Positions 1-64,000 of a DNA stretch of 64,000 bases are shown piece by piece (the first letter of the stretch is position 1; every line of letters starts with the position of its first letter). The DNA is from Streptococcus rubneri (GTDB taxonomy: Bacteria > Bacillota > Bacilli > Lactobacillales > Streptococcaceae), in assembly GCF_004785935.1 (NCBI RefSeq), contig NZ_SRRP01000003.1:1-64000 (forward strand), in the 5' to 3' direction. A model generated the notes under the pieces. The model did not search any database and was not told where the DNA came from. It worked only from the letters and a program-made list of their open reading frames with translations. A program made the position numbers and the translations under genes.

Positions 1-77
1 ACAACTTTAAAACTAGAATTCTAATTGCTTTGAACATCAAAAAGGAGAGAACCAATTTGGTCCTCTCCAGGTTGTAA
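1..77 (+). CDS. ISL3-family transposase, C-terminal end only (runs off the window)
   Basis: In the frame whose codons start at position 3, the sequence reads NFKTRILIALNIKKERT and then NLVLSRL before a TAA at 75-77. This matches the C-terminus I know from streptococcal ISL3-family transposases (IS1167/IS1193 type), which end in a closely similar NIKKERT...VLSR stretch. The rest of the gene lies to the left of the window, so intactness cannot be judged. The following 28-bp IS-end-like sequence supports the call. A hairpin at 44-68 lies inside the codons and may end transcription. Confidence 0.75.
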   Translation, partial: NFKTRILIALNIKKERTNLVLSRL

Positions 78-83
78 CTTTTC

Positions 84-111
84 ATCAACCCACTACAGTT
101 GACAAAGAGCC
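84..111. repeat. ISL3-family IS terminal inverted repeat (one end)
   Basis: The reverse complement starts GGCTCTTTGTCAACTGTAGT and continues GGGTTGATG, which I recognise as the terminal repeat of streptococcal ISL3-type elements. It lies a few bases downstream of the transposase stop, as expected for the right end. The partner end is outside the window. Confidence 0.7.
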
Positions 112-150
112 ACTTTTTTTATTTCATATATTTTTGGATAGAAATAAAAA

Positions 151-194
151 TGTAACAAAGGCGTAATATTTCTTTGAGTATTTTTTGTTATACT
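151..194 (+). promoter_or_regulatory. pcsB promoter with WalR (VicR)-type box
   Basis: TGTAAC (151-156), five bases, then CGTAAT (162-167) fits the WalR direct repeat TGTWAH-N5-TGTWAH with one mismatch. A TATACT -10 lies at 189-194 and there is no good -35, so the box sits roughly -50 to -34 from the expected start, an activating position. WalRK control of pcsB is established in pneumococcus; here it is inferred from the motif. Confidence 0.7.
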
Positions 195-229
195 AGTTAG
201 TGTCTTATATGAAGGAGTTTTTTATACAT

Positions 230-1474
230 ATGAAGAAAAAATTATTGACTACGATTTTATTAAGTACAGTAGCATTATCACAAGTTGCTACAGTGATCAA
301 CGTAACTGCTGATTCAACTGATGATAAGATCGCAGCACAAAACAGTAAAATTGACAGTTTGAATGCTCAACAAGTAAGTGCGCAAGCACAAGTTGATCAG
401 ATTCAAGCGCAAGTTTCTGAAATTAAGAAGCAACAAGAAAGCCTTCAAGCTGAGAACGATCGATTAAATGAAGAGTCTGCTCGTCTTTCTGCTGAAATTG
501 AAGAACTTTCAAAAAATATTGTTGCTCGTCAAGAATCTCTTGCAAATCAAGCTCGTAGTGCTCAGACTACCGGAACAGCAACAAACTACATTAATGCGAT
601 TGTAAGCTCTGGTTCTATTACTGAAGCGATTTCTCGAGTTTCTGCCATGAACGAAATTGCTAATGCTAACAATAAAATGTTAGAAGAGCAAAAACGTGAT
701 AAAGAAGCAATTGATATCAAGCAAAAAGAGAATAATGATGCGATCAACACAGTTATTGCTAACAAGCAACAATTAGATGATGATGCACAAACATTGTCAA
801 CTAAAGAAGCTGAGTTGAAAGCTGCTCAATTGAGCTTAGCAGTTGAAAAATCTTCTGCTGAAAATGAAAAGAATGCTTTATTGGCAGAGAAGGCTGCTGC
901 AGAAAAAGCTGCTGCAGAAGCTGCTGCTGCAGAGGCTGCTTATCGTGCAAAACAAGAAGCTGAACGTCAGGCAACTGTTGCCTCTGCAAATACAAGCTTA
1001 CAGGCTCAAGTACAGGCAGCTACTCAAGCTCCTGCTACACAAACTCCTGCTGCGCAAGCTAGTCAACCACAGGCGACTGTGGCTACACCAGCTACAAACA
1101 ATACTGTGGCAACTACACCTGTGGCTCGTACGTCATACAGTTCTGCAGGAAACACTTATCCAGTAGGTCAATGTACTTGGGGTGCTAAAATTCTTGCACC
1201 TTGGGCTGGAAACTACTGGGGTAATGGAGGTCAGTGGGCAGCAAGTGCTGCAGCAGCTGGATTCCGTACTGGTAGTCAACCACAGGTTGGTGCTATCGCT
1301 TGTTGGAACGATGGTGGTTATGGGCACGTAGCAGTTGTTACGGCTGTTCAATCTACTACAAGTATCCAAGTTTCTGAAGCAAACTATGCGGGTAACCAAA
1401 GTATTGGCAATTACCGTGGATGGTTTAACCCAACTACTGCACAAGGTACTGTAACTTATATTTATCCAAACTAA
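230..1474 (+). CDS. pcsB: PcsB-type peptidoglycan hydrolase (cell division)
   Basis: A 414-aa secreted protein. It starts [17 protein letters not shown] (signal peptide); the first in-frame ATG 30 bases upstream is rejected because the GAAGGAG ribosome site at 211-217 is placed for position 230. Residues about 30-240 are a long Q/E/K/A-rich coiled coil, then an Ala-rich and a T/P/A/Q-rich linker. The C-terminal CHAP domain (about 305-414) has the catalytic Cys in GQCTWGAKI (about Cys315) and His in YGHVAVV. This layout is that of PcsB, which splits septal peptidoglycan when activated by FtsEX in pneumococcus. Its CHAP domain closely resembles that of the lytF-like protein at 18555-19568. A WalR-type box lies upstream. 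Confidence 0.93.
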
Positions 1475-1482
1475 GATATGTT

Positions 1483-1516
1483 AACTACTCGCCTCAGGTG
1501 AGTAGTTTTTTTTTTC
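1483..1516 (+). terminator. Rho-independent terminator after pcsB
   Basis: AACTACTC (1483-1490) pairs with GAGTAGTT (1500-1507) and is followed by a run of Ts to 1515. Confidence 0.9.
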
Positions 1517-1551
1517 AAATTTTTTATTTTAGGCTTGAAGCTTATTTTGAA

Positions 1552-1580
1552 TTGAAAATTCCTTTAAAAAGGGTTACAAT
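1552..1580 (+). promoter_or_regulatory. prs promoter
   Basis: TTGAAA (1552-1557), a 17-base spacer and TACAAT (1575-1580) give a near-consensus SigA promoter about 55 bases before the prs start. Confidence 0.75.
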
Positions 1581-1637
1581 GAGTAAGGAGAACATTTGTA
1601 CATTGGTACAATGAGGTTTAAAAATGTGGAGGAAATC

Positions 1638-2612
1638 ATGTCGTTTTCGGATTTAATGCTTTTTGCTTTATCGTCTAACCAAGACTTGGCTGAGCGTGTC
1701 TCTAGAGAGATGGGTCTGCCACTTGGGAAGTCAACCGTACGTCAATTTTCAGATGGAGAAATCCAGGTTAACATTGAAGAGTCGATTCGTGGGAAGGAAG
1801 TTTATATCCTTCAATCTACGAGTTCGCCTGTCAATGATAATCTAATGGAAATCTTAATCATGGTAGATGCCCTCAAACGGGCGAGTGCTCAATCAATCAA
1901 TGTGGTGATGCCTTATTATGGTTATGCCCGTCAGGATAGAAAGGCTCGTGCTCGTGAGCCAATTACTTCTAAATTAGTGGCCAATATGTTAGAAATTGCA
2001 GGGGTTGATCGCCTCTTGACCATTGACCTACATGCTTCTCAGATTCAAGGGTTCTTTGATATTCCAGTGGATCACTTGATGGGGGCTCCTCTTATTGCTG
2101 ATTATTTCGAACGCCGTGGAATGATTGGTCCGGATTATGTAGTTGTCAGTCCAGACCATGGTGGAGTGACTCGAGCTCGCAAGCTTGCTGAGTTTCTCAA
2201 GACTCCAATTGCTATTATTGATAAGCGTCGGAGTGTTGATAAGATGAATACCAGTGAGGTCATGAACATTATCGGGAATGTGGAAGGAAAAACCTGTATT
2301 CTTATCGATGATATGATTGATACAGCTGGAACGATTTGTCATGCTGCTGATGCCCTTGCTGAAGCAGGAGCTGTTGAAGTTTATGCAAGTTGTACGCACC
2401 CAGTCCTATCTGGCCCAGCCTTAGATAATATTCAGAAATCAGCCATTAAGAAATTGGTCGTATTGGATACCATCTTCCTACCTGAGGAACGCTTGATTGA
2501 TAAGATTGAACAAATCTCCATTGCTAAGCTTCTAGCGGAGGCTATTGTCCGAATTCATGAAAAACGGCCACTCTCTCCTTTGTTTGAGATAGGAAACGCT
2601 AAGAAAAGTTAA
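1638..2612 (+). CDS. prs: Ribose-phosphate pyrophosphokinase (PRPP synthetase)
   Basis: A 324-aa class I PRPP synthetase, making PRPP from ribose-5-phosphate and ATP for purine, pyrimidine, His and Trp synthesis. The start at [13 protein letters not shown] is chosen because GGAGGA at 1628-1633 precedes it and known streptococcal Prs proteins begin the same way; the frame is open 42 bases further upstream. Visible motifs are the flexible-loop region [14 protein letters not shown], the [11 protein letters not shown] segment, and the PRPP-binding loop [12 protein letters not shown]. It has its own promoter and terminator, so it is monocistronic, but its product feeds the pur cluster that starts 5 kb downstream. 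Confidence 0.97.
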
Positions 2613-2613
2613 C

Positions 2614-2637
2614 AAAGAGGCTGGAAATAGCCTCTTT
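2614..2637 (+). terminator. Terminator after prs
   Basis: AAAGAGGCT (2614-2622) pairs with AGCCTCTTT (2629-2637), loop of six bases, ending in Ts. Confidence 0.75.
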
Positions 2638-2656
2638 TCTAATAGAAAGGATTTTT

Positions 2657-2797
2657 ATGTTATTCAACTGGTTTACTAAGGAAAAAAATGTAGTCGATAC
2701 AAGTAAAGAGCTCTTAAAAGAAGCTCAAAAAACTGAGGAAGAAGCAGATCCAACCTTACCAAAAAAGACCTTGCCAAAGAGCTCTGCAGTCAAATAA
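2657..2797 (+). CDS. 46-aa peptide ending in LPKSSAVK, unknown function
   Basis: ATG with an AAAGGA ribosome site just upstream (2644-2650) opens a 46-codon frame. It starts MLFNWFTKEKN, has a K/E-rich middle, and ends PTLPKKTLPKSSAVK. There is no signal peptide or membrane span. The last eight residues nearly match those of the secreted protein encoded 200 bases downstream (LPKTSAVK), and a sortase gene follows that. It may be an intracellular relative, a decoy or competitor, or a shortened remnant of a paralogue. I do not recognise the family, and its coding status rests on the ribosome site and the shared tail. Confidence 0.6.
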   Translation: MLFNWFTKEKNVVDTSKELLKEAQKTEEEADPTLPKKTLPKSSAVK

Positions 2798-2803
2798 AAC
2801 AAG

Positions 2804-2815
2804 GAAAACGCTTAC
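2804..2815 (+). promoter_or_regulatory. Possible cre (CcpA) half-match upstream of the LPKTSAVK gene
   Basis: GAAAACGCTTAC resembles the cre core. It lies about 100 bases upstream of the likely promoter, so a role is uncertain. Confidence 0.35.
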
Positions 2816-2913
2816 GAAATCAAAGGATTCTATTTTAGCAGTCAAATCGTTAACTTACCTGTAAAAAAATATAGAATTCCTTAAAATTAATTAAAAAAAT
2901 AGGTCAGATTTTA

Positions 2914-2942
2914 TTGACAAAGAAAACTTATCGTAGTAAAAT
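2914..2942 (+). promoter_or_regulatory. Promoter of the LPKTSAVK secreted-protein gene
   Basis: TTGACA (2914-2919), a 17-base spacer and TAAAAT (2937-2942) form a strong promoter. The leader then carries two overlapping short dyads, GTTAC-gaa-GTAAC (2950-2962) and AATAGTT/AACTATT (2946-2970), which cannot both form. Confidence 0.8.
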
Positions 2943-2997
2943 AATAATAGTTACGAAGTAACGAACTATTTTTTAAATAAAAAAAGGAGATAAAACA

Positions 2998-3597
2998 ATG
3001 AAAAAAGTTTTATTATCATCAGTAGCAGCTCTTGCAGTTTTTGCTGCAGCAGCACCAGCATTCGCAAATGACAATCCTTCAATCAACGGTGGAGCTAACA
3101 CTCCAGGTGCTTTTGATTCTCGTGAAGCATACGAAAACCAATCAGAATTTGTAAGTGCTCGTACAGTTGAAGAATACCTTAACGGTCATATGGAAGACAT
3201 CAGCGCTGAAGCAGCACAAGATCCTGCAGTAGTAGCAGCTAAAGCTGAATTTGACGCTGTTGAAGGTGGTTCACACCTTTACGGAGAAAAGAAAGCAGCT
3301 TATGAAGCAGCATTCAACACTTCATTCTTGAACGTACGTAACAAATACGTTAAACAATTCCAAACTGTTCAAAACACAGCTAAGAAAAAAGAAGGACGTT
3401 ACTACATCTTGAACGAAACTCCAGAACAAGCTAACGCACGTTACTTGAAAGAACATGGAATTTCTCAAGAAGAAGCAGCTAAACAATCTAAAGAAGAAGC
3501 AGCTAAAGCAGAAGAAGCAGCTAAAAAAGCAGAAGCTGGTAAAGCTGGTTCAAAACAAGCTGGTAAAGCTCTTCCAAAAACAAGCGCAGTTAAATAA
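2998..3597 (+). CDS. Secreted protein with C-terminal LPKTSAVK motif (likely substrate of the adjacent sortase)
   Basis: A 199-aa protein with a clear signal peptide (MKKVLLSSVAALAVF...APAFA, cleavage after about residue 23). The mature part is polar. After about residue 155 it becomes an Ala/Lys/Glu-rich stretch (repeated EEAAK-like units), and it ends exactly in LPKTSAVK. It therefore has an LPxT-like motif at the extreme C-terminus but lacks the hydrophobic span and positive tail of a normal LPxTG anchor. The next gene is a class B sortase, and the gene before encodes a peptide with almost the same tail. I infer a dedicated sortase-substrate pair. The strong promoter and ribosome site (GGAG at 2986) suggest high expression. 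The molecular role of the mature protein is unknown. Confidence 0.85.
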   Translation: MKKVLLSSVAALAVFAAAAPAFANDNPSINGGANTPGAFDSREAYENQSEFVSARTVEEYLNGHMEDISAEAAQDPAVVAAKAEFDAVEGGSHLYGEKKAAYEAAFNTSFLNVRNKYVKQFQTVQNTAKKKEGRYYILNETPEQANARYLKEHGISQEEAAKQSKEEAAKAEEAAKKAEAGKAGSKQAGKALPKTSAVK

Positions 3598-3626
3598 TTT
3601 TATTAATTAGCTCTTAAATTAAATAT

Positions 3627-3657
3627 CACTGAGCCTTCGGGCTCGGTGTTATTTTTT
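3627..3657 (+). terminator. Terminator between substrate and sortase genes
   Basis: CACTGAGCC (3627-3635), loop TTCG, GGCTCGGTG (3640-3648), then TTATTTTTT. Partial read-through would give much substrate and little sortase. Confidence 0.85.
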
Positions 3658-3689
3658 AGATTGAACGTTATATAGGGGATCTTATTTTT

Positions 3690-4544
3690 ATGAATCGTAC
3701 TGATAAAAATTCTAGTTCTAAAGGAAAGGGCCTTGCGCTTATTCTTACTTTGGTTGCTATTCTTGCTCTTGTAGGTGGTTTCTTCCTTTTTAATCCATTT
3801 GGAAAGCATACTACATCTGATAAGAAGAACACTAGCTCATCATCTACTGCAAGTAGCAAAGAGGTCAAATATGAGCCAAGTCAAGAGGAAAAAGACTATT
3901 TAGCTAACCGATTTGCTCAATTAACGTCGGTCAATCCTGAAGCGATTGCCTATGTTTATGCTCCTGGAACTGAGTTAGATGAGCCTGTTGTACAAACAGG
4001 GGATAATGAAACCTACTTAGATAAGACTTTTGAGGGTGGGAACCAACCTTTCTTGGGAACTGTCTTTATGGATATGGACAACAAGAAGGACTTTAGTGAT
4101 CGTTTGACTTGGTTGTTTGGACATGCTCGTGGTAGCCAGGTAGGAGATCACCGCATGTTTAACGATGTGAACTACTACGACAAACAAGAGTATTTTGATC
4201 AACATCCTTATGTTGTAATTGAAACACCTGAGCGCAAGTATTATTATGAAGCAATGGGCTTAGTCATCGTTCCTGAAACCACTGCTTTCTATCGTACAAG
4301 TTTTGCGGATGATAAAGATTTTACTACCCAACTTAAAAATATCTATGAGTCAGCTCGTACCAAAAATCCAAATATCAAGATTAAAGCGTCTGATAAGTAT
4401 TTAGTCTTGTCAACTTGTCGTGAAGAAGACGATACTATCCGTTCTAATCTCTATCTTCGTCAGATCCCAGATTCTGAAATGAAGGATTTCTTAGCAAAAC
4501 ACGGTGATCAGTTAAATTATGTGGCAACCCGTGGCCAAGAATAA
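3690..4544 (+). CDS. Class B sortase
   Basis: A 284-aa membrane-anchored transpeptidase. It has a short cytoplasmic N-terminus, a single membrane span (about residues 12-32), a Ser/Thr/Lys linker and a sortase domain. The catalytic triad is visible: His in WLFGHARG, Cys in LVLSTCREE (about Cys243), and Arg in DDTIRSNLY. The insert between His and Cys and the LSTC signature fit class B. It follows the gene for a secreted protein ending in LPKTSAVK after a leaky-looking terminator, so that protein is its likely substrate. From memory, automated annotation already uses a name like LPKTxAVK-specific class B sortase for such genes; I could not verify this. What it attaches the substrate to is unknown. 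Confidence 0.9.
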   Translation: MNRTDKNSSSKGKGLALILTLVAILALVGGFFLFNPFGKHTTSDKKNTSSSSTASSKEVKYEPSQEEKDYLANRFAQLTSVNPEAIAYVYAPGTELDEPVVQTGDNETYLDKTFEGGNQPFLGTVFMDMDNKKDFSDRLTWLFGHARGSQVGDHRMFNDVNYYDKQEYFDQHPYVVIETPERKYYYEAMGLVIVPETTAFYRTSFADDKDFTTQLKNIYESARTKNPNIKIKASDKYLVLSTCREEDDTIRSNLYLRQIPDSEMKDFLAKHGDQLNYVATRGQE

Positions 4545-4571
4545 GATAGATTTGTTAATAATGATTTTATG

Positions 4572-4603
4572 ATAGGATTTAGCATAAGCTAGGTCCTATT
4601 TTT
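4572..4603 (+). terminator. Terminator after the sortase gene
   Basis: ATAGGA (4572-4577) pairs with TCCTAT (4594-4599), followed by TTTTT. Confidence 0.65.
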
Positions 4604-4652
4604 GATGAAAAATGTCAATTTTGTATCATTTGTCTTGGAGTCGTTTGCTTTT

Positions 4653-4681
4653 TTGCGATGACTTTCAATTTATAGTATAAT
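4653..4681 (+). promoter_or_regulatory. Promoter of the araT-recO-plsX-acpP operon
   Basis: TTGCGA (4653-4658), a 17-base spacer and TATAAT (4676-4681). Confidence 0.75.
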
Positions 4682-4708
4682 GGGAGTAGATCTTTTTTGG
4701 AGGTGGCT

Positions 4709-5890
4709 ATGGATTTAACAAAGCGTTTTAATAAAAATTTAAATCGAATTGAGATTTCCTTGATTCGTCAGTTTGATCAGGCCATTTCTGAGATTCCAGG
4801 TATCTTGCGTTTGACTTTAGGGGAGCCAGATTTTACCACGCCGGAGCATGTCAAGGAAGCCGCTAAGGCTGCCATTGATGCTAATCAGAGCCATTATACA
4901 GGGATGAGTGGCTTGTTAGCTTTGCGTCAAGCGGCTAGTCAATTTGTAGCGGATAAATACAATCTTCATTATCGAGCAGAAGATGAGATTTTAGTAACGA
5001 TTGGAGCTACTGAGGCTCTTTCAGCCACCTTGACAGCTATCTTGGAGCCTGGAGATGTAGTCCTTTTGCCAGCACCAGCCTATCCAGGTTATGAACCCAT
5101 TATCAAACTAGTGGGGGCTAGTGTCGTCGAGATTGATACTAGGGCACATCAATTTATCCTGACTCCGGAAGCTTTGGAAGAAGCCCTTCAGGAACAAGGA
5201 AATCGGGTCAAGGCAGTTATTCTCAATTATCCTGCAAATCCGACAGGAGTGACTTATTCTAAGGAACAGATGCAGGCTTTGGCTGGAGTGTTGAAAAAAT
5301 ATCAAGTCTTTGTGGTCTGTGATGAGGTCTACTCAGAATTGACCTATACGGATCAGTCTCATGTATCCTTAGGGACTTACTTACCAGATCAAGCCATCCT
5401 TATCAATGGCTTGTCTAAATCTCATGCTATGACAGGTTGGCGACTGGGCTTCATTTTTGCGCCTGCTTCGTTAACCGCTCAGCTAATCAAGAGCCATCAG
5501 TATTTGGTCACTGCAGCGGGCACCATGAACCAGTATGCAGCCATTGAGGCCTTGACAGTTGGAAAAGATGATGCTGAACCAATGAAACAGGAATACATCA
5601 AGCGTCGCGACTATATCATGGATGCGATGTCATCCATGGGCTTTGAGATTATCCGACCTGATGGGGCCTTTTATATCTTTGCCAAGATTCCACCAGGTTA
5701 CAATCAAGATTCGTTCGCTTTTTTGAAAGCTTTGGCCTATGAAAAAGCCGTTGCTTTTATCCCGGGAGCAGCCTTTGGAACCTATGGCGAAGGTTATGTA
5801 CGTTTGTCCTATGCAGCGAGTATGGAAGTGATTCAAGAAGCAATGAGACGTTTGAAGGAGTTTATGGAAGAACATGCTGGAGAGCATTGA
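4709..5890 (+). CDS. araT: Class I/II aminotransferase (AraT-like aromatic amino acid aminotransferase)
   Basis: A 393-aa PLP-dependent fold type I aminotransferase. The start [11 protein letters not shown] is set by GGAGGTGG at 4699-4706; the upstream in-frame start lies inside that site. The PLP lysine is in [16 protein letters not shown] (about Lys237). Other family marks are [18 protein letters not shown] and the C-terminal Arg in YVRLSYA. In lactic streptococci the gene in this position upstream of recO is called araT and transaminates aromatic amino acids. Substrate preference cannot be proved from sequence, and aspartate or alanine aminotransferase activity is possible. It overlaps recO by 17 bases, so the two are translationally linked. 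Confidence 0.85.
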
Positions 5891-6653
5891 GAGTCGAGGC
5901 TTGGTCCTTTACAACCGAGATTTCCGAGAAGATGATAAGCTGGTAAAAATCTTTACAGAGCGTGCAGGAAAGCTCATGTTTTTCGTGAAACATGCGAATA
6001 ACTCCCGTCTAAATCCAATGATCCAACCCTTAACTTTGGCGGACATGTATTTGAAAATCAATGATGATGGACTCAGCTATATTGAAGATATTCATGAGGT
6101 TCATAGCTTTCAGGGGATTCATCAAGATTTATTTCGTCTCTCTTATGCGACCTATATTCTGGCCTTAGCTGATGCTAGTATGCAGGATCGTCAGCCAGAT
6201 TCGGCCCTCTTTACTTTTTTAGAACAGACCTTGCGCTTGATGGATCGCGGCTTGGATTATGAAATTTTGACCAATATTTTTGAAATGCAGATTTTATCTC
6301 GGTTTGGAGTGAGTTTGAATGTCCATGAGTGCTGTATCTGTCACCGAGTAGGTCTTCCCTTTGATTTTTCCTTCCGTTTCGGCGGGGTTCTTTGTCCGGA
6401 TCATTATGATCGAGATGAGAGACGGGCTCACTGGGATCCCAATGCCCTTTATTTATTAGATCAGTTTCAGGGAGTGGAATTCAGTGAGCTAGAGACCATT
6501 TCTATCCATGAAGAGATGAAGCAAAAATTACGACAGTGTCTGGATCAACTCTATGATGAGTATGTAGGTATTCATCTAAAAGCTAAGAAATTTATTGATT
6601 CCCTGGGAAGCTGGGGAGAGATTTTAAAAGATCAGTCTGGAGGTAAGATATGA
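5874..6653 (+). CDS. recO: DNA repair protein RecO
   Basis: A 259-aa RecO of usual length. It helps load RecA onto SSB-coated single strands in the RecFOR pathway. The N-terminal OB-fold region begins [21 protein letters not shown]. The zinc-type cysteine cluster is visible as [10 protein letters not shown] and then [10 protein letters not shown]. The start lies inside the end of araT, and the stop overlaps the plsX start as ATGA-type coupling (TGA at 6651-6653, ATG at 6650). The recO-plsX-acpP order is common in streptococci. Confidence 0.95.
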
Positions 6654-7654
6654 AACGAATTGCAGTCGATGCAATGGGCGGAGATAATGCTCCACAGGCC
6701 CTAGTAGAAGGGGTTAATCAAGCCATACAAGAATTTAAGGATATCGAAGTGATTTTGTATGGAGATGAAGCAAAAATTAAGCAGTATCTGACTGCAAGCG
6801 AACGAGTATCCATTGTCCATACAGATGAGAAAATTGACTCTGATGATGAACCAACTCGGGCCATTCGTCGGAAAAAACAAGCCAGCATGGTGCTAGCTGC
6901 TCATGCAGTTAAAAATGGGGAAGCTGATGCCATGCTATCAGCCGGGAATACAGGTGCTCTCTTGGCTTCTGGTTACTTTATCGTTGGGAGGATTAAGGTT
7001 ATCGATCGTCCGGGCTTGATGTCTACCCTTCCAACCCTAGATGGGAAAGGTTATGATATGCTGGATCTCGGAGCCAATGCGGAAAACACGCCCACCCATT
7101 TGCACCAATATGCGATTATGGGAGCCTATTATGCAGAAAATGTTCGTGGAATTAAGCGTCCACGAGTCGGCCTTTTGAATAATGGGACAGAGGAAAGTAA
7201 GGGAGATCCCCTACGTAAAGAAACCTATCAATTATTAGCAGCGGATCCTGCTCTCAACTTTGTAGGAAATGTGGAAGCGCGTGACTTGATGGATGGAGTT
7301 GCTGACGTCATCGTTACAGATGGATTCACAGGAAATGCTGTCCTTAAGACCATGGAAGGAACTGCTTTGGGTCTCTTTAAGCAGTTGAAGACGGTTCTCG
7401 GTGGAGGTGGCTTGAAGGCCAAATTAGGAGCCCTTTTGTTGAAGAATGACCTACGAGGCTTGAAGAAAACCTTGGACTATTCAGATGTTGGCGGAGCGGT
7501 CTTGTTTGGCTTACAAGCACCTGTTGTAAAAACCCATGGTTCAAGTGATGCCAAGGCAGTGTATAGTACGATTCGTCAGATTCGTACCATGTTGGAGACG
7601 GATGTTATTCGTAAATCGGTTGTTGAATTATCAGAATTGGAGGAAGAGAAATGA
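6650..7654 (+). CDS. plsX: Phosphate acyltransferase PlsX
   Basis: A 334-aa PlsX. It converts acyl-ACP to acyl-phosphate, the first step towards phosphatidic acid with PlsY. The N-terminus [15 protein letters not shown] is the family signature; further marks are [14 protein letters not shown] and [13 protein letters not shown]. It overlaps both recO and the following acyl carrier protein gene by four bases, so it is stoichiometrically tied to its acyl-ACP substrate. Confidence 0.97.
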
Positions 7655-7896
7655 GTCGTCGGAAAGAAATTATTGCAGCAGTAGAAGAGTTAATCAAAGA
7701 TCAGAAAGATTCTGATTTTCAAGTAACCTTAGATATGGATTTACGAAAAGAGCTAGAGATTGATTCAGTTGATTTGATGGAATGCATCATTTATTTAGAA
7801 GAAACCTATCATATTGATATTCCAGACAAGGATATTGATGCCATGGTGACTGTTGGAGATATGGTAGACTATGTGGATAAAAAAGTGAGCAAATAA
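7651..7896 (+). CDS. acpP: Acyl carrier protein (second ACP, partner of PlsX)
   Basis: An 81-aa acyl carrier protein with the phosphopantetheine site in EIDSVDLME (Ser39). Streptococci usually carry one ACP in the fab cluster and another here after plsX, so this is likely the phospholipid-linked copy rather than the main fatty-acid-synthesis ACP. The start overlaps the plsX stop. The PurBox for the next operon overlaps its stop codon. Confidence 0.93.
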
Positions 7897-7907
7897 TGTT
7901 CGGTTTT
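7895..7907 (+). promoter_or_regulatory. PurBox (PurR site) upstream of purC
   Basis: AATGTTCGGTTTT fits the reverse form of the lactococcal and streptococcal PurBox AWWWCCGAACWWT at every position. It overlaps the acpP stop. A degenerate second copy (AAAGTACGGGGAT, 7988-8000, 10 of 13) lies nearer the weak purC promoter (TATGAT at 8022-8027). PurR activates pur genes at low purine in Lactococcus; the same control is inferred here. Confidence 0.75.
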
Positions 7908-7930
7908 TACCATTAAAAAGAATATATAAA

Positions 7931-7970
7931 TAAGGGAATAGAGTGATTTTGCCTCATTCCCTTATTTTTT
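7931..7970 (+). terminator. Terminator after acpP
   Basis: AAGGGAAT-a-GAG pairs with CTC-ATTCCCTT (7932-7963) and is followed by six Ts. It separates lipid genes from the pur operon. Confidence 0.9.
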
Positions 7971-8064
7971 TCTTATAAACTAAAACCAAAGTACGGGGAT
8001 TTCTTGAAAAATAAGATAGGGTATGATAAACTGAAAGGGAGAAAATACGAAAGGCGAACAAGAA

Positions 8065-8772
8065 ATGTCTCATCAATTAATTTATACGGGAAAAGCTAAA
8101 GATATTTATAGTACAGAAGACGAACATGTGATTAAGTCCGTTTATAAGGACCAAGCCACTATGCTGAATGGGGCTCGTAAAGAGACCATCGAAGGCAAAG
8201 GTGTGCTGAATAATCAGATTTCGTCTCTTATTTTTGAAAAATTGAATGCTGCTGGAGTGGAGACGCACTTTATCAAGCGTATTTCTGATACCGAACAACT
8301 CAATAAGAAGGTGACCATCATTCCTTTGGAGGTTGTGCTTCGTAATGTGACTGCAGGTTCTTTCTCCAAACGGTTTGGCGTTGAAGAAGGTTTGGATTTG
8401 GAAACTCCAATCGTTGAATTTTACTATAAAAACGATGAGTTGGACGATCCATTTATCAATGATGAACACGTCAAGTTCTTGGATATTGCCAATGATGAAC
8501 AAATTGCCTATATCAAGGAAGAAACGCGTCGGATCAATGAATTGCTGAAAGATTGGTTTGCACAAATTGGTCTGCGTTTGATTGACTTCAAATTGGAATT
8601 TGGTTTTGATAAGGATGGCAAAATTATCTTGGCAGATGAATTTTCACCAGATAACTGCCGCCTTTGGGATGCGGAAGGGCACCATATGGACAAGGATGTT
8701 TTCCGTAGAGATTTGGGCAGTTTAACGGATGTATATAAAGTTGTTTTAGAAAAATTGCAAGGTTTGAAGTGA
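8065..8772 (+). CDS. purC: Phosphoribosylaminoimidazole-succinocarboxamide synthase
   Basis: A 235-aa SAICAR synthetase that joins CAIR and aspartate with ATP in IMP synthesis. It begins [16 protein letters not shown], with the family KAKD motif, and contains [23 protein letters not shown] and [12 protein letters not shown]. Length is normal. It opens the purine cluster about 160 bases after the PurBox. A second, diverged copy of its last 24 codons lies about 75 bases downstream, which suggests that this allele or its neighbour arrived by recombination. Confidence 0.96.
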
Positions 8773-8780
8773 TCTTTTTG

Positions 8781-8850
8781 AAACGGAAAACCTTCGTCTT
8801 TCAAGTAAAAGGACTCAGGCTGAAAAGGTCTACTAGACCTTTTCACTCCG
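8781..8850 (+). repeat. Multi-hairpin intergenic element, copy C (purC-purL gap)
   Basis: It is closed by CGGA (8784-8787) with TCCG (8847-8850), has the loop sequence ACTCAGG (8813-8819) shared with the purD-purE element, and contains a perfect hairpin GAAAAGGTC-tacta-GACCTTTTC (8822-8844). It is a weak, decayed relative of the elements at 21103-21234 and 24134-24251. Confidence 0.5.
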
Positions 8851-8920
8851 TCGTGATCTCGATAGCTTGACAGATGTTTATCAAGTTGTGTTGGAGAAAT
8901 TACAGGGCTTGAAGCAATGA
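8846..8920 (+). pseudogene. Duplicated, diverged 3' end of purC
   Basis: The frame from about 8846 reads LRRDLDSLTDVYQVVLEKLQ and then GLKQ with stop TGA at 8918-8920. The true PurC end is [19 protein letters not shown] and GLK. The protein is almost the same while the DNA differs at many third positions, so this is a foreign or ancestral allele, not a recent slip. It has no start codon or upstream part and is a remnant of recombination. Confidence 0.85.
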
Positions 8921-8971
8921 TTTTCTTCGTCTTCACTAGCTATTTAAATAGAAATAAATAAGGGAACTAAA

Positions 8972-11900
8972 ATGGATAAACGTATTTTCGTTGAGAAAAA
9001 AGCTGATTTTCGTGTGAAATCTCACTCTTTAGTAAAAGAATTACAGCATAATCTTCAGTTGAAAACTTTGAAGGATCTTCGTATTGTTCAGGTTTATGAT
9101 GTTTTTGGTTTGGCAGAGGACTTGTTTGCGCGTGCGGAAAAACACATCTTCTCTGAGCAAGTGACCGATACTGTTTTGGATGAAGCTACGGTTAAGGCTG
9201 ATCTTGAGAAGCATGCTTTCTTTGCTATCGAAAGTTTGCCTGGTCAATTTGACCAACGTGCGGCATCTTCACAGGAAGCTTTGTTGTTGCTTGGTAGTTC
9301 AAATGATGTAACGGTGAACACAGCGCAACTTTACTTGGTTAACAAGGATATTGATGCGAATGAGTTGGAAGCTGTCAAAAACTACCTCTTGAACCCAGTG
9401 GATTCTCGTTTCAAAGACATCACTGTTGGCATTGCGAAACAGGATTTCTCTGAGTCTGACAAGACCATTCCAAGTTTGGATTTCTTTGAAACTTATACGG
9501 CAGAAGATTTTGCACAGTATAAGGCAGAGCAAGGATTGGCAATGGAAGTGGATGACCTTCTCTTCATTCAAGACTATTTCAAGTCAATTGGACGTGTGCC
9601 TACTGAGACTGAGTTGAAGGTTTTGGATACTTACTGGTCTGACCACTGTCGTCACACAACTTTCGAGACTGAGTTGAAAAACATCGACTTCTCAGCTTCT
9701 AAATTTGAAAAACAATTGCAAGCGACTTATGACAAGTATATTGCCATGCGTGATGAGTTGGGACGTACCGAAAAACCTCAAACCTTGATGGATATGGCGA
9801 CTATTTTTGGTCGTTATGAGCGTGTCAATGGTCGTTTGGACGACATGGAAGTGTCTGATGAAATCAATGCCTGCTCTGTTGAAATTGAAGTGGATGTCAA
9901 TGGTGTGAAAGAGCCATGGCTTCTCATGTTCAAGAACGAAACCCACAACCATCCAACGGAGATTGAACCATTTGGTGGAGCGGCTACTTGTATCGGTGGT
10001 GCCATTCGTGACCCATTGTCAGGGCGTTCATACGTTTACCAAGCCATGCGTATCTCAGGTGCTGGTGATATTACAGCTCCAATTTCAGAAACTCGCGCTG
10101 GTAAATTGCCACAACAAGTCATTTCTAAGACAGCCGCTCACGGTTATTCTTCATACGGGAACCAAATTGGTCTGGCAACAACCTATGTCCGTGAATACTT
10201 CCACCCAGGTTTCGTTGCTAAGCGTATGGAGCTAGGTGCTGTTGTCGGTGCGGCTCCTAAGGAAAATGTGGTCCGTGAAAAACCTGAAGCTGGTGATGTG
10301 ATTATCTTGCTCGGTGGTAAGACTGGACGTGACGGTGTCGGTGGTGCGACAGGTTCTTCTAAAGTTCAAACGGTTGAATCTGTTGAAACGGCTGGTGCTG
10401 AGGTTCAAAAAGGGAATGCTATCGAAGAACGGAAGATTCAACGTCTTTTCCGTAATGGGGAAGTGACTCGACTGATCAAGAAATCAAATGACTTTGGTGC
10501 TGGTGGTGTCTGTGTAGCGATCGGTGAATTGGCAGATGGTCTTGAAATTGATCTAGATAAAGTGCCATTGAAATACCAAGGTTTGAATGGTACAGAAATT
10601 GCTATCTCTGAATCTCAAGAACGGATGGCTGTAGTGGTTCGTCCAGAAGATGTTGACGCCTTCATTGCAGCATGTAACAAAGAAAATATTGACGCGGTTG
10701 TCGTTGCAACAGTGACGGAGAAGCCAAATCTTGTCATGCACTGGAATGGTGAAACAATCGTTGATTTGGAACGTCGTTTCCTTGATACAAATGGTGTACG
10801 TGTGGTCGTAGATGCTAAGGTGGTTGACAAGGATGTCAAGCTTCCAGAAGAACGTCAAACATCTGCCGAAACCCTTGAAGCTGACACTCTTGAAGTCTTG
10901 GCTGACCTTAACCATGCCAGTCAAAAAGGTTTACAAACCATCTTTGATAGTTCAGTTGGTCGTTCAACAGTTAATCACCCACTCGGTGGTCGCTATCAAA
11001 TCACACCAACGGAAGCTTCTGTTCAGAAATTGCCAGTTCAACATGGCGTGACGCATACGGCTTCTGTCATGGCGCAAGGCTTCAACCCTTATGTAGCCGA
11101 ATGGTCTCCATATCATGGTGCTGCTTATGCGGTCATCGAAGCAACTGCCCGTTTGGTTGCTGCTGGCGCCAACTGGTCTAAGGCTCGTTTCTCTTACCAA
11201 GAGTACTTCGAGCGGATGGATAAACAGGCAGAGCGTTTTGGTCAACCAGTAGCAGCTCTTCTTGGATCAATTGAAGCTCAGATTCAACTTGGTTTGCCAT
11301 CTATCGGTGGGAAGGACTCTATGTCTGGTACCTTTGAAGAATTAACAGTACCACCAACATTGGTTGCTTTTGGGGTAACAACTGCAGATAGCCGTAAGGT
11401 TCTTTCTCCAGAATTCAAAGCTGCTGGTGAAAATATCTATTACATCCCAGGTCAAGCTTTGGCCCAAGAAATTGATTTTGATCTTATCAAGTCTAACTTT
11501 GCTCAGTTTGAAGCTATTCAAGCAATCCACAAAGTGACAGCAGCATCAGCTGTCAAATATGGAGGTGTCCTTGAAGCTCTTGCACTTGCAACATTTGGGA
11601 ACCATATTGGAGCTACTGTTGAATTAGCTAACCTTGACACAATCTTGACAGCCCAATTGGGCGGATTCATTTTCACTTCACCTGAAGAGATTGCAGGTGT
11701 TGAGAAGATTGGACAAACAGTTGCAGACTTTACACTGCTTGTCAACGGTGTAACGCTTGATGGACACAACCTTGACAGTGCCTTCCAAGGCAAATTGGAA
11801 GAAGTTTACCCTACTGAGTTTGAACAGGCAACTGAGTTGGAAGAAGTACCTGCTGTAACATCAGATGCTGTGATTAAAGCTAAAGAAACAGTTGAGACAC

Positions 11901-12697
11901 CAGTGGTTTACATCCCAGTATTCCCAGGAACCAACTCAGAATATGACTCAGCAAAGGCCTTTGAAAAAGAAGGGGCCAAAGTCAACTTGGTACCATTTGT
12001 CACATTGAATGAAGAAGCGATTGTCAAGTCGGTTGACACTATGGTTGACAATATCGAAAAAGCTAACATTATCTTCTTTGCTGGTGGCTTCTCGGCTGCG
12101 GATGAACCAGATGGATCTGCTAAATTTATCGTCAATATCTTGCTTAACGAAAAAGTGCGTGCAGCTATTGATAGTTTCATCGAAGGTGGTGGTTTGATCA
12201 TCGGTATCTGTAATGGATTCCAAGCCCTTGTTAAATCAGGTCTTCTTCCATACGGTAACTTTGAAGATGCAAGCAGTACCAGTCCAACCCTCTTCTACAA
12301 TGATGCCAATCAACACGTGGCTAAGATGGTGGAAACACGGATTGCCAATACCAACTCACCATGGCTTGCTGGAGTGCAAGTTGGGGACATCCATGCCATC
12401 CCAGTATCACACGGTGAAGGGAAGTTTGTCGTGACAGCTGAAGAATTTGAGGAACTCCGTGATAATGGTCAAATCTTTAGCCAATACGTTGACTTCGAAG
12501 GTAGGCCAAGCATGGATTCTAAATACAATCCTAACGGATCTGTCCATGCGATCGAAGGGATTACCAGCAAGAACGGTCAAATCATTGGGAAGATGGGTCA
12601 CTCAGAACGTTTTGAAGACGGTCTCTTCCAAAATATTCCAGGAAATAAAGACCAGCATCTTTTTGCATCAGCGGTTCAATATTTTACTGGAAAATAA
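8972..12697 (+). CDS. purL: Phosphoribosylformylglycinamidine synthase
   Basis: A 1241-aa large-type FGAM synthetase, converting FGAR to FGAM with ATP and glutamine. The synthetase part is N-terminal (DHCRHTTFET, FKNETHNHPTEIEPFGGAAT). The C-terminal glutaminase domain carries its nucleophile in GICNGFQALV and the His-Glu end in SHGEGKF. The single-chain form, rather than split PurL/PurQ/PurS, is usual for streptococci. The ribosome site AAGGGAA (8961-8967) sets the start. The purF start follows after 12 bases. Confidence 0.97.
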   Translation: MDKRIFVEKKADFRVKSHSLVKELQHNLQLKTLKDLRIVQVYDVFGLAEDLFARAEKHIFSEQVTDTVLDEATVKADLEKHAFFAIESLPGQFDQRAASSQEALLLLGSSNDVTVNTAQLYLVNKDIDANELEAVKNYLLNPVDSRFKDITVGIAKQDFSESDKTIPSLDFFETYTAEDFAQYKAEQGLAMEVDDLLFIQDYFKSIGRVPTETELKVLDTYWSDHCRHTTFETELKNIDFSASKFEKQLQATYDKYIAMRDELGRTEKPQTLMDMATIFGRYERVNGRLDDMEVSDEINACSVEIEVDVNGVKEPWLLMFKNETHNHPTEIEPFGGAATCIGGAIRDPLSGRSYVYQAMRISGAGDITAPISETRAGKLPQQVISKTAAHGYSSYGNQIGLATTYVREYFHPGFVAKRMELGAVVGAAPKENVVREKPEAGDVIILLGGKTGRDGVGGATGSSKVQTVESVETAGAEVQKGNAIEERKIQRLFRNGEVTRLIKKSNDFGAGGVCVAIGELADGLEIDLDKVPLKYQGLNGTEIAISESQERMAVVVRPEDVDAFIAACNKENIDAVVVATVTEKPNLVMHWNGETIVDLERRFLDTNGVRVVVDAKVVDKDVKLPEERQTSAETLEADTLEVLADLNHASQKGLQTIFDSSVGRSTVNHPLGGRYQITPTEASVQKLPVQHGVTHTASVMAQGFNPYVAEWSPYHGAAYAVIEATARLVAAGANWSKARFSYQEYFERMDKQAERFGQPVAALLGSIEAQIQLGLPSIGGKDSMSGTFEELTVPPTLVAFGVTTADSRKVLSPEFKAAGENIYYIPGQALAQEIDFDLIKSNFAQFEAIQAIHKVTAASAVKYGGVLEALALATFGNHIGATVELANLDTILTAQLGGFIFTSPEEIAGVEKIGQTVADFTLLVNGVTLDGHNLDSAFQGKLEEVYPTEFEQATELEEVPAVTSDAVIKAKETVETPVVYIPVFPGTNSEYDSAKAFEKEGAKVNLVPFVTLNEEAIVKSVDTMVDNIEKANIIFFAGGFSAADEPDGSAKFIVNILLNEKVRAAIDSFIEGGGLIIGICNGFQALVKSGLLPYGNFEDASSTSPTLFYNDANQHVAKMVETRIANTNSPWLAGVQVGDIHAIPVSHGEGKFVVTAEEFEELRDNGQIFSQYVDFEGRPSMDSKYNPNGSVHAIEGITSKNGQIIGKMGHSERFEDGLFQNIPGNKDQHLFASAVQYFTGK

Positions 12698-12709
12698 AAG
12701 GTATACAAC

Positions 12710-14149
12710 ATGACATACGAAGTAAAATCTCTTAATGAAGAGTGTGGAGTCTTTGGGATTTGGGGACATCCAGATGCTGCGAAACTCACTTATTTTGGGC
12801 TTCACAGTCTCCAACACCGGGGACAAGAAGGAGCAGGAATCCTGGCCAATGACCAAGGAACCCTGAGACGACATCGGGATACAGGCCTTCTTTCAGAAGT
12901 CTTTCGAAATCCTTTAAATCTGGAGAAATTGACAGGATCTTCTGCTATTGGGCATGTTCGCTATGCGACAGCCGGGGAAGCGTCTGTGGATAACATCCAA
13001 CCCTTCCTCTTCCGCTTTCAAGATACGCAGTTTGGTCTGGCCCATAATGGGAATTTGACCAATGCCCAATCTCTCAAATCTGAATTAGAAAAAAATGGAG
13101 CCATCTTTAGCTCAACCTCTGACTCAGAAATTCTGGCTCACTTGATTCGACGGAGTCACAACCCTTCCTTTATGGGGAAAATCAAGGAAGCGCTCAATAC
13201 AGTCAAAGGTGGTTTTGCTTATCTGATGTTATTTGAAGATAAGCTAATCGCTGCTCTGGATCCAAATGGCTTCCGTCCTCTTTCTATCGGGAAAATGGCT
13301 AATGGAGCCTTGGTTGTTTCTTCTGAAACCTGTGCTTTTGAGGTGATTGGGGCAGAATGGATCCGAGATGTACATCCGGGTGAGCTTGTTATCTTCGATG
13401 AAAACGGCATTACCTATGATCGCTATACGGATGATACCCAACTAGCAATTTGTTCCATGGAGTATATCTATTTTGCTCGTCCCGACTCCAATATCCAAGG
13501 AGTCAATGTCCATACGGCTCGCAAGCGGATGGGAGCTCAGTTGGCTCGAGAATTTAAGAACCAAGCAGATATTGTAGTGGGGGTGCCCAACTCCTCTCTC
13601 AGTGCTGCCATGGGCTTTGCGGAAGAATCTGGCTTGCCTAATGAAATGGGCTTAATCAAGAATCAGTATGTCCAACGGACCTTTATCCAACCGACTCAGG
13701 AATTGCGGGAACAAGGAGTGCGAATGAAACTCTCTGCCGTATCTGGTGTCGTGAAAGGCAAACGGGTCGTGATGATTGATGACTCTATCGTGCGTGGAAC
13801 GACCTCTCGTCGGATTGTGAAACTGTTGAAAGAAGCAGGGGCTACAGAAGTCCATGTGGCAATTGCCAGCCCAGCTTTGGCTTATCCATGTTTTTATGGA
13901 ATTGATATTCAGAGCCGTGAGGAGCTGATCGCAGCCAACCATACAGTGGAGGAAACTTGTGAGATTATCGGTGCGGATAGCTTGACTTACTTGTCCGTTG
14001 ATGGCTTGATTGATTCTATTGGGATTGATACCGATGCACCAAACGGTGGTCTTTGTGTAGCCTACTTTGATGGGAAATACCCAACCCCATTGTATGACTA
14101 CGAAGAACGCTATGTAGAAAGTTTGAAAGAACACACTTCTTTCTATTAA
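12710..14149 (+). CDS. purF: Amidophosphoribosyltransferase
   Basis: A 479-aa glutamine PRPP amidotransferase, the committed step of purine synthesis. The N-terminal [11 protein letters not shown] precedes Cys12 (CGVFGIWG), as in B. subtilis-type enzymes where a propeptide is removed to free the catalytic Cys. The PRPP loop is [16 protein letters not shown]. It uses PRPP from prs, encoded 10 kb upstream. Expect feedback inhibition by purine nucleotides, as known for the family. Confidence 0.97.
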
Positions 14150-14179
14150 GAACAGTGCAAAAGAAAAGGAATGAATAAA

Positions 14180-15202
14180 ATGACGAATAAAAATGCTTAT
14201 GCGCAGTCTGGTGTGGATGTTGAAGCGGGTTATGAAGTTGTTGAACGGATCAAAAAACACGTAGCACGTACGGAGCGCGCAGGTGTTATGGGAGCTCTTG
14301 GTGGTTTTGGTGGCATGTTCGACCTTTCAAAAACAGGTGTTAAAGAGCCCGTTTTGATCTCAGGAACTGACGGTGTTGGAACCAAGCTCATGTTAGCCAT
14401 CAAGTATGACAAGCACGATACCATCGGTCAAGACTGTGTAGCTATGTGTGTCAACGATATCATTGCTGCAGGCGCGGAGCCCCTCTACTTCCTAGACTAT
14501 GTGGCGACTGGGAAAAATGAACCAGCTAAGCTAGAACAAGTGGTTGCTGGTGTTGCAGAAGGGTGTGTGCAAGCAGGCGCAGCCCTCATCGGTGGGGAAA
14601 CGGCTGAAATGCCTGGCATGTACGGTGAAGACGACTATGACTTGGCTGGTTTTGCAGTAGGTGTCGCTGAAAAATCTCAAATTATCGACGGTTCAAAAGT
14701 GGCAGCAGGGGATGTGATTCTTGGACTTGCCTCAAGCGGAATCCACTCAAATGGTTACTCACTCGTGCGTCGGGTCTTTGCGGACTATACAGGTGAAGAA
14801 GTATTGCCTGAGTTGGAAGGTAAGAAACTGAAAGACGTTCTTTTGGAACCAACTCGCATCTACGTTAAAGCTGTTCTGCCACTGATCAAAGAAGAATTGG
14901 TCAATGGAATTGCCCACATCACAGGTGGTGGTTTCATCGAAAATGTACCTCGTATGTTCGCAGATAATTTGGCGGCTGAAATTGACGAAAGCAAGGTTCC
15001 AGTTCTTCCAATTTTCAAAGCCCTTGAAAAATATGGACAAATCAAACACGAAGAAATGTTTGAAATCTTCAACATGGGTATTGGTCTCATGCTTGCAGTG
15101 AAGCCAGAACATGTGGAACGTGTTAAAGAACTTCTTGACGAACCTGTGTATGAAATTGGTCGGATTGTCAAGAAGACAGATGCAAGTGTGGTGATTAAAT
15201 AA
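14180..15202 (+). CDS. purM: Phosphoribosylformylglycinamidine cyclo-ligase
   Basis: A 340-aa AIR synthetase (FGAM to AIR). The start [18 protein letters not shown] matches streptococcal PurM, and the AAAAGGA site (14164-14170) is properly placed for it; the ATG at 14171 directly abuts that site and is rejected. Family marks are [20 protein letters not shown] and [11 protein letters not shown]. It follows purF by 30 bases. Confidence 0.96.
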
Positions 15203-15249
15203 TGGTGAAATCACCATTTTATACGGAGAAATTGTAGAAAGGAGTGTTT

Positions 15250-15380
15250 AGTTAGCAAGCCTAACTGAACACGGGACTCATTTTCTAGGAAAAAAGAGAA
15301 ATCATTTTGTGTGCAAGCATCCAGCAATGATTTCCTATTTTTCTACGAAACTGTTCGGCTAGCCGAAACGTCCCTTTGTA
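15250..15380 (+). other. Structured purM-purN intergenic region
   Basis: GGGAC (15273-15277) can pair with GTCCC (15370-15374). Inside are a long imperfect hairpin with the core GAAATCATT/AATGATTTC and a perfect 14-base palindrome TTCGGCTAGCCGAA (15354-15367). GTTAG/CTAAC (15251-15265) forms another hairpin before it. The design resembles the multi-hairpin elements before purE and purB. No Shine-Dalgarno sequence precedes purN. Confidence 0.5.
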
Positions 15381-15386
15381 TCGAAT

Positions 15387-15935
15387 ATGAAGATTGCTGT
15401 ATTTGCCTCTGGCAACGGCTCAAACTTTCAGGTGATTGCGGAACAATTTCCAGTAGAATTTGTCTTTTCAGATCACCGGGATGCCTATGTGCTCGAGCGT
15501 TCCGAAAAGCTTGGAGTTCCTTCCTATGCTTTTGAACTCAAGGAGTTTGAGAGCAAAGCAGACTACGAAGGAGCCATCGTCGAGCTCTTGGATGAGCACG
15601 AGATTGACCTAGTCTGTTTGGCGGGTTATATGAAAATCGTCGGTCCAACCTTGCTAGCGGCTTATGAAGGCCGTATTATCAATATTCACCCGGCTTACCT
15701 TCCAGAATTTCCGGGAGCTCATGGTATTGAGGATGCTTGGAATGCAGGTGTTGAGCAGTCTGGTGTGACCATTCATTGGGTGGACTCGGGCGTGGATACC
15801 GGTAAGGTCATCAAACAAGTCCGTGTACCACGCCTTGAAGGGGATACCCTTGACACTTTCGAAACCCGCATTCACGAAACAGAGTATAAGCTCTATCCAG
15901 AAGTCCTAGAAGAGCTAGGAGTAGGAAGGAAGTAA
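15387..15935 (+). CDS. purN: Phosphoribosylglycinamide formyltransferase
   Basis: A 182-aa GAR transformylase using 10-formyl-tetrahydrofolate. It starts MKIAVFASGNGSNFQVIAE, with the GNGSN motif, and has the catalytic Asn-His in INIHPAYLPEFPGAHGI and Asp in HWVDSGVDTGK. The protein start is well supported by family alignment from memory, yet the bases before it (TTTGTATCGAAT) hold no ribosome site, which is unusual in this window. The structured gap upstream may matter for its translation. Confidence 0.95.
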   Translation: MKIAVFASGNGSNFQVIAEQFPVEFVFSDHRDAYVLERSEKLGVPSYAFELKEFESKADYEGAIVELLDEHEIDLVCLAGYMKIVGPTLLAAYEGRIINIHPAYLPEFPGAHGIEDAWNAGVEQSGVTIHWVDSGVDTGKVIKQVRVPRLEGDTLDTFETRIHETEYKLYPEVLEELGVGRK

Positions 15936-15938
15936 AAA

Positions 15939-16919
15939 ATGAAAGTAAGGTATTTTGGAAAAACAGAGATTGGTGTTCTCCTTTTATCAGCTTTCATACT
16001 TTTTCTCAGTTATAGCTTTACCTGCAATTTTTTTGAGGATGATATTAAAACCCATGATTCAGGTTGGATGTCTGTTCGAGGAAATAGCTATCTTAATATT
16101 ACTTACCTAGATCCTAAACCGATTCAAACAGATGTAGATGGGACCAACCTCTACTTGGCCGGTTATCGCTTATCCGATCAGTTGGTCAACTACTTTATCC
16201 TACAAGCAGATCCCAATAGCAAAGAAACCAAAGAACTTATAAAGAATGCTGATCACTTGGAGGAGCATCCTCAGAGAGTCTTAGGGAGTCGTAACGGTTC
16301 CAAGCCTCATCCTCTTATTCAAAAAGTCGTCCAAGAGACCAGCCAGTCAAAAGATTTGGACAAAGAGGTTTCTCTCTATTTTGAAAAAGAGGACTATTTC
16401 TCAATATCAGAATTAGACAATCAGGTTCAAAGTATGTTGGTTGCAGGGCTGGTCTTGCTTCTTATCTATGGAGTCTTTGCGGCTGTCCCAAATGGCTATC
16501 TCATTCTCCAATGGAGGAGAGCTCGACAAGCTAAGAGAGAGCTATTCAAACTCTATCCAGAACTAATGGGAGCCTTTGATCATCTTGAGATGACGGCATC
16601 TTATTTGGATAAGAGAGCGGGAGTAGCTATTTATAAGGACCATCTCATTCTGTTCGGTCAGCGGTTCGGGATGATTGATTTACGAGAAGCACAGACTTTG
16701 GTGGTTTCAAAATCTAACGATGGCTACTTTGTTAATCCCTTTATTACTCTTTTCGTAAAATTATTCCACTCTACTACCGTAATGGCTCTTCGTGCAAGAG
16801 GGAATAACTCGAAAGCCATTCCTGTCAATCAAAGCCTGAATCAGCCAGATGTAAAAAATCACTTTATAGAAGGAGTCCAGTCTTACTCACCTTCTATTGA
16901 GGTTTATTTTAAGAAATAA
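15939..16919 (+). CDS. Membrane protein of unknown function in the pur operon
   Basis: A 326-aa protein I do not recognise. An N-terminal span (about residues 10-30) is followed by a polar, probably extracellular part of about 145 residues, a second strong span (about 166-186, SMLVAGLVLLLIYGVFAAV) and a cytoplasmic C-terminal part of about 140 residues beginning QWRRARQAKR. It sits four bases after purN, with GGAAGGA as ribosome site, and 33 bases before purH, so it is surely co-transcribed with purine genes. Nothing in it suggests an enzyme of the pathway. It may be an insertion that borrowed the operon. Confidence 0.8.
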   Translation: MKVRYFGKTEIGVLLLSAFILFLSYSFTCNFFEDDIKTHDSGWMSVRGNSYLNITYLDPKPIQTDVDGTNLYLAGYRLSDQLVNYFILQADPNSKETKELIKNADHLEEHPQRVLGSRNGSKPHPLIQKVVQETSQSKDLDKEVSLYFEKEDYFSISELDNQVQSMLVAGLVLLLIYGVFAAVPNGYLILQWRRARQAKRELFKLYPELMGAFDHLEMTASYLDKRAGVAIYKDHLILFGQRFGMIDLREAQTLVVSKSNDGYFVNPFITLFVKLFHSTTVMALRARGNNSKAIPVNQSLNQPDVKNHFIEGVQSYSPSIEVYFKK

Positions 16920-16952
16920 TGATTGTTTGTAGAAAATAGAAAAGGAAGAAAC

Positions 16953-18500
16953 ATGACTAAACGTGCACTAATTAGTGTTTCAGACAAAGCGGGCATTGTT
17001 GAATTTGCCCAAGAACTTAAAAAACTTGGTTGGGATATCATCTCAACAGGTGGTACCAAAGTTGCCCTTGATAATGCCGGTGTTGACACCATTGCAATCG
17101 ATGATGTGACGGGTTTCCCAGAAATGATGGACGGTCGTGTGAAGACCCTCCACCCAAATATCCACGGAGGTCTCCTCGCTCGTCGTGACCTTGATAGTCA
17201 CCTAGAGGCTGCTAAGGACAACAAGATTGAGCTCATTGACCTTGTGGTGGTCAACCTTTATCCATTCAAGGAAACCATTCTCAAACCAGATGTGACTTAT
17301 GCTGACGCCGTTGAAAACATCGATATTGGTGGGCCCTCTATGCTTCGTTCAGCAGCGAAGAACCACGCTAGCGTCACAGTTGTGGTAGATCCTGCTGACT
17401 ATGCTGTGGTTTTGGACGAATTGGCAGCCAAGGGCGAAACCACTTACGAAACTCGCCAACGGTTGGCAGCCAAGGTTTTCCGTCACACAGCAGCCTACGA
17501 TGCCTTGATTGCGGCATACTTCACAGCTCAAGTGGGTGAAGAAAAACCTGAAAAACTCACTCTGACCTATGATCTCAAACAAGCGATGCGTTACGGGGAA
17601 AACCCTCAACAAGACGCAGATTTCTACCAAAAAGCCTTGCCAACGGATTATTCCATTGCATCCGCTAAACAATTAAACGGTAAAGAATTGTCCTTTAACA
17701 ATATCCGAGACGCGGATGCGGCAATCCGGATCATCCGTGATTTCAAAGATCGTCCAACCGTTGTGGCTCTTAAACACATGAATCCATGTGGGATTGGTCA
17801 AGCTGACGACATCGAGACTGCTTGGGACTACGCTTATGAGTCTGATTCAGTTTCTATCTTTGGTGGAATCGTCGTCCTCAACCGTGAAGTGGACGCTGCG
17901 ACAGCTCAAAAAATGCACGGTGTTTTCCTTGAAATCATCATTGCACCAAGCTATACAGATGAAGCGCTTGAAATCTTGACTACCAAGAAAAAAAACTTGC
18001 GGATCCTTGAATTGCCATTTGACGCTCAAGATGCCAGTGAAGTGGAAGCAGAATACACTGGTGTTGTAGGTGGACTTCTTGTTCAAAACCAAGACGTGGT
18101 CAAAGAAAGCCCAGCTGACTGGCAAGTGGTGACCAAACGCCAACCAACTGAGACAGAAGCGACTGCTCTTGAGTTTGCATGGAAAGCCATCAAGTATGTC
18201 AAATCAAACGGGATCATCGTGACTAATGACCACATGACACTTGGCGTTGGCCCAGGTCAAACCAATCGTGTGGCTTCTGTTCGCATTGCTATTGACCAAG
18301 CTAAAGACCGTCTTGACGGCGCGGTCCTCGCTTCAGACGCCTTCTTCCCATTTGCGGATAACGTGGAAGAAATTGCTAAAGCAGGTATCAAGGCCATCAT
18401 CCAACCGGGTGGATCCGTCCGTGACCAAGAGTCAATCGAAGCGGCGGATAAATATGGCTTGACCATGATTTTTACAGGTGTTCGTCACTTTAGACATTAA
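16953..18500 (+). CDS. purH: Bifunctional AICAR transformylase/IMP cyclohydrolase
   Basis: A 515-aa PurH catalysing the last two steps to IMP. The start [20 protein letters not shown] is chosen by AAAGGAA at 16941-16947; an upstream TTG in frame is rejected. The N-terminal cyclohydrolase has [10 protein letters not shown] and [14 protein letters not shown]. The C-terminal transformylase has RYGENPQQ and [10 protein letters not shown]. It ends at a bidirectional terminator shared with the convergent lytF-like gene. Confidence 0.97.
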
Positions 18501-18504
18501 TCAA

Positions 18505-18536
18505 AAAAGGCACTCATCGATGGATGAGTGCCTTTT
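18505..18536. terminator. Bidirectional terminator between purH and the lytF-like gene
   Basis: AAAAGGCACTCATC (18505-18518), a four-base loop and GATGAGTGCCTTTT (18523-18536). The stem is perfect, with A and T runs on both sides, so it works for both strands. Confidence 0.93.
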
Positions 18537-18554
18537 CTGCTGGTTAGGAATTCC

Positions 18555-19568
18555 TTAATTTGGATAGATATAGCTGACCGTTCCCCAGACAACATTCGTG
18601 GGGTCAAACCAGCCACGGAAATTGTTGATGGTCCGATTTCCGTTGTAGTTGGCTTCCTGGATTTGAATCTTTTGCTCGTGTTCGACGTCTGTAACAAGGC
18701 CGACGTGGCCATAGCTACCGTCGTCCCAGCAGACAATGGCTCCTACCTCTGGGGTGTTTCCTGTCCGGAAGCCAGCAGCGCGTGCACTAGCTGCCCACAT
18801 GCCACCGTTTCCCCACCAGTTTTGTGCCCAGGGGGCTAGCTCTTTGGTCCCCCAAGTACACTCGCCTACAGGATAAAAATTATCAGGATGAGTGATGAGA
18901 GGTCGTGGTTTCTCCTCTTGGACCTGAAAACTTGTCGGTAAGAGGCCTTTGACTTGTCCCTTATTCTTTTGGTAGACATGAAGATGAAAGAGACCTTTGC
19001 CCTTATGGTTTTGGGCATGAAAGCGAAGTTGGTATTGACCGGGAGCGATCTTTTTAGCAGGATACCAAACTAAGTCGTCTTGACCATCTTGATCAGACCA
19101 GATTGGGAAAAGCACTTCCTCGACATCTTCAAAGAGCTTGAGTTTGACATCAAATTCGTGTGAGGAAACTTGCTGAATGGAGATAGTGGGTTGAGAAGCT
19201 GCGAGGTCCTTCTTCTCGACAGTGGTCGTCAATGGGAAAAGTCCCACCAATTCTCCATGCGCGCCTTGTCCATAAACATGAACATGATAAAGACCTGCTT
19301 GGTCTTGGTGATTGGTCAAGGGAACCTGAAGGTCAAATCCGCGCTCTCCTCTCTGGACGGGATACCAGATTAGATCATCCTGTCCCTTTTGATCGGACCA
19401 GATTGGAAGTCTGATTGACTGGAACTGATCAGGTACGGTTCCGATATGGATATTCAATCTTCCTTTTTCTGCATAGATATAATTAAGTTGGTCATCAGCA
19501 GTGACAGCTTGAGAAGATCCTGCCCATAGGGCGCAAATAGCAATGAGTAGTTTTTTTATCGTTCGCAT
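18555..19568 (-). CDS. lytF: LytF-like competence-induced CHAP murein hydrolase
   Basis: A 337-aa secreted protein. A signal peptide (about residues 1-24, MRTIKKLLIAICALWAGSSQ) is followed by two GBS Bsp-like repeats (about 28-115 and 128-215, each with the PIWSDQ-GQDDL-WYP pattern) and a C-terminal CHAP domain (231-337). That domain has Cys in GECTWG (about Cys237) and His in YGHVGLVT. This is the architecture of LytF, the competence fratricin of S. gordonii and S. sanguinis that replaces CbpD. A perfect SigX cin-box TACGAATA lies 37 bases before the start. The gene runs against purH and is flanked by pur genes on both sides. The CHAP part closely resembles PcsB of this window. Confidence 0.87.
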   Translation of the reverse strand: MRTIKKLLIAICALWAGSSQAVTADDQLNYIYAEKGRLNIHIGTVPDQFQSIRLPIWSDQKGQDDLIWYPVQRGERGFDLQVPLTNHQDQAGLYHVHVYGQGAHGELVGLFPLTTTVEKKDLAASQPTISIQQVSSHEFDVKLKLFEDVEEVLFPIWSDQDGQDDLVWYPAKKIAPGQYQLRFHAQNHKGKGLFHLHVYQKNKGQVKGLLPTSFQVQEEKPRPLITHPDNFYPVGECTWGTKELAPWAQNWWGNGGMWAASARAAGFRTGNTPEVGAIVCWDDGSYGHVGLVTDVEHEQKIQIQEANYNGNRTINNFRGWFDPTNVVWGTVSYIYPN

Positions 19569-19605
19569 AAAACTCCTTTTCTAAAAAATCGAGGTTCATT
19601 TATAC

Positions 19606-19613
19606 TATTCGTA
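19606..19613 (-). promoter_or_regulatory. SigX (ComX) cin-box of the lytF-like gene
   Basis: On the minus strand TACGAATA, preceded by a run of Ts, matches the cin-box exactly. It ends 37 bases before the start codon. A one-mismatch copy (TACGAAAA) faces the other way at 19638-19645, giving the inverted repeat TTCGTAAA/TTTACGAA. Confidence 0.9.
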
Positions 19614-19694
19614 AAAAAAGTGCAAAATTCCATCATTTACGAAAAAAGTTTGGATTCTATGAGAAAATAGCTTCTTTCGCTATAATAATTAGAT

Positions 19695-19718
19695 TAAAAC
19701 GAACGATTATGATATAAT
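19695..19718 (+). promoter_or_regulatory. purD promoter region with degenerate PurBox
   Basis: TATAAT (19713-19718) is the -10. TAAAACGAACGAT (19695-19707) matches 10 of 13 PurBox positions and overlaps the -35 area. The -35 itself is poor. The role of the box is a guess. Confidence 0.45.
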
Positions 19719-19749
19719 TTAATAAAATAATTCGCAAAAGAGGTTCAAG

Positions 19750-21012
19750 ATGAAACTTTTGGTTGTTGGATCTGGCGGTCGTGAGCATGCGATTGCCAAG
19801 AAATTGTTGGAGTCTACAAACGTTGAGCAGGTTTTTGTGGCTCCTGGTAATGACGGGATGCAATTAGATGGTCTGGATTTGATCAATATTGGAATTTCCG
19901 AACATTCTAAGCTGATTGACTTCGCAAAAGCGAACGATATTGCTTGGACCTTTATCGGCCCAGATGATGCCCTTGCAGCTGGAATCGTGGATGATTTCAA
20001 TGCAGCTGGTCTCAAGGCATTTGGTCCGACCAAGGTTGCGGCTGAGCTGGAGTGGTCTAAGGATTTTGCTAAGGAAATCATGGTCAAATACGACGTTCCG
20101 ACAGCAGCCTATGGGACATTTTCAGGTTTCGAGGAAGCCAAGGCCTACATCGAAGAAAAAGGCGCTCCAATCGTTGTCAAGGCAGACGGTTTGGCCCTTG
20201 GGAAAGGTGTCGTCGTTGCTGAGACAGTTGAGCAAGCCGTCGAAGCTGCTCACGAGATGCTTTTGGACAATAAATTCGGTGATTCAGGTGCACGTGTGGT
20301 CATCGAGGAATTCCTTGACGGGGAAGAGTTCTCTCTCTTTGCTTTTGTCAATGGGGATAAGTTCTACATTATGCCAACGGCTCAGGACCACAAACGTGCC
20401 TACGATGGCGACAAGGGTCCTAACACTGGTGGGATGGGTGCCTATGCGCCAGTTCCTCACTTGCTACAGAGTGTGGTTGACACAGCGGTTGACACTATTG
20501 TCAAGCCAGTCCTCGAAGGTATGATCAAAGAGGGTCGTCCATACACAGGTGTCCTTTACGCGGGACTTATCTTGACTGCTGACGGGCCTAAAGTCATCGA
20601 GTTTAACGCTCGTTTCGGAGATCCTGAAACGCAAATTATTTTGCCTCGTTTGACATCTGATTTTGCACAAAATATCACTGACATTTTGGAAGGTAAAGAG
20701 CCAGCCATCACTTGGACGGACAAGGGTGTGACACTAGGCGTGGTTGTAGCTTCAAACGGCTACCCACTCGCTTATGAGAAGGGTGTCAAGCTTCCAGCCA
20801 AGACAGAAGGCGACATCATCACTTACTATGCTGGTGCTAAATTCGCTGAAAACGACCAAGACCTCCTCTCAAACGGAGGACGTGTTTACATGTTGGTCAC
20901 CACAGCCGACACCGTCAAAGACGGCCAAAACATTATCTACAACGAACTCAACAGACAAAACACAGAAGGCTTGTTCTACCGTACGGACATTGGTAGCAAG
21001 GCTAACAAATAA
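19750..21012 (+). CDS. purD: Phosphoribosylamine-glycine ligase
   Basis: A 420-aa GAR synthetase of the ATP-grasp family, joining phosphoribosylamine and glycine. It starts MKLLVVGSGGREHAIAKKL after an AGAGG ribosome site. The ATP-grasp region has VVKADGLALGKGVVVA and EFLDGEEFSLFAFV, and the metal site FNARFGDPETQ. It has its own promoter region because the lytF-like gene splits the pur cluster here. Confidence 0.97.
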   Translation: MKLLVVGSGGREHAIAKKLLESTNVEQVFVAPGNDGMQLDGLDLINIGISEHSKLIDFAKANDIAWTFIGPDDALAAGIVDDFNAAGLKAFGPTKVAAELEWSKDFAKEIMVKYDVPTAAYGTFSGFEEAKAYIEEKGAPIVVKADGLALGKGVVVAETVEQAVEAAHEMLLDNKFGDSGARVVIEEFLDGEEFSLFAFVNGDKFYIMPTAQDHKRAYDGDKGPNTGGMGAYAPVPHLLQSVVDTAVDTIVKPVLEGMIKEGRPYTGVLYAGLILTADGPKVIEFNARFGDPETQIILPRLTSDFAQNITDILEGKEPAITWTDKGVTLGVVVASNGYPLAYEKGVKLPAKTEGDIITYYAGAKFAENDQDLLSNGGRVYMLVTTADTVKDGQNIIYNELNRQNTEGLFYRTDIGSKANK

Positions 21013-21234
21013 TTAGCGACCGTAGGTCGTAAAAGGCGAGCGAAAGTGAGCCAAACTAAGATAATGGTCGCTTAATTTGCGAGCGTTAGCGAGCTAGTAT
21101 AGGATAATCGTCGCAGTAGTGGAACTCCTAGTAGCTTTGCTACTAGGAGCGGAAAACTGGAGACTCAGGCTCCAGTTTTAGTAATGGAACGCCCTAGGCG
21201 GTCGCTTACGTCCGCACTACATTAGACGATTATC
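21013..21234 (+). repeat. Multi-hairpin intergenic element, copy A (purD-purE gap)
   Basis: Module 1 (21013-21075) is closed by TTAGCGACC/GGTCGCTTAA and holds the hairpin GGCGAGCGAAAGTGAGCC (21035-21052). Module 2 (21103-21234) is closed by a perfect 10-bp stem, GATAATCGTC/GACGATTATC, then GTAGTG/CACTAC. Inside are the perfect hairpins CTCCTAGTAGC-ttt-GCTACTAGGAG (21125-21149) and AAAACTGGAG/CTCCAGTTTT (21153-21179) with loop ACTCAGG, and a closing pair GCGGA/TCCGC (21149-21153, 21211-21215). Copy B before purB keeps the skeleton with different stem bases. Confidence 0.75.
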
Positions 21235-21250
21235 AAAAAAAGGAGAAGAA

Positions 21251-21739
21251 ATGAAACCAGTAATTTCCATTATCATGGGCTCAAAATCCGACTGGGCAAC
21301 CATGCAAAAAACCGCTGAAGTCCTAGACAACTTCGGCGTCGCTTACGAAAAGAAAGTTGTTTCCGCACACCGGACGCCTGACCTCATGTTCAAACATGCC
21401 GAAGAAGCACGTAGCCGTGGCATCAAGGTCATCATCGCGGGTGCAGGTGGCGCTGCTCACTTGCCAGGTATGGTAGCAGCTAAAACGACCCTTCCAGTCA
21501 TCGGGGTACCTGTCAAGTCTCGTGCCCTTAGCGGTTTGGATTCACTTTATTCCATTGTGCAGATGCCGGGTGGCGTGCCAGTCGCAACCATGGCGATCGG
21601 TGAAGCAGGTGCGACCAATGCGGCCCTCTTTGCCCTCCGTCTTCTTTCAGTAGAGGATCAGGCTATTGCAATAGCGTTAGCAGATTTCGCAGAAGAACAA
21701 GGAAAAATCGCAGAGGAGTCGACAAATGAGCTCATCTAA
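21251..21739 (+). CDS. purE: N5-carboxyaminoimidazole ribonucleotide mutase
   Basis: A 162-aa class I PurE, which converts N5-CAIR (from PurK) to CAIR. It starts [20 protein letters not shown] with the GSKSDW motif, then SAHRTPD and [20 protein letters not shown] at 21238-21244 is a strong ribosome site right after the structured element. It overlaps purK by 14 bases, fitting their consecutive reactions. Confidence 0.97.
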
Positions 21740-22805
21740 AACAATCGGAATTATCGGTGGCGGTCAGCTGGGGCAGATGATGGCCATTTCTGCTATCTAC
21801 ATGGGGCACAAGGTTATCGCTCTAGATCCAGCAGCGGATTGTCCGGCCTCTCGTGTGGCGGAAATCATCGTGGCACCTTTTAACGACGTGGAAGCCCTTC
21901 GTCAATTGGCAGACCGCTGTGATGTTCTCACTTATGAATTTGAAAATGTCGATGCTGACGGCCTTGATGCTGTTATCAAAGAAGGACAGCTACCACAAGG
22001 GACCGACCTGCTTCGCATTTCCCAAAATCGCATTTTTGAGAAGGACTTTCTTTCCAACAAGGCTCAAGTCACTGTGGCCCCCTATAAGGTCGTGACTTCA
22101 AGCCAGGATTTGGCAGATATTGACCTCTCTAAAAACTGTGTCCTCAAAACTGCGACAGGTGGCTACGATGGCCATGGACAAAAGGTTATTCGTTCAGCGG
22201 AAGATTTAGAAGAAGCCTATGCACTAGCGGATTCAGCCGACTGCGTTTTGGAAGAATTTGTCAATTTCGACCTTGAGATTTCTGTCATCGTGTCTGGGAA
22301 TGGTAAGGATGTGACGATTTTCCCCGTTCAGGAAAATATTCATCGCAACAACATTCTTTCAAAAACCATTGTACCTGCTCGTATTTCAGAAAGTCTAGCT
22401 GAAAAAGCCAAAGCAATGGCAGTGCGAATTGCAGAACAACTGAACCTATCTGGAACACTCTGCGTGGAAATGTTTGCTACAGCTGATGATATCATCGTCA
22501 ACGAAATTGCACCACGCCCACACAATTCAGGCCACTACTCGATTGAAGCTTGCGATTTTTCCCAGTTTGATACCCATATTCTGGGTATTCTCGGAGCACC
22601 ACTTCCTGCTATTCACCTCCATGCGCCTGCAGTCATGCTCAATGTACTCGGCCAACACGTCGAAGCTGCTGAAACATATGTGACAGAAAATCCAAGTGCT
22701 CACCTCCACTTATATGGTAAACTAGAAGCAAAGCACAACCGCAAAATGGGACATGTGACCTTGTTTAGTGATGAACCGGATAAGGTTGAAGAGTTTGGGG
22801 AGTAA
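21726..22805 (+). CDS. purK: N5-carboxyaminoimidazole ribonucleotide synthase
   Basis: A 359-aa ATP-grasp enzyme that carboxylates AIR using ATP and bicarbonate. It starts [20 protein letters not shown] inside the end of purE. ATP-grasp marks are [25 protein letters not shown] and [13 protein letters not shown]. Length is normal. It is followed by a 119-base gap with several short dyads (for example TAAGAC/GTCTTA at 22803-22837), then the ketopantoate-reductase-like gene. Confidence 0.96.
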
Positions 22806-22924
22806 GACAGGACCCCAGTTATAAGGTCCGTCGTCTTACCCCTGCAAGGTTGACTAGGCTTGTCGCAGGCGAAAATCGACAAGAGAAGCCAGACAACCAC
22901 TGCTGGAAAGGGATTGATTTTTAA

Positions 22925-23875
22925 GTGAAAATAGCGATTCTAGGACTTGGAGTCATCGGGACAACTTATGCCTACGCCTTTCAAAAAGCAGGTCATCAAG
23001 TGGAACACGTACTGAGAGATAGTAAGAAAAACAATGCTCCCAAGGAGTTGTTGGTTGATCTGCTAGATGGCCGTTATCATTCCAAAGGTGAGAACAAACA
23101 CGACACCTATGAGGTTCGTGTGGCAGAAGTCGATTCGGAATATGATTTTATTTTTCTCAGTGTGCGCCATGGGTTTGTCAAAGAAGCTGTGGAGACCTTG
23201 CAAAAAAATAATATCAAAGGTACCCTTGTTTTCTTCTGCAATTTCTGGGATACTCGAAAAGAGGTCCAAGAGTGGGCAGGAGATTACGACTATATCCTGG
23301 CTTTTCCGACAGCGGGTGGTCATATGCAGGAGGATCATTTAGATGGCGTCTTGTTTGACCATTTAATGCTAGAAGGTGAGCAAAAAGCACAGATCTCTAA
23401 CTATGCTGATTTGACAGATTTACTGACTTCTGCAGATTTGAAGTGGGAAGTGCCTCATGATATGGTCGAGTGGATTTGGATTCACATGGCGATTAATGCA
23501 GGTGTCACTTCGACAGCTGCACGTTCGGGGAATCTGGAAAACCCAGAAGAATTGGCTTTGAACTTGATGAATAGTTCTTCAGAATTGTCATTGGCCATCA
23601 AGGCCATTCGAGAGGCTTTGAAAGTCGTAGAAGCGCGTGGCGTGAATTTGAAGCTTTACAAAGCAGAACTCTTGCCATACAAAATTCCCGCTTGGATAGC
23701 CGGCAAGGCCATGAAAGTCATGTTTGCGAAAAATGAGCTAACCCGAAAAATCATGACCTTGCACAATGATAAACAGGACATCTTCTATTGTTGTCAAAGT
23801 GTCTATCAGACTGGTCAGGAGTTAGGTGTGAAGATGCCTATTCTGGAAGCAAATATGAAGGGCATTTCGATTTAG
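22925..23875 (+). CDS. Ketopantoate reductase (ApbA/PanE)-family oxidoreductase
   Basis: A 316-aa protein with an N-terminal NAD(P)-binding Rossmann site (MKIAILGLGVIGTTYAYAF; GxGxxG pattern) and the C-terminal helical domain of the ketopantoate reductase superfamily. The start is GTG, with AAAGGGA 11 bases upstream. True PanE makes pantoate for CoA, but many streptococcal members of this superfamily have no known substrate and most streptococci take up pantothenate. I therefore give no symbol. It lies between purK and purB, probably read with them. Confidence 0.8.
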   Translation: MKIAILGLGVIGTTYAYAFQKAGHQVEHVLRDSKKNNAPKELLVDLLDGRYHSKGENKHDTYEVRVAEVDSEYDFIFLSVRHGFVKEAVETLQKNNIKGTLVFFCNFWDTRKEVQEWAGDYDYILAFPTAGGHMQEDHLDGVLFDHLMLEGEQKAQISNYADLTDLLTSADLKWEVPHDMVEWIWIHMAINAGVTSTAARSGNLENPEELALNLMNSSSELSLAIKAIREALKVVEARGVNLKLYKAELLPYKIPAWIAGKAMKVMFAKNELTRKIMTLHNDKQDIFYCCQSVYQTGQELGVKMPILEANMKGISI

Positions 23876-23883
23876 GAGGTTTT

Positions 23884-24111
23884 ATGATTCAACTCATCGT
23901 CAATGCTTTTGTTGAGAAGGACAAGACTGGAGCAGTCGTAGAAGTTTTGTATGCTAGTAGCGATCACGAAAAGGTGAAAGTTAAGTATGAAGAGCTAACG
24001 TCTCAATATCCTGAAAACTATTTAGCCATCTATGATGTCCCGTTGGATACGGATTTGAATACACTAGATCACTACCCATCTGTGTGGATTGGGAAAGAAG
24101 AATTTGAATAA
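23884..24111 (+). CDS. Conserved 75-aa protein of unknown function
   Basis: It starts MIQLIVNAFVEKDKTGAVVE at an ATG eight bases after the previous stop, with a very strong AGGAGG site (23875-23880). The protein is small, acidic and soluble, with no membrane span or known motif that I can name. A similar small gene next to purB is familiar from other streptococci, so it is probably real; its function is unknown. The same frame is open about 96 bases further upstream, but that overlaps the preceding gene. Confidence 0.8.
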   Translation: MIQLIVNAFVEKDKTGAVVEVLYASSDHEKVKVKYEELTSQYPENYLAIYDVPLDTDLNTLDHYPSVWIGKEEFE

Positions 24112-24251
24112 AACGACTTTTAGTCGTTAAACAGATGTTTCATGCCGAGAGGAAAGCGTAAGCGACGGAAATTTTGAGACTTCAGGCTCAAGATTTAGTC
24201 ATGAGATTCTGGAGGAAGCTGCTGACGTCCGCCCCACTTAAGTGAAACATC
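24112..24251 (+). repeat. Multi-hairpin intergenic element, copy B (before purB)
   Basis: Hairpin AACGAC/GTCGTT (24112-24128) is followed by an element closed by GATGTTTCA (24134-24142) and TGAAACATC (24243-24251). It holds the hairpin ATTTTGAG/CTCAAGAT with loop ACTTCAGG (24171-24194), then TTTAGTCATG, then GCTGACGTCCGC; CGGA/TCCG (24166-24169, 24228-24231) closes the inside. Loop and joining segments match copy A while stem bases differ, which suggests a conserved RNA fold. Confidence 0.75.
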
Positions 24252-24271
24252 AACAGAAAGGAAAAGAAAAC

Positions 24272-25570
24272 ATGATTGATAGATATAGCCGCCCAGAAAT
24301 GGCGAACATTTGGACTGAAGAAAATAAATACCGTGCGTGGCTTGAGGTGGAAATCTTGGCTGACGAGGCATGGGCTGAGTTGGGAGAAATTCCTAAGGAA
24401 GATGTGGCTTTGATCCGCGAAAAAGCGGACTTTGATATCGACCGTATTTTGGAGATTGAGCAAGAGACTCGCCATGACGTAGTGGCTTTTACGCGTGCGG
24501 TTTCTGAGACGCTTGGTGAAGAGCGTAAGTGGGTCCACTATGGTTTGACTTCTACTGACGTGGTGGATACGGCCTACGGTTACCTCTACAAACAAGCCAA
24601 CGACATCATCCGTAAGGACCTTGAAAACTTCACCAACATCATCGCTGATAAGGCTAAGGAGCACAAGTTTACTATCATGATGGGTCGTACCCACGGTGTG
24701 CACGCTGAGCCAACAACTTTTGGTCTTAAATTGGCCACTTGGTACAGCGAAATGAAACGGAACATCGAGCGTTTCGAGCATGCAGCTGCTGGCGTAGAAG
24801 CTGGTAAAATCTCTGGTGCGGTTGGTAACTTTGCCAACATCCCACCATTCGTTGAAAAATACGTCTGCGATAAATTGGGTATCCGTGCTCAAGAAATCTC
24901 TACACAGGTCCTTCCTCGTGACCTTCACGCTGAGTACTTTGCAGTTCTTGCGAGCATCGCAACTTCAATCGAACGGATGGCGACTGAAATCCGTGGTCTT
25001 CAAAAATCTGAACAACGTGAAGTAGAAGAGTTCTTTGCTAAAGGTCAAAAAGGTTCTTCAGCCATGCCTCACAAACGCAACCCTATCGGTTCTGAAAACA
25101 TGACAGGTCTGGCACGTGTGATCCGTGGTCACATGGTCACAGCTTATGAAAATGTAGCCCTTTGGCACGAACGGGATATCTCTCACTCATCAGCTGAGCG
25201 GATCATCGCACCAGACACAACTATCTTGATTGACTACATGCTTAACCGTTTTGGAAATATCGTCAAGAACTTGACGGTCTTCCCAGAAAACATGATCCGC
25301 AACATGAACTCTACATTTGGTTTGATTTTCAGCCAACGTGCCATGTTGACTTTGATTGAAAAAGGCATGACACGTGAGCAAGCCTACGACCTTGTTCAAC
25401 CGAAGACTGCCCAATCATGGGATAACCAAGTCGACTTCAAACCACTGCTTGAAGCAGATCCAGAAGTGACTTCTCGCCTCACTCAAGAAGAAATTGACGA
25501 AATCTTCAATCCAACTTACTATACAAAACGGGTGGATGAAATCTTTGAACGCATCGGTTTGGGAGACTAA
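24272..25570 (+). CDS. purB: Adenylosuccinate lyase
   Basis: A 432-aa PurB that acts twice, on SAICAR and on adenylosuccinate. The start [20 protein letters not shown] follows AAAGGAAAAG; an in-frame ATG 30 bases upstream lies in the structured element and is rejected. The family signature [18 protein letters not shown] and the [13 protein letters not shown] segment are present. It is the last pur gene of the window. Confidence 0.97.
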
Positions 25571-25968
25571 TTGCAACGAAAAACGGGAATTTGAAAAATA
25601 TACGAAAAGAGGCTGGGACAAAAGTCCTAGCCTCTCAATTGTCTTTGGATTGTCGAGCAAGACGCAGTGGTTGAGTGGGCTCTACTACGCTGATTTCATC
25701 AGCTTTTACAGCCCTACTCAACTGTGCGGAGGTGGGACGACGAAATCGAATTCTAACGAATTACCGATTTCTGTCCCACTCTCTTTTCTTTGTCTAAATC
25801 AGGTGCTCTAGACCCTGAATTTATCATAATAAATTTTGATTGATTAAACTATTTATAGGAAGTTTGTCACTAATTATAGATTCTCGTCTATCCATCTTTA
25901 AAAAGCTATATTTCTATGTTATAATTGCATCATAAAAGTCTGAGGGAGCCCTCAGACCTTTTGAAAGA
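25571..25968. repeat. Non-coding purB-bgaR gap with two hairpin repeats
   Basis: About 400 bases without a gene. AGAGGCTGGGAC (25608-25619), aaaa, GTCCTAGCCTCT (25624-25635) is a hairpin of a type common between streptococcal genes; a second copy lies at 31309-31334. A long hairpin at 25732-25779 combines GTGGGAC/GTCCCAC, GAAATCG/CGATTTC and AATTC/GAATT, and may end purB transcription. An extended -10 (TGTTATAAT, 25917-25925) reads straight into the bgaR terminator and looks incidental. Confidence 0.6.
25934..25962 (-). terminator. Terminator of bgaR
   Basis: AAAAGTCTGAGG... pairs with ...CCTCAGACCTTTT, seven bases past the bgaR stop on the minus strand, with a T run on that strand. Confidence 0.85.
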
Positions 25969-26685
25969 TCAATGATCACGATCACATGAGATAAATTTGA
26001 TTTTATAGTAATCTCCACGTTTGTAGGTTTCACTATATTCAAGGATCTGACCAGTTGCTTCCAACTTGGTCGTCTTCACTTGACGAACGGTTGGGAAATT
26101 TTCATCGATATTCAACACGGATGCGATTTTGCTTGGTGTTGGGAAGACGATGTCATTAATTTCTTCAAAGTGTTCATCATTCATATGAATATGATAATCT
26201 TCTTTGAAGCGGTCATAGATCGAACTGTAGTAGTCTAAGTTCGGGTAGTTAGGGTTGATGTATTGCTCTGGAACGTAAGTCTGATGGAAGATATAAATAT
26301 CATCCCCAATCTGACGGATGCGCTCAATCTTATAGTAGAATTGAGACGGAGCAAGACCTAGCTTATCTAGGATATTGAGCGTGTTACCACGCTTGATGGA
26401 GAGAACTTTTACAGTCGCTTTTTGGATGGGGAAGGTTTCTACGTCTGAAAATTCAACCAGTTTGTGTTTTCTAGCGCGAGAAACGAAGGTTCCTTTTCCT
26501 TGTTGGCGGACGATGTATCCATCGCTAGCCAAATCGTTCAAAGCTCGCACAACAGTGATCGAGCTGACATTGTAAATCTTGATCAACTCAGCTTCTGTGT
26601 AAAATTTATCTCCGTTTTCAAATTTGCCTGAGATAATTTGTTGCTTCAAATCATCTTTGATGTGTTGGTACTTTGGGATTGCCAT
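25969..26685 (-). CDS. bgaR: GntR-family repressor of the bgaC operon
   Basis: A 238-aa GntR/HutC-type regulator. The N-terminal winged helix starts MAIPKYQHIKDDLKQQIISG, with the recognition region AELIKIYNVSSITVVRALND, then a UTRA ligand-binding domain (about residues 80-238) that should sense a sugar phosphate. GAGGTG precedes the chosen ATG; a GTG three codons upstream is less likely. It faces away from bgaC exactly as in pneumococcus, where BgaR represses the beta-galactosidase operon. AT-rich TTATTAATAT copies at 26713-26722 and 26761-26770 in the divergent promoter region are candidate operators. Confidence 0.88.
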   Translation of the reverse strand: MAIPKYQHIKDDLKQQIISGKFENGDKFYTEAELIKIYNVSSITVVRALNDLASDGYIVRQQGKGTFVSRARKHKLVEFSDVETFPIQKATVKVLSIKRGNTLNILDKLGLAPSQFYYKIERIRQIGDDIYIFHQTYVPEQYINPNYPNLDYYSSIYDRFKEDYHIHMNDEHFEEINDIVFPTPSKIASVLNIDENFPTVRQVKTTKLEATGQILEYSETYKRGDYYKIKFISCDRDH

Positions 26686-26749
26686 GTGCTTCACCTCTTC
26701 TTTCGATATCCCTTATTAATATTATTTTAACATATTTTTTTAAAAGTGG

Positions 26750-26778
26750 TTGACATTTTTTTATTAATATATTATATT
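26750..26778 (+). promoter_or_regulatory. bgaC operon promoter and likely BgaR operator
   Basis: TTGACA (26750-26755), a 17-base spacer and TATATT (26773-26778). The spacer holds TTATTAATAT, repeated near 26713 on the bgaR side; these shared AT-rich sequences are the best operator candidates. Confidence 0.8.
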
Positions 26779-26816
26779 GATATTTGAAAAGGATTTCTTA
26801 GAAGGAGGTTCTCAGT

Positions 26817-28604
26817 ATGGGGGCATTTGAAATCCGTGAAGATTTTTATTTAAACGGCCAACCCTTTAAGATTTTATCTGGTGCAATTCATTATTTTCGG
26901 ATTGATCGTGAGGATTGGTATCATTCCTTATATAACTTGAAAGCACTAGGTTTTAATACCGTTGAAACCTATGTCCCCTGGAATGCCCATGAGCCTCAAA
27001 AAGGCCACTTCCACTTTGAGGGGAACTTGGATTTGGAGCATTTCATCCAGCTCGCTCAAGAGTTGGGACTCTACGTGATTCTACGTCCCTCGCCTTTTAT
27101 CTGTGCAGAGTGGGAGTTTGGTGGCTTGCCAGCCTGGTTGCTAGAGGAGGATCTCCGGATTCGCTCATCTGATCCAGCCTTTGTTGAAGCTGTTGCTCAT
27201 TATTACGATCATCTTTTATCACGTGTAGCCCAGTACCAATTGGATCACGGTGGACCGATTCTCATGATGCAAATCGAAAATGAGTATGGATCCTATGGTG
27301 AGGACAAAGCCTACCTTCGAGCCATCAGAGACTTGATGGTAGAGCGGGGAATTATCTGTCCCCTCTTTACATCTGACGGGCCCTGGAGAGCCACTCTTCG
27401 TACAGGAACCTTGATAGAGGATGATATCTTCGTGACGGGGAATTTTGGCTCACGAGCTAACTACAATTTCTCTCAAATGAAAGAGTTCTTCGCAGAGCAT
27501 GGTAAAGTGTGGCCACTCATGTGTATGGAGTTTTGGGATGGTTGGTTTAACCGCTGGAAAGAACCCATCATTAAACGGGATCCCAAGGAGCTTGCAGAAG
27601 CTGTTCACGAGGTGTTACAAGAAGGCTCCATCAATCTCTATATGTTTCATGGAGGCACAAACTTTGGCTTTATGAATGGATGCTCCGCCCGTGGGACGAT
27701 GGATTTACCTCAGGTTACTTCTTATGACTACGATGCTTTATTGGATGAGCAGGGAAATCCTACTGCTAAGTATGATGCAGTGAAAGAGATGCTTGCTACC
27801 CATTATCCAGAGTATCCACAGTTCGACCCCTTGGTTAAATCGTGCCTGCCAGAGCAAACTTTAGAAGTCACTCAAAAGACTAGCTTGTTTGGCAACCTAG
27901 AAACGATTGCTCAGGTCACAGAAACACTCTATCCCCAGTCAATGGAAGAGGTAGAACACCCTTTGGGCTATCTGCTCTATGAGACAGAGGTAGAGATGGA
28001 CGCTGATGAGGAACGCTTGCGCGTGATCGATGCCCGTGACCGGGTACAAATCTATGCGAACGATCAGTTACTTGCTACCCAGTACCAAGAAGAAATAGGC
28101 CATGATCTTTTTTTAAACGGAGAAAAGAAAACGGTTACAAACCTCAAGCTCTTGGTTGAAAATATGGGTCGGGTCAACTACGGCCACAAACTCTTAGCAG
28201 ATACCCAGCGAAAAGGAATCCGAACTGGAGTTTGTTTAGATCTTCATTTCAAGCTCAATTGGAAACAATATGCGCTTGATTTCACCCAGCTAGATCGCTT
28301 GGATTTCTCAAAAGAATGGCAAGCAGATCAACCAGCTTTCTATCAATTTGTTTTTCATCTGGATCAGGTTAAGGATACCTTCCTTGACATGACCGGATTT
28401 GGAAAAGGGATCGTCCTTGTCAATGGCCACCATATCGGTCGCTTCTGGGAAGTCGGTCCAACCATCTCTCTCTACGTCCCTCATGGTTTTCTCAAGGATG
28501 GGGAAAATGAAATCCTCGTCTTTGAGACGGAGGGGACTTGGAAGGAGACCTTACAACTCGTTCAAAAACCTACATTCAAAGACGTAAAGGGGGAAAACTT
28601 ATGA
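26817..28604 (+). CDS. bgaC: Beta-galactosidase, GH35
   Basis: A 595-aa family 35 glycoside hydrolase resembling pneumococcal BgaC, which frees terminal beta-1,3-galactose from Gal-GlcNAc glycans. It starts MGAFEIREDFYLNGQPFKIL after a GAAGGAGG site. The acid/base Glu is in QIENEYGSYG (about Glu156) and the nucleophile in CMEFWDGW (about Glu238). There is no signal peptide or LPxTG motif, as in BgaC, which is reported on the cell surface without them. It overlaps the PTS IIB gene by four bases, so hydrolysis and sugar uptake are coupled. Confidence 0.95.
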   Translation: MGAFEIREDFYLNGQPFKILSGAIHYFRIDREDWYHSLYNLKALGFNTVETYVPWNAHEPQKGHFHFEGNLDLEHFIQLAQELGLYVILRPSPFICAEWEFGGLPAWLLEEDLRIRSSDPAFVEAVAHYYDHLLSRVAQYQLDHGGPILMMQIENEYGSYGEDKAYLRAIRDLMVERGIICPLFTSDGPWRATLRTGTLIEDDIFVTGNFGSRANYNFSQMKEFFAEHGKVWPLMCMEFWDGWFNRWKEPIIKRDPKELAEAVHEVLQEGSINLYMFHGGTNFGFMNGCSARGTMDLPQVTSYDYDALLDEQGNPTAKYDAVKEMLATHYPEYPQFDPLVKSCLPEQTLEVTQKTSLFGNLETIAQVTETLYPQSMEEVEHPLGYLLYETEVEMDADEERLRVIDARDRVQIYANDQLLATQYQEEIGHDLFLNGEKKTVTNLKLLVENMGRVNYGHKLLADTQRKGIRTGVCLDLHFKLNWKQYALDFTQLDRLDFSKEWQADQPAFYQFVFHLDQVKDTFLDMTGFGKGIVLVNGHHIGRFWEVGPTISLYVPHGFLKDGENEILVFETEGTWKETLQLVQKPTFKDVKGENL

Positions 28605-29077
28605 CTATTGTAGGATGCCGTATTGACGGTCGTTTAATCCACGGGCAGGTAGCCAATCTCTGGACTGCTAAGCTCAATGTCTCGCGGATCATGGTCATCG
28701 ACGATGAGGTGGCTCAAAATGATCTTGAAAAAAGTGGTTTAAAGCTAGCGACACCACCAGGAGTCAAGCTTAGCATTTTGCCAATCGCTAAGGCTGCTGA
28801 AAATATTTTAGCAGGAAAATATGATAGCCAACGTCTCTTCATCGTAGCACGTAAACCAGATCGCTTCTTGCGCTTGGTAGAAGCAGGTGTACCACTTGAA
28901 ACCTTAAACGTTGGAAACATGTCCCAATCAGATGAGACTCGTTCTATTACTCGCTCCATCAACGTAGTGGATGCGGACGTAGAAGCTTTCCACAAGTTAG
29001 CTGAAAAGGGTGTTAAACTAACAGCTCAAATGGTTCCAAATGATCCAGTCGAAGACTTCTTGAAGTTACTCAAATAG
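28601..29077 (+). CDS. PTS mannose-family IIB subunit
   Basis: A 158-aa IIB protein that passes phosphate from IIA to the incoming sugar. It begins MTIVGCRIDGRLIHGQVANL; the His in RLIHGQV is the phosphorylated residue of mannose-family IIB. GGGGG before the ATG sets the start, which overlaps the bgaC stop. In pneumococcus this system (with the following IIC, IID and IIA genes) is placed with galactose and amino-sugar uptake; the exact substrate here is inferred from bgaC and agaS. Confidence 0.93.
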   Translation: MTIVGCRIDGRLIHGQVANLWTAKLNVSRIMVIDDEVAQNDLEKSGLKLATPPGVKLSILPIAKAAENILAGKYDSQRLFIVARKPDRFLRLVEAGVPLETLNVGNMSQSDETRSITRSINVVDADVEAFHKLAEKGVKLTAQMVPNDPVEDFLKLLK

Positions 29078-29116
29078 TGTATAAAATAAAAAGAAAAATT
29101 TTAGGAGGAAATTGTC

Positions 29117-30022
29117 ATGATACAATGGTGGCAAATTTTACTACTTACTTTGTACTCAGCTTATCAAATCTGTGATGAGCTGACAATCGTTTCATCAGCA
29201 GGCTCACCGGTCTTTGCTGGTTTCATCACCGGTTTGATTATGGGAGATCTCACAACCGGTTTGTTTATCGGTGGTAGCTTGCAATTGTTTGTTCTTGGGG
29301 TAGGAACATTCGGTGGAGCTTCTCGTATTGACGCAACTTCAGGTGCTGTACTTGCAACAGCCTTCTCAGTTGCTCAAGGGATCAAACCAGAATTGGCAAT
29401 CACTACTATTGCCGTTCCGGTAGCAGCTCTTTTGACCTACTTCGATATCCTTGGTCGTATGACCACTACTTTCTTCGCTCACCGTATTGATGCAGCGATC
29501 GAACGCTTTGACTACAAAGGAATCGAACGGAACTACCTTCTTGGAGCGATTCCATGGGCTCTCTCTCGTGCCCTTCCAGTATTCTTCGCCCTTCGATTCG
29601 GTGGAGAATTCGTACAAGGTGTTGTAAATGTTGTTAAAGAATACCAATGGATTGCAGATGGTTTGACACTTGCAGGACGTATGCTTCCAGGTCTTGGATT
29701 TGCTATCTTGCTTCGTTACCTTCCAGTTCGTCGTAACCTTCACTATTTAGCGATGGGATTTGGTTTGACAGCGATGTTAACCGTTCTTTATGCAAATGTT
29801 TCGAGCTTGGGTGGTGCGGTATCAGGCATCATCGCTACTTTACCAAAAGAAGTGGCAGCAAACATTGCCTTTCTCAATGATTTCAAAGGCTTACCAATGA
29901 TCGGTATCACGATCGTCGGTATCTTCTTAGCTGTTGCTCATTTCAAAAACAGCCAAAAAGTAGCTGTGGCAGCACCTTCTACATCATCAGAAAGTGGGGA
30001 AATTGAAGATGACGAATTCTAA
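29117..30022 (+). CDS. PTS mannose-family IIC subunit
   Basis: A 301-aa multi-span membrane protein (IIC), part of the sugar channel together with IID. It starts MIQWWQILLLTLYSAYQICD after GGAGGAAA. Repeated hydrophobic segments and the GLIMGDLTTGLFIGGSLQLF region are typical of the ManY/AgaC type. It ends in an acidic cytoplasmic tail (ESGEIEDDEF) and overlaps the IID gene by 14 bases. Confidence 0.93.
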   Translation: MIQWWQILLLTLYSAYQICDELTIVSSAGSPVFAGFITGLIMGDLTTGLFIGGSLQLFVLGVGTFGGASRIDATSGAVLATAFSVAQGIKPELAITTIAVPVAALLTYFDILGRMTTTFFAHRIDAAIERFDYKGIERNYLLGAIPWALSRALPVFFALRFGGEFVQGVVNVVKEYQWIADGLTLAGRMLPGLGFAILLRYLPVRRNLHYLAMGFGLTAMLTVLYANVSSLGGAVSGIIATLPKEVAANIAFLNDFKGLPMIGITIVGIFLAVAHFKNSQKVAVAAPSTSSESGEIEDDEF

Positions 30023-30833
30023 GAATTATAAACTCACAAAAGAGGATTTTAATCAAATTAACAAACGTAGCTTGTTCACTTTCCAATTAGGTTGGAACTA
30101 TGAACGGATGCAAGCTTCTGGTTACCTGTACATGCTTCTTCCGCAATTGCGTAAGATGTATGGGGATGGCACTCCTGAATTGAAAGAAATGATGAAAGTT
30201 CATACTCAATTCTTCAATACTTCACCATTCTTCCATACTATTATCGCTGGTTTTGACCTTGCCATGGAAGAAAAAGATGGCGTTCAGTCTAAAGATGGGG
30301 TCAACGGGATTAAGACAGGTTTGATGGGACCGTTCGCTCCTCTTGGAGATACCATCTTTGGTTCATTGGTTCCTGCAATTATGGGATCTATCGCTGCAAC
30401 AATGGCGATTGCTGGTCAACCTTGGGGAATCTTCCTTTGGATCGCAGTAGCTGTTGCTTACGATATCTTCCGTTGGAAACAGTTAGAGTTTGCCTATAAA
30501 GAAGGAACAAACTTGATCAACAACATGCAAAGCACCTTGACTGCTTTGATTGAAGCAGCTTCAGTCCTTGGGGTCTTCATGATGGGAGCTTTGGTTGCAA
30601 CCATGATCAACTTCGAGATTTCTTATAAGTTGCCAATCGGTGAAAAGATGATCGACTTCCAAGACATCTTGAATACTATCTTCCCTCGCTTGCTTCCAGC
30701 AATCTTTACAGGATTCATCTTCTGGTTGCTTGGTAAGAAAGGTATGAACTCAACGAAAGTTATCGGAATCATTATCGTTCTTGCGATTGCACTCTCTGCA
30801 TTTGGACATTTTGTCCTTGGTATGGGACAATAA
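30009..30833 (+). CDS. PTS mannose-family IID subunit
   Basis: A 274-aa IID protein. The start MTNSKNYKLTKEDFNQINKR is set by GGGGA at 29996-30000; a GTG five codons upstream is less likely. It has the family stretch LGWNYERMQASGYLYMLLPQ near the N-terminus, GLMGPFAPLGDTIFGSLVP, and C-terminal spans. It overlaps IIC, as expected for proteins that form one membrane complex. Confidence 0.93.
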   Translation: MTNSKNYKLTKEDFNQINKRSLFTFQLGWNYERMQASGYLYMLLPQLRKMYGDGTPELKEMMKVHTQFFNTSPFFHTIIAGFDLAMEEKDGVQSKDGVNGIKTGLMGPFAPLGDTIFGSLVPAIMGSIAATMAIAGQPWGIFLWIAVAVAYDIFRWKQLEFAYKEGTNLINNMQSTLTALIEAASVLGVFMMGALVATMINFEISYKLPIGEKMIDFQDILNTIFPRLLPAIFTGFIFWLLGKKGMNSTKVIGIIIVLAIALSAFGHFVLGMGQ

Positions 30834-30866
30834 TTCCCAACTGAGAGCAGAGTGTGAGGGAGAATA

Positions 30867-31271
30867 ATGAGTAAACACCTAGTATTGGTTAGCCATGGTC
30901 GCTTTTGTGAAGAGCTCAAAGCCAGCACAGAAATGATTATGGGACCACAAGAGAACATTCACACCGTGGCCCTCTTGCCAGAGGATGGACCAGAAGAGTT
31001 TACAGCTAAGTTTGAAGCCTGTGTTGCAGACTTTGATGACTATATCGTCTTCGCAGATCTTTTAGGAGGGACTCCTTGTAACGCAGTTAGTCGCCTGATT
31101 CTTGAAGGACGCGCGATTGACCTCTACGCAGGGATGAACTTGCCAATGGTGATTGAATTTATTAACCATAGCCTTGTCGGTGGAGAAGAGAACTATCCAG
31201 AACGTGCACGTGAAAGTGTCGTGAAGGTTAACAATCTTCTATCTAGCTTTGATGACGACGAGGACGAATAA
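30867..31271 (+). CDS. PTS mannose-family IIA subunit
   Basis: A 134-aa IIA protein; His10 in HLVLVSHGRFCEEL is the site phosphorylated by HPr. The DLLGGTPCNAVSRL motif of ManX-type IIA domains is present. The tail is acidic (FDDDEDE). IIA and IIB are separate chains here, unlike E. coli ManX. It closes the transporter part of the operon. Confidence 0.93.
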   Translation: MSKHLVLVSHGRFCEELKASTEMIMGPQENIHTVALLPEDGPEEFTAKFEACVADFDDYIVFADLLGGTPCNAVSRLILEGRAIDLYAGMNLPMVIEFINHSLVGGEENYPERARESVVKVNNLLSSFDDDEDE

Positions 31272-31308
31272 GATGCAGTAGCGTAAAAAACGCTTGACCA
31301 TTTGGAAT

Positions 31309-31334
31309 GAGGCTGGGACGATTGTCTCAGCCTC
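31309..31334. repeat. GAGGCTGGGAC hairpin between PTS IIA and agaS
   Basis: GAGGCTGGGAC, gatt, GTCTCAGCCTC. It is nearly the same stem as at 25608-25635. It has no T run, so it may act as an mRNA-processing or stabilising stem, or be only a dispersed repeat. Confidence 0.6.
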
Positions 31335-31378
31335 TTACCGCTTGCAAAGCGGTCACTAAAAAAGAAAAGAGGATAAGC

Positions 31379-32542
31379 ATGCTAGACTATACAAGAGAAC
31401 AATTACTTGAACTAGGAGCAGAAATCACAACTCGCGAAATCTACCAACAACCGGAAGTCTGGAAAGAAACCTATCGTCTTTATCAAGAGAAAGAAAAAGA
31501 AATCAAAGAGTTTTTAGAGACCATCGGAAAGCGTCATGGCTACATCAAGGTCATCTTGACAGGTGCGGGAACTTCAGCTTATGTTGGGGATACCTTGGTA
31601 CCTTACTTACAAGAAGTACATGATGAACGGCATTGGAATTTCCAATCGATTGCGACGACCGATATCGTAGCGCATCCGCAAACCTATCTCAAAAAAAAAG
31701 TAGCGACTGTCTTGGTTTCCTTTGCACGAAGTGGCAACTCACCTGAAAGTGTCGCGACAGTTGAGTTGGCTCAACAATTGGTGGAGGATCTCTATCAAAT
31801 CACCATTACCTGTGCGGAAGAAGGGAAGCTGGCCCAGCAGGCTCACGGAGATGAGCGCAATCTCTTGCTCTTGCAACCAAAAGAAACCAATGATGCCGGC
31901 TTCGCCATGACTTCTAGCTTTACCTCTATGCTCTTGACAGCCCTCTTGGTCTTTGACCCAAGCAAGGAAGAAACCAAAGAAAAACGGGTAGAAGAATTGA
32001 TTCATCTGTCAGAGCGGGTCTTGGAGAAAGACCGCGAGGTCAAGGAAGTTGTAGATTTAGATTTCGAGCGCGTCATCTATCTAGGAGCAGGACCTTTCTT
32101 TGGGCTAGCTCATGAAGCTCAGCTCAAGATTTTAGAGTTAACTGCCGGTAAAATCGCGACCATGTACGAGAGTCCTGTCGGCTTCCGTCACGGTCCAAAA
32201 TCCCTCATCAATGATCAGACCCTAGTCTTGGTCTTTGGCTCCATTGATCCTTACACGTGTCAGTATGATCTAGATTTGGTCGGAGAAGTAGCCGGAGATC
32301 AGATTGCCCGTCAGGTCGTTCTCTTGACGGACCAAGTTGCTGGTATTGAGCATGTACGTGAAGTTTTGGTAGAAGCTTCTGCAGACTCACTAGATATCTA
32401 CCGTGCTTTCCCATACATTATCTATGGTCAATTGATTTCTCTCTTGACTTCGCTCAAGGTTCAAAATCGCCCAGACACGCCATCACCAACTGGAACGGTG
32501 AACCGTGTTGTACAAGGAGTGGTGATTCACCCTTTTCACTAG
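31379..32542 (+). CDS. agaS: AgaS-type SIS-domain sugar-phosphate isomerase/deaminase
   Basis: A 387-aa protein with two sugar isomerase (SIS) domains: GAGTSAYVGDTLVPY and SFARSGNSPESVA in the first, and GAGPFFGLAHEAQLK with GFRHGPKSLI in the second. AgaS-family enzymes deaminate or isomerise galactosamine-6-phosphate or related sugars. The start MLDYTREQLLELGAEI follows AGAGGA (31368-31373); the frame extends upstream through the hairpin and is not used. Its place behind the PTS genes suggests it acts on an imported amino sugar. Confidence 0.9.
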   Translation: MLDYTREQLLELGAEITTREIYQQPEVWKETYRLYQEKEKEIKEFLETIGKRHGYIKVILTGAGTSAYVGDTLVPYLQEVHDERHWNFQSIATTDIVAHPQTYLKKKVATVLVSFARSGNSPESVATVELAQQLVEDLYQITITCAEEGKLAQQAHGDERNLLLLQPKETNDAGFAMTSSFTSMLLTALLVFDPSKEETKEKRVEELIHLSERVLEKDREVKEVVDLDFERVIYLGAGPFFGLAHEAQLKILELTAGKIATMYESPVGFRHGPKSLINDQTLVLVFGSIDPYTCQYDLDLVGEVAGDQIARQVVLLTDQVAGIEHVREVLVEASADSLDIYRAFPYIIYGQLISLLTSLKVQNRPDTPSPTGTVNRVVQGVVIHPFH

Positions 32543-32569
32543 AATGAACGTTGTTGGAGGAGACAACTT

Positions 32570-33610
32570 GTGAAACACTATCAAAAATATCTATTTGGTC
32601 AATTGGAGGGCCAAGATGTAAAAGCTTATCGTCTCGAAAATGGCCTAGGTTATCAATTGTCTGTCATGACCTATGGGGCGACGATCTTAGAGTATGTGAC
32701 ACCAGACAAACAGGATCAATTCGCTAATATTGTATTGGGTTTTGACAATTTTGATGCCTATGTCGGCAATAGCCCTAAGTATGGGGCTAGCATTGGCCCA
32801 GTCGCGGGCCGGATTGCAGGGGCCAGCTTTGAGCTCAATGGTCAAACCTATCACTTGGAAGCCAATAATGGAGCCAACTGCAATCACAGTGGATCGACTG
32901 GCTGGGACAGCGCCTTGTTTAGCGTGGAGTCTGTAACGGACCAAGAGATCACTCTTTACACAGAGCGTGCAGATGGCACCGGTGGTTTCCCTGGAAATCT
33001 TAAGATCTGGGTGACCTATAGTTTGACTGAAGTAGGGGAGCTGGAAATCAGCTACCGGGTGGAAACGGACCAAGACACCTTGGTCAATCCGACCAATCAC
33101 AGCTATTTTAACCTATCTGGAAACTTCACCCAGCCGATTAATGACCATGTCTTTCAAATCAACCATCAAGGGCTCTACCCTATCCATCCCGATGGTGTCC
33201 CTCTTCACACCGTGGATAGAGAAAGTCCGATCGCTCAGCATCTCTACCAAGCCATGCTTTTAGAGGATCTCTTTAAGGATGCTGATCCGCAAATCCGCCT
33301 GGTAGAAGGTTTGGATCATCCTTTTGCTCTTCCAGAAGGGCATAAAAATGCAGGCTTTTTCTACCATCAGCCGTCTGGACGCTTTTTGACCTTCAAGTCA
33401 GAAGCTCCAGCCTTGGTGGTGTATTCAGCTAACTTTGTGGATGATACTGTTTATATTGAAGGCAAACCAATGGTTCAGCACAATGGTCTGGCCTTAGAAT
33501 TCCAAACCGTACCAGATGCCATTCACAGTGATCAAGCTGAAAAGGTCATCCTGAGAGCAGGGCAAGTCTTCACCAGCAAGACTAGCTACCATGCCATCGC
33601 TAAGAAATAA
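32570..33610 (+). CDS. galM: Aldose 1-epimerase (galactose mutarotase)
   Basis: A 346-aa galactose mutarotase that interconverts alpha and beta galactose before the Leloir pathway. The start codon is GTG after GGAGGAG. Catalytic His is in NPTNHSYFNLSG, and the C-terminal Glu region is NGLALEFQTVPDA. It is the last gene of the bgaC operon and fits the handling of beta-galactose released by BgaC. Confidence 0.94.
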   Translation: MKHYQKYLFGQLEGQDVKAYRLENGLGYQLSVMTYGATILEYVTPDKQDQFANIVLGFDNFDAYVGNSPKYGASIGPVAGRIAGASFELNGQTYHLEANNGANCNHSGSTGWDSALFSVESVTDQEITLYTERADGTGGFPGNLKIWVTYSLTEVGELEISYRVETDQDTLVNPTNHSYFNLSGNFTQPINDHVFQINHQGLYPIHPDGVPLHTVDRESPIAQHLYQAMLLEDLFKDADPQIRLVEGLDHPFALPEGHKNAGFFYHQPSGRFLTFKSEAPALVVYSANFVDDTVYIEGKPMVQHNGLALEFQTVPDAIHSDQAEKVILRAGQVFTSKTSYHAIAKK

Positions 33611-33614
33611 TGAG

Positions 33615-33672
33615 GAAAGGGGTGGCCCGAGCAAGGATGTAGCATCCATGTTTGAGGACACCTCTTTATGGT
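33615..33672 (+). other. Hairpin after galM
   Basis: AAAGGGGTG and CACCTCTTT can pair around an inner GGATG-tag-CATCC stem. There is no T run, so termination here is uncertain. Confidence 0.45.
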
Positions 33673-33702
33673 CGAAAAAAGTTTTTAAAGATTTAAAAAT
33701 AC

Positions 33703-33735
33703 TATAAGAAAACTTTAAGAGTCCCGTCGTATACT
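33703..33735 (+). promoter_or_regulatory. CiaR-type promoter of the small RNA
   Basis: TATAAG (33703-33708), five bases, TTTAAG (33714-33719), ten bases, then TATACT (33730-33735). This is the layout of CiaR-activated promoters (TTTAAG-N5-TTTAAG about 10 bases before the -10), with one mismatch in the first half-site. Confidence 0.8.
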
Positions 33736-33741
33736 AATACC

Positions 33742-33836
33742 ATCATCAAAGACCTCCTAACTTTGAATGATAAAACTCCTAAAACTTTTTCATAATAATC
33801 TCCCTATAAGAGCCACCAAAACCGGTGGCTTTTTTT
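33742..33836 (+). ncRNA. csRNA-like small RNA (CiaR-dependent)
   Basis: About 95 nt from the predicted start to the terminator AGCCACC/GGTGGCT with seven Ts (33811-33836). The 5' hairpin (ATCATCAAAG with CTTTGAATGAT, about 33750-33780) shows ACCTCCTAA in its loop, and a second ACTCCTAAAA is single-stranded after it. Both are complementary to ribosome binding sites. Size, promoter and two anti-Shine-Dalgarno patches match the csRNA family of streptococci, which lower translation of targets such as comC in pneumococcus. No ORF is present. Confidence 0.8.
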
Positions 33837-33840
33837 ATGG

Positions 33841-34068
33841 GAGTGAGACAGAACAATTTTTTAAAATTTCTTCGCTTCCTTATTTTTTGGCTTAGGTTGA
33901 AAAGGTTCCCCAAAACTTTTCAATTGTCTCACCCCCGCATAGATCAAACAGTCTGGGAGACTGTTTGAGGTTGCGGATATAGGAAACCTCGTTTCCTCAT
34001 TAGTAGGTAATCTTTGGAGATATAAGAGCGAACAAAGATACCAATCAACCACTGCGTTATGTAATTAT
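33841..34068. repeat. Hairpin-rich intergenic repeat upstream of ruvB
   Basis: GAGTGAGAC and GTCTCACCC bound a stretch of about 90 bases. A perfect 11-bp hairpin TCAAACAGTCT-ggg-AGACTGTTTGA lies at 33944-33968 and AGGAAAC/GTTTCCT follows. Read on the minus strand, the part ending ACGCAGTGGTTGA near 34050 matches a segment of the purB-bgaR gap (about 25658), so this is a second copy, in reverse orientation, of a degenerate repeat family. Confidence 0.55.
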
Positions 34069-34112
34069 TACTAAACCTATTTCATCTAACCAAGCCTGAT
34101 AGGGACGCAGAC

Positions 34113-34320
34113 AAACTTAGGTACGTTGACGCAGTTCGAACGGTAGTGAGAACTACGATTCTTATTTTTACGAGCATCAGCGAGTTTAGGTACGTTGACG
34201 CAATTCGAACGTTAGTGAGGACTACGATCTTTAAAAAAATTAATGAGGTGAGCTCAGAGAGTTCAACCGAATTTAGAGATAGTGATGCAGTTTGAGCGAA
34301 GCGAAAAACTACGTTTCTTA
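34113..34320 (+). repeat. Three direct repeats of about 50 bp upstream of ruvB
   Basis: Units start near 34113, 34182 and 34270. The first two share TTAGGTACGTTGACGCA, then a stem-loop (AGTTC/GAACT and AATTC/GGACT) with loop GAACGnTAGTGAG, then ACTACGAT. The third is diverged but keeps GATGCAGTTT/AAAACTACG with loop GAGCGAAGCG. Stem changes in the third copy keep pairing. The loop motif also occurs in the purD-purE gap. Confidence 0.7.
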
Positions 34321-34409
34321 AAAAGAAACTCGGTTCCGAACACCCAACAATGAATAACTAGTGATATAAAACGAGATATGATTTTAAATCAACAGGAGGC
34401 ATTATTTTT

Positions 34410-34418
34410 TGCTATAAT
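34410..34418 (+). promoter_or_regulatory. Extended -10 promoter of ruvB
   Basis: TGCTATAAT is an extended -10. The ruvB ATG at 34426 lies only seven bases after it, about where transcription would start, so this mRNA would be leaderless. Confidence 0.65.
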
Positions 34419-34425
34419 AGACTGT

Positions 34426-35424
34426 ATGAGTAGAATTTTAGACAATGAAATTATGGGCGACGAAGAGGCTGTTGAACGGACTTTACGCCCGCAATATTTA
34501 CATGAATATATCGGTCAAGATAAGGTCAAGGACCAGCTGAAAATCTTTATTGAAGCGGCTAAGCTTCGAGATGAAGCACTGGATCATGTCCTTCTTTTTG
34601 GACCTCCGGGGCTGGGGAAAACAACCATGGCCTTTGTGATTGCCAATGAGCTGGGTGTTAATCTCAAGCAGACTTCAGGTCCTGTTATTGAAAAGGCTGG
34701 TGACTTGGTGGCTATCCTCAACGACCTAGAGCCGGGGGATGTTCTCTTTATCGATGAGATTCACCGCCTTCCTATGTCAGTCGAAGAAGTGCTCTACAGC
34801 GCCATGGAAGATTTTTACATCGACATTATGATTGGAGCCGGAGAGACTAGCCGGAGTGTCCATCTGGATCTCCCTCCCTTTACCTTGATTGGAGCGACGA
34901 CTCGAGCGGGTATGTTGTCCAATCCCTTGCGCGCTCGCTTTGGGATTACGGGTCATATGGAATACTATGAGCAGGATGATTTGACGGAGATTATCGAGCG
35001 GACAGCTGACATCTTTGAGATGGAGATTACCCACGAGGCCGCTGAAGAGCTTTCTCTTCGTAGCCGAGGGACCCCTCGAATCGCTAACCGCTTGCTCAAG
35101 CGAGTACGTGATTTTGCCCAGATTATGGGCGATGGCTTGATTGACGACACCATTACTGACAAGGCCCTCTCTATGCTGGATGTGGACCATGAAGGATTGG
35201 ACTATGTCGATCAAAAGATCCTGCGCACTATGATTGAGATGTACGGAGGAGGCCCAGTTGGGCTTGGGACCCTATCGGTCAATATTGCTGAAGAGAGGGA
35301 GACAGTAGAAGATATGTATGAGCCTTACTTGATTCAAAAAGGCTTTATCATGCGGACCCGGACAGGGCGCGTGGCGACCCGTAAGGCTTATGAACACCTG
35401 GGCTATCCCTACAATGGAGACTAA
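34426..35424 (+). CDS. ruvB: Holliday junction branch migration helicase RuvB
   Basis: A 332-aa AAA+ motor that drives branch migration with RuvA. Walker A is [10 protein letters not shown], Walker B FIDEIHR, sensor 1 [10 protein letters not shown], and the C-terminal winged helix has [17 protein letters not shown]. The start [20 protein letters not shown] matches family length (332 aa), but no ribosome site precedes it and the -10 is seven bases away. The frame is open 16 codons further upstream to an ATG at 34378, which has only a weak site and lies before the promoter. Confidence 0.95.
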
Positions 35425-35430
35425 AAGAAG

Positions 35431-35994
35431 ATGCTGACGGAAGAAGCGATAGTAGAACAGATCCAGATGGATCAAGAGATGATGGCCGTCTTGACTATTA
35501 TTCGAGATCTAGGCTTGGCAGATGCATGGCTTGCAGCGGGCGCGGTGCGAAATTTCATATGGAACCAGCTCTCTGGAAGACCAGGATTTGATGCGACAAC
35601 CGATATGGATCTAGTCTTTTATGATCCTACGATCAGTTATGAGGAGACTCTCCAGATTGAGCAGGGATTAAAGAAGACCTATCCCCAGTATGCTTGGGAG
35701 GTGAAAAATCAGGTTTACATGCATGGCCATAGTCCTGGGACTTATCCATACACCAGTTCTTTCGATGCTATTTCTAAGTACCCTGAGCAGTGTACGGCGA
35801 TTGCAGTTCGTTTAACACCGAATCAGGAGTTGGAACTTTTTACTCCCTATGGCTTGGGAGAGCTGGAACAAATGATTGTGCAACCGACCCCTCATTTTAG
35901 AGAGGACCCAGAACGACTAGCTGTTTATCGGGAGCGGATGGCTAAAAAAGATTGGCTCCAGAAATGGCCCTCATTAGAGGTAAAAGACCTCTAA
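35431..35994 (+). CDS. Nucleotidyltransferase-like protein (COG3575 type)
   Basis: A 187-aa protein of the family often found after ruvB in streptococci. It shows a nucleotidyltransferase-like core, LAAGAVRNFIWNQLSG then TTDMDLVFYD, where the Asp pair would bind metal. The C-terminus has the FREDPERLAVYRERMAKKDW stretch. Substrate and role are unknown. The start is seven bases after the ruvB stop and has only a weak ribosome site, so it may be translationally coupled. Confidence 0.8.
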   Translation: MLTEEAIVEQIQMDQEMMAVLTIIRDLGLADAWLAAGAVRNFIWNQLSGRPGFDATTDMDLVFYDPTISYEETLQIEQGLKKTYPQYAWEVKNQVYMHGHSPGTYPYTSSFDAISKYPEQCTAIAVRLTPNQELELFTPYGLGELEQMIVQPTPHFREDPERLAVYRERMAKKDWLQKWPSLEVKDL

Positions 35995-36011
35995 ACCAAG
36001 GTAATACCTAT

Positions 36012-36047
36012 AAGACTAGTCCGGTAATAAAGCTGGACAGTCTTTTT
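36012..36047 (+). terminator. Terminator after the ruvB operon
   Basis: AAGACT-a-GTCC pairs with GGAC-a-GTCTT and is followed by TTTTT. Confidence 0.85.
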
Positions 36048-36097
36048 CTTTCTACTTGAGAATTATAATTTAATCATGCCATATTTTAGTCACATTT

Positions 36098-36106
36098 TGA
36101 TATAAT
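36098..36106 (+). promoter_or_regulatory. Extended -10 promoter of the phosphatase gene
   Basis: TGATATAAT, followed by AAGGAGGTG as ribosome site 18 bases before the ATG region. Confidence 0.6.
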
Positions 36107-36123
36107 AGAAAGGAGGTGCCATC

Positions 36124-36546
36124 ATGAAAAAAATAGTATTTGTATGTTTAGGAAATATTTGTCGAAGCCCCATGGCAGAGTTTGTCATGAAAGATTTGAC
36201 AGACCAGTATGAAATCGAAAGTCGTGCCACCTCTAGCTGGGAACACGGAAATCCTATCCATAAAGGAACTCAGAAAATCTTCCGTACCCACGGGGTGCCT
36301 TATGATCTAAGGAAAACCTCTCTTCAAATCAGCGACCAAGATTTTCATACCTTTGATCTAATCCTGGGTATGGATGAAAGCAATGTTGCCGACCTCAAGC
36401 AGATGGCACCTGCCGGGACAGAACATAAGATTCACCTCTTTGCAGGAGAAAGTGTACCAGATCCATGGTATACCGGAGATTTCGAAGAAACCTATCGCCG
36501 TGTCCTAGCAGGTTGTCAAGAGTGGATCAATCGCCTAGCGGAATAG
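36124..36546 (+). CDS. Low-molecular-weight protein tyrosine phosphatase
   Basis: A 140-aa enzyme with the P-loop CLGNICRSPMAE (C-x5-R-S; nucleophile about Cys8) at the N-terminus and the general-acid motif in VPDPWYTGDFEETYRRV. A strong AGGAGG site precedes the ATG. It removes phosphate from tyrosine or arginine in proteins; the target is unknown. The same neighbourhood (ruvB, phosphatase, MORN protein, acyltransferase) is familiar from other streptococci. Confidence 0.92.
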   Translation: MKKIVFVCLGNICRSPMAEFVMKDLTDQYEIESRATSSWEHGNPIHKGTQKIFRTHGVPYDLRKTSLQISDQDFHTFDLILGMDESNVADLKQMAPAGTEHKIHLFAGESVPDPWYTGDFEETYRRVLAGCQEWINRLAE

Positions 36547-36642
36547 ACATTCACTGCTTAGTGGAGTGACCAACTGGTGTTACAGAAATCAGCAAAGATG
36601 GATAATTTCCAGTCGGTTCTTTAAGAATCAAGATAAAATAAT

Positions 36643-37068
36643 GTGAAAGAGCTAATGAAAAAGATACAAGAATTATACGATACCTATAAGGTTTATCTAA
36701 CCAGACATCATATTGAACGTTTCTCTCTAGCAGTCATTGTCTTGTCTGCTTTGTGGGTGTTTCTTTCCTCCATTCCCCTTCGAGGTGTTTTGACCTTGGA
36801 TAATGGGGCTATTCGCTATGATGGAAGTGTCGTGCGAGGCAAAATGAATGGAGAAGGAACAGTAACCTTCCAAAACGGGGATACCTACAAGGGGAACTTT
36901 GTCAATGGAACTTTCAGCGGCAAGGGAACTTTTACATCTAAAGCTGGTTGGAAATATGAGGGTGAGTTTGTCAATGGTCAACCAGAAGGCAAGGGGACCC
37001 TGACAACAGAGCAAAATGTTGTCTACAAAGGAACATTTAAACAGGGGATTTATCAAAATGCGCATTAA
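36643..37068 (+). CDS. Membrane-anchored MORN-repeat protein
   Basis: About 141 aa. It has a short cytoplasmic N-terminus, one membrane span (about residues 30-48, LAVIVLSALWVFLSSIPL) and then three to four MORN repeats outside (for example GEGTVTFQNGDTYKGNFVNG and GKGTFTSKAGWKYEGEFVNG). The start is uncertain: GTG at 36643 or ATG at 36655, both with weak ribosome sites. It overlaps the acyltransferase by 11 bases, so the two proteins probably work together in the envelope. Confidence 0.83.
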   Translation: MKELMKKIQELYDTYKVYLTRHHIERFSLAVIVLSALWVFLSSIPLRGVLTLDNGAIRYDGSVVRGKMNGEGTVTFQNGDTYKGNFVNGTFSGKGTFTSKAGWKYEGEFVNGQPEGKGTLTTEQNVVYKGTFKQGIYQNAH

Positions 37069-38875
37069 GTGGTTTTCGCTGGTTCGGATAACGGGTTTAC
37101 TTCTCGTTCTTCTCTACCATTTCTTTCAAAAATTTTTCCCTGGAGGATTTATTGGAGTCGATATTTTCTTCACCTTCTCAGGGTTTCTGATCACGGCTCT
37201 TCTGATTGATGAGTTTGCACGTCATCAAAAAATTGATCTCAAGGGCTTTCTTAAGCGTCGTTTTTATCGGATTGTGCCACCCTTGGTTTTCATGGTCTTG
37301 CTGGTCATGCCCTTTACTTTCTTGGTGCGTCGAGATTTTATCGCAGGGATTGGGACACAAATTGCGGCTGTTTTTGGTTTTGTGACCAATTTTTATGAGA
37401 TGCTTAGTGGCGGGAGTTATGAAAGTCAATTTATCCCCCATCTCTTTATCCATACGTGGAGCTTAGCTCTAGAGGTTCATTATTATGTTTTGTGGGCTCT
37501 GCTAGCTTGGTTTTTGGCTAAAAAAGCGAAAACGGTTGGCCAGTACAGAGGCTTAATATTCCTCTCTTCTGTCGGCCTCTTTCTAGTGAGCTTTATGACC
37601 TTCTTTATCGGGGCCCTCTTGACTAAGAATCTGTCCAATGTTTATTTTTCAAGTATGGCCCATATCTTCCCCTTCTTTGTGGGAAGTGCCCTAGCCACAG
37701 TGACGGGCATTACCACCGTGAGTCCCAACTTCACTAAGTTAGCAAAATCTTGGACAAGCAAGAAGGCCTTAAGCGTCTTAGGGGGAGCATTTGCGGTCTT
37801 GCTTCTATTGACCTTTATTCTTCCTTTCGATAGTATTTGGACCTATTTATTTGGCTTTTTAGTGGCGACTCTGGCTGCAGCAAGCATGATTGTAGCAACT
37901 CGTGTCTTGCATGAAAAAACACCAGACCAAAAAGAACCAGCTGTAATCTCCTTTATCGCAGATACTAGTTATGGAGTTTATCTCTTCCATTGGCCTTTTT
38001 ACATCATCTTTTCTCAATTGATGACTAATGGCTGGGCCTCACTCTTGACGACGATCGTTTCCTTTAGTCTAGCAGCTTTAAGTTTTTATATTATTGAGCC
38101 TACCTTGGCTGGCCGTCAACCAAAGATTTTTGGACTGCAGATGGATCTGCGAAGCATCACGCGTCCGATTTTCTACAGTGCGATTCCTTTGACCTTGCTC
38201 ATGTTTGGGATTATTCTCTTCGCCCCTCGAGTAGGAGCCTTTGATGAGAATCTCATTACCGAGGGCCTTCGCCAATCAGATAACAAGATGCAGATCACAC
38301 GTAGTCAGGTCGATAATGCTTCAGCAACCTCTTATAATGTCACTGATGGGGAGACGATGATCGGAGACTCAGTCAACCTTCGAGCTTCTGATTACCTAAA
38401 AAAAGTTCTACCGGATATTCAGGTGGATGCCCTTGTCAGCCGAAATCTTGAGTCGGGCTTGAAAGTTTATGAGACAGATATCTCTAACCATGTCCTGCTA
38501 AAAAATGTTATCATCGCTCTGGGAACCAACTCATCGGATAATTATAAAGAACTCCTAGACCAGTTTGTTGAAAAGTTGCCGAAAGGCCACCGCCTGATCT
38601 TTGTCACTCCTTATGATGGACGAGAAGCAGGTGATGACAGCAGTGTAACGGTTCAGACACGGAATTATGAGCTAGAGTTGGCTAAAAAATACGACTATGT
38701 CTTTGTAGCAGACTGGTATCAGGCTGCTCTAGAAAATCCAGCTATTTGGGCTGGAACAGACAATGTCCATTTTGGACTGGAGACAGATGGTTCTATCGAT
38801 ATTGGCGGAGAGCTTTATGCCAATGTTGTCAAAAAAGCAGTTGAAGAAGCCAAAAAGGGGGCTATTAAGCCTTAA
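37058..38875 (+). CDS. Acyltransferase-3/SGNH fusion, OatA-like O-acetyltransferase
   Basis: A 605-aa protein. Residues about 1-370 are a ten-span acyltransferase-3 domain (FFTFSGFLITALLIDEF, RRFYRIVPPL, HTWSLALEVHYYVLW). The extracytoplasmic SGNH domain (about 420-605) has GDSVNLRAS with the Ser, GTNSSDN, and the C-terminal DNVHF with Asp and His. This design moves acetyl groups across the membrane onto peptidoglycan or a surface glycan. The start MRIKWFSLVR lies inside the MORN gene; the upstream in-frame start is not used. Which polymer it acetylates is not shown. Confidence 0.88.
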   Translation: MRIKWFSLVRITGLLLVLLYHFFQKFFPGGFIGVDIFFTFSGFLITALLIDEFARHQKIDLKGFLKRRFYRIVPPLVFMVLLVMPFTFLVRRDFIAGIGTQIAAVFGFVTNFYEMLSGGSYESQFIPHLFIHTWSLALEVHYYVLWALLAWFLAKKAKTVGQYRGLIFLSSVGLFLVSFMTFFIGALLTKNLSNVYFSSMAHIFPFFVGSALATVTGITTVSPNFTKLAKSWTSKKALSVLGGAFAVLLLLTFILPFDSIWTYLFGFLVATLAAASMIVATRVLHEKTPDQKEPAVISFIADTSYGVYLFHWPFYIIFSQLMTNGWASLLTTIVSFSLAALSFYIIEPTLAGRQPKIFGLQMDLRSITRPIFYSAIPLTLLMFGIILFAPRVGAFDENLITEGLRQSDNKMQITRSQVDNASATSYNVTDGETMIGDSVNLRASDYLKKVLPDIQVDALVSRNLESGLKVYETDISNHVLLKNVIIALGTNSSDNYKELLDQFVEKLPKGHRLIFVTPYDGREAGDDSSVTVQTRNYELELAKKYDYVFVADWYQAALENPAIWAGTDNVHFGLETDGSIDIGGELYANVVKKAVEEAKKGAIKP

Positions 38876-38937
38876 GGATTGGTCATCAAAATAAGCAGTC
38901 TTTTCCACAAAAAAGATTGCTTGTTTTAGCAAGCAAA

Positions 38938-38952
38938 AGAAAACGCTTACAT
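38938..38952 (+). promoter_or_regulatory. cre-like site upstream of adhE
   Basis: AGAAAACGCTTACAT matches the cre consensus except the first T. It lies about 160 bases before the -35, just after a TTGCTTG/CAAGCAA hairpin (38917-38937) that follows the acyltransferase gene. Confidence 0.5.
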
Positions 38953-39088
38953 AAAATTTGTGAAAATTTTAGTTTGTGAAATTTTAAAAATATTTTTATA
39001 AATAATGACTACTTTTGCAGTAAATACCTTGCTATTGGCAGAATCGGGTTGATATTTTAAATAAATTAAAAAAATCTTTGTGAATTTG

Positions 39089-39150
39089 TTGTGAAAGTAT
39101 TTACAAAAATCTTAAAATAGAGTACAATTATATTGTGAAAAAATTAACAA
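39089..39150 (+). promoter_or_regulatory. adhE promoter with two Rex-type operators
   Basis: Promoter: TTTACA (39100-39105), a 17-base spacer, TACAAT (39123-39128). Rex-like box 1, TTGTGAA-AGTA-TTTACAA (39089-39106), covers the -35. Box 2, TTGTGAA-AAAA-TTAACAA (39133-39150), lies at the start point. Each differs from TTGTGAA-N4-TTCACAA by one base. Rex senses NADH/NAD+ and commonly represses adhE. Confidence 0.83.
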
Positions 39151-39244
39151 ATCGAAATTTCTTACACTATTCTTGAAAGTTTCTGAAAACAGGAAAATGA
39201 TCTCGAAAAGGATAAGGGTTTCAAACATTGGAGGAAAGCATCAA

Positions 39245-41896
39245 ATGGCTGATAAAAAAACTCTCTCACCTGAAGAAAAGAAACTCGCTGCTGAAAAACA
39301 CGTAGACGAGTTGGTGCAAAAAGCGCTTGTTGCGCTTGAAGAAATGCGCAAATTGGATCAGGAACAAGTAGACTACATCGTTGCAAAAGCATCTGTAGCT
39401 GCTCTTGACGCACACGGTGAGCTTGCTCTTCATGCATATGAAGAAACTGGTCGTGGAGTCTTTGAAGACAAGGCGACTAAAAACTTGTTCGCTTGTGAGC
39501 ACGTTGTGAACAACATGCGTCACACGAAGACAGTTGGTGTCATTTCAGAAGATGACGTCACTGGTTTGACCCTTATTGCTGAGCCAGTCGGAGTCGTTTG
39601 CGGGATCACTCCTACAACAAACCCAACTTCAACAGCAATCTTTAAAGCTTTGATTTCCTTGAAGACACGGAACCCTATCGTCTTTGCCTTCCACCCATCC
39701 GCTCAAGAATCATCCGCTCATGCGGCACAAATCGTCCGCGATGCAGCGATTAAGGCGGGAGCACCTGAAAACTGTGTGCAATGGATCACACAACCATCTA
39801 TGGAAGCAACCAGTGCCCTTATGAACCATGAAGGAATTGCAACCATCCTTGCAACAGGTGGGAATGCCATGGTGAAAGCGGCCTACTCTTGCGGGAAACC
39901 AGCTCTTGGGGTAGGTGCAGGTAACGTCCCTGCTTATGTTGAAAAATCAGCCAACATCCGCCAAGCTGCACACGATATCGTCATGTCTAAATCATTTGAC
40001 AACGGAATGGTCTGTGCGTCTGAACAAGCGGTCATCATCGATAAAGAGATTTATGATGAGTTTGTTGAAGAATTCAAATCTTACCACACTTACTTTGTTA
40101 ACAAAAAAGAAAAAGCCCTTCTTGAAGAGTTCTGCTTCGGCGTAAAAGCCAACAGCAAAAACTGTGCGGGTGCGAAGTTGAATGCGGACATCGTTGGGAA
40201 ACCAGCAGCATGGATCGCTGAACAAGCTGGCTTCTCAGTCCCAGAAGGAACCAATATCCTTGCTGCAGAATGTAAAGAAGTTGGTGAAAAAGAGCCGTTG
40301 ACTCGTGAAAAATTGTCACCAGTCATTGCAGTCTTGAAATCTGAAAGCCGTGAAGACGGAATTAACAAAGCACGCCAAATGGTTGAATTCAACGGTCTTG
40401 GCCACTCAGCTGCTATCCATACAGCAGACCAAGAATTGACCAAAGAATTTGGTAAAGCAGTTAAAGCCATTCGTGTGATCTGCAACTCTCCTTCGACTTT
40501 CGGTGGTATCGGGGATGTTTACAATGCCTTCTTGCCATCATTGACACTTGGATGTGGTTCTTACGGACGCAACTCTGTTGGGGACAACGTTAGTGCCATC
40601 AACCTCTTGAATATCAAAAAAGTCGGACGCCGGAGAAATAACATGCAATGGATGAAACTACCTTCAAAAACATACTTTGAACGTGATTCAATTGAATACC
40701 TACAAAAATGTCGTGACGTTGAACGTGTCATGATCGTTACAGACCACGCTATGGTAGAGCTTGGTTTCCTTGATCGCATCATCGAACAGCTTGACCTTCG
40801 TCGCAACAAGGTGGTTTACCAAATCTTTGCAGACGTAGAACCAGATCCAGATATCACAACCGTTGAACGTGGTACAGAGATCATGCGTGCCTTCAAACCA
40901 GATACCATCGTCGCTCTCGGTGGTGGATCTCCAATGGATGCGGCTAAAGTAATGTGGCTCTTCTACGAACAACCAGAAGTGGACTTCCGTGACTTGGTTC
41001 AAAAATTCATGGATATCCGTAAACGTGCCTTCAAGTTCCCATTGCTTGGTAAGAAGACCAAATTCATTGCCATCCCAACAACATCTGGTACAGGATCTGA
41101 AGTAACACCATTTGCCGTTATCTCTGATAAAGCAAACAACCGTAAATACCCAATCGCAGACTACTCATTGACTCCAACTGTTGCCATCGTAGACCCTGCC
41201 TTGGTATTGACTGTTCCAGGATCTGTTGCAGCGGACACTGGTATGGACGTTTTGACTCACGCAACAGAAGCTTATGTATCTCAAATGGCAAGTGATTACA
41301 CTGATGGTCTTGCTCTTCAAGCCATCAAACTTGTCTTCGAAAACTTGGAAAGCTCAGTGAAGAACGCGGACTTCCATTCACGCGAAAAGATGCACAATGC
41401 GTCAACTATCGCAGGTATGGCCTTCGCCAATGCCTTCCTCGGTATTTCTCACTCAATGGCCCACAAGATTGGTGCGCAATTCCACACAATTCACGGACGA
41501 ACTAATGCGATCTTGCTTCCATACGTTATTCGCTACAACGGTACACGCCCAGCTAAGACAGCGACATGGCCTAAGTACAACTACTACCGTGCAGATGAGA
41601 AGTATCAAGACATCGCTCGTATGTTAGGACTTCCATGTTCTACACCAGAAGAAGCAGTAGAAGCTTATGCAAAAGCTGTTTACGAACTTGGTGAACGCGT
41701 AGGAATCCAAATGAACTTTAAAGCACAAGGAATCGATGAAAAAGAATGGAAGAAACATTCTCGCGAATTGGCCTTCCTTGCTTACGAAGATCAATGTTCG
41801 CCAGCTAACCCACGTCTTCCAATGGTAGACCATATGCAAGAAATCATCGAAGATGCTTACTATGGTTACAAAGAACGTCCAGGACGTCGTAAATAA
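39245..41896 (+). CDS. adhE: Bifunctional acetaldehyde-CoA/alcohol dehydrogenase
   Basis: An 883-aa AdhE. The N-terminal aldehyde dehydrogenase (about 1-430) has its Cys in FDNGMVCASEQAV. The C-terminal iron alcohol dehydrogenase has GGGSPMDAAKVMW and the metal-binding His region LGISHSMAHKIGAQFH. It reduces acetyl-CoA to ethanol, reoxidising two NADH; AdhE also affects virulence in pneumococcus. The start MADKKTLSPEEKKLAAEKHV follows GGAGGAAA; the frame extends upstream over the operators and is not used. Two Rex-type boxes suggest redox control. Confidence 0.97.
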   Translation: MADKKTLSPEEKKLAAEKHVDELVQKALVALEEMRKLDQEQVDYIVAKASVAALDAHGELALHAYEETGRGVFEDKATKNLFACEHVVNNMRHTKTVGVISEDDVTGLTLIAEPVGVVCGITPTTNPTSTAIFKALISLKTRNPIVFAFHPSAQESSAHAAQIVRDAAIKAGAPENCVQWITQPSMEATSALMNHEGIATILATGGNAMVKAAYSCGKPALGVGAGNVPAYVEKSANIRQAAHDIVMSKSFDNGMVCASEQAVIIDKEIYDEFVEEFKSYHTYFVNKKEKALLEEFCFGVKANSKNCAGAKLNADIVGKPAAWIAEQAGFSVPEGTNILAAECKEVGEKEPLTREKLSPVIAVLKSESREDGINKARQMVEFNGLGHSAAIHTADQELTKEFGKAVKAIRVICNSPSTFGGIGDVYNAFLPSLTLGCGSYGRNSVGDNVSAINLLNIKKVGRRRNNMQWMKLPSKTYFERDSIEYLQKCRDVERVMIVTDHAMVELGFLDRIIEQLDLRRNKVVYQIFADVEPDPDITTVERGTEIMRAFKPDTIVALGGGSPMDAAKVMWLFYEQPEVDFRDLVQKFMDIRKRAFKFPLLGKKTKFIAIPTTSGTGSEVTPFAVISDKANNRKYPIADYSLTPTVAIVDPALVLTVPGSVAADTGMDVLTHATEAYVSQMASDYTDGLALQAIKLVFENLESSVKNADFHSREKMHNASTIAGMAFANAFLGISHSMAHKIGAQFHTIHGRTNAILLPYVIRYNGTRPAKTATWPKYNYYRADEKYQDIARMLGLPCSTPEEAVEAYAKAVYELGERVGIQMNFKAQGIDEKEWKKHSRELAFLAYEDQCSPANPRLPMVDHMQEIIEDAYYGYKERPGRRK

Positions 41897-41927
41897 GGCG
41901 CTACTGAACAACTGATGTTTATCAGCT

Positions 41928-41958
41928 ATCCCTCGCTCAAAAGAGCGGGGGATTTTTC
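41928..41958 (+). terminator. Terminator after adhE
   Basis: ATCCCTCGCTC, four As and a G-start stem GAGCGGGGGAT, then TTTTT. Confidence 0.9.
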
Positions 41959-42027
41959 TTCATTTTAACGATAGAAATTTATTTTTGTGATCTGAAAATT
42001 ATCTTTTAAAAAAATCTAATAAATATG

Positions 42028-42057
42028 TTGCAAGCGCTTACCTTTGTATGTTATAAT
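42028..42057 (+). promoter_or_regulatory. Promoter with overlapping cre site, zinc alcohol dehydrogenase
   Basis: TTGCAA (42028-42033), an 18-base spacer and TATAAT (42052-42057). TTGCAAGCGCTTACC (42028-42042) is a near-perfect cre covering the -35, so CcpA should repress the gene on glucose. Confidence 0.8.
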
Positions 42058-42116
42058 ATTCACAAAGAAAAACTATATTAAAATGGTTTGATGAAACCAA
42101 TAAAAAGGAGTCGCTT

Positions 42117-43166
42117 ATGAAAGCAGCAACATATGTATCCGCAGGAAATCTTCAGTTGATTGATCAACCAAAACCAGTCATCAAGAAACCGACTGATGCA
42201 ATTGTGCGTTTGGTAAAAACGACCATTTGTGGAACAGACCTCCATATTTTGGGAGGAGATGTTCCAGCCTGTAAAGAAGGGACCATCCTCGGTCACGAAG
42301 GAATTGGGATTGTCGAAGAAGTAGGTGATGCGGTCACGAACTTTAAGGTTGGAGATAAGGTCATTATTTCTTGTGTAACGGCTTGTAATACCTGCTACTA
42401 CTGTAAACGTGGCTTGCCATCTCACTGTGAAGATGGGGGATGGATCCTTGGTCACTTAATTAACGGAACTCAAGCAGAGTATGTTCATATCCCTCACGCA
42501 GACGGCAGTCTCTATCATGCGCCAGCTTCTGTAGATGATGAAGCCCTGGTTATGCTCTCAGATATTCTCCCAACTTCCTATGAAATTGGGGTGCTCCCAT
42601 CTCATGTGAAACCTGGGGACAACGTTTGTATCGTTGGTGCAGGGCCGATCGGTTTGGCAGCTCTCTTAACCGTACAATTCTTCTCTCCAGCTACTATTAT
42701 CATGGTAGACTTGTCAGAATCACGTCTCGAAGCTTCTAAGAAGTTTGGAGCTACCCATACCATCTGTTCAAGTGATATTGATGAAATCAAGGCCTTTATC
42801 AATGAAGTGACCGATGGTCGTGGTGTTGACATCTCTATGGAATGTGTGGGCTATCCAGCAACCTTCGATGTCTGCCAAAATATAATTTCTGTTGGTGGTC
42901 ATATTGCCAACGTCGGAGTGCATGGGAAGCCAGTTAGTTTCAATCTTGATGATCTTTGGATTAAGAACATCACGCTCAACACTGGTTTGGTTAATGCCAA
43001 TACAACTGAAATGCTTCTTAATGTCTTGAAGTCAGGTAAGATTGACGCGACGAAGTTGGTGACCCACCACTTCAAACTTTCAGAAGCAGAGAAGGCATAC
43101 GAAATCTTCAAACATGCTGGTGAAAACAATGCCTTGAAAGTTATTATTGATAACGACCTCAGCTAA
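42117..43166 (+). CDS. Zinc-dependent alcohol dehydrogenase
   Basis: A 349-aa medium-chain dehydrogenase. Catalytic zinc ligands lie in TICGTDLHI and LGHEGIGIVEEVGD. The structural zinc lobe is TACNTCYYCKRGLPSHC. The NAD site is VGAGPIGLAALL. The family includes secondary-alcohol and butanediol-type enzymes; the substrate here is not known. It stands alone with its own promoter and terminator, next to adhE, and should be derepressed when glucose runs out. Confidence 0.9.
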   Translation: MKAATYVSAGNLQLIDQPKPVIKKPTDAIVRLVKTTICGTDLHILGGDVPACKEGTILGHEGIGIVEEVGDAVTNFKVGDKVIISCVTACNTCYYCKRGLPSHCEDGGWILGHLINGTQAEYVHIPHADGSLYHAPASVDDEALVMLSDILPTSYEIGVLPSHVKPGDNVCIVGAGPIGLAALLTVQFFSPATIIMVDLSESRLEASKKFGATHTICSSDIDEIKAFINEVTDGRGVDISMECVGYPATFDVCQNIISVGGHIANVGVHGKPVSFNLDDLWIKNITLNTGLVNANTTEMLLNVLKSGKIDATKLVTHHFKLSEAEKAYEIFKHAGENNALKVIIDNDLS

Positions 43167-43193
43167 GAAGGCTCAATCGTTTGATGCTGAAAC

Positions 43194-43231
43194 AAAAAGG
43201 ACAGCAACAGTTTCATGTTCCTGTCCTTTTT
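43194..43231 (+). terminator. Terminator after the zinc alcohol dehydrogenase
   Basis: AAAAAGGACAG (43194-43204) pairs with CTGTCCTTTTT (43221-43231). Confidence 0.92.
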
Positions 43232-43268
43232 AACAGATGTAGTAGTTGTTCTTGTCACATCTATTTAC

Positions 43269-43297
43269 TTGCCATTCCTAATAAAACGTACTATAAT
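43269..43297 (+). promoter_or_regulatory. Promoter of the 128-aa membrane protein gene
   Basis: TTGCCA (43269-43274), a 17-base spacer and TATAAT (43292-43297). Confidence 0.75.
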
Positions 43298-43336
43298 ATG
43301 ATTAGAAATATAACATAAATAGAAAGGTGTGATCTT

Positions 43337-43723
43337 ATGAAAGTGTTCCATTATCATCGTGAGTTCTGGTTGGACTTCCATTTCTGGCTCTTGGTCTTAC
43401 TTTTAGTGGCTGTAGCTATGATGACACAGAATCCGCTTTCGGTTGTTAGCCTTGCTTATCTTGCTTTTGTAGGGATTTTGATTCTTCTTCAGGTCTTTCA
43501 ACCGCAGGTGTCCAATCGCCAGCATCCAGTAGGTAGCTACCATTTCAATTGGAACTTTTATCGTGACACCAGACTGTATATTGATCTCTTTTTATTGGCT
43601 GGTCTCTTAGAAGGTCCGTTTACTTCAACGGATATAGTTTATTGGATCTTGCTTGGGGCATTCGTCGGCTCTATCGGATTTGTGTTTGTCGTAAATGAAA
43701 AACCGGTTCAAAAAATGGCCTAG
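43337..43723 (+). CDS. Small membrane protein of unknown function
   Basis: A 128-aa protein with three to four predicted spans: about residues 15-30, 36-54, 83-90 and 98-118. It is rich in aromatic residues near the N-terminus (MKVFHYHREFWLDFHFWLL). AAAGGTG precedes the ATG. I do not recognise the family. It is convergent with the bacteriocin-like cluster and shares its terminator, so a link to that cluster (for example immunity) is possible but unproven. It has its own ordinary promoter and no cin-box. Confidence 0.75.
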   Translation: MKVFHYHREFWLDFHFWLLVLLLVAVAMMTQNPLSVVSLAYLAFVGILILLQVFQPQVSNRQHPVGSYHFNWNFYRDTRLYIDLFLLAGLLEGPFTSTDIVYWILLGAFVGSIGFVFVVNEKPVQKMA

Positions 43724-43814
43724 TGCATTGAAAGTTCTAGAAGACATTTATTGGGGATCACTTTCCTCGATGATGAAGAGGGAGAATAGAAAAAGGTCTT
43801 GCTTCGTTCACACG

Positions 43815-43850
43815 AAAAAATCCTAGCTTTCTTAAAAGCTGGGATTTTTT
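43815..43850. terminator. Bidirectional terminator ending the bacteriocin-like cluster
   Basis: AAAAAATCCTAGCTTT (43815-43830), ctta, AAAGCTGGGATTTTTT (43835-43850). A 16-bp stem with one G-T pair and A/T runs on both sides serves both strands. Confidence 0.92.
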
Positions 43851-43902
43851 GAACTGTTTAAGAGATGTGCAAGGAAGAACCCTCAAGGCCTTTAGTCCTT
43901 GC

Positions 43903-44067
43903 TTAGTGGGCCCCACGTTTACGGGCATATTCATCAAAGGCTCCGGCAAAGGTCCCCATGATGAGAGGGGTGGCGATTAGTCCAACAGCCAGCCAGACGG
44001 ATCCTCCATCCACTTGACTGAGTTCCTGCTCGGATAAGCTTTTAAAACGTGTTTCTTCGAGTTTCAT
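43903..44067 (-). CDS. Double-glycine bacteriocin-like peptide 5
   Basis: 54 aa. The leader MKLEETRFKSLSEQELSQVD ends in GG (residues 21-22) and has the usual L-S-x-x-E-L pattern of ComC/bacteriocin leaders. The core of 32 residues starts SVWLAVGLIATPLIM, has a GTFAG (GxxxG) helix-packing motif as in two-peptide bacteriocins, and ends in a charged EYARKRGAH. AAAGGAG lies six bases before the ATG. It is the last gene of the cin-box operon. Export is expected through the competence ABC exporter ComAB or a BlpAB-type exporter, neither of which is in the window. Confidence 0.85.
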   Translation of the reverse strand: MKLEETRFKSLSEQELSQVDGGSVWLAVGLIATPLIMGTFAGAFDEYARKRGAH

Positions 44068-44079
44068 GCTTGCTCCTTT

Positions 44080-44247
44080 CTAGTGCATGATGCCGTTGAC
44101 GATGCTACGACCGAAATCACGCCCCGAATTGTATAAAATGTTCCAGGTCTGTACGATAAACTTGGCCGAATCAAAGACGGATCCTCCTCCGTCAATGGTG
44201 GCTAGTTCTGCCTCAGTCAGGCAGGTGTAATGGAAACTTGTATCCAT
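44080..44247 (-). CDS. Double-glycine bacteriocin-like peptide 4
   Basis: 55 aa with leader MDTSFHYTCLTEAELATID and GG at 20-21; a third Gly follows. The core of 34 residues has aromatic and polar faces (VQTWNILYN) and two GxxxG-like motifs (GRDFG, then SIVNG). It lies 12 bases after the preceding stop with a strong AAGGAGG site. The Cys in the leader is unusual. It is probably paired with peptide 5, which starts 12 bases later. Confidence 0.85.
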   Translation of the reverse strand: MDTSFHYTCLTEAELATIDGGGSVFDSAKFIVQTWNILYNSGRDFGRSIVNGIMH

Positions 44248-44258
44248 CGGTGTCCTCC

Positions 44259-44429
44259 TTAATGTAAAATCGTGTAGAGTAAGTCGATAGCCTCATTCAA
44301 AATAGTGAAAGCAACCATAAAGGCAATGGCAAATTTAGGAAAGTAGCCTTCTACCTGTTTGGGGTCTTTCTTATCTAGAATGCAGTATCCTGTCAAAAGG
44401 ATGAGGGTGATAAAGGGCAGAGAAATCAT
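44259..44429 (-). CDS. 56-aa hydrophobic protein, putative bacteriocin immunity
   Basis: It starts MISLPFITLILLTGYCILDK, with a GGAGG site. There are two membrane spans (about 3-18 and 34-52) joined by a charged loop DKKDPKQVEGY. No double-glycine leader is present. Small two-span proteins between bacteriocin genes are typically immunity proteins; that role is inferred from place and shape only. Confidence 0.75.
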   Translation of the reverse strand: MISLPFITLILLTGYCILDKKDPKQVEGYFPKFAIAFMVAFTILNEAIDLLYTILH

Positions 44430-44443
44430 AGAAATGCCTCCTT

Positions 44444-44596
44444 TTAGAAGAATTTCTTTTTGATATCTTTGCCAATTGTATAGGATAGAGCGACGAGGGC
44501 AACGCAGACTCCTGCTGAAACTACTGCTCCGCCACTAACATCGACCAGTTCATCTTCCGTCAAGGTTACAAAGTTTTGTGTGAATTCTGTTGTCAT
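44444..44596 (-). CDS. Double-glycine bacteriocin-like peptide 3
   Basis: 50 aa. The leader ends LTEDELVDVSGG (residues 12-23). The core starts AVVSAGVCVALVALSYTIG and ends with a basic DIKKKFF tail. AAAAGGAAAA precedes the ATG. Its start directly abuts the stop of the upstream putative immunity gene, and the next putative immunity gene follows after 14 bases. Confidence 0.85.
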   Translation of the reverse strand: MTTEFTQNFVTLTEDELVDVSGGAVVSAGVCVALVALSYTIGKDIKKKFF

Positions 44597-44767
44597 TTAG
44601 TTTTCCTTTTTATTTTTTACTTGGTTTAGGGTAGCATCGACTGCCAAATAGATTGTAGCTGCAATGGCTAAATTAATATTGGGTTGAAATGCAATCAGAT
44701 GTGCATCGTGTAACATGGTTAATCCGATAATGAAGGCGAAAATAATGGTGTGTAAATGTCGTTTCAT
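44597..44767 (-). CDS. 56-aa hydrophobic protein, putative bacteriocin immunity
   Basis: The start MKRHLHTIIFAFIIGLTMLH is chosen over an upstream in-frame ATG inside the preceding peptide gene because AAGG lies five bases before it and spacing is operonic. There are two predicted spans (about 7-20 and 30-44), then a basic tail (NQVKNKKEN). It sits between peptides 2 and 3 and may protect against one of them. Confidence 0.75.
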   Translation of the reverse strand: MKRHLHTIIFAFIIGLTMLHDAHLIAFQPNINLAIAATIYLAVDATLNQVKNKKEN

Positions 44768-44772
44768 AAGCC

Positions 44773-44919
44773 TTATCCTAAAATGAAGCCGAGAGCAAGT
44801 CCTCCGAGGATGCATCCTCCGTAGACGATAAAAGGTGCTACCCCACCGTTGACATGAGTTAACTCTTCATCTGTCAGAGTAGTGAATTGATTGTCAATCA
44901 GTTGATTTGTTTGTGTCAT
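44773..44919 (-). CDS. Double-glycine bacteriocin-like peptide 2
   Basis: 48 aa. The leader ends LTDEELTHVNGG (residues 15-26). The core of 22 residues is very hydrophobic and Gly-rich, VAPFIVYGGCILGG and then LALGFILG, with overlapping GxxxG motifs typical of two-peptide (class IIb) bacteriocins. GGAGAT is the ribosome site. No cationic residue is present in the core, unlike most bacteriocins. Confidence 0.85.
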   Translation of the reverse strand: MTQTNQLIDNQFTTLTDEELTHVNGGVAPFIVYGGCILGGLALGFILG

Positions 44920-44952
44920 AAGCTATCTCCTTTTCTAATGTATTGTCTGTTA

Positions 44953-45081
44953 TTACTTTCTTTGGCAACTACTTAAAGTCAAAAGTCCAAGAGGAATCAA
45001 GATGAAAGGGAGGAAACCTCCCGTGCATTCTTCTAGTTCAGCGTCGTTTAGTTTTGAAAACTTTTTATCAATTGTTGTCAT
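44953..45081 (-). CDS. Double-glycine bacteriocin-like peptide 1
   Basis: 42 aa. The leader of 22 residues ends LNDAELEECTGG. The short core starts FLPFILIPLGLLTL and ends SSCQRK. AAAGGAAA precedes the ATG. The core is short for a bacteriocin and could instead be a signalling or accessory peptide. It is the first leader-bearing gene of the operon. Confidence 0.82.
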   Translation of the reverse strand: MTTIDKKFSKLNDAELEECTGGFLPFILIPLGLLTLSSCQRK

Positions 45082-45096
45082 GATATTTCCTTTCTG

Positions 45097-45222
45097 TTAG
45101 AGCACATTGGCTAGCGTTTTTCCTAGTTCGTAGCCTACTTGATAGATGCCATACATCAAAACGGGTGCTAGAATGCTAGCGAGTATGATGAGTGCCTTTT
45201 TCTTTTTATTCCATTTTTTCAT
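45097..45222 (-). CDS. 41-aa cationic membrane peptide of the bacteriocin-like operon
   Basis: It starts MKKWNKKKKALIILASILAP and continues VLMYGIYQVGYELG. A strongly basic N-terminus is followed by one span with a GYELG (GxxxG) motif. There is no double-glycine leader. A strong GGAGG site lies four to five bases before the ATG. It could be an immunity protein, a leaderless bacteriocin or a small membrane helper. I do not recognise the family. Confidence 0.72.
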   Translation of the reverse strand: MKKWNKKKKALIILASILAPVLMYGIYQVGYELGKTLANVL

Positions 45223-45231
45223 ACAGCCTCC

Positions 45232-45291
45232 TTATAACATGATTAACGAGAGGAAAAGTAATAGAATAAAAGCTTGTGTATTCTTTTTCAT
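45232..45291 (-). CDS. 19-aa hydrophobic peptide MKKNTQAFILLLFLSLIML
   Basis: AAAGGGA precedes the ATG by eight bases. The peptide is a basic start followed by a single hydrophobic run, like a bare signal sequence or a tiny membrane peptide. It is the second ORF after the cin-box and ends nine bases before the next gene. Translation is inferred only from the ribosome site and spacing. Confidence 0.55.
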   Translation of the reverse strand: MKKNTQAFILLLFLSLIML

Positions 45292-45313
45292 ATTAGGTAT
45301 TCCCTTTCCTTAT

Positions 45314-45370
45314 TTATTTTCGGAAGAAGTAATACAAAAACCATGGGATGATAATGGGAGTATAGTACAT
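45314..45370 (-). CDS. 18-aa hydrophobic peptide MYYTPIIIPWFLYYFFRK
   Basis: A very strong AGGAGG site lies seven bases before the ATG, which is 37 bases from the cin-box, the same spacing as for the lytF-like gene. The peptide is aromatic, membrane-seeking and ends in RK. It resembles small membrane-active or type I toxin-like peptides in size and composition, but no antisense RNA is evident. Confidence 0.62.
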   Translation of the reverse strand: MYYTPIIIPWFLYYFFRK

Positions 45371-45407
45371 CTGTGGTCCTCCTTTCTTTTTGATTGGTCA
45401 CTTATAT

Positions 45408-45415
45408 TATTCGTA
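45408..45415 (-). promoter_or_regulatory. SigX (ComX) cin-box of the bacteriocin-like operon
   Basis: TACGAATA on the minus strand, preceded by a T/C-rich run (TTTC). An exact match to the competence sigma-factor box, oriented towards the ten small ORFs at 45370-43903. Only two exact copies were noticed in the window; the other drives the lytF-like gene. Confidence 0.9.
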
Positions 45416-45548
45416 GAAAGTCTGAAAAATTTTTAAAATAATTGATTTTTTTCAAAAATGAGTGGAGTGTCTTTCCTCTGAAACTAGTTTCAGAGGAAAG
45501 AGAGGATAGTTTAAAACATGAAACTATTATCATTTTAGTCAGTTAATA

Positions 45549-45577
45549 TTGTAAGCGCTTCAAAAATACTATATAAT
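45549..45577 (+). promoter_or_regulatory. nan operon promoter with overlapping cre site
   Basis: TTGTAA (45549-45554), a 17-base spacer and TATAAT (45572-45577). TTGTAAGCGCTTCAA (45549-45563) is a cre covering the -35, so CcpA repression by glucose is expected. Confidence 0.85.
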
Positions 45578-45626
45578 AACTTTACAAGTACTCGAGTTGT
45601 CGTAATAAACAAAGGAGATGGAATGT

Positions 45627-46325
45627 ATGTCCAAGATCACGAAAGAAGAATTGATTCAACAGATCAAAGACGGCATTATCGTTTCTTGTCAGGCGCTTCC
45701 TCATGAACCTCTCTATACAGAGGCAGGAGGTGTGATCCCTCTCTTGGTCAAAGCGGCTGAGCAGGGAGGAGCGATTGGAATCCGGGCTAATAGCGTCCGC
45801 GATATCAAAGAAATCAAGGAAGTGACAAAACTTCCAATTATCGGGATTATCAAGAGAGATTATCCTCCTGAAGAACCATTCATAACTGCTACCATGAAAG
45901 AAGTAGATGAGTTGGCAGCACTAGATATCGCAGTTATTGCACTGGATTGTACCAAACGTCCGCGTCACGATGGGCTCTCGATTGTCGACTTTATTTATCA
46001 GGTGAAAGAAAAGTATCCTGACCAGCTGCTCATGGCCGATATTAGTACCTTTGAAGAAGGGGTGACTGCTGCGGAAGCTGGAGTTGACTTTGTCGGAACG
46101 ACCTTATCAGGCTACACAGATTACAGCCCGAAAGTAGACGGACCAGATATCGAGTTAATTCGCCAACTCTGTCAAGCAGGAGTCGATGTCATCGCTGAGG
46201 GCAAGATTCACTATCCAGCACAGGTCAAAGAAATTCACGACCTAGGCGTGAGAGGAATTGTTGTCGGAGGTGCCATCACACGGCCAAAGGAAATCACAGA
46301 ACGATTTGTCGCAGCTTTACATTAA
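45627..46325 (+). CDS. nanE: N-acetylmannosamine-6-phosphate 2-epimerase
   Basis: A 232-aa TIM-barrel enzyme that turns ManNAc-6-phosphate into GlcNAc-6-phosphate in sialic acid breakdown. The start [20 protein letters not shown] is set by AAAGGAG; an in-frame ATG nine bases upstream overlaps that site. Family marks are [21 protein letters not shown] and the C-terminal [15 protein letters not shown]. It is the first gene of the nan locus behind the cre-controlled promoter. Confidence 0.95.
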
Positions 46326-46453
46326 CTAATAAAGAATAGAAAAATATGGAGGCAGGAAGCTAGAGCAGAGTGATCCGGTAAAACAGAAAATAAATATGCT
46401 GACGTCCTCGTCGAGGATATACCCATGTAAGAGCAATCTTACCGCAAACGTGA

Positions 46454-47779
<1,326 letters not shown>

Positions 47780-47826
47780 TCGATCATCTATGAAACTCAA
47801 ATGATCCTTTCATAGAAATAAGAAAG

Positions 47827-47882
47827 CATAGGCCCCCTCGGTTTCTTATCTCCATGTGTAGATTGAAAGAGGGGGCCTTATG
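47827..47882 (+). other. Stable hairpin between the binding-protein and permease genes
   Basis: CATAGGCCCCCTC (47827-47839) pairs with GAGGGGGCCT-t-ATG (47869-47882). There is no good T run, so it probably protects or processes the mRNA and sets the ratio of binding protein to permease. Confidence 0.65.
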
Positions 47883-47987
47883 TTCTCATTCTTCTATTAA
47901 TCTTATGCAGGAAGAGGAGCTCTGATCACTTCGCGCATAAGCTTAAGGGAATAACTATAGAAAAAGAACATCAGGAGGTGCCTTGCT

Positions 47988-48875
47988 GTGAAGGTAAATA
48001 AAATCCGAATGCGGGAGACACTGGTTTCCTACGCATTCTTAGCACCCATTTTAATCTTCTTTATTGTCTTTGTATTAGCACCGATGATTATGGGCTTCAT
48101 TACTAGTTTCTTTAACTACTCTATGACCTCCTTTGAATTTATCGGCCTTGATAATTACAAACGGATGTTTAGTGATGAGGTTTTTATCAAATCCTTGATT
48201 AATACTGTGATCATCGTAATTGGGTCCGTGCCAATCGTAGTACTTTTCTCCCTCTTTGTAGCATCACAAACCTATCACCAAAATGCCATTGCTCGTTCCT
48301 TCTACCGTTTCGTTTTCTTCCTTCCTGTTGTTACTGGGAGTGTTGCTGTAACGGTTGTATGGAAATGGATTTATGATCCGCTATCAGGTATTTTGAACTT
48401 TGTCCTCAAATCAGGTCATGTCATCGACCAAAATATTTCTTGGTTAGGGGATAAGCACTGGGCTTTGATGGCTATCATTATCATCTTGTTGACAACTTCT
48501 GTTGGTCAGCCGATCATCCTCTACATCGCGGCTATGGGGAATATCGATAATTCACTTGTAGAAGCAGCACGTGTAGATGGTGCGACTGAACTCCAAGTTT
48601 TCTGGAAGATTAAATGGCCGAGCTTGTTGCCAACAACCTTATACATTGCCATCATTACGACCATTAACTCTTTCCAATGTTTCGCCTTGATCCAATTATT
48701 GACATCCGGTGGGCCAAACTACTCAACTAGTACTCTGATGTACTACCTCTACGAAAAAGCCTTTAAACTGTCTGAATATGGTTACGCCAACACTATGGGT
48801 GTCTTCTTGGCGGTGATGATTGCCATTATCAGTTTTGCGCAATTCAAGATCCTCGGAAACGACGTAGAATACTAA
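47988..48875 (+). CDS. Sugar ABC transporter permease (SatB-like)
   Basis: A 295-aa membrane protein with six predicted spans and the permease EAA loop AARVDGATELQVFWKIKWPS, which contacts the ATPase. The start codon follows GGAGGTG and is GTG (47988). By position it is the first permease of the sialic-acid transporter. It is followed after 15 bases by the partner permease. Confidence 0.9.
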   Translation: MKVNKIRMRETLVSYAFLAPILIFFIVFVLAPMIMGFITSFFNYSMTSFEFIGLDNYKRMFSDEVFIKSLINTVIIVIGSVPIVVLFSLFVASQTYHQNAIARSFYRFVFFLPVVTGSVAVTVVWKWIYDPLSGILNFVLKSGHVIDQNISWLGDKHWALMAIIIILLTTSVGQPIILYIAAMGNIDNSLVEAARVDGATELQVFWKIKWPSLLPTTLYIAIITTINSFQCFALIQLLTSGGPNYSTSTLMYYLYEKAFKLSEYGYANTMGVFLAVMIAIISFAQFKILGNDVEY

Positions 48876-48890
48876 AGAAAGGAGCCTCAG

Positions 48891-49730
48891 ATGAAACCAA
48901 CACAAAAGAAACCAATCACTGCCTTTACAGTGATTTCAACCATCATTTTGCTCCTTTTAACAGTCTTGTTCATTTTCCCTTTCTATTGGATTTTAACAGG
49001 AGCTTTCAAGTCTCAACCGGATACGATTATGATCCCACCTCAGTGGTGGCCAAAGACACCAACCATGGAAAACTTCCAACAGTTGATGGTGCAAAACCCA
49101 GCCCTACAATGGTTGTGGAACAGTGTCTTTATCTCCCTTGCAACCATGCTCTTGGTTTGTATGACGTCTTCCTTGGCCGGCTATGTTTTGGCTAAGAAAC
49201 GTTTCTATGGTCAGCGGATTCTCTTTGCCATCTTCATCGCAGCTATGGCTCTGCCGAAACAAGTTGTCTTAGTTCCATTGGTGCGGATTATCAATTTCAT
49301 GGGAATCCACGATACTCTTGCGGCCGTTATCCTACCATTGGTGGGATGGCCATTCGGGGTCTTCTTGATGAAACAATTTAGTGAAAATATTCCAACGGAA
49401 CTCTTAGAATCTGCTAAGATTGATGGTTGTGGGGAATTGCGGACCTTCTGGAGCGTTGCCTTCCCGATTGTCAAGCCGGGATTTGCGGCACTTGCTATCT
49501 TCACCTTCATCAACACTTGGAACGACTACTTTATGCAATTGGTAATGCTGACCTCTCGTCAAAACCTGACTATTTCACTAGGGGTTGCGACCATGCAGGC
49601 CGAAATGGCGACCAACTATGGTTTGATCATGGCAGGTGCAGCCATGGCGGCGGTGCCAATTGTTACGGTCTTCCTTGTCTTCCAAAAATCCTTCACACAA
49701 GGAATCACTATGGGAGCGGTTAAAGGATAA
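48891..49730 (+). CDS. Sugar ABC transporter permease (SatC-like)
   Basis: A 279-aa partner permease with six spans and the EAA loop SAKIDGCGELRTFWSVAFPI. AAAGGAG is the ribosome site. With the preceding permease and lipoprotein it forms the carbohydrate-uptake-1 type importer that I infer carries sialic acid. It is followed by a 160-base gap with a TTGTCC/GGACAA hairpin (49732-49747). Confidence 0.9.
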   Translation: MKPTQKKPITAFTVISTIILLLLTVLFIFPFYWILTGAFKSQPDTIMIPPQWWPKTPTMENFQQLMVQNPALQWLWNSVFISLATMLLVCMTSSLAGYVLAKKRFYGQRILFAIFIAAMALPKQVVLVPLVRIINFMGIHDTLAAVILPLVGWPFGVFLMKQFSENIPTELLESAKIDGCGELRTFWSVAFPIVKPGFAALAIFTFINTWNDYFMQLVMLTSRQNLTISLGVATMQAEMATNYGLIMAGAAMAAVPIVTVFLVFQKSFTQGITMGAVKG

Positions 49731-49893
49731 GTTGTCCGCTTGGACAAACGATAGTTGTGTACAGATACTTTTTTCTAGGCTGAGAGGTGTAGGGTTCTTA
49801 TGGGCTCCGCGCCTCATCAGTGCCCTAGAAGGGCTGGGGAAGAAACCACTTGTTTTCTTTTCTCGTCATTAAAAAGTGCTGAAAGGATAGAGT

Positions 49894-50346
49894 ATGATAT
49901 TCGATGATTTAAAAAACATCACTTTTTACAAAGGAATCCATCCAAATTTGGATAAGGCTATTGATTTTCTCTATGAGCACCGGAAGGATTCTTTTGAGCT
50001 GGGGAAATATGATATCGACGATGACAAGGTCTTCCTAGTTGTCCAAGAAAACACCCTCAATAAAGAAGAAAATAATCGCTTTGAGCATCATAAAAAATAT
50101 GCAGATTTGCATTTATTGGTAGAAGGGCACGAGTATTCAGCTTATGGATCGCGGATCAAAGATGAAGCTCAGGCCTTTGATGAAGCTTCGGATATTGGCT
50201 TTGTTCATTGCCAGGAATCTTATCCGCTTCATCTGGGCTATCATAATTTTGCCATTTTCTTCCCAGGTGAGCCTCACCAGCCCAATGGCTATGCAGGTCA
50301 AGAGGAAGTGGTTCGAAAACACTTATATAAAATCTTGATTGATTAG
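49894..50346 (+). CDS. YhcH/YjgK/YiaL-family protein of the nan locus
   Basis: A 150-aa cupin-like protein. The motif HHKKYADLHLLVEGHEYSAY and the later FFPGEPHQPNGY carry the His and Glu residues expected to bind metal. E. coli YhcH (NanQ) lies in a nan operon and is proposed to help sialic acid anomerisation. The same gene occurs at this position in the pneumococcal nan locus. AAAGGA precedes the ATG. Confidence 0.87.
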   Translation: MIFDDLKNITFYKGIHPNLDKAIDFLYEHRKDSFELGKYDIDDDKVFLVVQENTLNKEENNRFEHHKKYADLHLLVEGHEYSAYGSRIKDEAQAFDEASDIGFVHCQESYPLHLGYHNFAIFFPGEPHQPNGYAGQEEVVRKHLYKILID

Positions 50347-50367
50347 AAGTAACAGAAGGGAGACAGC

Positions 50368-51015
50368 ATGTCGCAAAAGGGAGCAGGATTAATCAAAACT
50401 GTTTTTGATACGGACAATCTAGTGATGCGTATCAGTGAAAAAATTTTAGATTTGGTGACGGTCAACCTCCTTTTTGTACTGACCTGTCTGCCAATTGTTA
50501 CTATTGGAATTGCGAAAATTAGTTTGTATCAGACCTTGTTTGATATCAAACACCAGCGTAGAGTTCCAGTGATTCGCAAATATAGTCGAGCCTTTAAAGA
50601 AAACTGGAAGCTGGGGCTTCAATTGGGGGCGATTGAGTTGCTTGTGTCAGGCATTTGCCTGTTGGATCTCCTCCTTCTTTGGAACCAAACAGCCTTGCCG
50701 ATGCACGGGATCAAAGCGCTTTGTCTTGGCCTCTTCCTCTTTATGGTCTTGGTCTTGTTAGCGGCTTATCCGCTGGCAGCACGCTACCAACTAACCTGGA
50801 GGGACTGCCTTCAAAAAGCCCTATTAGTTACAGGGCTTCACTTCCCTTGGTTTTTCGTGATGGGAGGAATCTTGTTACTCCTTATTATGGTGTTAGCGAC
50901 CTCTGTCTTGGCCTTCCTATTAGGAGGAATGGTTTTTTTCTTAATTGGATTTTCAAGCTTGGCTTACTTCCAAGTAGGCTTGATGGAAAAGATTTTTGCT
51001 CGTTATAAAGAATAA
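50368..51015 (+). CDS. DUF624-type membrane protein of the nan locus
   Basis: A 215-aa protein with five to six hydrophobic spans and the DUF624-like start GLIKTVFDTDNLVMRISEKI. Such proteins accompany carbohydrate ABC transporters in Firmicutes and may help their assembly or control; the function is not established. AAGGGAG is the ribosome site. Confidence 0.83.
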   Translation: MSQKGAGLIKTVFDTDNLVMRISEKILDLVTVNLLFVLTCLPIVTIGIAKISLYQTLFDIKHQRRVPVIRKYSRAFKENWKLGLQLGAIELLVSGICLLDLLLLWNQTALPMHGIKALCLGLFLFMVLVLLAAYPLAARYQLTWRDCLQKALLVTGLHFPWFFVMGGILLLLIMVLATSVLAFLLGGMVFFLIGFSSLAYFQVGLMEKIFARYKE

Positions 51016-51057
51016 AAAGAAAAGTTTTAGGATGTAGTGAATAGAAAAGGAGAAAAA

Positions 51058-51975
51058 ATGTCACATTTAAAAAAATATGAAGGGGTCATCCCAGCTTTTT
51101 ACGCCTGCTATGATGACCAGGGGGAGATCAGTCCAGAGAGAGTGCGCTCTCTGGTGGAGTATTTTATCGAGAAAGGTGTGCAGGGCTTGTATGTCAACGG
51201 ATCTTCTGGCGAATGTATCTACCAGAGCGTGGAAGATCGCAAGCTAGTCTTGGAAGAAGTCATGGCGGTGGCTAAAGGAAAATTGACCATCATCGCTCAC
51301 GTAGCCTGCAACAATACCAAGGATAGCGTTGAATTGGCACGACATGCAGAAGAGTTAGGGGTTGATGCCATTGCAGCCATTCCGCCGATTTACTTCCGAT
51401 TGCCAGAGTATAGTGTTGCCCACTACTGGAATGAAATCAGCGCAGCAGCGCCAAAGACAGACTTTGTCATCTACAATATCCCGCAATTGGCAGGGGTAGC
51501 TTTGACCCCGAGTCTTTATAAAGAAATGTTGAAAAATCCACGGGTCATTGGGGTGAAAAACTCTTCGATGCCGGTGCAGGATATTCAAACCTTTGCTTCT
51601 TTAGGTGGTGAAGACCACATCGTCTTTAATGGTCCGGATGAGCAATTCTTAGGTGGCCGTCTCATGGGAGCAGGAGCTGGTATTGGAGGTACCTACGGAG
51701 CTATGCCGGAATTGTTCTTGAGACTCAATCAACTGATTGCAGAGAAAGACTTGGAGCAAGCGCGTGACTTGCAATTTGCCATCAATGATATTATTGGAGT
51801 CTTGACTTCTGCTCATGGAAATATGTATGGGGTGATTAAGGAAGTATTGCGGATTAACGAAGGGTTGGAATTAGGCTCTGTGCGTTGCCCATTAACGCCA
51901 GTGACTGAAGCAGACCAGGAAGTGGTTCAAAAAGCAGCTAGCTTGATCTGTGAGGTTAAGAAACGTTTTCTCTAA
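51058..51975 (+). CDS. nanA: N-acetylneuraminate lyase
   Basis: A 305-aa class I aldolase (DHDPS/NAL family) splitting Neu5Ac into ManNAc and pyruvate. The Schiff-base Lys is in RVIGVKNSSM, the catalytic Tyr in VIYNIPQLAG, and GSSGECIYQ forms the carboxylate-binding loop. The start MSHLKKYEGVIPAFYACYDD follows AAAGGAG; an upstream GTG in frame precedes that site. Called nanA in the lyase sense; in pneumococcus that symbol is also used for a sialidase, which is absent here. Confidence 0.93.
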   Translation: MSHLKKYEGVIPAFYACYDDQGEISPERVRSLVEYFIEKGVQGLYVNGSSGECIYQSVEDRKLVLEEVMAVAKGKLTIIAHVACNNTKDSVELARHAEELGVDAIAAIPPIYFRLPEYSVAHYWNEISAAAPKTDFVIYNIPQLAGVALTPSLYKEMLKNPRVIGVKNSSMPVQDIQTFASLGGEDHIVFNGPDEQFLGGRLMGAGAGIGGTYGAMPELFLRLNQLIAEKDLEQARDLQFAINDIIGVLTSAHGNMYGVIKEVLRINEGLELGSVRCPLTPVTEADQEVVQKAASLICEVKKRFL

Positions 51976-52006
51976 ATAAGGAATAAAAATCGGAAAGGAG
52001 AGGTGT

Positions 52007-52906
52007 ATGACCTATTACCTAGCGATTGATATCGGTGGAACCAATATCAAATATGGTCTAATCGACGAAGAGGAAAATTTGATTGAGTCCCACGAGATGC
52101 CAACAGAGGCTGAACAAGGTGGACCTGGAATTCTTAGGAAGACCAAAGCTCTGGTAGAATCTTACCTCGAAGAAAATAATATTCTTGGAGTCTGTATTTC
52201 TTCAGCTGGCATGGTGGATCCAGATAAGGGAGAAATCTTTTATGCAGGCCCTCAGATTCCTAATTATGCCGGGACTCAGTTCAAAAAAGAAATTGAGGAA
52301 GCTTATCAAATTCCCTGCGAGATTGAAAATGATGTGAATTGTGCTGGTTTAGCAGAAGTCATGTCAGGGAATGGGCAGGGCGCTCAAGTCGCTGTCTGTT
52401 TAACCGTTGGTACGGGAATCGGTGGCTGTCTCTTGATTAATGGAGAGATTTTCCATGGCTTTAGTAATTCCGCCTGTGAAGTAGGCTACCTTCATCTCCA
52501 AGATGGAGCCTTCCAGGATTTAGCTTCCACAACTGCTCTGGTAGACTACGTTGCAAGCCAGCATGGGGATCCCGTAGAACAATGGAGTGGTCGTAGAATT
52601 TTCAAGGAAGCGACCCAAGGAAATACCATCTGTATGGCGGGAATCGATCGAATGGTTGACTATCTCGGCATAGGCCTTGCCAATATCTGTTATGTGGTCA
52701 ACCCTCAGGTGGTCATTCTTGGTGGTGGGGTTATGGGACAAGAAGCGATATTGAAACCAAAAATTTCAGCTGCTCTTAAGGCCTCCCTGGTTCCAAGCTT
52801 AGCAGATAAAATGCAACTGGAGTTTGCTCGTCATCAAAATACAGCGGGTATGATAGGAGCCTACTACCATTTCAAACAAAAGCAATCTAGCCGAAAAGAA
52901 GTATAA
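52007..52906 (+). CDS. nanK: ROK-family kinase, probable N-acetylmannosamine kinase
   Basis: A 299-aa ROK protein. The N-terminal phosphate loop is AIDIGGTNIKYGLIDEE, and the central LTVGTGIGGCLLINGEIFHG and catalytic ENDVNCAGLAE are present. The Cys-rich zinc motif of many ROK kinases (CxCGxxGC) is missing: the region after CEVGYLHLQDG has no such cluster. By position between the lyase and regulator it should phosphorylate ManNAc for NanE. It ends at a strong terminator. Confidence 0.87.
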   Translation: MTYYLAIDIGGTNIKYGLIDEEENLIESHEMPTEAEQGGPGILRKTKALVESYLEENNILGVCISSAGMVDPDKGEIFYAGPQIPNYAGTQFKKEIEEAYQIPCEIENDVNCAGLAEVMSGNGQGAQVAVCLTVGTGIGGCLLINGEIFHGFSNSACEVGYLHLQDGAFQDLASTTALVDYVASQHGDPVEQWSGRRIFKEATQGNTICMAGIDRMVDYLGIGLANICYVVNPQVVILGGGVMGQEAILKPKISAALKASLVPSLADKMQLEFARHQNTAGMIGAYYHFKQKQSSRKEV

Positions 52907-52936
52907 AAATGCTCGCGCAATTTGCGCGAGCATTTT
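52906..52936. terminator. Bidirectional terminator between nanK and the RpiR gene
   Basis: AAAATGCTCGCGC and GCGCGAGCATTTT form a long perfect stem with A/T runs on both sides, between convergent genes. Confidence 0.92.
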
Positions 52937-52999
52937 ATATCTAGTAACTAAACCAGCAAAAAAGAGAAAATCTCTCGGAGCTAACTCCGCTTAAGAAAG

Positions 53000-53839
53000 T
53001 TATCGTTTGCGAGAGTCATAGCCATTGAGTTTTTTGTTTTCCCAATAGCTGTTAAAAATTCTTTCCTTGCGTTCCCGATCCATTTCTAGGAAATGAGCAT
53101 AAATCAAATCAATAGCTGGCAAGAAAGGAAGAGTAGCTGTAATACGATCGATGTAGGTGCTACCTGGTAGGGGAGCCACCGGTAATATTTCGGTAAAAGC
53201 CTCCTTGATAGTAGCTGGTTTCGCAGTGAGGAGGACAGTTTTGGCCCCCATTTCTTTAGCATCCAAGAGACTATGAATAATAGAGCGAGTGGTCCCTGAG
53301 AGGGAGAAGGCAATGACCAGACAAGACTCGTCTAAGATGCTGGTCGTCCAAGCAAAGCCATCCTGGTCAGTTAGGGCTTCACAGACCACCCCTAGTCGGA
53401 GAAAGCGAAGCTTCATTTCTGAGGCAACTAGACCGGAACTTCCTTTTCCAAAGAAATAGACACGTCCAGCCTGAGCAATGAGCTGAGCGATTTCCTTGAT
53501 TTGTTCATCTTTGGCTAGGTTTTCGGTTGCCTGTAGGACTTGTTTGTAACGACGTAAGACATCTTGTGTTAGTTCGTCATGGGGCGTTTCTAATTTTTTT
53601 GATTTAGTTTCTTCGTTAAAGTGGTAGATAAACTCACGATAACCAGTGAAGCCACATTTTTGAGAAAAACGGGTCAAGGCTGCCTTGGATACGTGTAAGA
53701 GTTGGGTTACTCTAGAAGAGGAAAGGGAGTGCTGCTGTGCTTCAGGGGACAAAAAATAGCGGGCGATGTCTAACTCTAGCTCAGTCATTTCTGCTTGATG
53801 ACTCGTAATGATATTCCGAAGATCTTGATCTTGTTTCAC
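53000..53839 (-). CDS. RpiR-family regulator of the nan locus
   Basis: A 279-aa protein. The N-terminal helix-turn-helix has SSSRVTQLLHVSKAALTRFS. A C-terminal SIS domain (YFFGKGSSGLVASEMKLRFL, AFSLSGTTRSIIHSLLDAKE) would bind a sugar phosphate. The start is GTG at 53837-53839 because AAAGGAG lies seven bases upstream; the frame runs 29 codons further but that part is AT-rich non-coding DNA. In pneumococcus the equivalent RpiR protein (NanR) controls the sialic acid genes. Confidence 0.88.
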   Translation of the reverse strand: MKQDQDLRNIITSHQAEMTELELDIARYFLSPEAQQHSLSSSRVTQLLHVSKAALTRFSQKCGFTGYREFIYHFNEETKSKKLETPHDELTQDVLRRYKQVLQATENLAKDEQIKEIAQLIAQAGRVYFFGKGSSGLVASEMKLRFLRLGVVCEALTDQDGFAWTTSILDESCLVIAFSLSGTTRSIIHSLLDAKEMGAKTVLLTAKPATIKEAFTEILPVAPLPGSTYIDRITATLPFLPAIDLIYAHFLEMDRERKERIFNSYWENKKLNGYDSRKR

Positions 53840-54048
53840 AGCTGTTCTCCTTTCTACCAAGTTTATACCTGGAGGAAAAAACCATAATATATTACATATT
53901 ATAACATAAATAACACTGATATACAAGCAATATGGTAAGAGAGGAGCTTGAAATCAGGGCTAGAATGAAGACGGGGAGGCTTTCATTCATCCTGCCTGTA
54001 AAATAAACAAGGTTACCTGTGGAAAGGTTCTAAAAACTAGTCAAAATG

Positions 54049-54057
54049 TGATATAAT
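54049..54057 (+). promoter_or_regulatory. Extended -10 promoter of the V-ATPase operon
   Basis: TGATATAAT about 55 bases before the first gene; the -35 is weak. Confidence 0.65.
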
Positions 54058-54113
54058 TTACACAAGAATGGCTTCCTCTTTTTCAAAAGGGGAAGATGTA
54101 AGGAGGTGGAGTG

Positions 54114-54437
54114 ATGGCCAATGCAACACTGGAAATGATGCAAGAGATTGAAATGGCGGCAGAAGCCGTTGTCGCAAGTTACGAGGATCAGGTCCAAGAT
54201 TTGCGCCAACAGCTAGGTAATCACCTACAGGAGGTAGCAGCATCCTATGACAAAGAGACCGCTAAGCTAGTAGCAGAGCGGGAAGAGTCCTCGAAAGCGA
54301 TGATTACTAGCTTGGAAGCAGACCTTGCAGTGACCAGTCAACGCAATGACGAAAAGGTGCAGCAAGCCATGACAGATAAGCGCGCAGCTTTGGTAGACGA
54401 AATTGTAGAAAAGGTGGTAGCAACCTATGGCAATTAG
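54114..54437 (+). CDS. ntpF: V-type ATPase subunit G/H (NtpF-like peripheral stalk)
   Basis: A 107-aa, almost wholly helical coiled-coil protein (MANATLEMMQEIEMAAEAVV, then E/Q/K-rich heptads), as expected for the stalk partner of subunit E. AAGGAGGTGG sets the ATG at 54114; a GTG three bases earlier is possible. Its end overlaps the subunit I start by 11 bases. Confidence 0.88.
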   Translation: MANATLEMMQEIEMAAEAVVASYEDQVQDLRQQLGNHLQEVAASYDKETAKLVAEREESSKAMITSLEADLAVTSQRNDEKVQQAMTDKRAALVDEIVEKVVATYGN

Positions 54438-56376
54438 CCCAATGCAACACCTTTCCCTGGTCTTGCCCACAAATCTAATGGACGAGCTTCTCTTGTCGCT
54501 CCAGTCAGAGGAATCTGTCCAAATCTATGATTTGAGCGCACAAGAAGATTGGCAAGTTGCTTTTCAGACGAGTGATGGGACCAAAGGATTAGCTCAAAGA
54601 CTGGATGAACTAAGACGTCGGGAAGAACAGTTGGAAAAGGCCATTCAGGCCTTGGAGCCTTTCATTCCTCAAAAGAAGGGATTAGAAAAACTGAAAGAAG
54701 CTCCTTTGTCTTTGTCTTTCCAAGAGCTAGAGTCCCATGGGCTTATCCGTGATGAGCAACGTCTCTTACAGTCGGTGCACAAACAATTAGCTGTCTTAGC
54801 AAAGGCGCGGGATCGAATTCAACTAGCCCAAGAAGAGCTTGCCTCTTTGGAAAAATGGGTTGACTTGACAACGACACCGGACCAACTCAAGCGTTTCCGC
54901 TATGTCCGTGGCTTAATCGGTACCATTCCGAATAGTGAACAGGATCAGGCGCGTCAGGCCTTGCTGGCGCATCCAGATGTAGAGGTTGATGTGGTTTTCA
55001 GCTCGGAAACGGAACATGGAGTGGTAGTCTTGTATAAGTCTGGGGATTTAACAGACCTTCAAGATACGCTGACCAGTTCGCATTTTAAAGAGTTTGACTA
55101 CCAAGGAGAGGCCCTGCCGAAAGAACGTTTAGAGCAACTCAAGAGAGAGATCAAAGAACAAGGTGCTGTCGAAGCAGCTACTTTGGAAACGCTCAGTCAG
55201 GCTAAGGAAGACCTCAACCAACTCAAGTACCAACTAGATTATGTCTTGAGTTTAGGAGCCCGAGAAGAGGCCAAAGGCTCTCTTGCTAGTACAGCCCACC
55301 TGGTTGCCCTAGAGGGATGGATCGAAACAGCTCAACTAGAAGCTTTAAAGACTAAACTTCAAAAGGAATTTGGGGAGCAAGTCGTCTTGCAGACGCGAGA
55401 GGTCACCCAAGAAGAATGGGATCAGGTACCCATCAAACTGAAAAACAATGCCTTGGTGGAGCCCTTCGAGTTAGTGACGGAGATGTATGCTTTGCCCAAG
55501 TATTACGAGAAAGATCCGACGCCAATCGTCTCTCTCTTCTACTTTGTCTTCTTCGGCATGATGGTAGCAGATATCGGTTATGGGCTCTTGTTAACGCTGG
55601 CAACTGGCTTTGCTTTAAAAGCTTTCCAGCTACAGCCGAGCGCAGCAAAAAACCTTCGCTTCTTCTGCCTCTTAGGAATCTCGGTAGCCCTTTGGGGAGT
55701 CGTCTACGGTTCCTTCTTCGGCTTTGAGATGCCCTTTGCTTTGATCAGTACGACGACCAATGCCATGACCATCTTGATCCTATCGGTCGTCTTTGGTTTT
55801 ATCACCGTTTTGGTCGGTCTCTTCCTAGGAGGGATGAAAAATATCCGCCTGAAAGACTACACCGAAGCTTACAACGCAGGCTTTGCCTGGGTCTTGATTT
55901 TATTGGGCTTGATGCTCTTAGCAGTCGGAAATATCCTACCAGGCTTATCCTACCTAGTCCCCATTGGTCAGTGGCTAGCTATTCTCAATGCGATTGGGAT
56001 TCTGGTGGTGTCCATTGTCAGTGCCAAGAAATTATCAGGACTAGCAGCAGGTCTCTTTAATCTCTACAATGTTAGTGGGTATGTCGGAGACTTGGTCAGC
56101 TTTACCCGTTTGATGGCGCTTGGCTTGTCCGGGGCCAGCATCGGGTCAGCCTTTAACCTGATTGTCAATCTCTTCCCAACCCTGGGACGGTTCACAGTTG
56201 GCCTAGTCCTCTTTGTCCTCCTCCATGCCATCAACATGTTCCTGTCCTTCTTATCAGGCTATGTGCATGGAGCGCGTTTGATTTTTGTCGAGTTCTTTGG
56301 CAAGTTCTACGAGGGTGGTGGCAAGCCCTTCCAACCTCTAAAACCGTCGGAACGCTATGTCAAAACAAAAAAATAA
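54427..56376 (+). CDS. ntpI: V-type ATPase subunit I (NtpI, membrane a-subunit)
   Basis: A 649-aa protein. The N-terminal half (about 1-340) is cytoplasmic with long coiled coils. The C-terminal half has seven to eight spans and the ion-channel Arg in DLVSFTRLMALGLSGASIGS. The FFVFFGMMVADIGYG-like segment typical of the family is present (YFVFFGMMVADIGYGLLL). It forms the ion half-channels next to the K ring. Confidence 0.95.
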   Translation: MAISPMQHLSLVLPTNLMDELLLSLQSEESVQIYDLSAQEDWQVAFQTSDGTKGLAQRLDELRRREEQLEKAIQALEPFIPQKKGLEKLKEAPLSLSFQELESHGLIRDEQRLLQSVHKQLAVLAKARDRIQLAQEELASLEKWVDLTTTPDQLKRFRYVRGLIGTIPNSEQDQARQALLAHPDVEVDVVFSSETEHGVVVLYKSGDLTDLQDTLTSSHFKEFDYQGEALPKERLEQLKREIKEQGAVEAATLETLSQAKEDLNQLKYQLDYVLSLGAREEAKGSLASTAHLVALEGWIETAQLEALKTKLQKEFGEQVVLQTREVTQEEWDQVPIKLKNNALVEPFELVTEMYALPKYYEKDPTPIVSLFYFVFFGMMVADIGYGLLLTLATGFALKAFQLQPSAAKNLRFFCLLGISVALWGVVYGSFFGFEMPFALISTTTNAMTILILSVVFGFITVLVGLFLGGMKNIRLKDYTEAYNAGFAWVLILLGLMLLAVGNILPGLSYLVPIGQWLAILNAIGILVVSIVSAKKLSGLAAGLFNLYNVSGYVGDLVSFTRLMALGLSGASIGSAFNLIVNLFPTLGRFTVGLVLFVLLHAINMFLSFLSGYVHGARLIFVEFFGKFYEGGGKPFQPLKPSERYVKTKK

Positions 56377-56384
56377 TTCAGTAA

Positions 56385-56897
<513 letters not shown>

Positions 56898-56982
56898 TCT
56901 AGACACACCTAAGTCGAAGATGAGGAGGCTTCTCTTCGTCTATTATCGGTGGTGAAGAACTCCAAAGGAGGAAATAAAAACA

Positions 56983-57573
56983 ATGACGGATTATTCCCAA
57001 TTAAAGGATTCCATCCTTGAACAGGCCCATGAAAAAGGCCGGAAATTAGTGGCGGAAGCGACGGCTAAGATCCAAGCAGAAGCCCAGTTGCAGGAAGCAC
57101 GTTTGGTAGAAGAAAAGTTACACCAACGGACGGTTCAATTGCAAACCATTGAGCGCCACTTGCAACGTGAAAGCCAACAAATTGAAAATCAAAAGCGCCA
57201 ATCGACACTGGTCACTAAGCAACGGGTTTTAAAAGAGTTGTTTGCGGATGCCTACCAGAAAATGGCGACTTGGTCACGCCAGGAAGAACTCACATTTCTT
57301 CACCGTATTCTTCCTCGCTATGCGGACCAAGCAACCATCTTAACTCTGGGTGCTGTGACGGCAGAGAAATTGACAGATCAAGATCGTCAGGATTTGATAG
57401 AGGCCTATCCACAACTTCAATTAGCGACAGAAACTCTTGCCCAAGAGGCTGGTTTTATCCTTTCCTTTGGCAAAGTAGATGCCAGCTACCTCTACCGTGA
57501 TTTGGTTGATGCTGTACGGGAGGAGCAGAGCTTCCATATGGCAGCCAGCATTTTTAAAGAAGAAAAGAACTAG
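56983..57573 (+). CDS. ntpE: V-type ATPase subunit E
   Basis: A 196-aa peripheral stalk subunit. The N-terminal half is a K/E/Q/A-rich helix (LVAEATAKIQAEAQLQEARL) and the C-terminal part a mixed globular domain binding the A/B head. The start follows AAAGGAGG. It pairs with the 107-aa stalk protein that opens the operon. Confidence 0.92.
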   Translation: MTDYSQLKDSILEQAHEKGRKLVAEATAKIQAEAQLQEARLVEEKLHQRTVQLQTIERHLQRESQQIENQKRQSTLVTKQRVLKELFADAYQKMATWSRQEELTFLHRILPRYADQATILTLGAVTAEKLTDQDRQDLIEAYPQLQLATETLAQEAGFILSFGKVDASYLYRDLVDAVREEQSFHMAASIFKEEKN

Positions 57574-57581
57574 GAGGGCCT

Positions 57582-58592
57582 ATGAGTGAACGGACGTATT
57601 CTCAAGTAAATACCGGGATTAGTGTACGTGAAGCTAGTTTTTTGAGCCCAGCTCAGTTTGATGCCCTTCTGAACAGTTCCGATGCAGAAGCGCGTGCTAA
57701 TCTCTTGCAAGGGACGGCCTATGCCTTGGAGGCAGATCAACTGCGTCAAGTCCAAGTGGTCGAGCAAGCCTTGATGAAGCACCTTCTAGCTGAGTACGAT
57801 TGGGCTTATCAGGTAGCTCCAAACCCAGCAGTGGTCGACCTCTTTGCCCTCAAGTACACCTATCACAATCTCAAGGTCTTCTTGAAAGAGCGAGCAACGG
57901 GGCGGGAGTTGAATTTCTTGTTATTGGATGCAGGTCCCTATTCCTTAGCGGTTCTTGAACAAGTATCCAAGACCTTTTCTTCAGAGAACTGCCCAGAGTT
58001 TATGGCTCAAGAAGTAGCAGCGACCTGGCAGGAATATGTCGACTATCAGGATATTCGGGTTTTGGAGATTGGTATGGATCTAGCTTACTTTGATCATCTC
58101 AAACGCTTGGCGAAAGATCTCGGGCATCCGCTTTTAGAATCCCTAGTCACCTTGACCATTGATTGTTACAATGTCATCACAGTTGAGCGGGCTCTCAGCT
58201 TGAAAAAGCCACGCAGCTTTATGAAGCAACTCTTGTCTGATGCAGGTACCCTGTCAGCAGGAGAAGTCATCCAGCATGTGGAGCAGGGGCATCTCATCAG
58301 TTGGTTCCAACAAGTCAATCCCCTGCCTTATGATGTGGAATTGACTCGGTATGAAGAGCAGATGCGAGCAGGCAGAGTGACCGCTGAGACAGTGGAATAC
58401 CTGGAGCATGTGATCAAGTACCGGATTTTAGAACAAGCTTCCTTTGAGACAGACGGTCCCTTACCCTTAGCTCGCTATCTTTTCGGAAAAGAGCTGGAGG
58501 TGAAGAATCTTCGTTTGGTCTTAACGGGGCTAGATAATCAGCTTCCAATTGACAAAATAAAAGAAAGGATGAGACCGATCTATGGCCAGTAA
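57582..58592 (+). CDS. ntpC: V-type ATPase subunit C
   Basis: A 336-aa subunit C (d-type), the socket joining the rotor ring to the central shaft. It has the family features NTGISVREASFLSPAQFD, the NLKVFLKERATG helix and a C-terminal EVKNLRLVLTG. AGGAGG precedes the ATG, and it overlaps the subunit F gene by 11 bases. Confidence 0.93.
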   Translation: MSERTYSQVNTGISVREASFLSPAQFDALLNSSDAEARANLLQGTAYALEADQLRQVQVVEQALMKHLLAEYDWAYQVAPNPAVVDLFALKYTYHNLKVFLKERATGRELNFLLLDAGPYSLAVLEQVSKTFSSENCPEFMAQEVAATWQEYVDYQDIRVLEIGMDLAYFDHLKRLAKDLGHPLLESLVTLTIDCYNVITVERALSLKKPRSFMKQLLSDAGTLSAGEVIQHVEQGHLISWFQQVNPLPYDVELTRYEEQMRAGRVTAETVEYLEHVIKYRILEQASFETDGPLPLARYLFGKELEVKNLRLVLTGLDNQLPIDKIKERMRPIYGQ

Positions 58593-58902
58593 AACGCAAA
58601 AAATTGCCGTTGTAGGAAATCGTGATGCTATCCTTCCTTTTCAAATGATTGGCTTTCAGACCTTTCCCGTAGCAGAAGCTCAAGAAACCATCAACACCTT
58701 ACGTCACTTGAGCCAAGAAGATTTTGGCATCATCTATCTGACGGAGGATATGGCTCAGGAAATCCCAGATACCATTGCCCACTACGATCGGCAAGTAACC
58801 CCAGCCGTCATCTTGATTCCTACTCATAAGGGCTCGACTGGACTGGGACGGCAACGCATTCGCGATAATGTCGAAAAAGCAGTAGGACAGGATATTTTAT
58901 GA
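58582..58902 (+). CDS. ntpG: V-type ATPase subunit F (NtpG)
   Basis: A 106-aa Rossmann-like small subunit of the central shaft. It begins with KIAVVGNRDAILPFQMIGF, contains FGIIYLTEDMAQEI and ends in a C-terminal helix. The start lies within the end of subunit C, and its last four bases overlap the acetyltransferase start (ATGA). Confidence 0.93.
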   Translation: MASKTQKIAVVGNRDAILPFQMIGFQTFPVAEAQETINTLRHLSQEDFGIIYLTEDMAQEIPDTIAHYDRQVTPAVILIPTHKGSTGLGRQRIRDNVEKAVGQDIL

Positions 58903-59603
58903 GAACAAATGAATTTGGTCAAGCGATTGGAGATGCACTGCCGGATTTTACACCGGGGCGCTTGCCAGCTATTGAGCGGATTGAGGGTCGCTATACCGTA
59001 ATTGAGCGCCTGTCAAAAGAAAAACACGGGGCGGATCTTTATCAGGTCTACGGGCCAGCCTCCCCAGCATCTATGTGGACCTATCTGTTCAAAGGCCCTG
59101 CCCGAAATGAAGAGGAGTGGGACCGCTTATTAGATGATCTCATGGCAGCCCAAGGTCGCTTTTACTATGCGATTGTAGACAAAGATTCGGGCAAGGCATT
59201 AGGGACTTTTTCTCTCATGCGGATCGATCCAGCCAACCGGGTGATCGAAGTCGGAGCAGTGACCTACTCACCAGCGCTCCAGAAGACTCGCATGGCAACC
59301 GAAGCCCAGTATCTGTTAGCACGCTATGTGTTTGAGGAGTTAGGCTACCGCCGCTATGAGTGGAAATGCGATGCCTTAAACCAAGCTTCTCGCAAAGCAG
59401 CTGAGCGCCTGGGTTTCACCTACGAAGGGTGTTTCCGTCAGGCTGTTGTTTATAAAGGTCGGACTCGAGACACAGATTGGTTGTCTATCATTGACCAAGA
59501 ATGGCCAGCTATCAAAGAGCGTTTCGAAGCTTGGTTGGATCCAAGCAATTTCGAGGCCAATGGTCAACAAAAGCAATCTCTAAGAGAGATAGCACAAAAG
59601 TAA
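58899..59603 (+). CDS. GNAT acetyltransferase (RimJ/RimL type) inside the V-ATPase operon
   Basis: A 234-aa acetyltransferase. The acetyl-CoA site is around ALQKTRMATEAQYLLARYVF, followed by YRRYEWKCDALNQASRKAAE and RLGFTYEGCFRQAVVYKGRT, all typical of RimJ/RimL-like enzymes. It overlaps subunit F by four bases and lies 33 bases before subunit A, so it is made with the ATPase. Its substrate is unknown; a subunit N-terminus or an unrelated molecule are both possible. Confidence 0.88.
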   Translation: MRTNEFGQAIGDALPDFTPGRLPAIERIEGRYTVIERLSKEKHGADLYQVYGPASPASMWTYLFKGPARNEEEWDRLLDDLMAAQGRFYYAIVDKDSGKALGTFSLMRIDPANRVIEVGAVTYSPALQKTRMATEAQYLLARYVFEELGYRRYEWKCDALNQASRKAAERLGFTYEGCFRQAVVYKGRTRDTDWLSIIDQEWPAIKERFEAWLDPSNFEANGQQKQSLREIAQK

Positions 59604-59636
59604 AACAAAGAAACAAAGGATTCCCAGGAGGAATAC

Positions 59637-61427
59637 ATGACTCAAGGAAAAATTATTAAAGTTTCCGGTCCCTTGGTGGTTGCATCAGGGATGCAGGAGG
59701 CCAATATCCAAGACATTTGCCGGGTCGGCGATCTTGGTTTGATTGGTGAAATTATTGAGATGCGTCGGGATGAAGCATCTATCCAAGTATATGAAGAAAC
59801 GTCTGGAGTCGGTCCAGGAGAACCAGTGGTAACAACTGGAGCTCCCCTTTCTGTCGAGTTGGGACCAGGCTTGATTTCTCAGATGTTTGACGGGATCCAA
59901 CGTCCCTTGGAACGTTTCCAAGAAGTCACCGCCAGCGATTTTTTGGTTCGTGGGGTGCAAGTTCCTAATCTCGATCGTGACACCAAATGGACCTTCGAAC
60001 CAAGTGTAGCAGAAGGAACTGAGGTAGTCGCAGGAGACATCGTTGGTACCGTTCAGGAGACCAATATGGTGGAACACCGCATCATGATACCATTTGGAGT
60101 CAGTGGACGTGTGACCAAGATCGCAGCAGGTTCTTACACAGTAGAAGAGCCGGTTTATGAGATCGAGCAGGCAGATGGCAGTCTCTTTACCGGAACCTTG
60201 ATGCAAAAATGGCCAGTTCGTCGAGGCCGTCCCTTTGCACAAAAACTGATTCCGGTAGAGCCTTTAGTCACAGGTCAACGGGTTATTGATACCTTCTTCC
60301 CTGTTACTAAAGGTGGAGCTGCAGCTGTTCCTGGTCCTTTCGGAGCTGGAAAAACAGTTGTGCAACACCAGGTGGCCAAGTTTGCCAATGTAGACATCGT
60401 GATTTATGTCGGTTGTGGGGAACGTGGAAATGAAATGACGGACGTTCTGAATGAATTTCCAGAATTGATTGATCCAACAACCGGCCAATCCATCATGCAA
60501 CGGACGGTTCTGATCGCCAACACTTCGAATATGCCGGTGGCAGCGCGTGAAGCTTCCATCTACACAGGGATCACCATTGCCGAATATTTCCGTGATATGG
60601 GCTATTCCGTTGCCATCATGGCCGATTCTACATCGCGCTGGGCAGAAGCTCTTCGTGAAATGTCTGGTCGTCTAGAAGAAATGCCAGGGGATGAAGGTTA
60701 CCCGGCCTACCTTGGTAGCCGGATTGCTGAGTACTACGAACGGGCCGGTCGAGTCAAGACACTTGGAACCACTGCGCGTGAAGGCTCTATTACGGCGATC
60801 GGTGCCGTTTCTCCTCCGGGTGGAGATATCTCAGAGCCGGTGACCCAAAACACCCTGCGGATCGTCAAGGTCTTCTGGGGACTAGATGCTCAGTTGGCGC
60901 AGCGTCGCCATTTCCCAGCCATCAACTGGTTGAGTTCTTATTCCCTTTACCAGGATGAGGTGGGCCAATATATCGATCAGCATGAGCAGATTAGCTGGGC
61001 AGAAAAAGTGACCCGCGCCATGAACCTGTTGCAAAAAGAGAGTGAATTGCAAGAAATCGTGCGTTTGGTTGGTCTGGATTCCTTGTCTGAAAAAGACCGC
61101 TTAACTATGAATGCGGCCAAGATGATCCGTGAAGACTACTTGCAACAAAATGCCTTTGATGAGGTCGATACCTATACTTCCTTTAGCAAGCAGGTTGCCT
61201 TGTTGACCAACATTTTGACCTTTGACCAAGAAAGTCAGAAAGCGCTAGAATTAGGGGCCTACTTCACAGAAATCATGGAAGGAACGGTAGACCTTCGGGA
61301 CCGCATTGCCCGTAGCAAGTTCATCCATGAGGATCAGTTGGGCACCATCCAAGCCTTGAAAGAAGAAATCGTAGAATCCCTACACCAAATCGTAGCCCAA
61401 GGAGGAGTAGACAATGAGCGTGATTAA
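59637..61427 (+). CDS. ntpA: V-type ATPase catalytic subunit A
   Basis: A 596-aa catalytic subunit with the P-loop [13 protein letters not shown], the A-type insert (about residues 110-190) and [27 protein letters not shown] precedes the ATG. It hydrolyses ATP to turn the rotor. It overlaps subunit B by 14 bases. Confidence 0.97.
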
Positions 61428-62811
61428 AGAATACCGTACTGTCAGCGAAGTTGTTGGCCCCTTGATGATTGTCGATCAGGTTCAAGGGGTTCACTACAAT
61501 GAACTCGTAGAAATCAAGCTCCATGACGGAACAACCCGTCAGGGACAAGTCCTCGAAGTCCAAGAAGACAAGGCCATGGTCCAACTCTTTGAAGGATCTA
61601 GCGGGATCAACTTGGAAAAAGCCAAGGTTCGCTTTACCGGACGTCCCCTAGAACTTCCAGTGTCCGAAGACATGGTGGGCCGGATCTTTAACGGGATGGG
61701 CAAACCGATCGATGGTGGTCCAGAGATTATCCCAGAGAAGTACTTGGACATTGACGGTCAAGCCATCAACCCAGTATCACGGGACTATCCAGATGAATTT
61801 ATCCAGACAGGAATCTCGGCCATTGACCACTTGAACACCTTGGTTCGGGGGCAAAAGCTTCCGGTATTCTCTGGATCAGGGCTTCCTCATAAAGAATTGG
61901 CTGCTCAAATTGCTCGCCAGGCGACAGTTCTCAATTCCGAAGAAAATTTCGCCGTGGTCTTTGCAGCCATGGGGATTACCTTTGAAGAAGCGGAGTTCTT
62001 TATGAACGATCTGCGGGAGACAGGAGCCATTGACCGCTCTGTCCTCTTCATCAACCTAGCTAATGACCCAGCTATCGAGCGGATTGCGACCCCTCGGATC
62101 GCCTTGACCGCGGCAGAATATTTGGCCTATGAAAAAGACATGCACGTCTTGGTTATCATGACTGACATGACCAACTACTGTGAAGCCCTTCGGGAAGTCT
62201 CCGCTGCTCGCCGGGAGGTTCCAGGACGTCGGGGATATCCAGGGTATCTTTATACCAACCTCTCGACCCTCTACGAACGTGCGGGACGCTTGGTTGGGAA
62301 GAAGGGATCTGTGACTCAGATTCCAATCCTTTCCATGCCGGAGGATGACATCACCCACCCAATCCCTGACTTGACAGGCTACATCACCGAAGGTCAGATT
62401 ATTCTGTCTCGTGATCTCTACAATAGTGGTTACCGTCCACCGATCAATGTCCTTCCTTCCCTTTCTCGTTTGAAAGACAAGGGTTCTGGTGAAGGTAAGA
62501 CTCGGAAAGACCATGCGGCGACCATGAACCAGCTCTTTGCGGCCTATGCTCAAGGGAAACAAGCAAAAGAGTTAGCTGTGGTTCTTGGAGAGTCTGCCTT
62601 GTCAGATACAGACAAGCTCTATGTCAAATTTACCGATCGTTTTGAGAAAGAATACATCAACCAAGGCTTTACTACCAATCGGACCATTCAAGAAAGTCTG
62701 GATCTAGGTTGGGAATTGCTGTCTATCTTGCCACGGACAGAGCTCAAGCGGATCAAGGATGATATGATTGATGAATACCTCCCAAAAACTTCCAAGGAAG
62801 CACAAGCCTAG
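61414..62811 (+). CDS. ntpB: V-type ATPase subunit B
   Basis: A 465-aa non-catalytic partner of subunit A. The P-loop position reads [16 protein letters not shown], without the GKT of catalytic subunits, as expected. Also present are [20 protein letters not shown] and [29 protein letters not shown] lies before the start inside ntpA. Confidence 0.97.
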
Positions 62812-62832
62812 GAGTAGAAAGGAGGAAGTCAA

Positions 62833-63456
62833 ATGGCACGATTAAATGTCAAACCCACCCGGATGGAGTTAAATACCCTCAAAGAGCGTCTGAAGACAGC
62901 AACTAGAGGACATAAACTTCTCAAGGACAAGCGGGATGAACTCATGCGACGCTTCATCGAATCGGTCCGTGAAAATGACCGCCTCCGCCAGAAGGTTGAG
63001 GCAGCTCTCATTGGCAATATGCAAGAATTTGTCCTCGCTAAATGTCTGGAGAATGACCTCATGGTTCAGGAAATCTTTGCAGTTCCGACGCGGGAGGTCA
63101 GCCTGCATATCGAGACGGAGAACATCATGAGTGTGCGCGTGCCCAAGATGCATGCTCATATCGATAATCCGTATGGAGACGATGAGGGAGACGTGGTTTA
63201 CAGCTACGTGGCTTCCAATAGTCAGATGGATAGTACCATTCAAGAAATGGAAGAGCTCCTTCCAGACCTGTTGCGCTTAGCAGAGATTGAAAAGACCTGT
63301 CAGCTCATGGCGGATGAGATTGAAAAAACGCGCCGTCGGGTCAATGGACTGGAGTATGCGACCATTCCAGACCTCAAGGAAACCATCTATTATATCGAAA
63401 TGAAACTCGAAGAAGCCGAACGAGCTAACCTCGTCAGAATGATGAAGGTCAAATAA
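62833..63456 (+). CDS. ntpD: V-type ATPase subunit D (central shaft)
   Basis: A 207-aa, mainly helical shaft protein that turns inside the A/B head. It begins [20 protein letters not shown] and ends in the long helix region [28 protein letters not shown] is the ribosome site. It is the last gene of the operon; no NtpH or NtpJ homologue follows in the window. Confidence 0.95.
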
Positions 63457-63694
63457 GATACAAAGCCGTTAAGCAACTCAAAGGAAAATAGGAAATCCAA
63501 CGACGAAGCGACCGCTTCTAGTTGGATTTATCTTTTTCCAAAGAGTTGTAGGCGTGTTCAGTTATAAGATACAAAGCCGTTAAGCAACTCAAAGGAAAAT
63601 AGGAAATCCAACGACGAAGCGACCGCTTCTAGTTGGATTTATCTTTTTCCAAAGAGTTGTAGGCGTGTTCAGTTATAAGATACAAAGCCGTTAA
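63457..63694. repeat. Perfect 111-bp tandem repeat (two full copies plus a 16-bp stub)
   Basis: Copies at 63457-63567 and 63568-63678 are identical base for base, and the unit restarts at 63679 (GATACAAAGCCGTTAA). Each unit folds into a long hairpin: AACTC/GAGTT, GGAAA/TTTCC, AAATCCAAC/GTTGGATTT and GAAGCG/CGCTTC around ACC. There is no ORF. A recent duplication of a mobile hairpin element is likely. Confidence 0.93.
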
Positions 63695-63698
63695 AAAC

Positions 63699-63740
63699 AG
63701 CACCCCAAGTGATGTCTACAGGACATGACCTTGGGGTGCT
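63699..63740 (+). terminator. Terminator of the V-ATPase operon
   Basis: AGCACCCCAAG (63699-63709) pairs with CTTGGGGTGCT (63730-63740) around an inner ATGTC/GACAT, followed by ATTTTCT. Confidence 0.85.
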
Positions 63741-64000
63741 ATTTTCTATTAGCTCTCAACCTATGTATCGCTCTAAATGAGTCTGCTAAAGGTTATTTAT
63801 GGGCAAAGGATAGCCTATGATAAATGTACAAATTCATTTGATTTACCAAATAGCACTAGTTTTTAATAGATGTTAAAGAAATATGACAAGAAAAGAGAAA
63901 TGTTACAAGTTAGGGACAGTTCGATTAAAAGAGGGTGGAGCTTATTTTTTGGAGAAAAATTGTGGTAAAATAGTAGACGTATTCATTTGGAGAAATCTCT
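63741..64000 (+). other. Non-coding end of the window, probable upstream region of the next gene
   Basis: AT-rich with no convincing ORF. TTGGAG (63951-63956) and a TAAAAT about 18 bases later may be a promoter for a gene beyond the window. No other site is clear. Confidence 0.4.

Follow-up and report, generated by a model that had tools for sequence, protein, structure and literature searches.

We consider it likely that the cluster analysed here is a SigX-driven operon of multi-peptide class II bacteriocins of the cib/cab kind, placed at a site of its own in a 64,000-nt stretch of Streptococcus rubneri DNA (the window). The evidence is in the DNA itself: a promoter box, ORFs under coding constraint, exchangeable modules, an empty site in sister genomes, ComAB and ComCDE genes elsewhere in the genome and a micro-ORF family beside comA. 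The proposed mechanism is one of killing during competence. CSP and ComDE would raise SigX, and SigX would transcribe all ten ORFs from a single box. ComAB would cut five double-glycine (GG) leaders and export the cores, which may pair, kill and release DNA. ORF6 would protect the producer together with ORF5/ORF7, and ORF8 together with ORF9/ORF10. ORF9/ORF10 plus ORF8 form the stable half of the operon and ORF3 to ORF7 the exchangeable half. ORF1 would belong to a family of 16–18-aa, SigX-coupled, leaderless, hydrophobic micropeptides.

The SigX (cin, ComX) box TACGAATA was read directly on the minus strand at 45408–45415, as the first-pass annotation had stated. It was the only exact match to the 8-mer within the cluster and was identical in 8/8 carriers. 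Behind it, ten small ORFs run in the same direction. Five of them encode double-glycine peptides, two encode membrane-type proteins of 56 aa, and three have no GG leader. Ribosome sites had been claimed for all ten; they were good in eight and weaker in ORF2 (AAGG) and ORF6 (AGGA). The strong terminator said to close the set was recovered as an intrinsic terminator at 43815–43850 (minus strand) by folding of 43805–43905. For these 101 nt the folding energy was -30.1 kcal/mol (z -3.58, 0/200 shuffles as good); a simple terminator scan did not pick it up.

All ORFs lie on the minus strand. ORF1 (45314–45370) encodes the 18-aa micropeptide MYYTPIIIPWFLYYFFRK and has an AAGGAGG ribosome site; its ATG lies 45 nt from the start of the box. 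ORF2 (45232–45291) encodes a 19-aa hydrophobic micropeptide, present in 8 carriers with a pN/pS of 0.30. ORF3 (45097–45222, 41 aa) has a lysine-rich N-terminus and no GG leader and was found in 3/8 carriers. Its C-terminal stretch resembles a bacteriocin core (YGIYQVGYELGKT versus WGIYQVGEAAGKT of the GG cores, 9/13 identical, 1/1000 shuffles equal).

The five leaders ending in GG were those of ORF4, 5, 7, 9 and 10, each with the L-(S/T/N)-x-x-E-L pattern that had been described and with (M/L/V)XXXXGG. GxxxG motifs, noted earlier for several cores, occur in the cores of ORF5, 9 and 10 and also in ORF3. A search against peptide families, proposed with the first reading, placed three of the five over the cut-off of TIGR03949 (lactobin A/cerein 7B, class IIb; 21.5 bits): ORF5 (44773–44919, core VAPFIVYGGCILGGLALGFILG) with 33.6 bits, ORF7 (44444–44596, core AVVSAGVCVALVALSYTIGKDIKKKFF) with 25.0 bits and ORF10 (43903–44067, core with GTFAG) with 22.9 bits. 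Class IIb bacteriocins are defined by an activity that takes two peptides. ORF5 also passed PF10439 (31.1 bits, cut-off 27.1). ORF4 (44953–45081, leader LNDAELEECTGG, core FLPFILIPLGLLTLSSCQRK) stayed below the TIGR03949 cut-off at 17.3 bits. ORF9 (44080–44247, core with GRDFG, pN/pS 0.03 over 8 carriers) was absent from the TIGR03949 matches and passed no family cut-off.

In the comparison of cores, relatives of ORF5 and ORF7 were found in a comA-adjacent locus and a relative of ORF9 in such a stretch (L236), each with 0/400 shuffles as good. The relative of the ORF10 core was weak (20/400 shuffles as good). Neither the ORF4 core nor the second alternative GG core had a relative in this comparison.

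ORF6 (44597–44767, 8 carriers) and ORF8 (44259–44429) are putative immunity proteins of the membrane type. Both are 56 aa long, as the first-pass annotation had it, and their two membrane spans were judged by eye. ORF6 matched 10/284 genomes, namely the 8 carriers plus G193 and G275 (E about 5e-12). In these two, the ORF6 relative lies between relatives of ORF5 and ORF7, in the same order and adjoining comA. The ORF8 profile matched 12/284 genomes, and one of the four non-carriers (G216) had the match in a comA-adjacent locus. Relatives of ORF8 were also sought in viral contigs (0/21 pattern matches confirmed).

The cluster was found in 8/284 Streptococcus genomes, in a clade that we call S. 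australis/xiaochunlingii from the names at five loci only. Its middle part exists as two interchangeable versions, one in 3 carriers and the other in 5. Each ORF is open in every carrier possessing it, and pN/pS was 0.00–0.32 for 9/10 ORFs and 0.94 for ORF3 (on about 21 changes), the values of ORF3, 4, 5 and 7 being based on three genomes only. Genome-wide, the exact 8-mer was not enriched (24+32 sites versus 39+48 for the reversed control). On this comparative evidence, the box and the ORFs together exceed chance, because the box is unchanged in 8/8 carriers and pN/pS is low in 9/10 ORFs. The same observations (open ORFs, unchanged box, pN/pS mostly under 0.33) speak against an operon that has decayed or fallen silent in this clade. 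Such a relic would fit the comE of one carrier (G115), which is broken into two parts and contains a stop; this one of the eight may therefore not respond. It would also fit the sigX gene, which was not located with PF04542 (one sigma factor over cut-off plus one weak match). We regard a relic as very unlikely.

The cluster is flanked by nanE and a small (128-aa) membrane-type gene. At this site, 16 sister genomes lack the inserted segment, 43724–45475. At these empty sites (L189–L204), the homologues of 43723 and 45476–45519 are about 20–65 nt apart. The comparison covered the 30 best nanE loci, of which six further ones (L205–L210) did not align across the site. A ComA match at E<=1e-30 was present in 8/8 carriers and in 0/16 empty-site sisters; this contrast counts as a single event, because it sets one clade against one clade. 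The sister clade appears to be S. parasanguinis-like, a name that we infer from resemblance. S. parasanguinis is reported to lack ComB, ComC and a close ComA in the excerpts of PMC13101493 and PMC9638458 used here. Carriage of the cluster by a plasmid or phage was rejected, with no match in the plasmid or phage collection.

As first described, the cluster holds no exporter or regulator of its own; ComAB and comCDE are encoded elsewhere in the genome. ComA (C1:1649562-1651679, 1098 bits) was the sole match over the TIGR01193 cut-off. A 453-aa ORF beside it reads as ComB, which places comAB at C1:1648-1652 kb. The next TIGR01193 match, below the cut-off, lies in an apparent lanthipeptide locus. 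Of the two exporters suggested earlier, ComAB is the candidate, and the Blp-type exporter is unsupported, since ComA alone passes this cut-off. The comC, comD and comE-type genes stand together in a pheromone locus. Exact boxes also lie shortly upstream of dprA, comEA, cinA and recX, and before a helicase reading as comFA and a gene that matches type IV prepilin peptidase weakly.

From the gene content, competence is a plausible sole switch of the operon. If a Blp-like system, or another peptide system, switched the operon in place of SigX, a second pair of LytTR regulator and kinase at C1:1318039 could serve it. No bacteriocin gene was seen beside this pair, however, in an 8.5-kb stretch with ORFs listed from a limit of 90 aa, and sigma-70-like sites in 43300–45650 were at chance (7 found versus 6.3 expected). 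We hold such a switch to be highly improbable.

Upstream of comA, a family of 16–18-aa micro-ORFs was found, with 81 copies in 34/43 stretches examined. The family motif, with 81/88 short ORFs matching, was written after the sequences had been seen; two of the seven ORFs outside it look like members and five do not. Forty stretches (L211–L250) were hand-chosen among the matches listed (181/284 genomes matched) and are mostly complete genomes. In these 40 alone, 32 had micro-ORFs and 35 had GG peptides, and a micro-ORF occurred in 0/5 stretches lacking GG peptides. L137–L139 were taken from ORF6/ORF8 hits and are therefore biased to loci of that type. The term S. mitis-like for these stretches rests on locus position; plsX or acpP was present in 29/43 stretches and in 26/34 of those with micro-ORFs.

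Family members have a strong ribosome site, a first position behind a SigX-like box, a P-W motif and a basic end. The SigX-like box NNCGAATA lay 34–43 nt upstream of 77/81 copies, which mostly repeat every 121–126 bp. In 34/34 stretches, a GG ORF followed within 260 nt of the last copy. Four stretches (L215, L242, L249 and L139) had GG peptides and no micro-ORF, and 22/80 T-preceded boxes had no family micro-ORF behind them.

The micro-ORFs are very probably translated and under selection, because differences by codon position within one type (MYVT) were 43/54/409. Two other types gave 86/199/441 and 36/39/89. In the other frames, pS was lower and pN higher, and the opposite strand of the stretches held no such micro-ORFs.

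The first-pass annotation had listed ORF1 merely as one of ten ORFs, and its relatives behind SigX-like boxes elsewhere were missed. We infer that ORF1 is homologous to the family, with one test for and one against. Against a profile HMM of 30 distinct family peptides it scored -3.9 (1147/2000 shuffles as good). A global alignment with shuffles, run after the profile had failed to recover ORF1, gave a best score of 55, which 0/3000 shuffles reached. The P-W motif, the basic end and the ribosome site agree, and the box distance is 45 nt versus 34–43 nt in the family. The ORF1 protein is identical in 8/8 carriers; selection on it is not demonstrable in the window's clade, because only 1/16 degenerate codons varies. 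ORF2 was rejected as a family member, its alignment being no better than shuffles.

Our guess is that the micropeptide assists in a general way at the membrane of the producer, in export, retention on the surface or immunity, and is not a specific killing peptide, because its motif is retained even though the bacteriocins that follow it vary. The micro-ORFs could instead be leader ORFs only, which load or protect the message or stall ribosomes while the released peptide is inert. This would suit their strong ribosome sites and their position, which is always close to the promoter. Amino acids would likewise be conserved in a nascent chain that stalls, and the motif often contains Pro and Trp. 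However, the search for a structured RNA leader or attenuator was negative (mean z 0.10 over 80 units, -0.50 to 1.09 over 8 carriers, 0.96 in the window). Moreover, several divergent copies per locus each keep their own peptide, something that one leader alone would not require. We rate the leader-only explanation as possible but rather doubtful.

Leaderless, membrane-active killing or lysis peptides in competent cells are a further explanation, which we find unlikely. The peptides are hydrophobic and aromatic, with a net charge of +2 in 28/30 distinct family peptides and in ORF1, and they are amplified 2–4 fold in 29/34 loci, all of which would fit a killing or lytic role. On the other hand, no export signal was seen, two family alleles have a net charge of 0, and the C-terminal part was no more amphipathic than shuffles, so that an amphipathic helix was rejected.

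Returning to the producer-membrane helper, we tentatively propose, with somewhat less than even confidence, that many of the repeated SigX boxes of the Mitis group are tandem cassettes of ~124 bp, each with promoter, ribosome site and micropeptide, and selected for the peptide. The micropeptide would be an undescribed, shared component of competence predation. It would work at the producer membrane, in export, display on the surface or self-protection, on behalf of any bacteriocins that follow it, and ORF1 would be the form that the S. australis clade has in one copy.

Killing induced by competence feeds the transfer of genes among streptococci. According to the excerpts of PMC13059744, Cab peptides act by contact from the producer's surface, and their delivery is unexplained. 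A conserved micropeptide expressed from these promoters would be a direct, testable candidate for the missing part of Cab delivery. No ORF1-type micropeptide is described in the portions consulted of PMC13059744, PMC11921387 and PMC9426450 or in section 10 of PMC6001120, and in the main-text parts of the cab papers such repeats are presented simply as SigX boxes. The ORF search of the PMC13059744 survey, as given in the excerpts, starts at 100 nt, so a 16-aa ORF could not be listed there. Micropeptide cassettes, if true, would change the reading of tandem SigX boxes. The S. australis cluster offers a simple natural contrast, with carriers that have ComA and the operon and sisters that have neither.

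The sth genes of S. gordonii, one of the systems to which the cluster was first compared, encode a competence-induced bacteriocin. The other, cibABC of S. pneumoniae, is described in the excerpts of PMC13059744 as a SigX-driven two-peptide bacteriocin with an immunity protein. By this description, the S. rubneri cluster resembles it as a probably SigX-driven bacteriocin set with immunity-type proteins, but differs in that a single operon holds five GG peptides along with two proteins of the immunity type. Another locus of this genome, C2:132616-133228, is closer to the cibABC layout by description, with a GG peptide, a 77-aa protein and a GG peptide behind one box. For TIGR03949-type peptides, the part of PMC7494827 consulted lists a hit in S. 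australis ATCC 700641.

The novelty of a larger multi-peptide version was overstated at first: the same excerpts of PMC13059744 report multi-gene SigX-driven bacteriocin loci for S. mitis. These competence-associated (cab) bacteriocins have 1–11 genes per locus, at least two SigX boxes in every locus of that collection, and (M/L/V)XXXXGG peptides encoded by ORFs of 100–300 nt; the loci follow plsX-acpP and precede comAB, and their expression in late competence depends on SigX. As far as these excerpts go, the S. rubneri cluster is alike in its several GG peptides with this motif, its immunity-type genes and its SigX box. Relatives of ORF5, 6, 7, 8 and 9 and ORF1-type micro-ORFs also occur in comA-adjacent loci. 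It differs in lying beside nanE and not between plsX-acpP and comAB, and in having one exact SigX box where cab loci have two or more. Its micro-ORF is single-copy, whereas the comA-adjacent loci have 1–4 copies. Judged by gene content and position, the cluster is a single-box variant of cab-type loci, placed elsewhere in the chromosome. What looks new is ORF1 and the micro-ORF family, not the multi-peptide operon.

A re-reading of the sequence confirmed the layout described in the first-pass annotation: an exact SigX box (8-mer, 45408–45415, minus strand), ten small ORFs (ORF1–ORF10) running from the box down to 43903 on the same strand, and a terminator downstream of ORF10 (43815–43850, minus strand). 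The exact 8-mer by itself means little, as it occurred at 56 sites genome-wide, compared with 87 for the reversed control. The cluster was judged to be real because it is conserved: large matches were found in 8 of the 284 genomes of the genus search (a match of any size occurred in 24, the remaining 16 of which had only short stretches), the box was identical in 8/8 carriers, and pN/pS was 0.00–0.32 for nine of the ten ORFs.

By name, five of the carriers were S. australis (three), S. xiaochunlingii and Streptococcus sp. bf_0095. The window layout was common to three genomes (G000, G302 and G024). In five carriers (G063, G304, G064, G115 and G253), ORF3, ORF4, ORF5 and ORF7 were missing; in that place stood an ORF6 relative (66–71% identical) followed by two different GG peptides, and ORF1, ORF2, ORF8, ORF9 and ORF10 were retained. 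Hence, one half of the cluster is stable and the other exchangeable.

In 16 sister genomes (L189–L204), the flanking genes adjoin, with ~20–65 nt in place of the ~1.75 kb in the window. A ComA peptidase domain match at E ≤1e-30 was found in 181 of 284 genomes, including all eight carriers and none of the 16 sisters. A ComE-type match was present in all 24; it was 54–56% identical in 15 sisters, lower in G188, and 89–100% identical in seven carriers. In the carrier G115, the comE-type gene was in two pieces with a stop (C1:1514667–1515412). The ComA contrast, a single evolutionary one, supports ComAB as the probable exporter. Passages of two reports describe S. parasanguinis as non-transformable and lacking ComB and ComC (PMC13101493, PMC9638458), which agrees with the ComA/ComE pattern of the sisters.

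The genome itself groups comC (44 aa, GG leader; NF033214 score 22.4, below the cut-off of 50), a ComD-type kinase and a ComE-type regulator. Exact SigX boxes lie a short distance upstream of dprA, comEA, cinA, recX and others; a sigX gene was not found with the PF04542 profile. A second SigX-type bacteriocin locus with a SigX box (C2:132616–133228, within C2:125000–141000) encodes a 62-aa GG peptide, a 77-aa protein and a 52-aa GG peptide, and both GG cores have relatives in a comA-adjacent locus of G216. The product of a minus-strand gene in the window (18555–19568; exact SigX box at 19606–19613) is of secreted type and combines two GBS_Bsp-like repeats with a CHAP domain. It reads as a fratricin-type hydrolase, a putative murein hydrolase induced in competence.

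Other features were noted. With ORFs of 996 and 702 aa and a 62-aa GG precursor, the stretch C1:700000–714000 looks like a lanthipeptide locus. At C1:1315000–1323500, a second LytTR regulator and kinase pair adjoins ABC-transporter-type genes, and no bacteriocin gene was seen beside it at a 90-aa listing limit. Upstream of the SigX box of the cluster, a perfect 30-bp palindrome surrounds GAAACTAGTTTC (45471–45500). Its inner core is retained in the eight carriers, and the palindrome may act as an operator for the divergent nan genes. Positions 45550–45562 form a cre-like site.

In 43 comA-upstream stretches, all 88 ORFs of 14–20 aa with ATG and ribosome site lay on the sense strand; the opposite strand had none. 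A common motif was shared by 81 of the 88, across 34 stretches (e.g. MYVTGFYPWFIKWFLK, MYLPILLPWFIKWYLK, MISVIYPIWFLKWFKA, MFISMFYPWFTELFFK), and NNCGAATA stood 34–43 nt upstream of the ATG in 77 of these 81 micro-ORFs. The box variants were TTCGAATA (41), which PMC6001120 regards as an S. mitis SigX box, and TGCGAATA (17), CTCGAATA (10), TACGAATA (7) and ATCGAATA (2), counted as SigX-like only. Copies were spaced at 121–126 bp in 45 of 47 cases (one 113, one 243). A GG peptide ORF started ≤260 nt behind the last copy in 34/34 loci, and plsX or acpP motifs, the published position of the competence-associated bacteriocin (cab) loci, were found in 26 of the 34.

Differences by codon position were 43/54/409 within the MYVT type, 86/199/441 within MYLP, 36/39/89 within MISV and 762/664/1718 between MYVT and MYLP. 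For the 16 MYVT alleles, in-frame pS was 0.365 and pN 0.033, and pS/pN in the other two frames was 0.042/0.099 and 0.030/0.113. This pattern shows strong, frame-specific coding constraint on the micro-ORFs.

Like the members of this family, ORF1 (45314–45370) has P-W-F and a basic end, and it agrees with them in position, ribosome site and length class. In global alignment, its best score was reached by 0 of 3000 shuffles and its mean score by 1 of 3000; the family profile HMM was negative. The DNA of ORF1 is fixed beyond the needs of protein constraint: 1 of 16 degenerate codons varies in the carriers, compared with 54 of 90 across ORF9 and ORF10 (p 5.8e-5). The member in G193 and G275, MISYMFPLVWLRTLFKNY, aligned more weakly (30 and 45 of 3000 shuffles as good) and had no box within 60 nt.

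The bacteriocins behind the micropeptide differ, yet its motif is retained, and copies are added together with their promoters. A pure leader ORF is a less favoured reading; micro-ORF units and carriers gave no RNA structure signal. A killing peptide is likewise a less favoured reading; the micropeptide had no leader, and no amphipathic signal was found. At modest odds, we favour a shared helper that would act at the producer membrane. No description of the family was found in the literature searched, including the available text of PMC13059744, PMC11921387, PMC9426450 and PMC6001120; the cluster is a door to this micropeptide family.

ORF3 (45097–45222) has no GG leader. Its C-terminal YGIYQVGYELGKT is identical at 9 of 13 positions to WGIYQVGEAAGKT, which occurs in the GG cores at other loci (1 of 1000 shuffles as good), and non-GG proteins with a C-terminal GxxxG resembling ORF3 occur in L139, L140, L142 and L236. 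A role for ORF3 as a decoy-type immunity protein is speculative.

Several of the remaining ORFs tie the cluster to comA-adjacent loci. The ORF6 profile matched G193 and G275 (E ~5e-12), where a GG peptide, the ORF6 relative and another GG peptide stand ahead of comA, and the upstream stretch analysed has four exact boxes. The cores of these two GG peptides are related to ORF5 (59% over 22 aa) and ORF7 (73% over 11 aa), each with 0 of 400 shuffles as good. The ORF8 profile matched beside comA in G216, and away from comA in G256 and, weakly, in G111 and G112. Among the GG peptides of L236, one matched the ORF9 core (0 of 400 shuffles as good) and another weakly the ORF10 core (20 of 400). In this core comparison with shuffles, no relative was found for the ORF4 core or the second alternative GG core. 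In the part of PMC13059744 available, S. mitis cab loci have 1–11 genes per genome and depend on SigX, and their peptides act in contact-dependent killing and DNA gain. The kind of cluster is therefore already known. Compared with these published cab loci, the cluster is ordinary in kind and new in its chromosomal place and arrangement.
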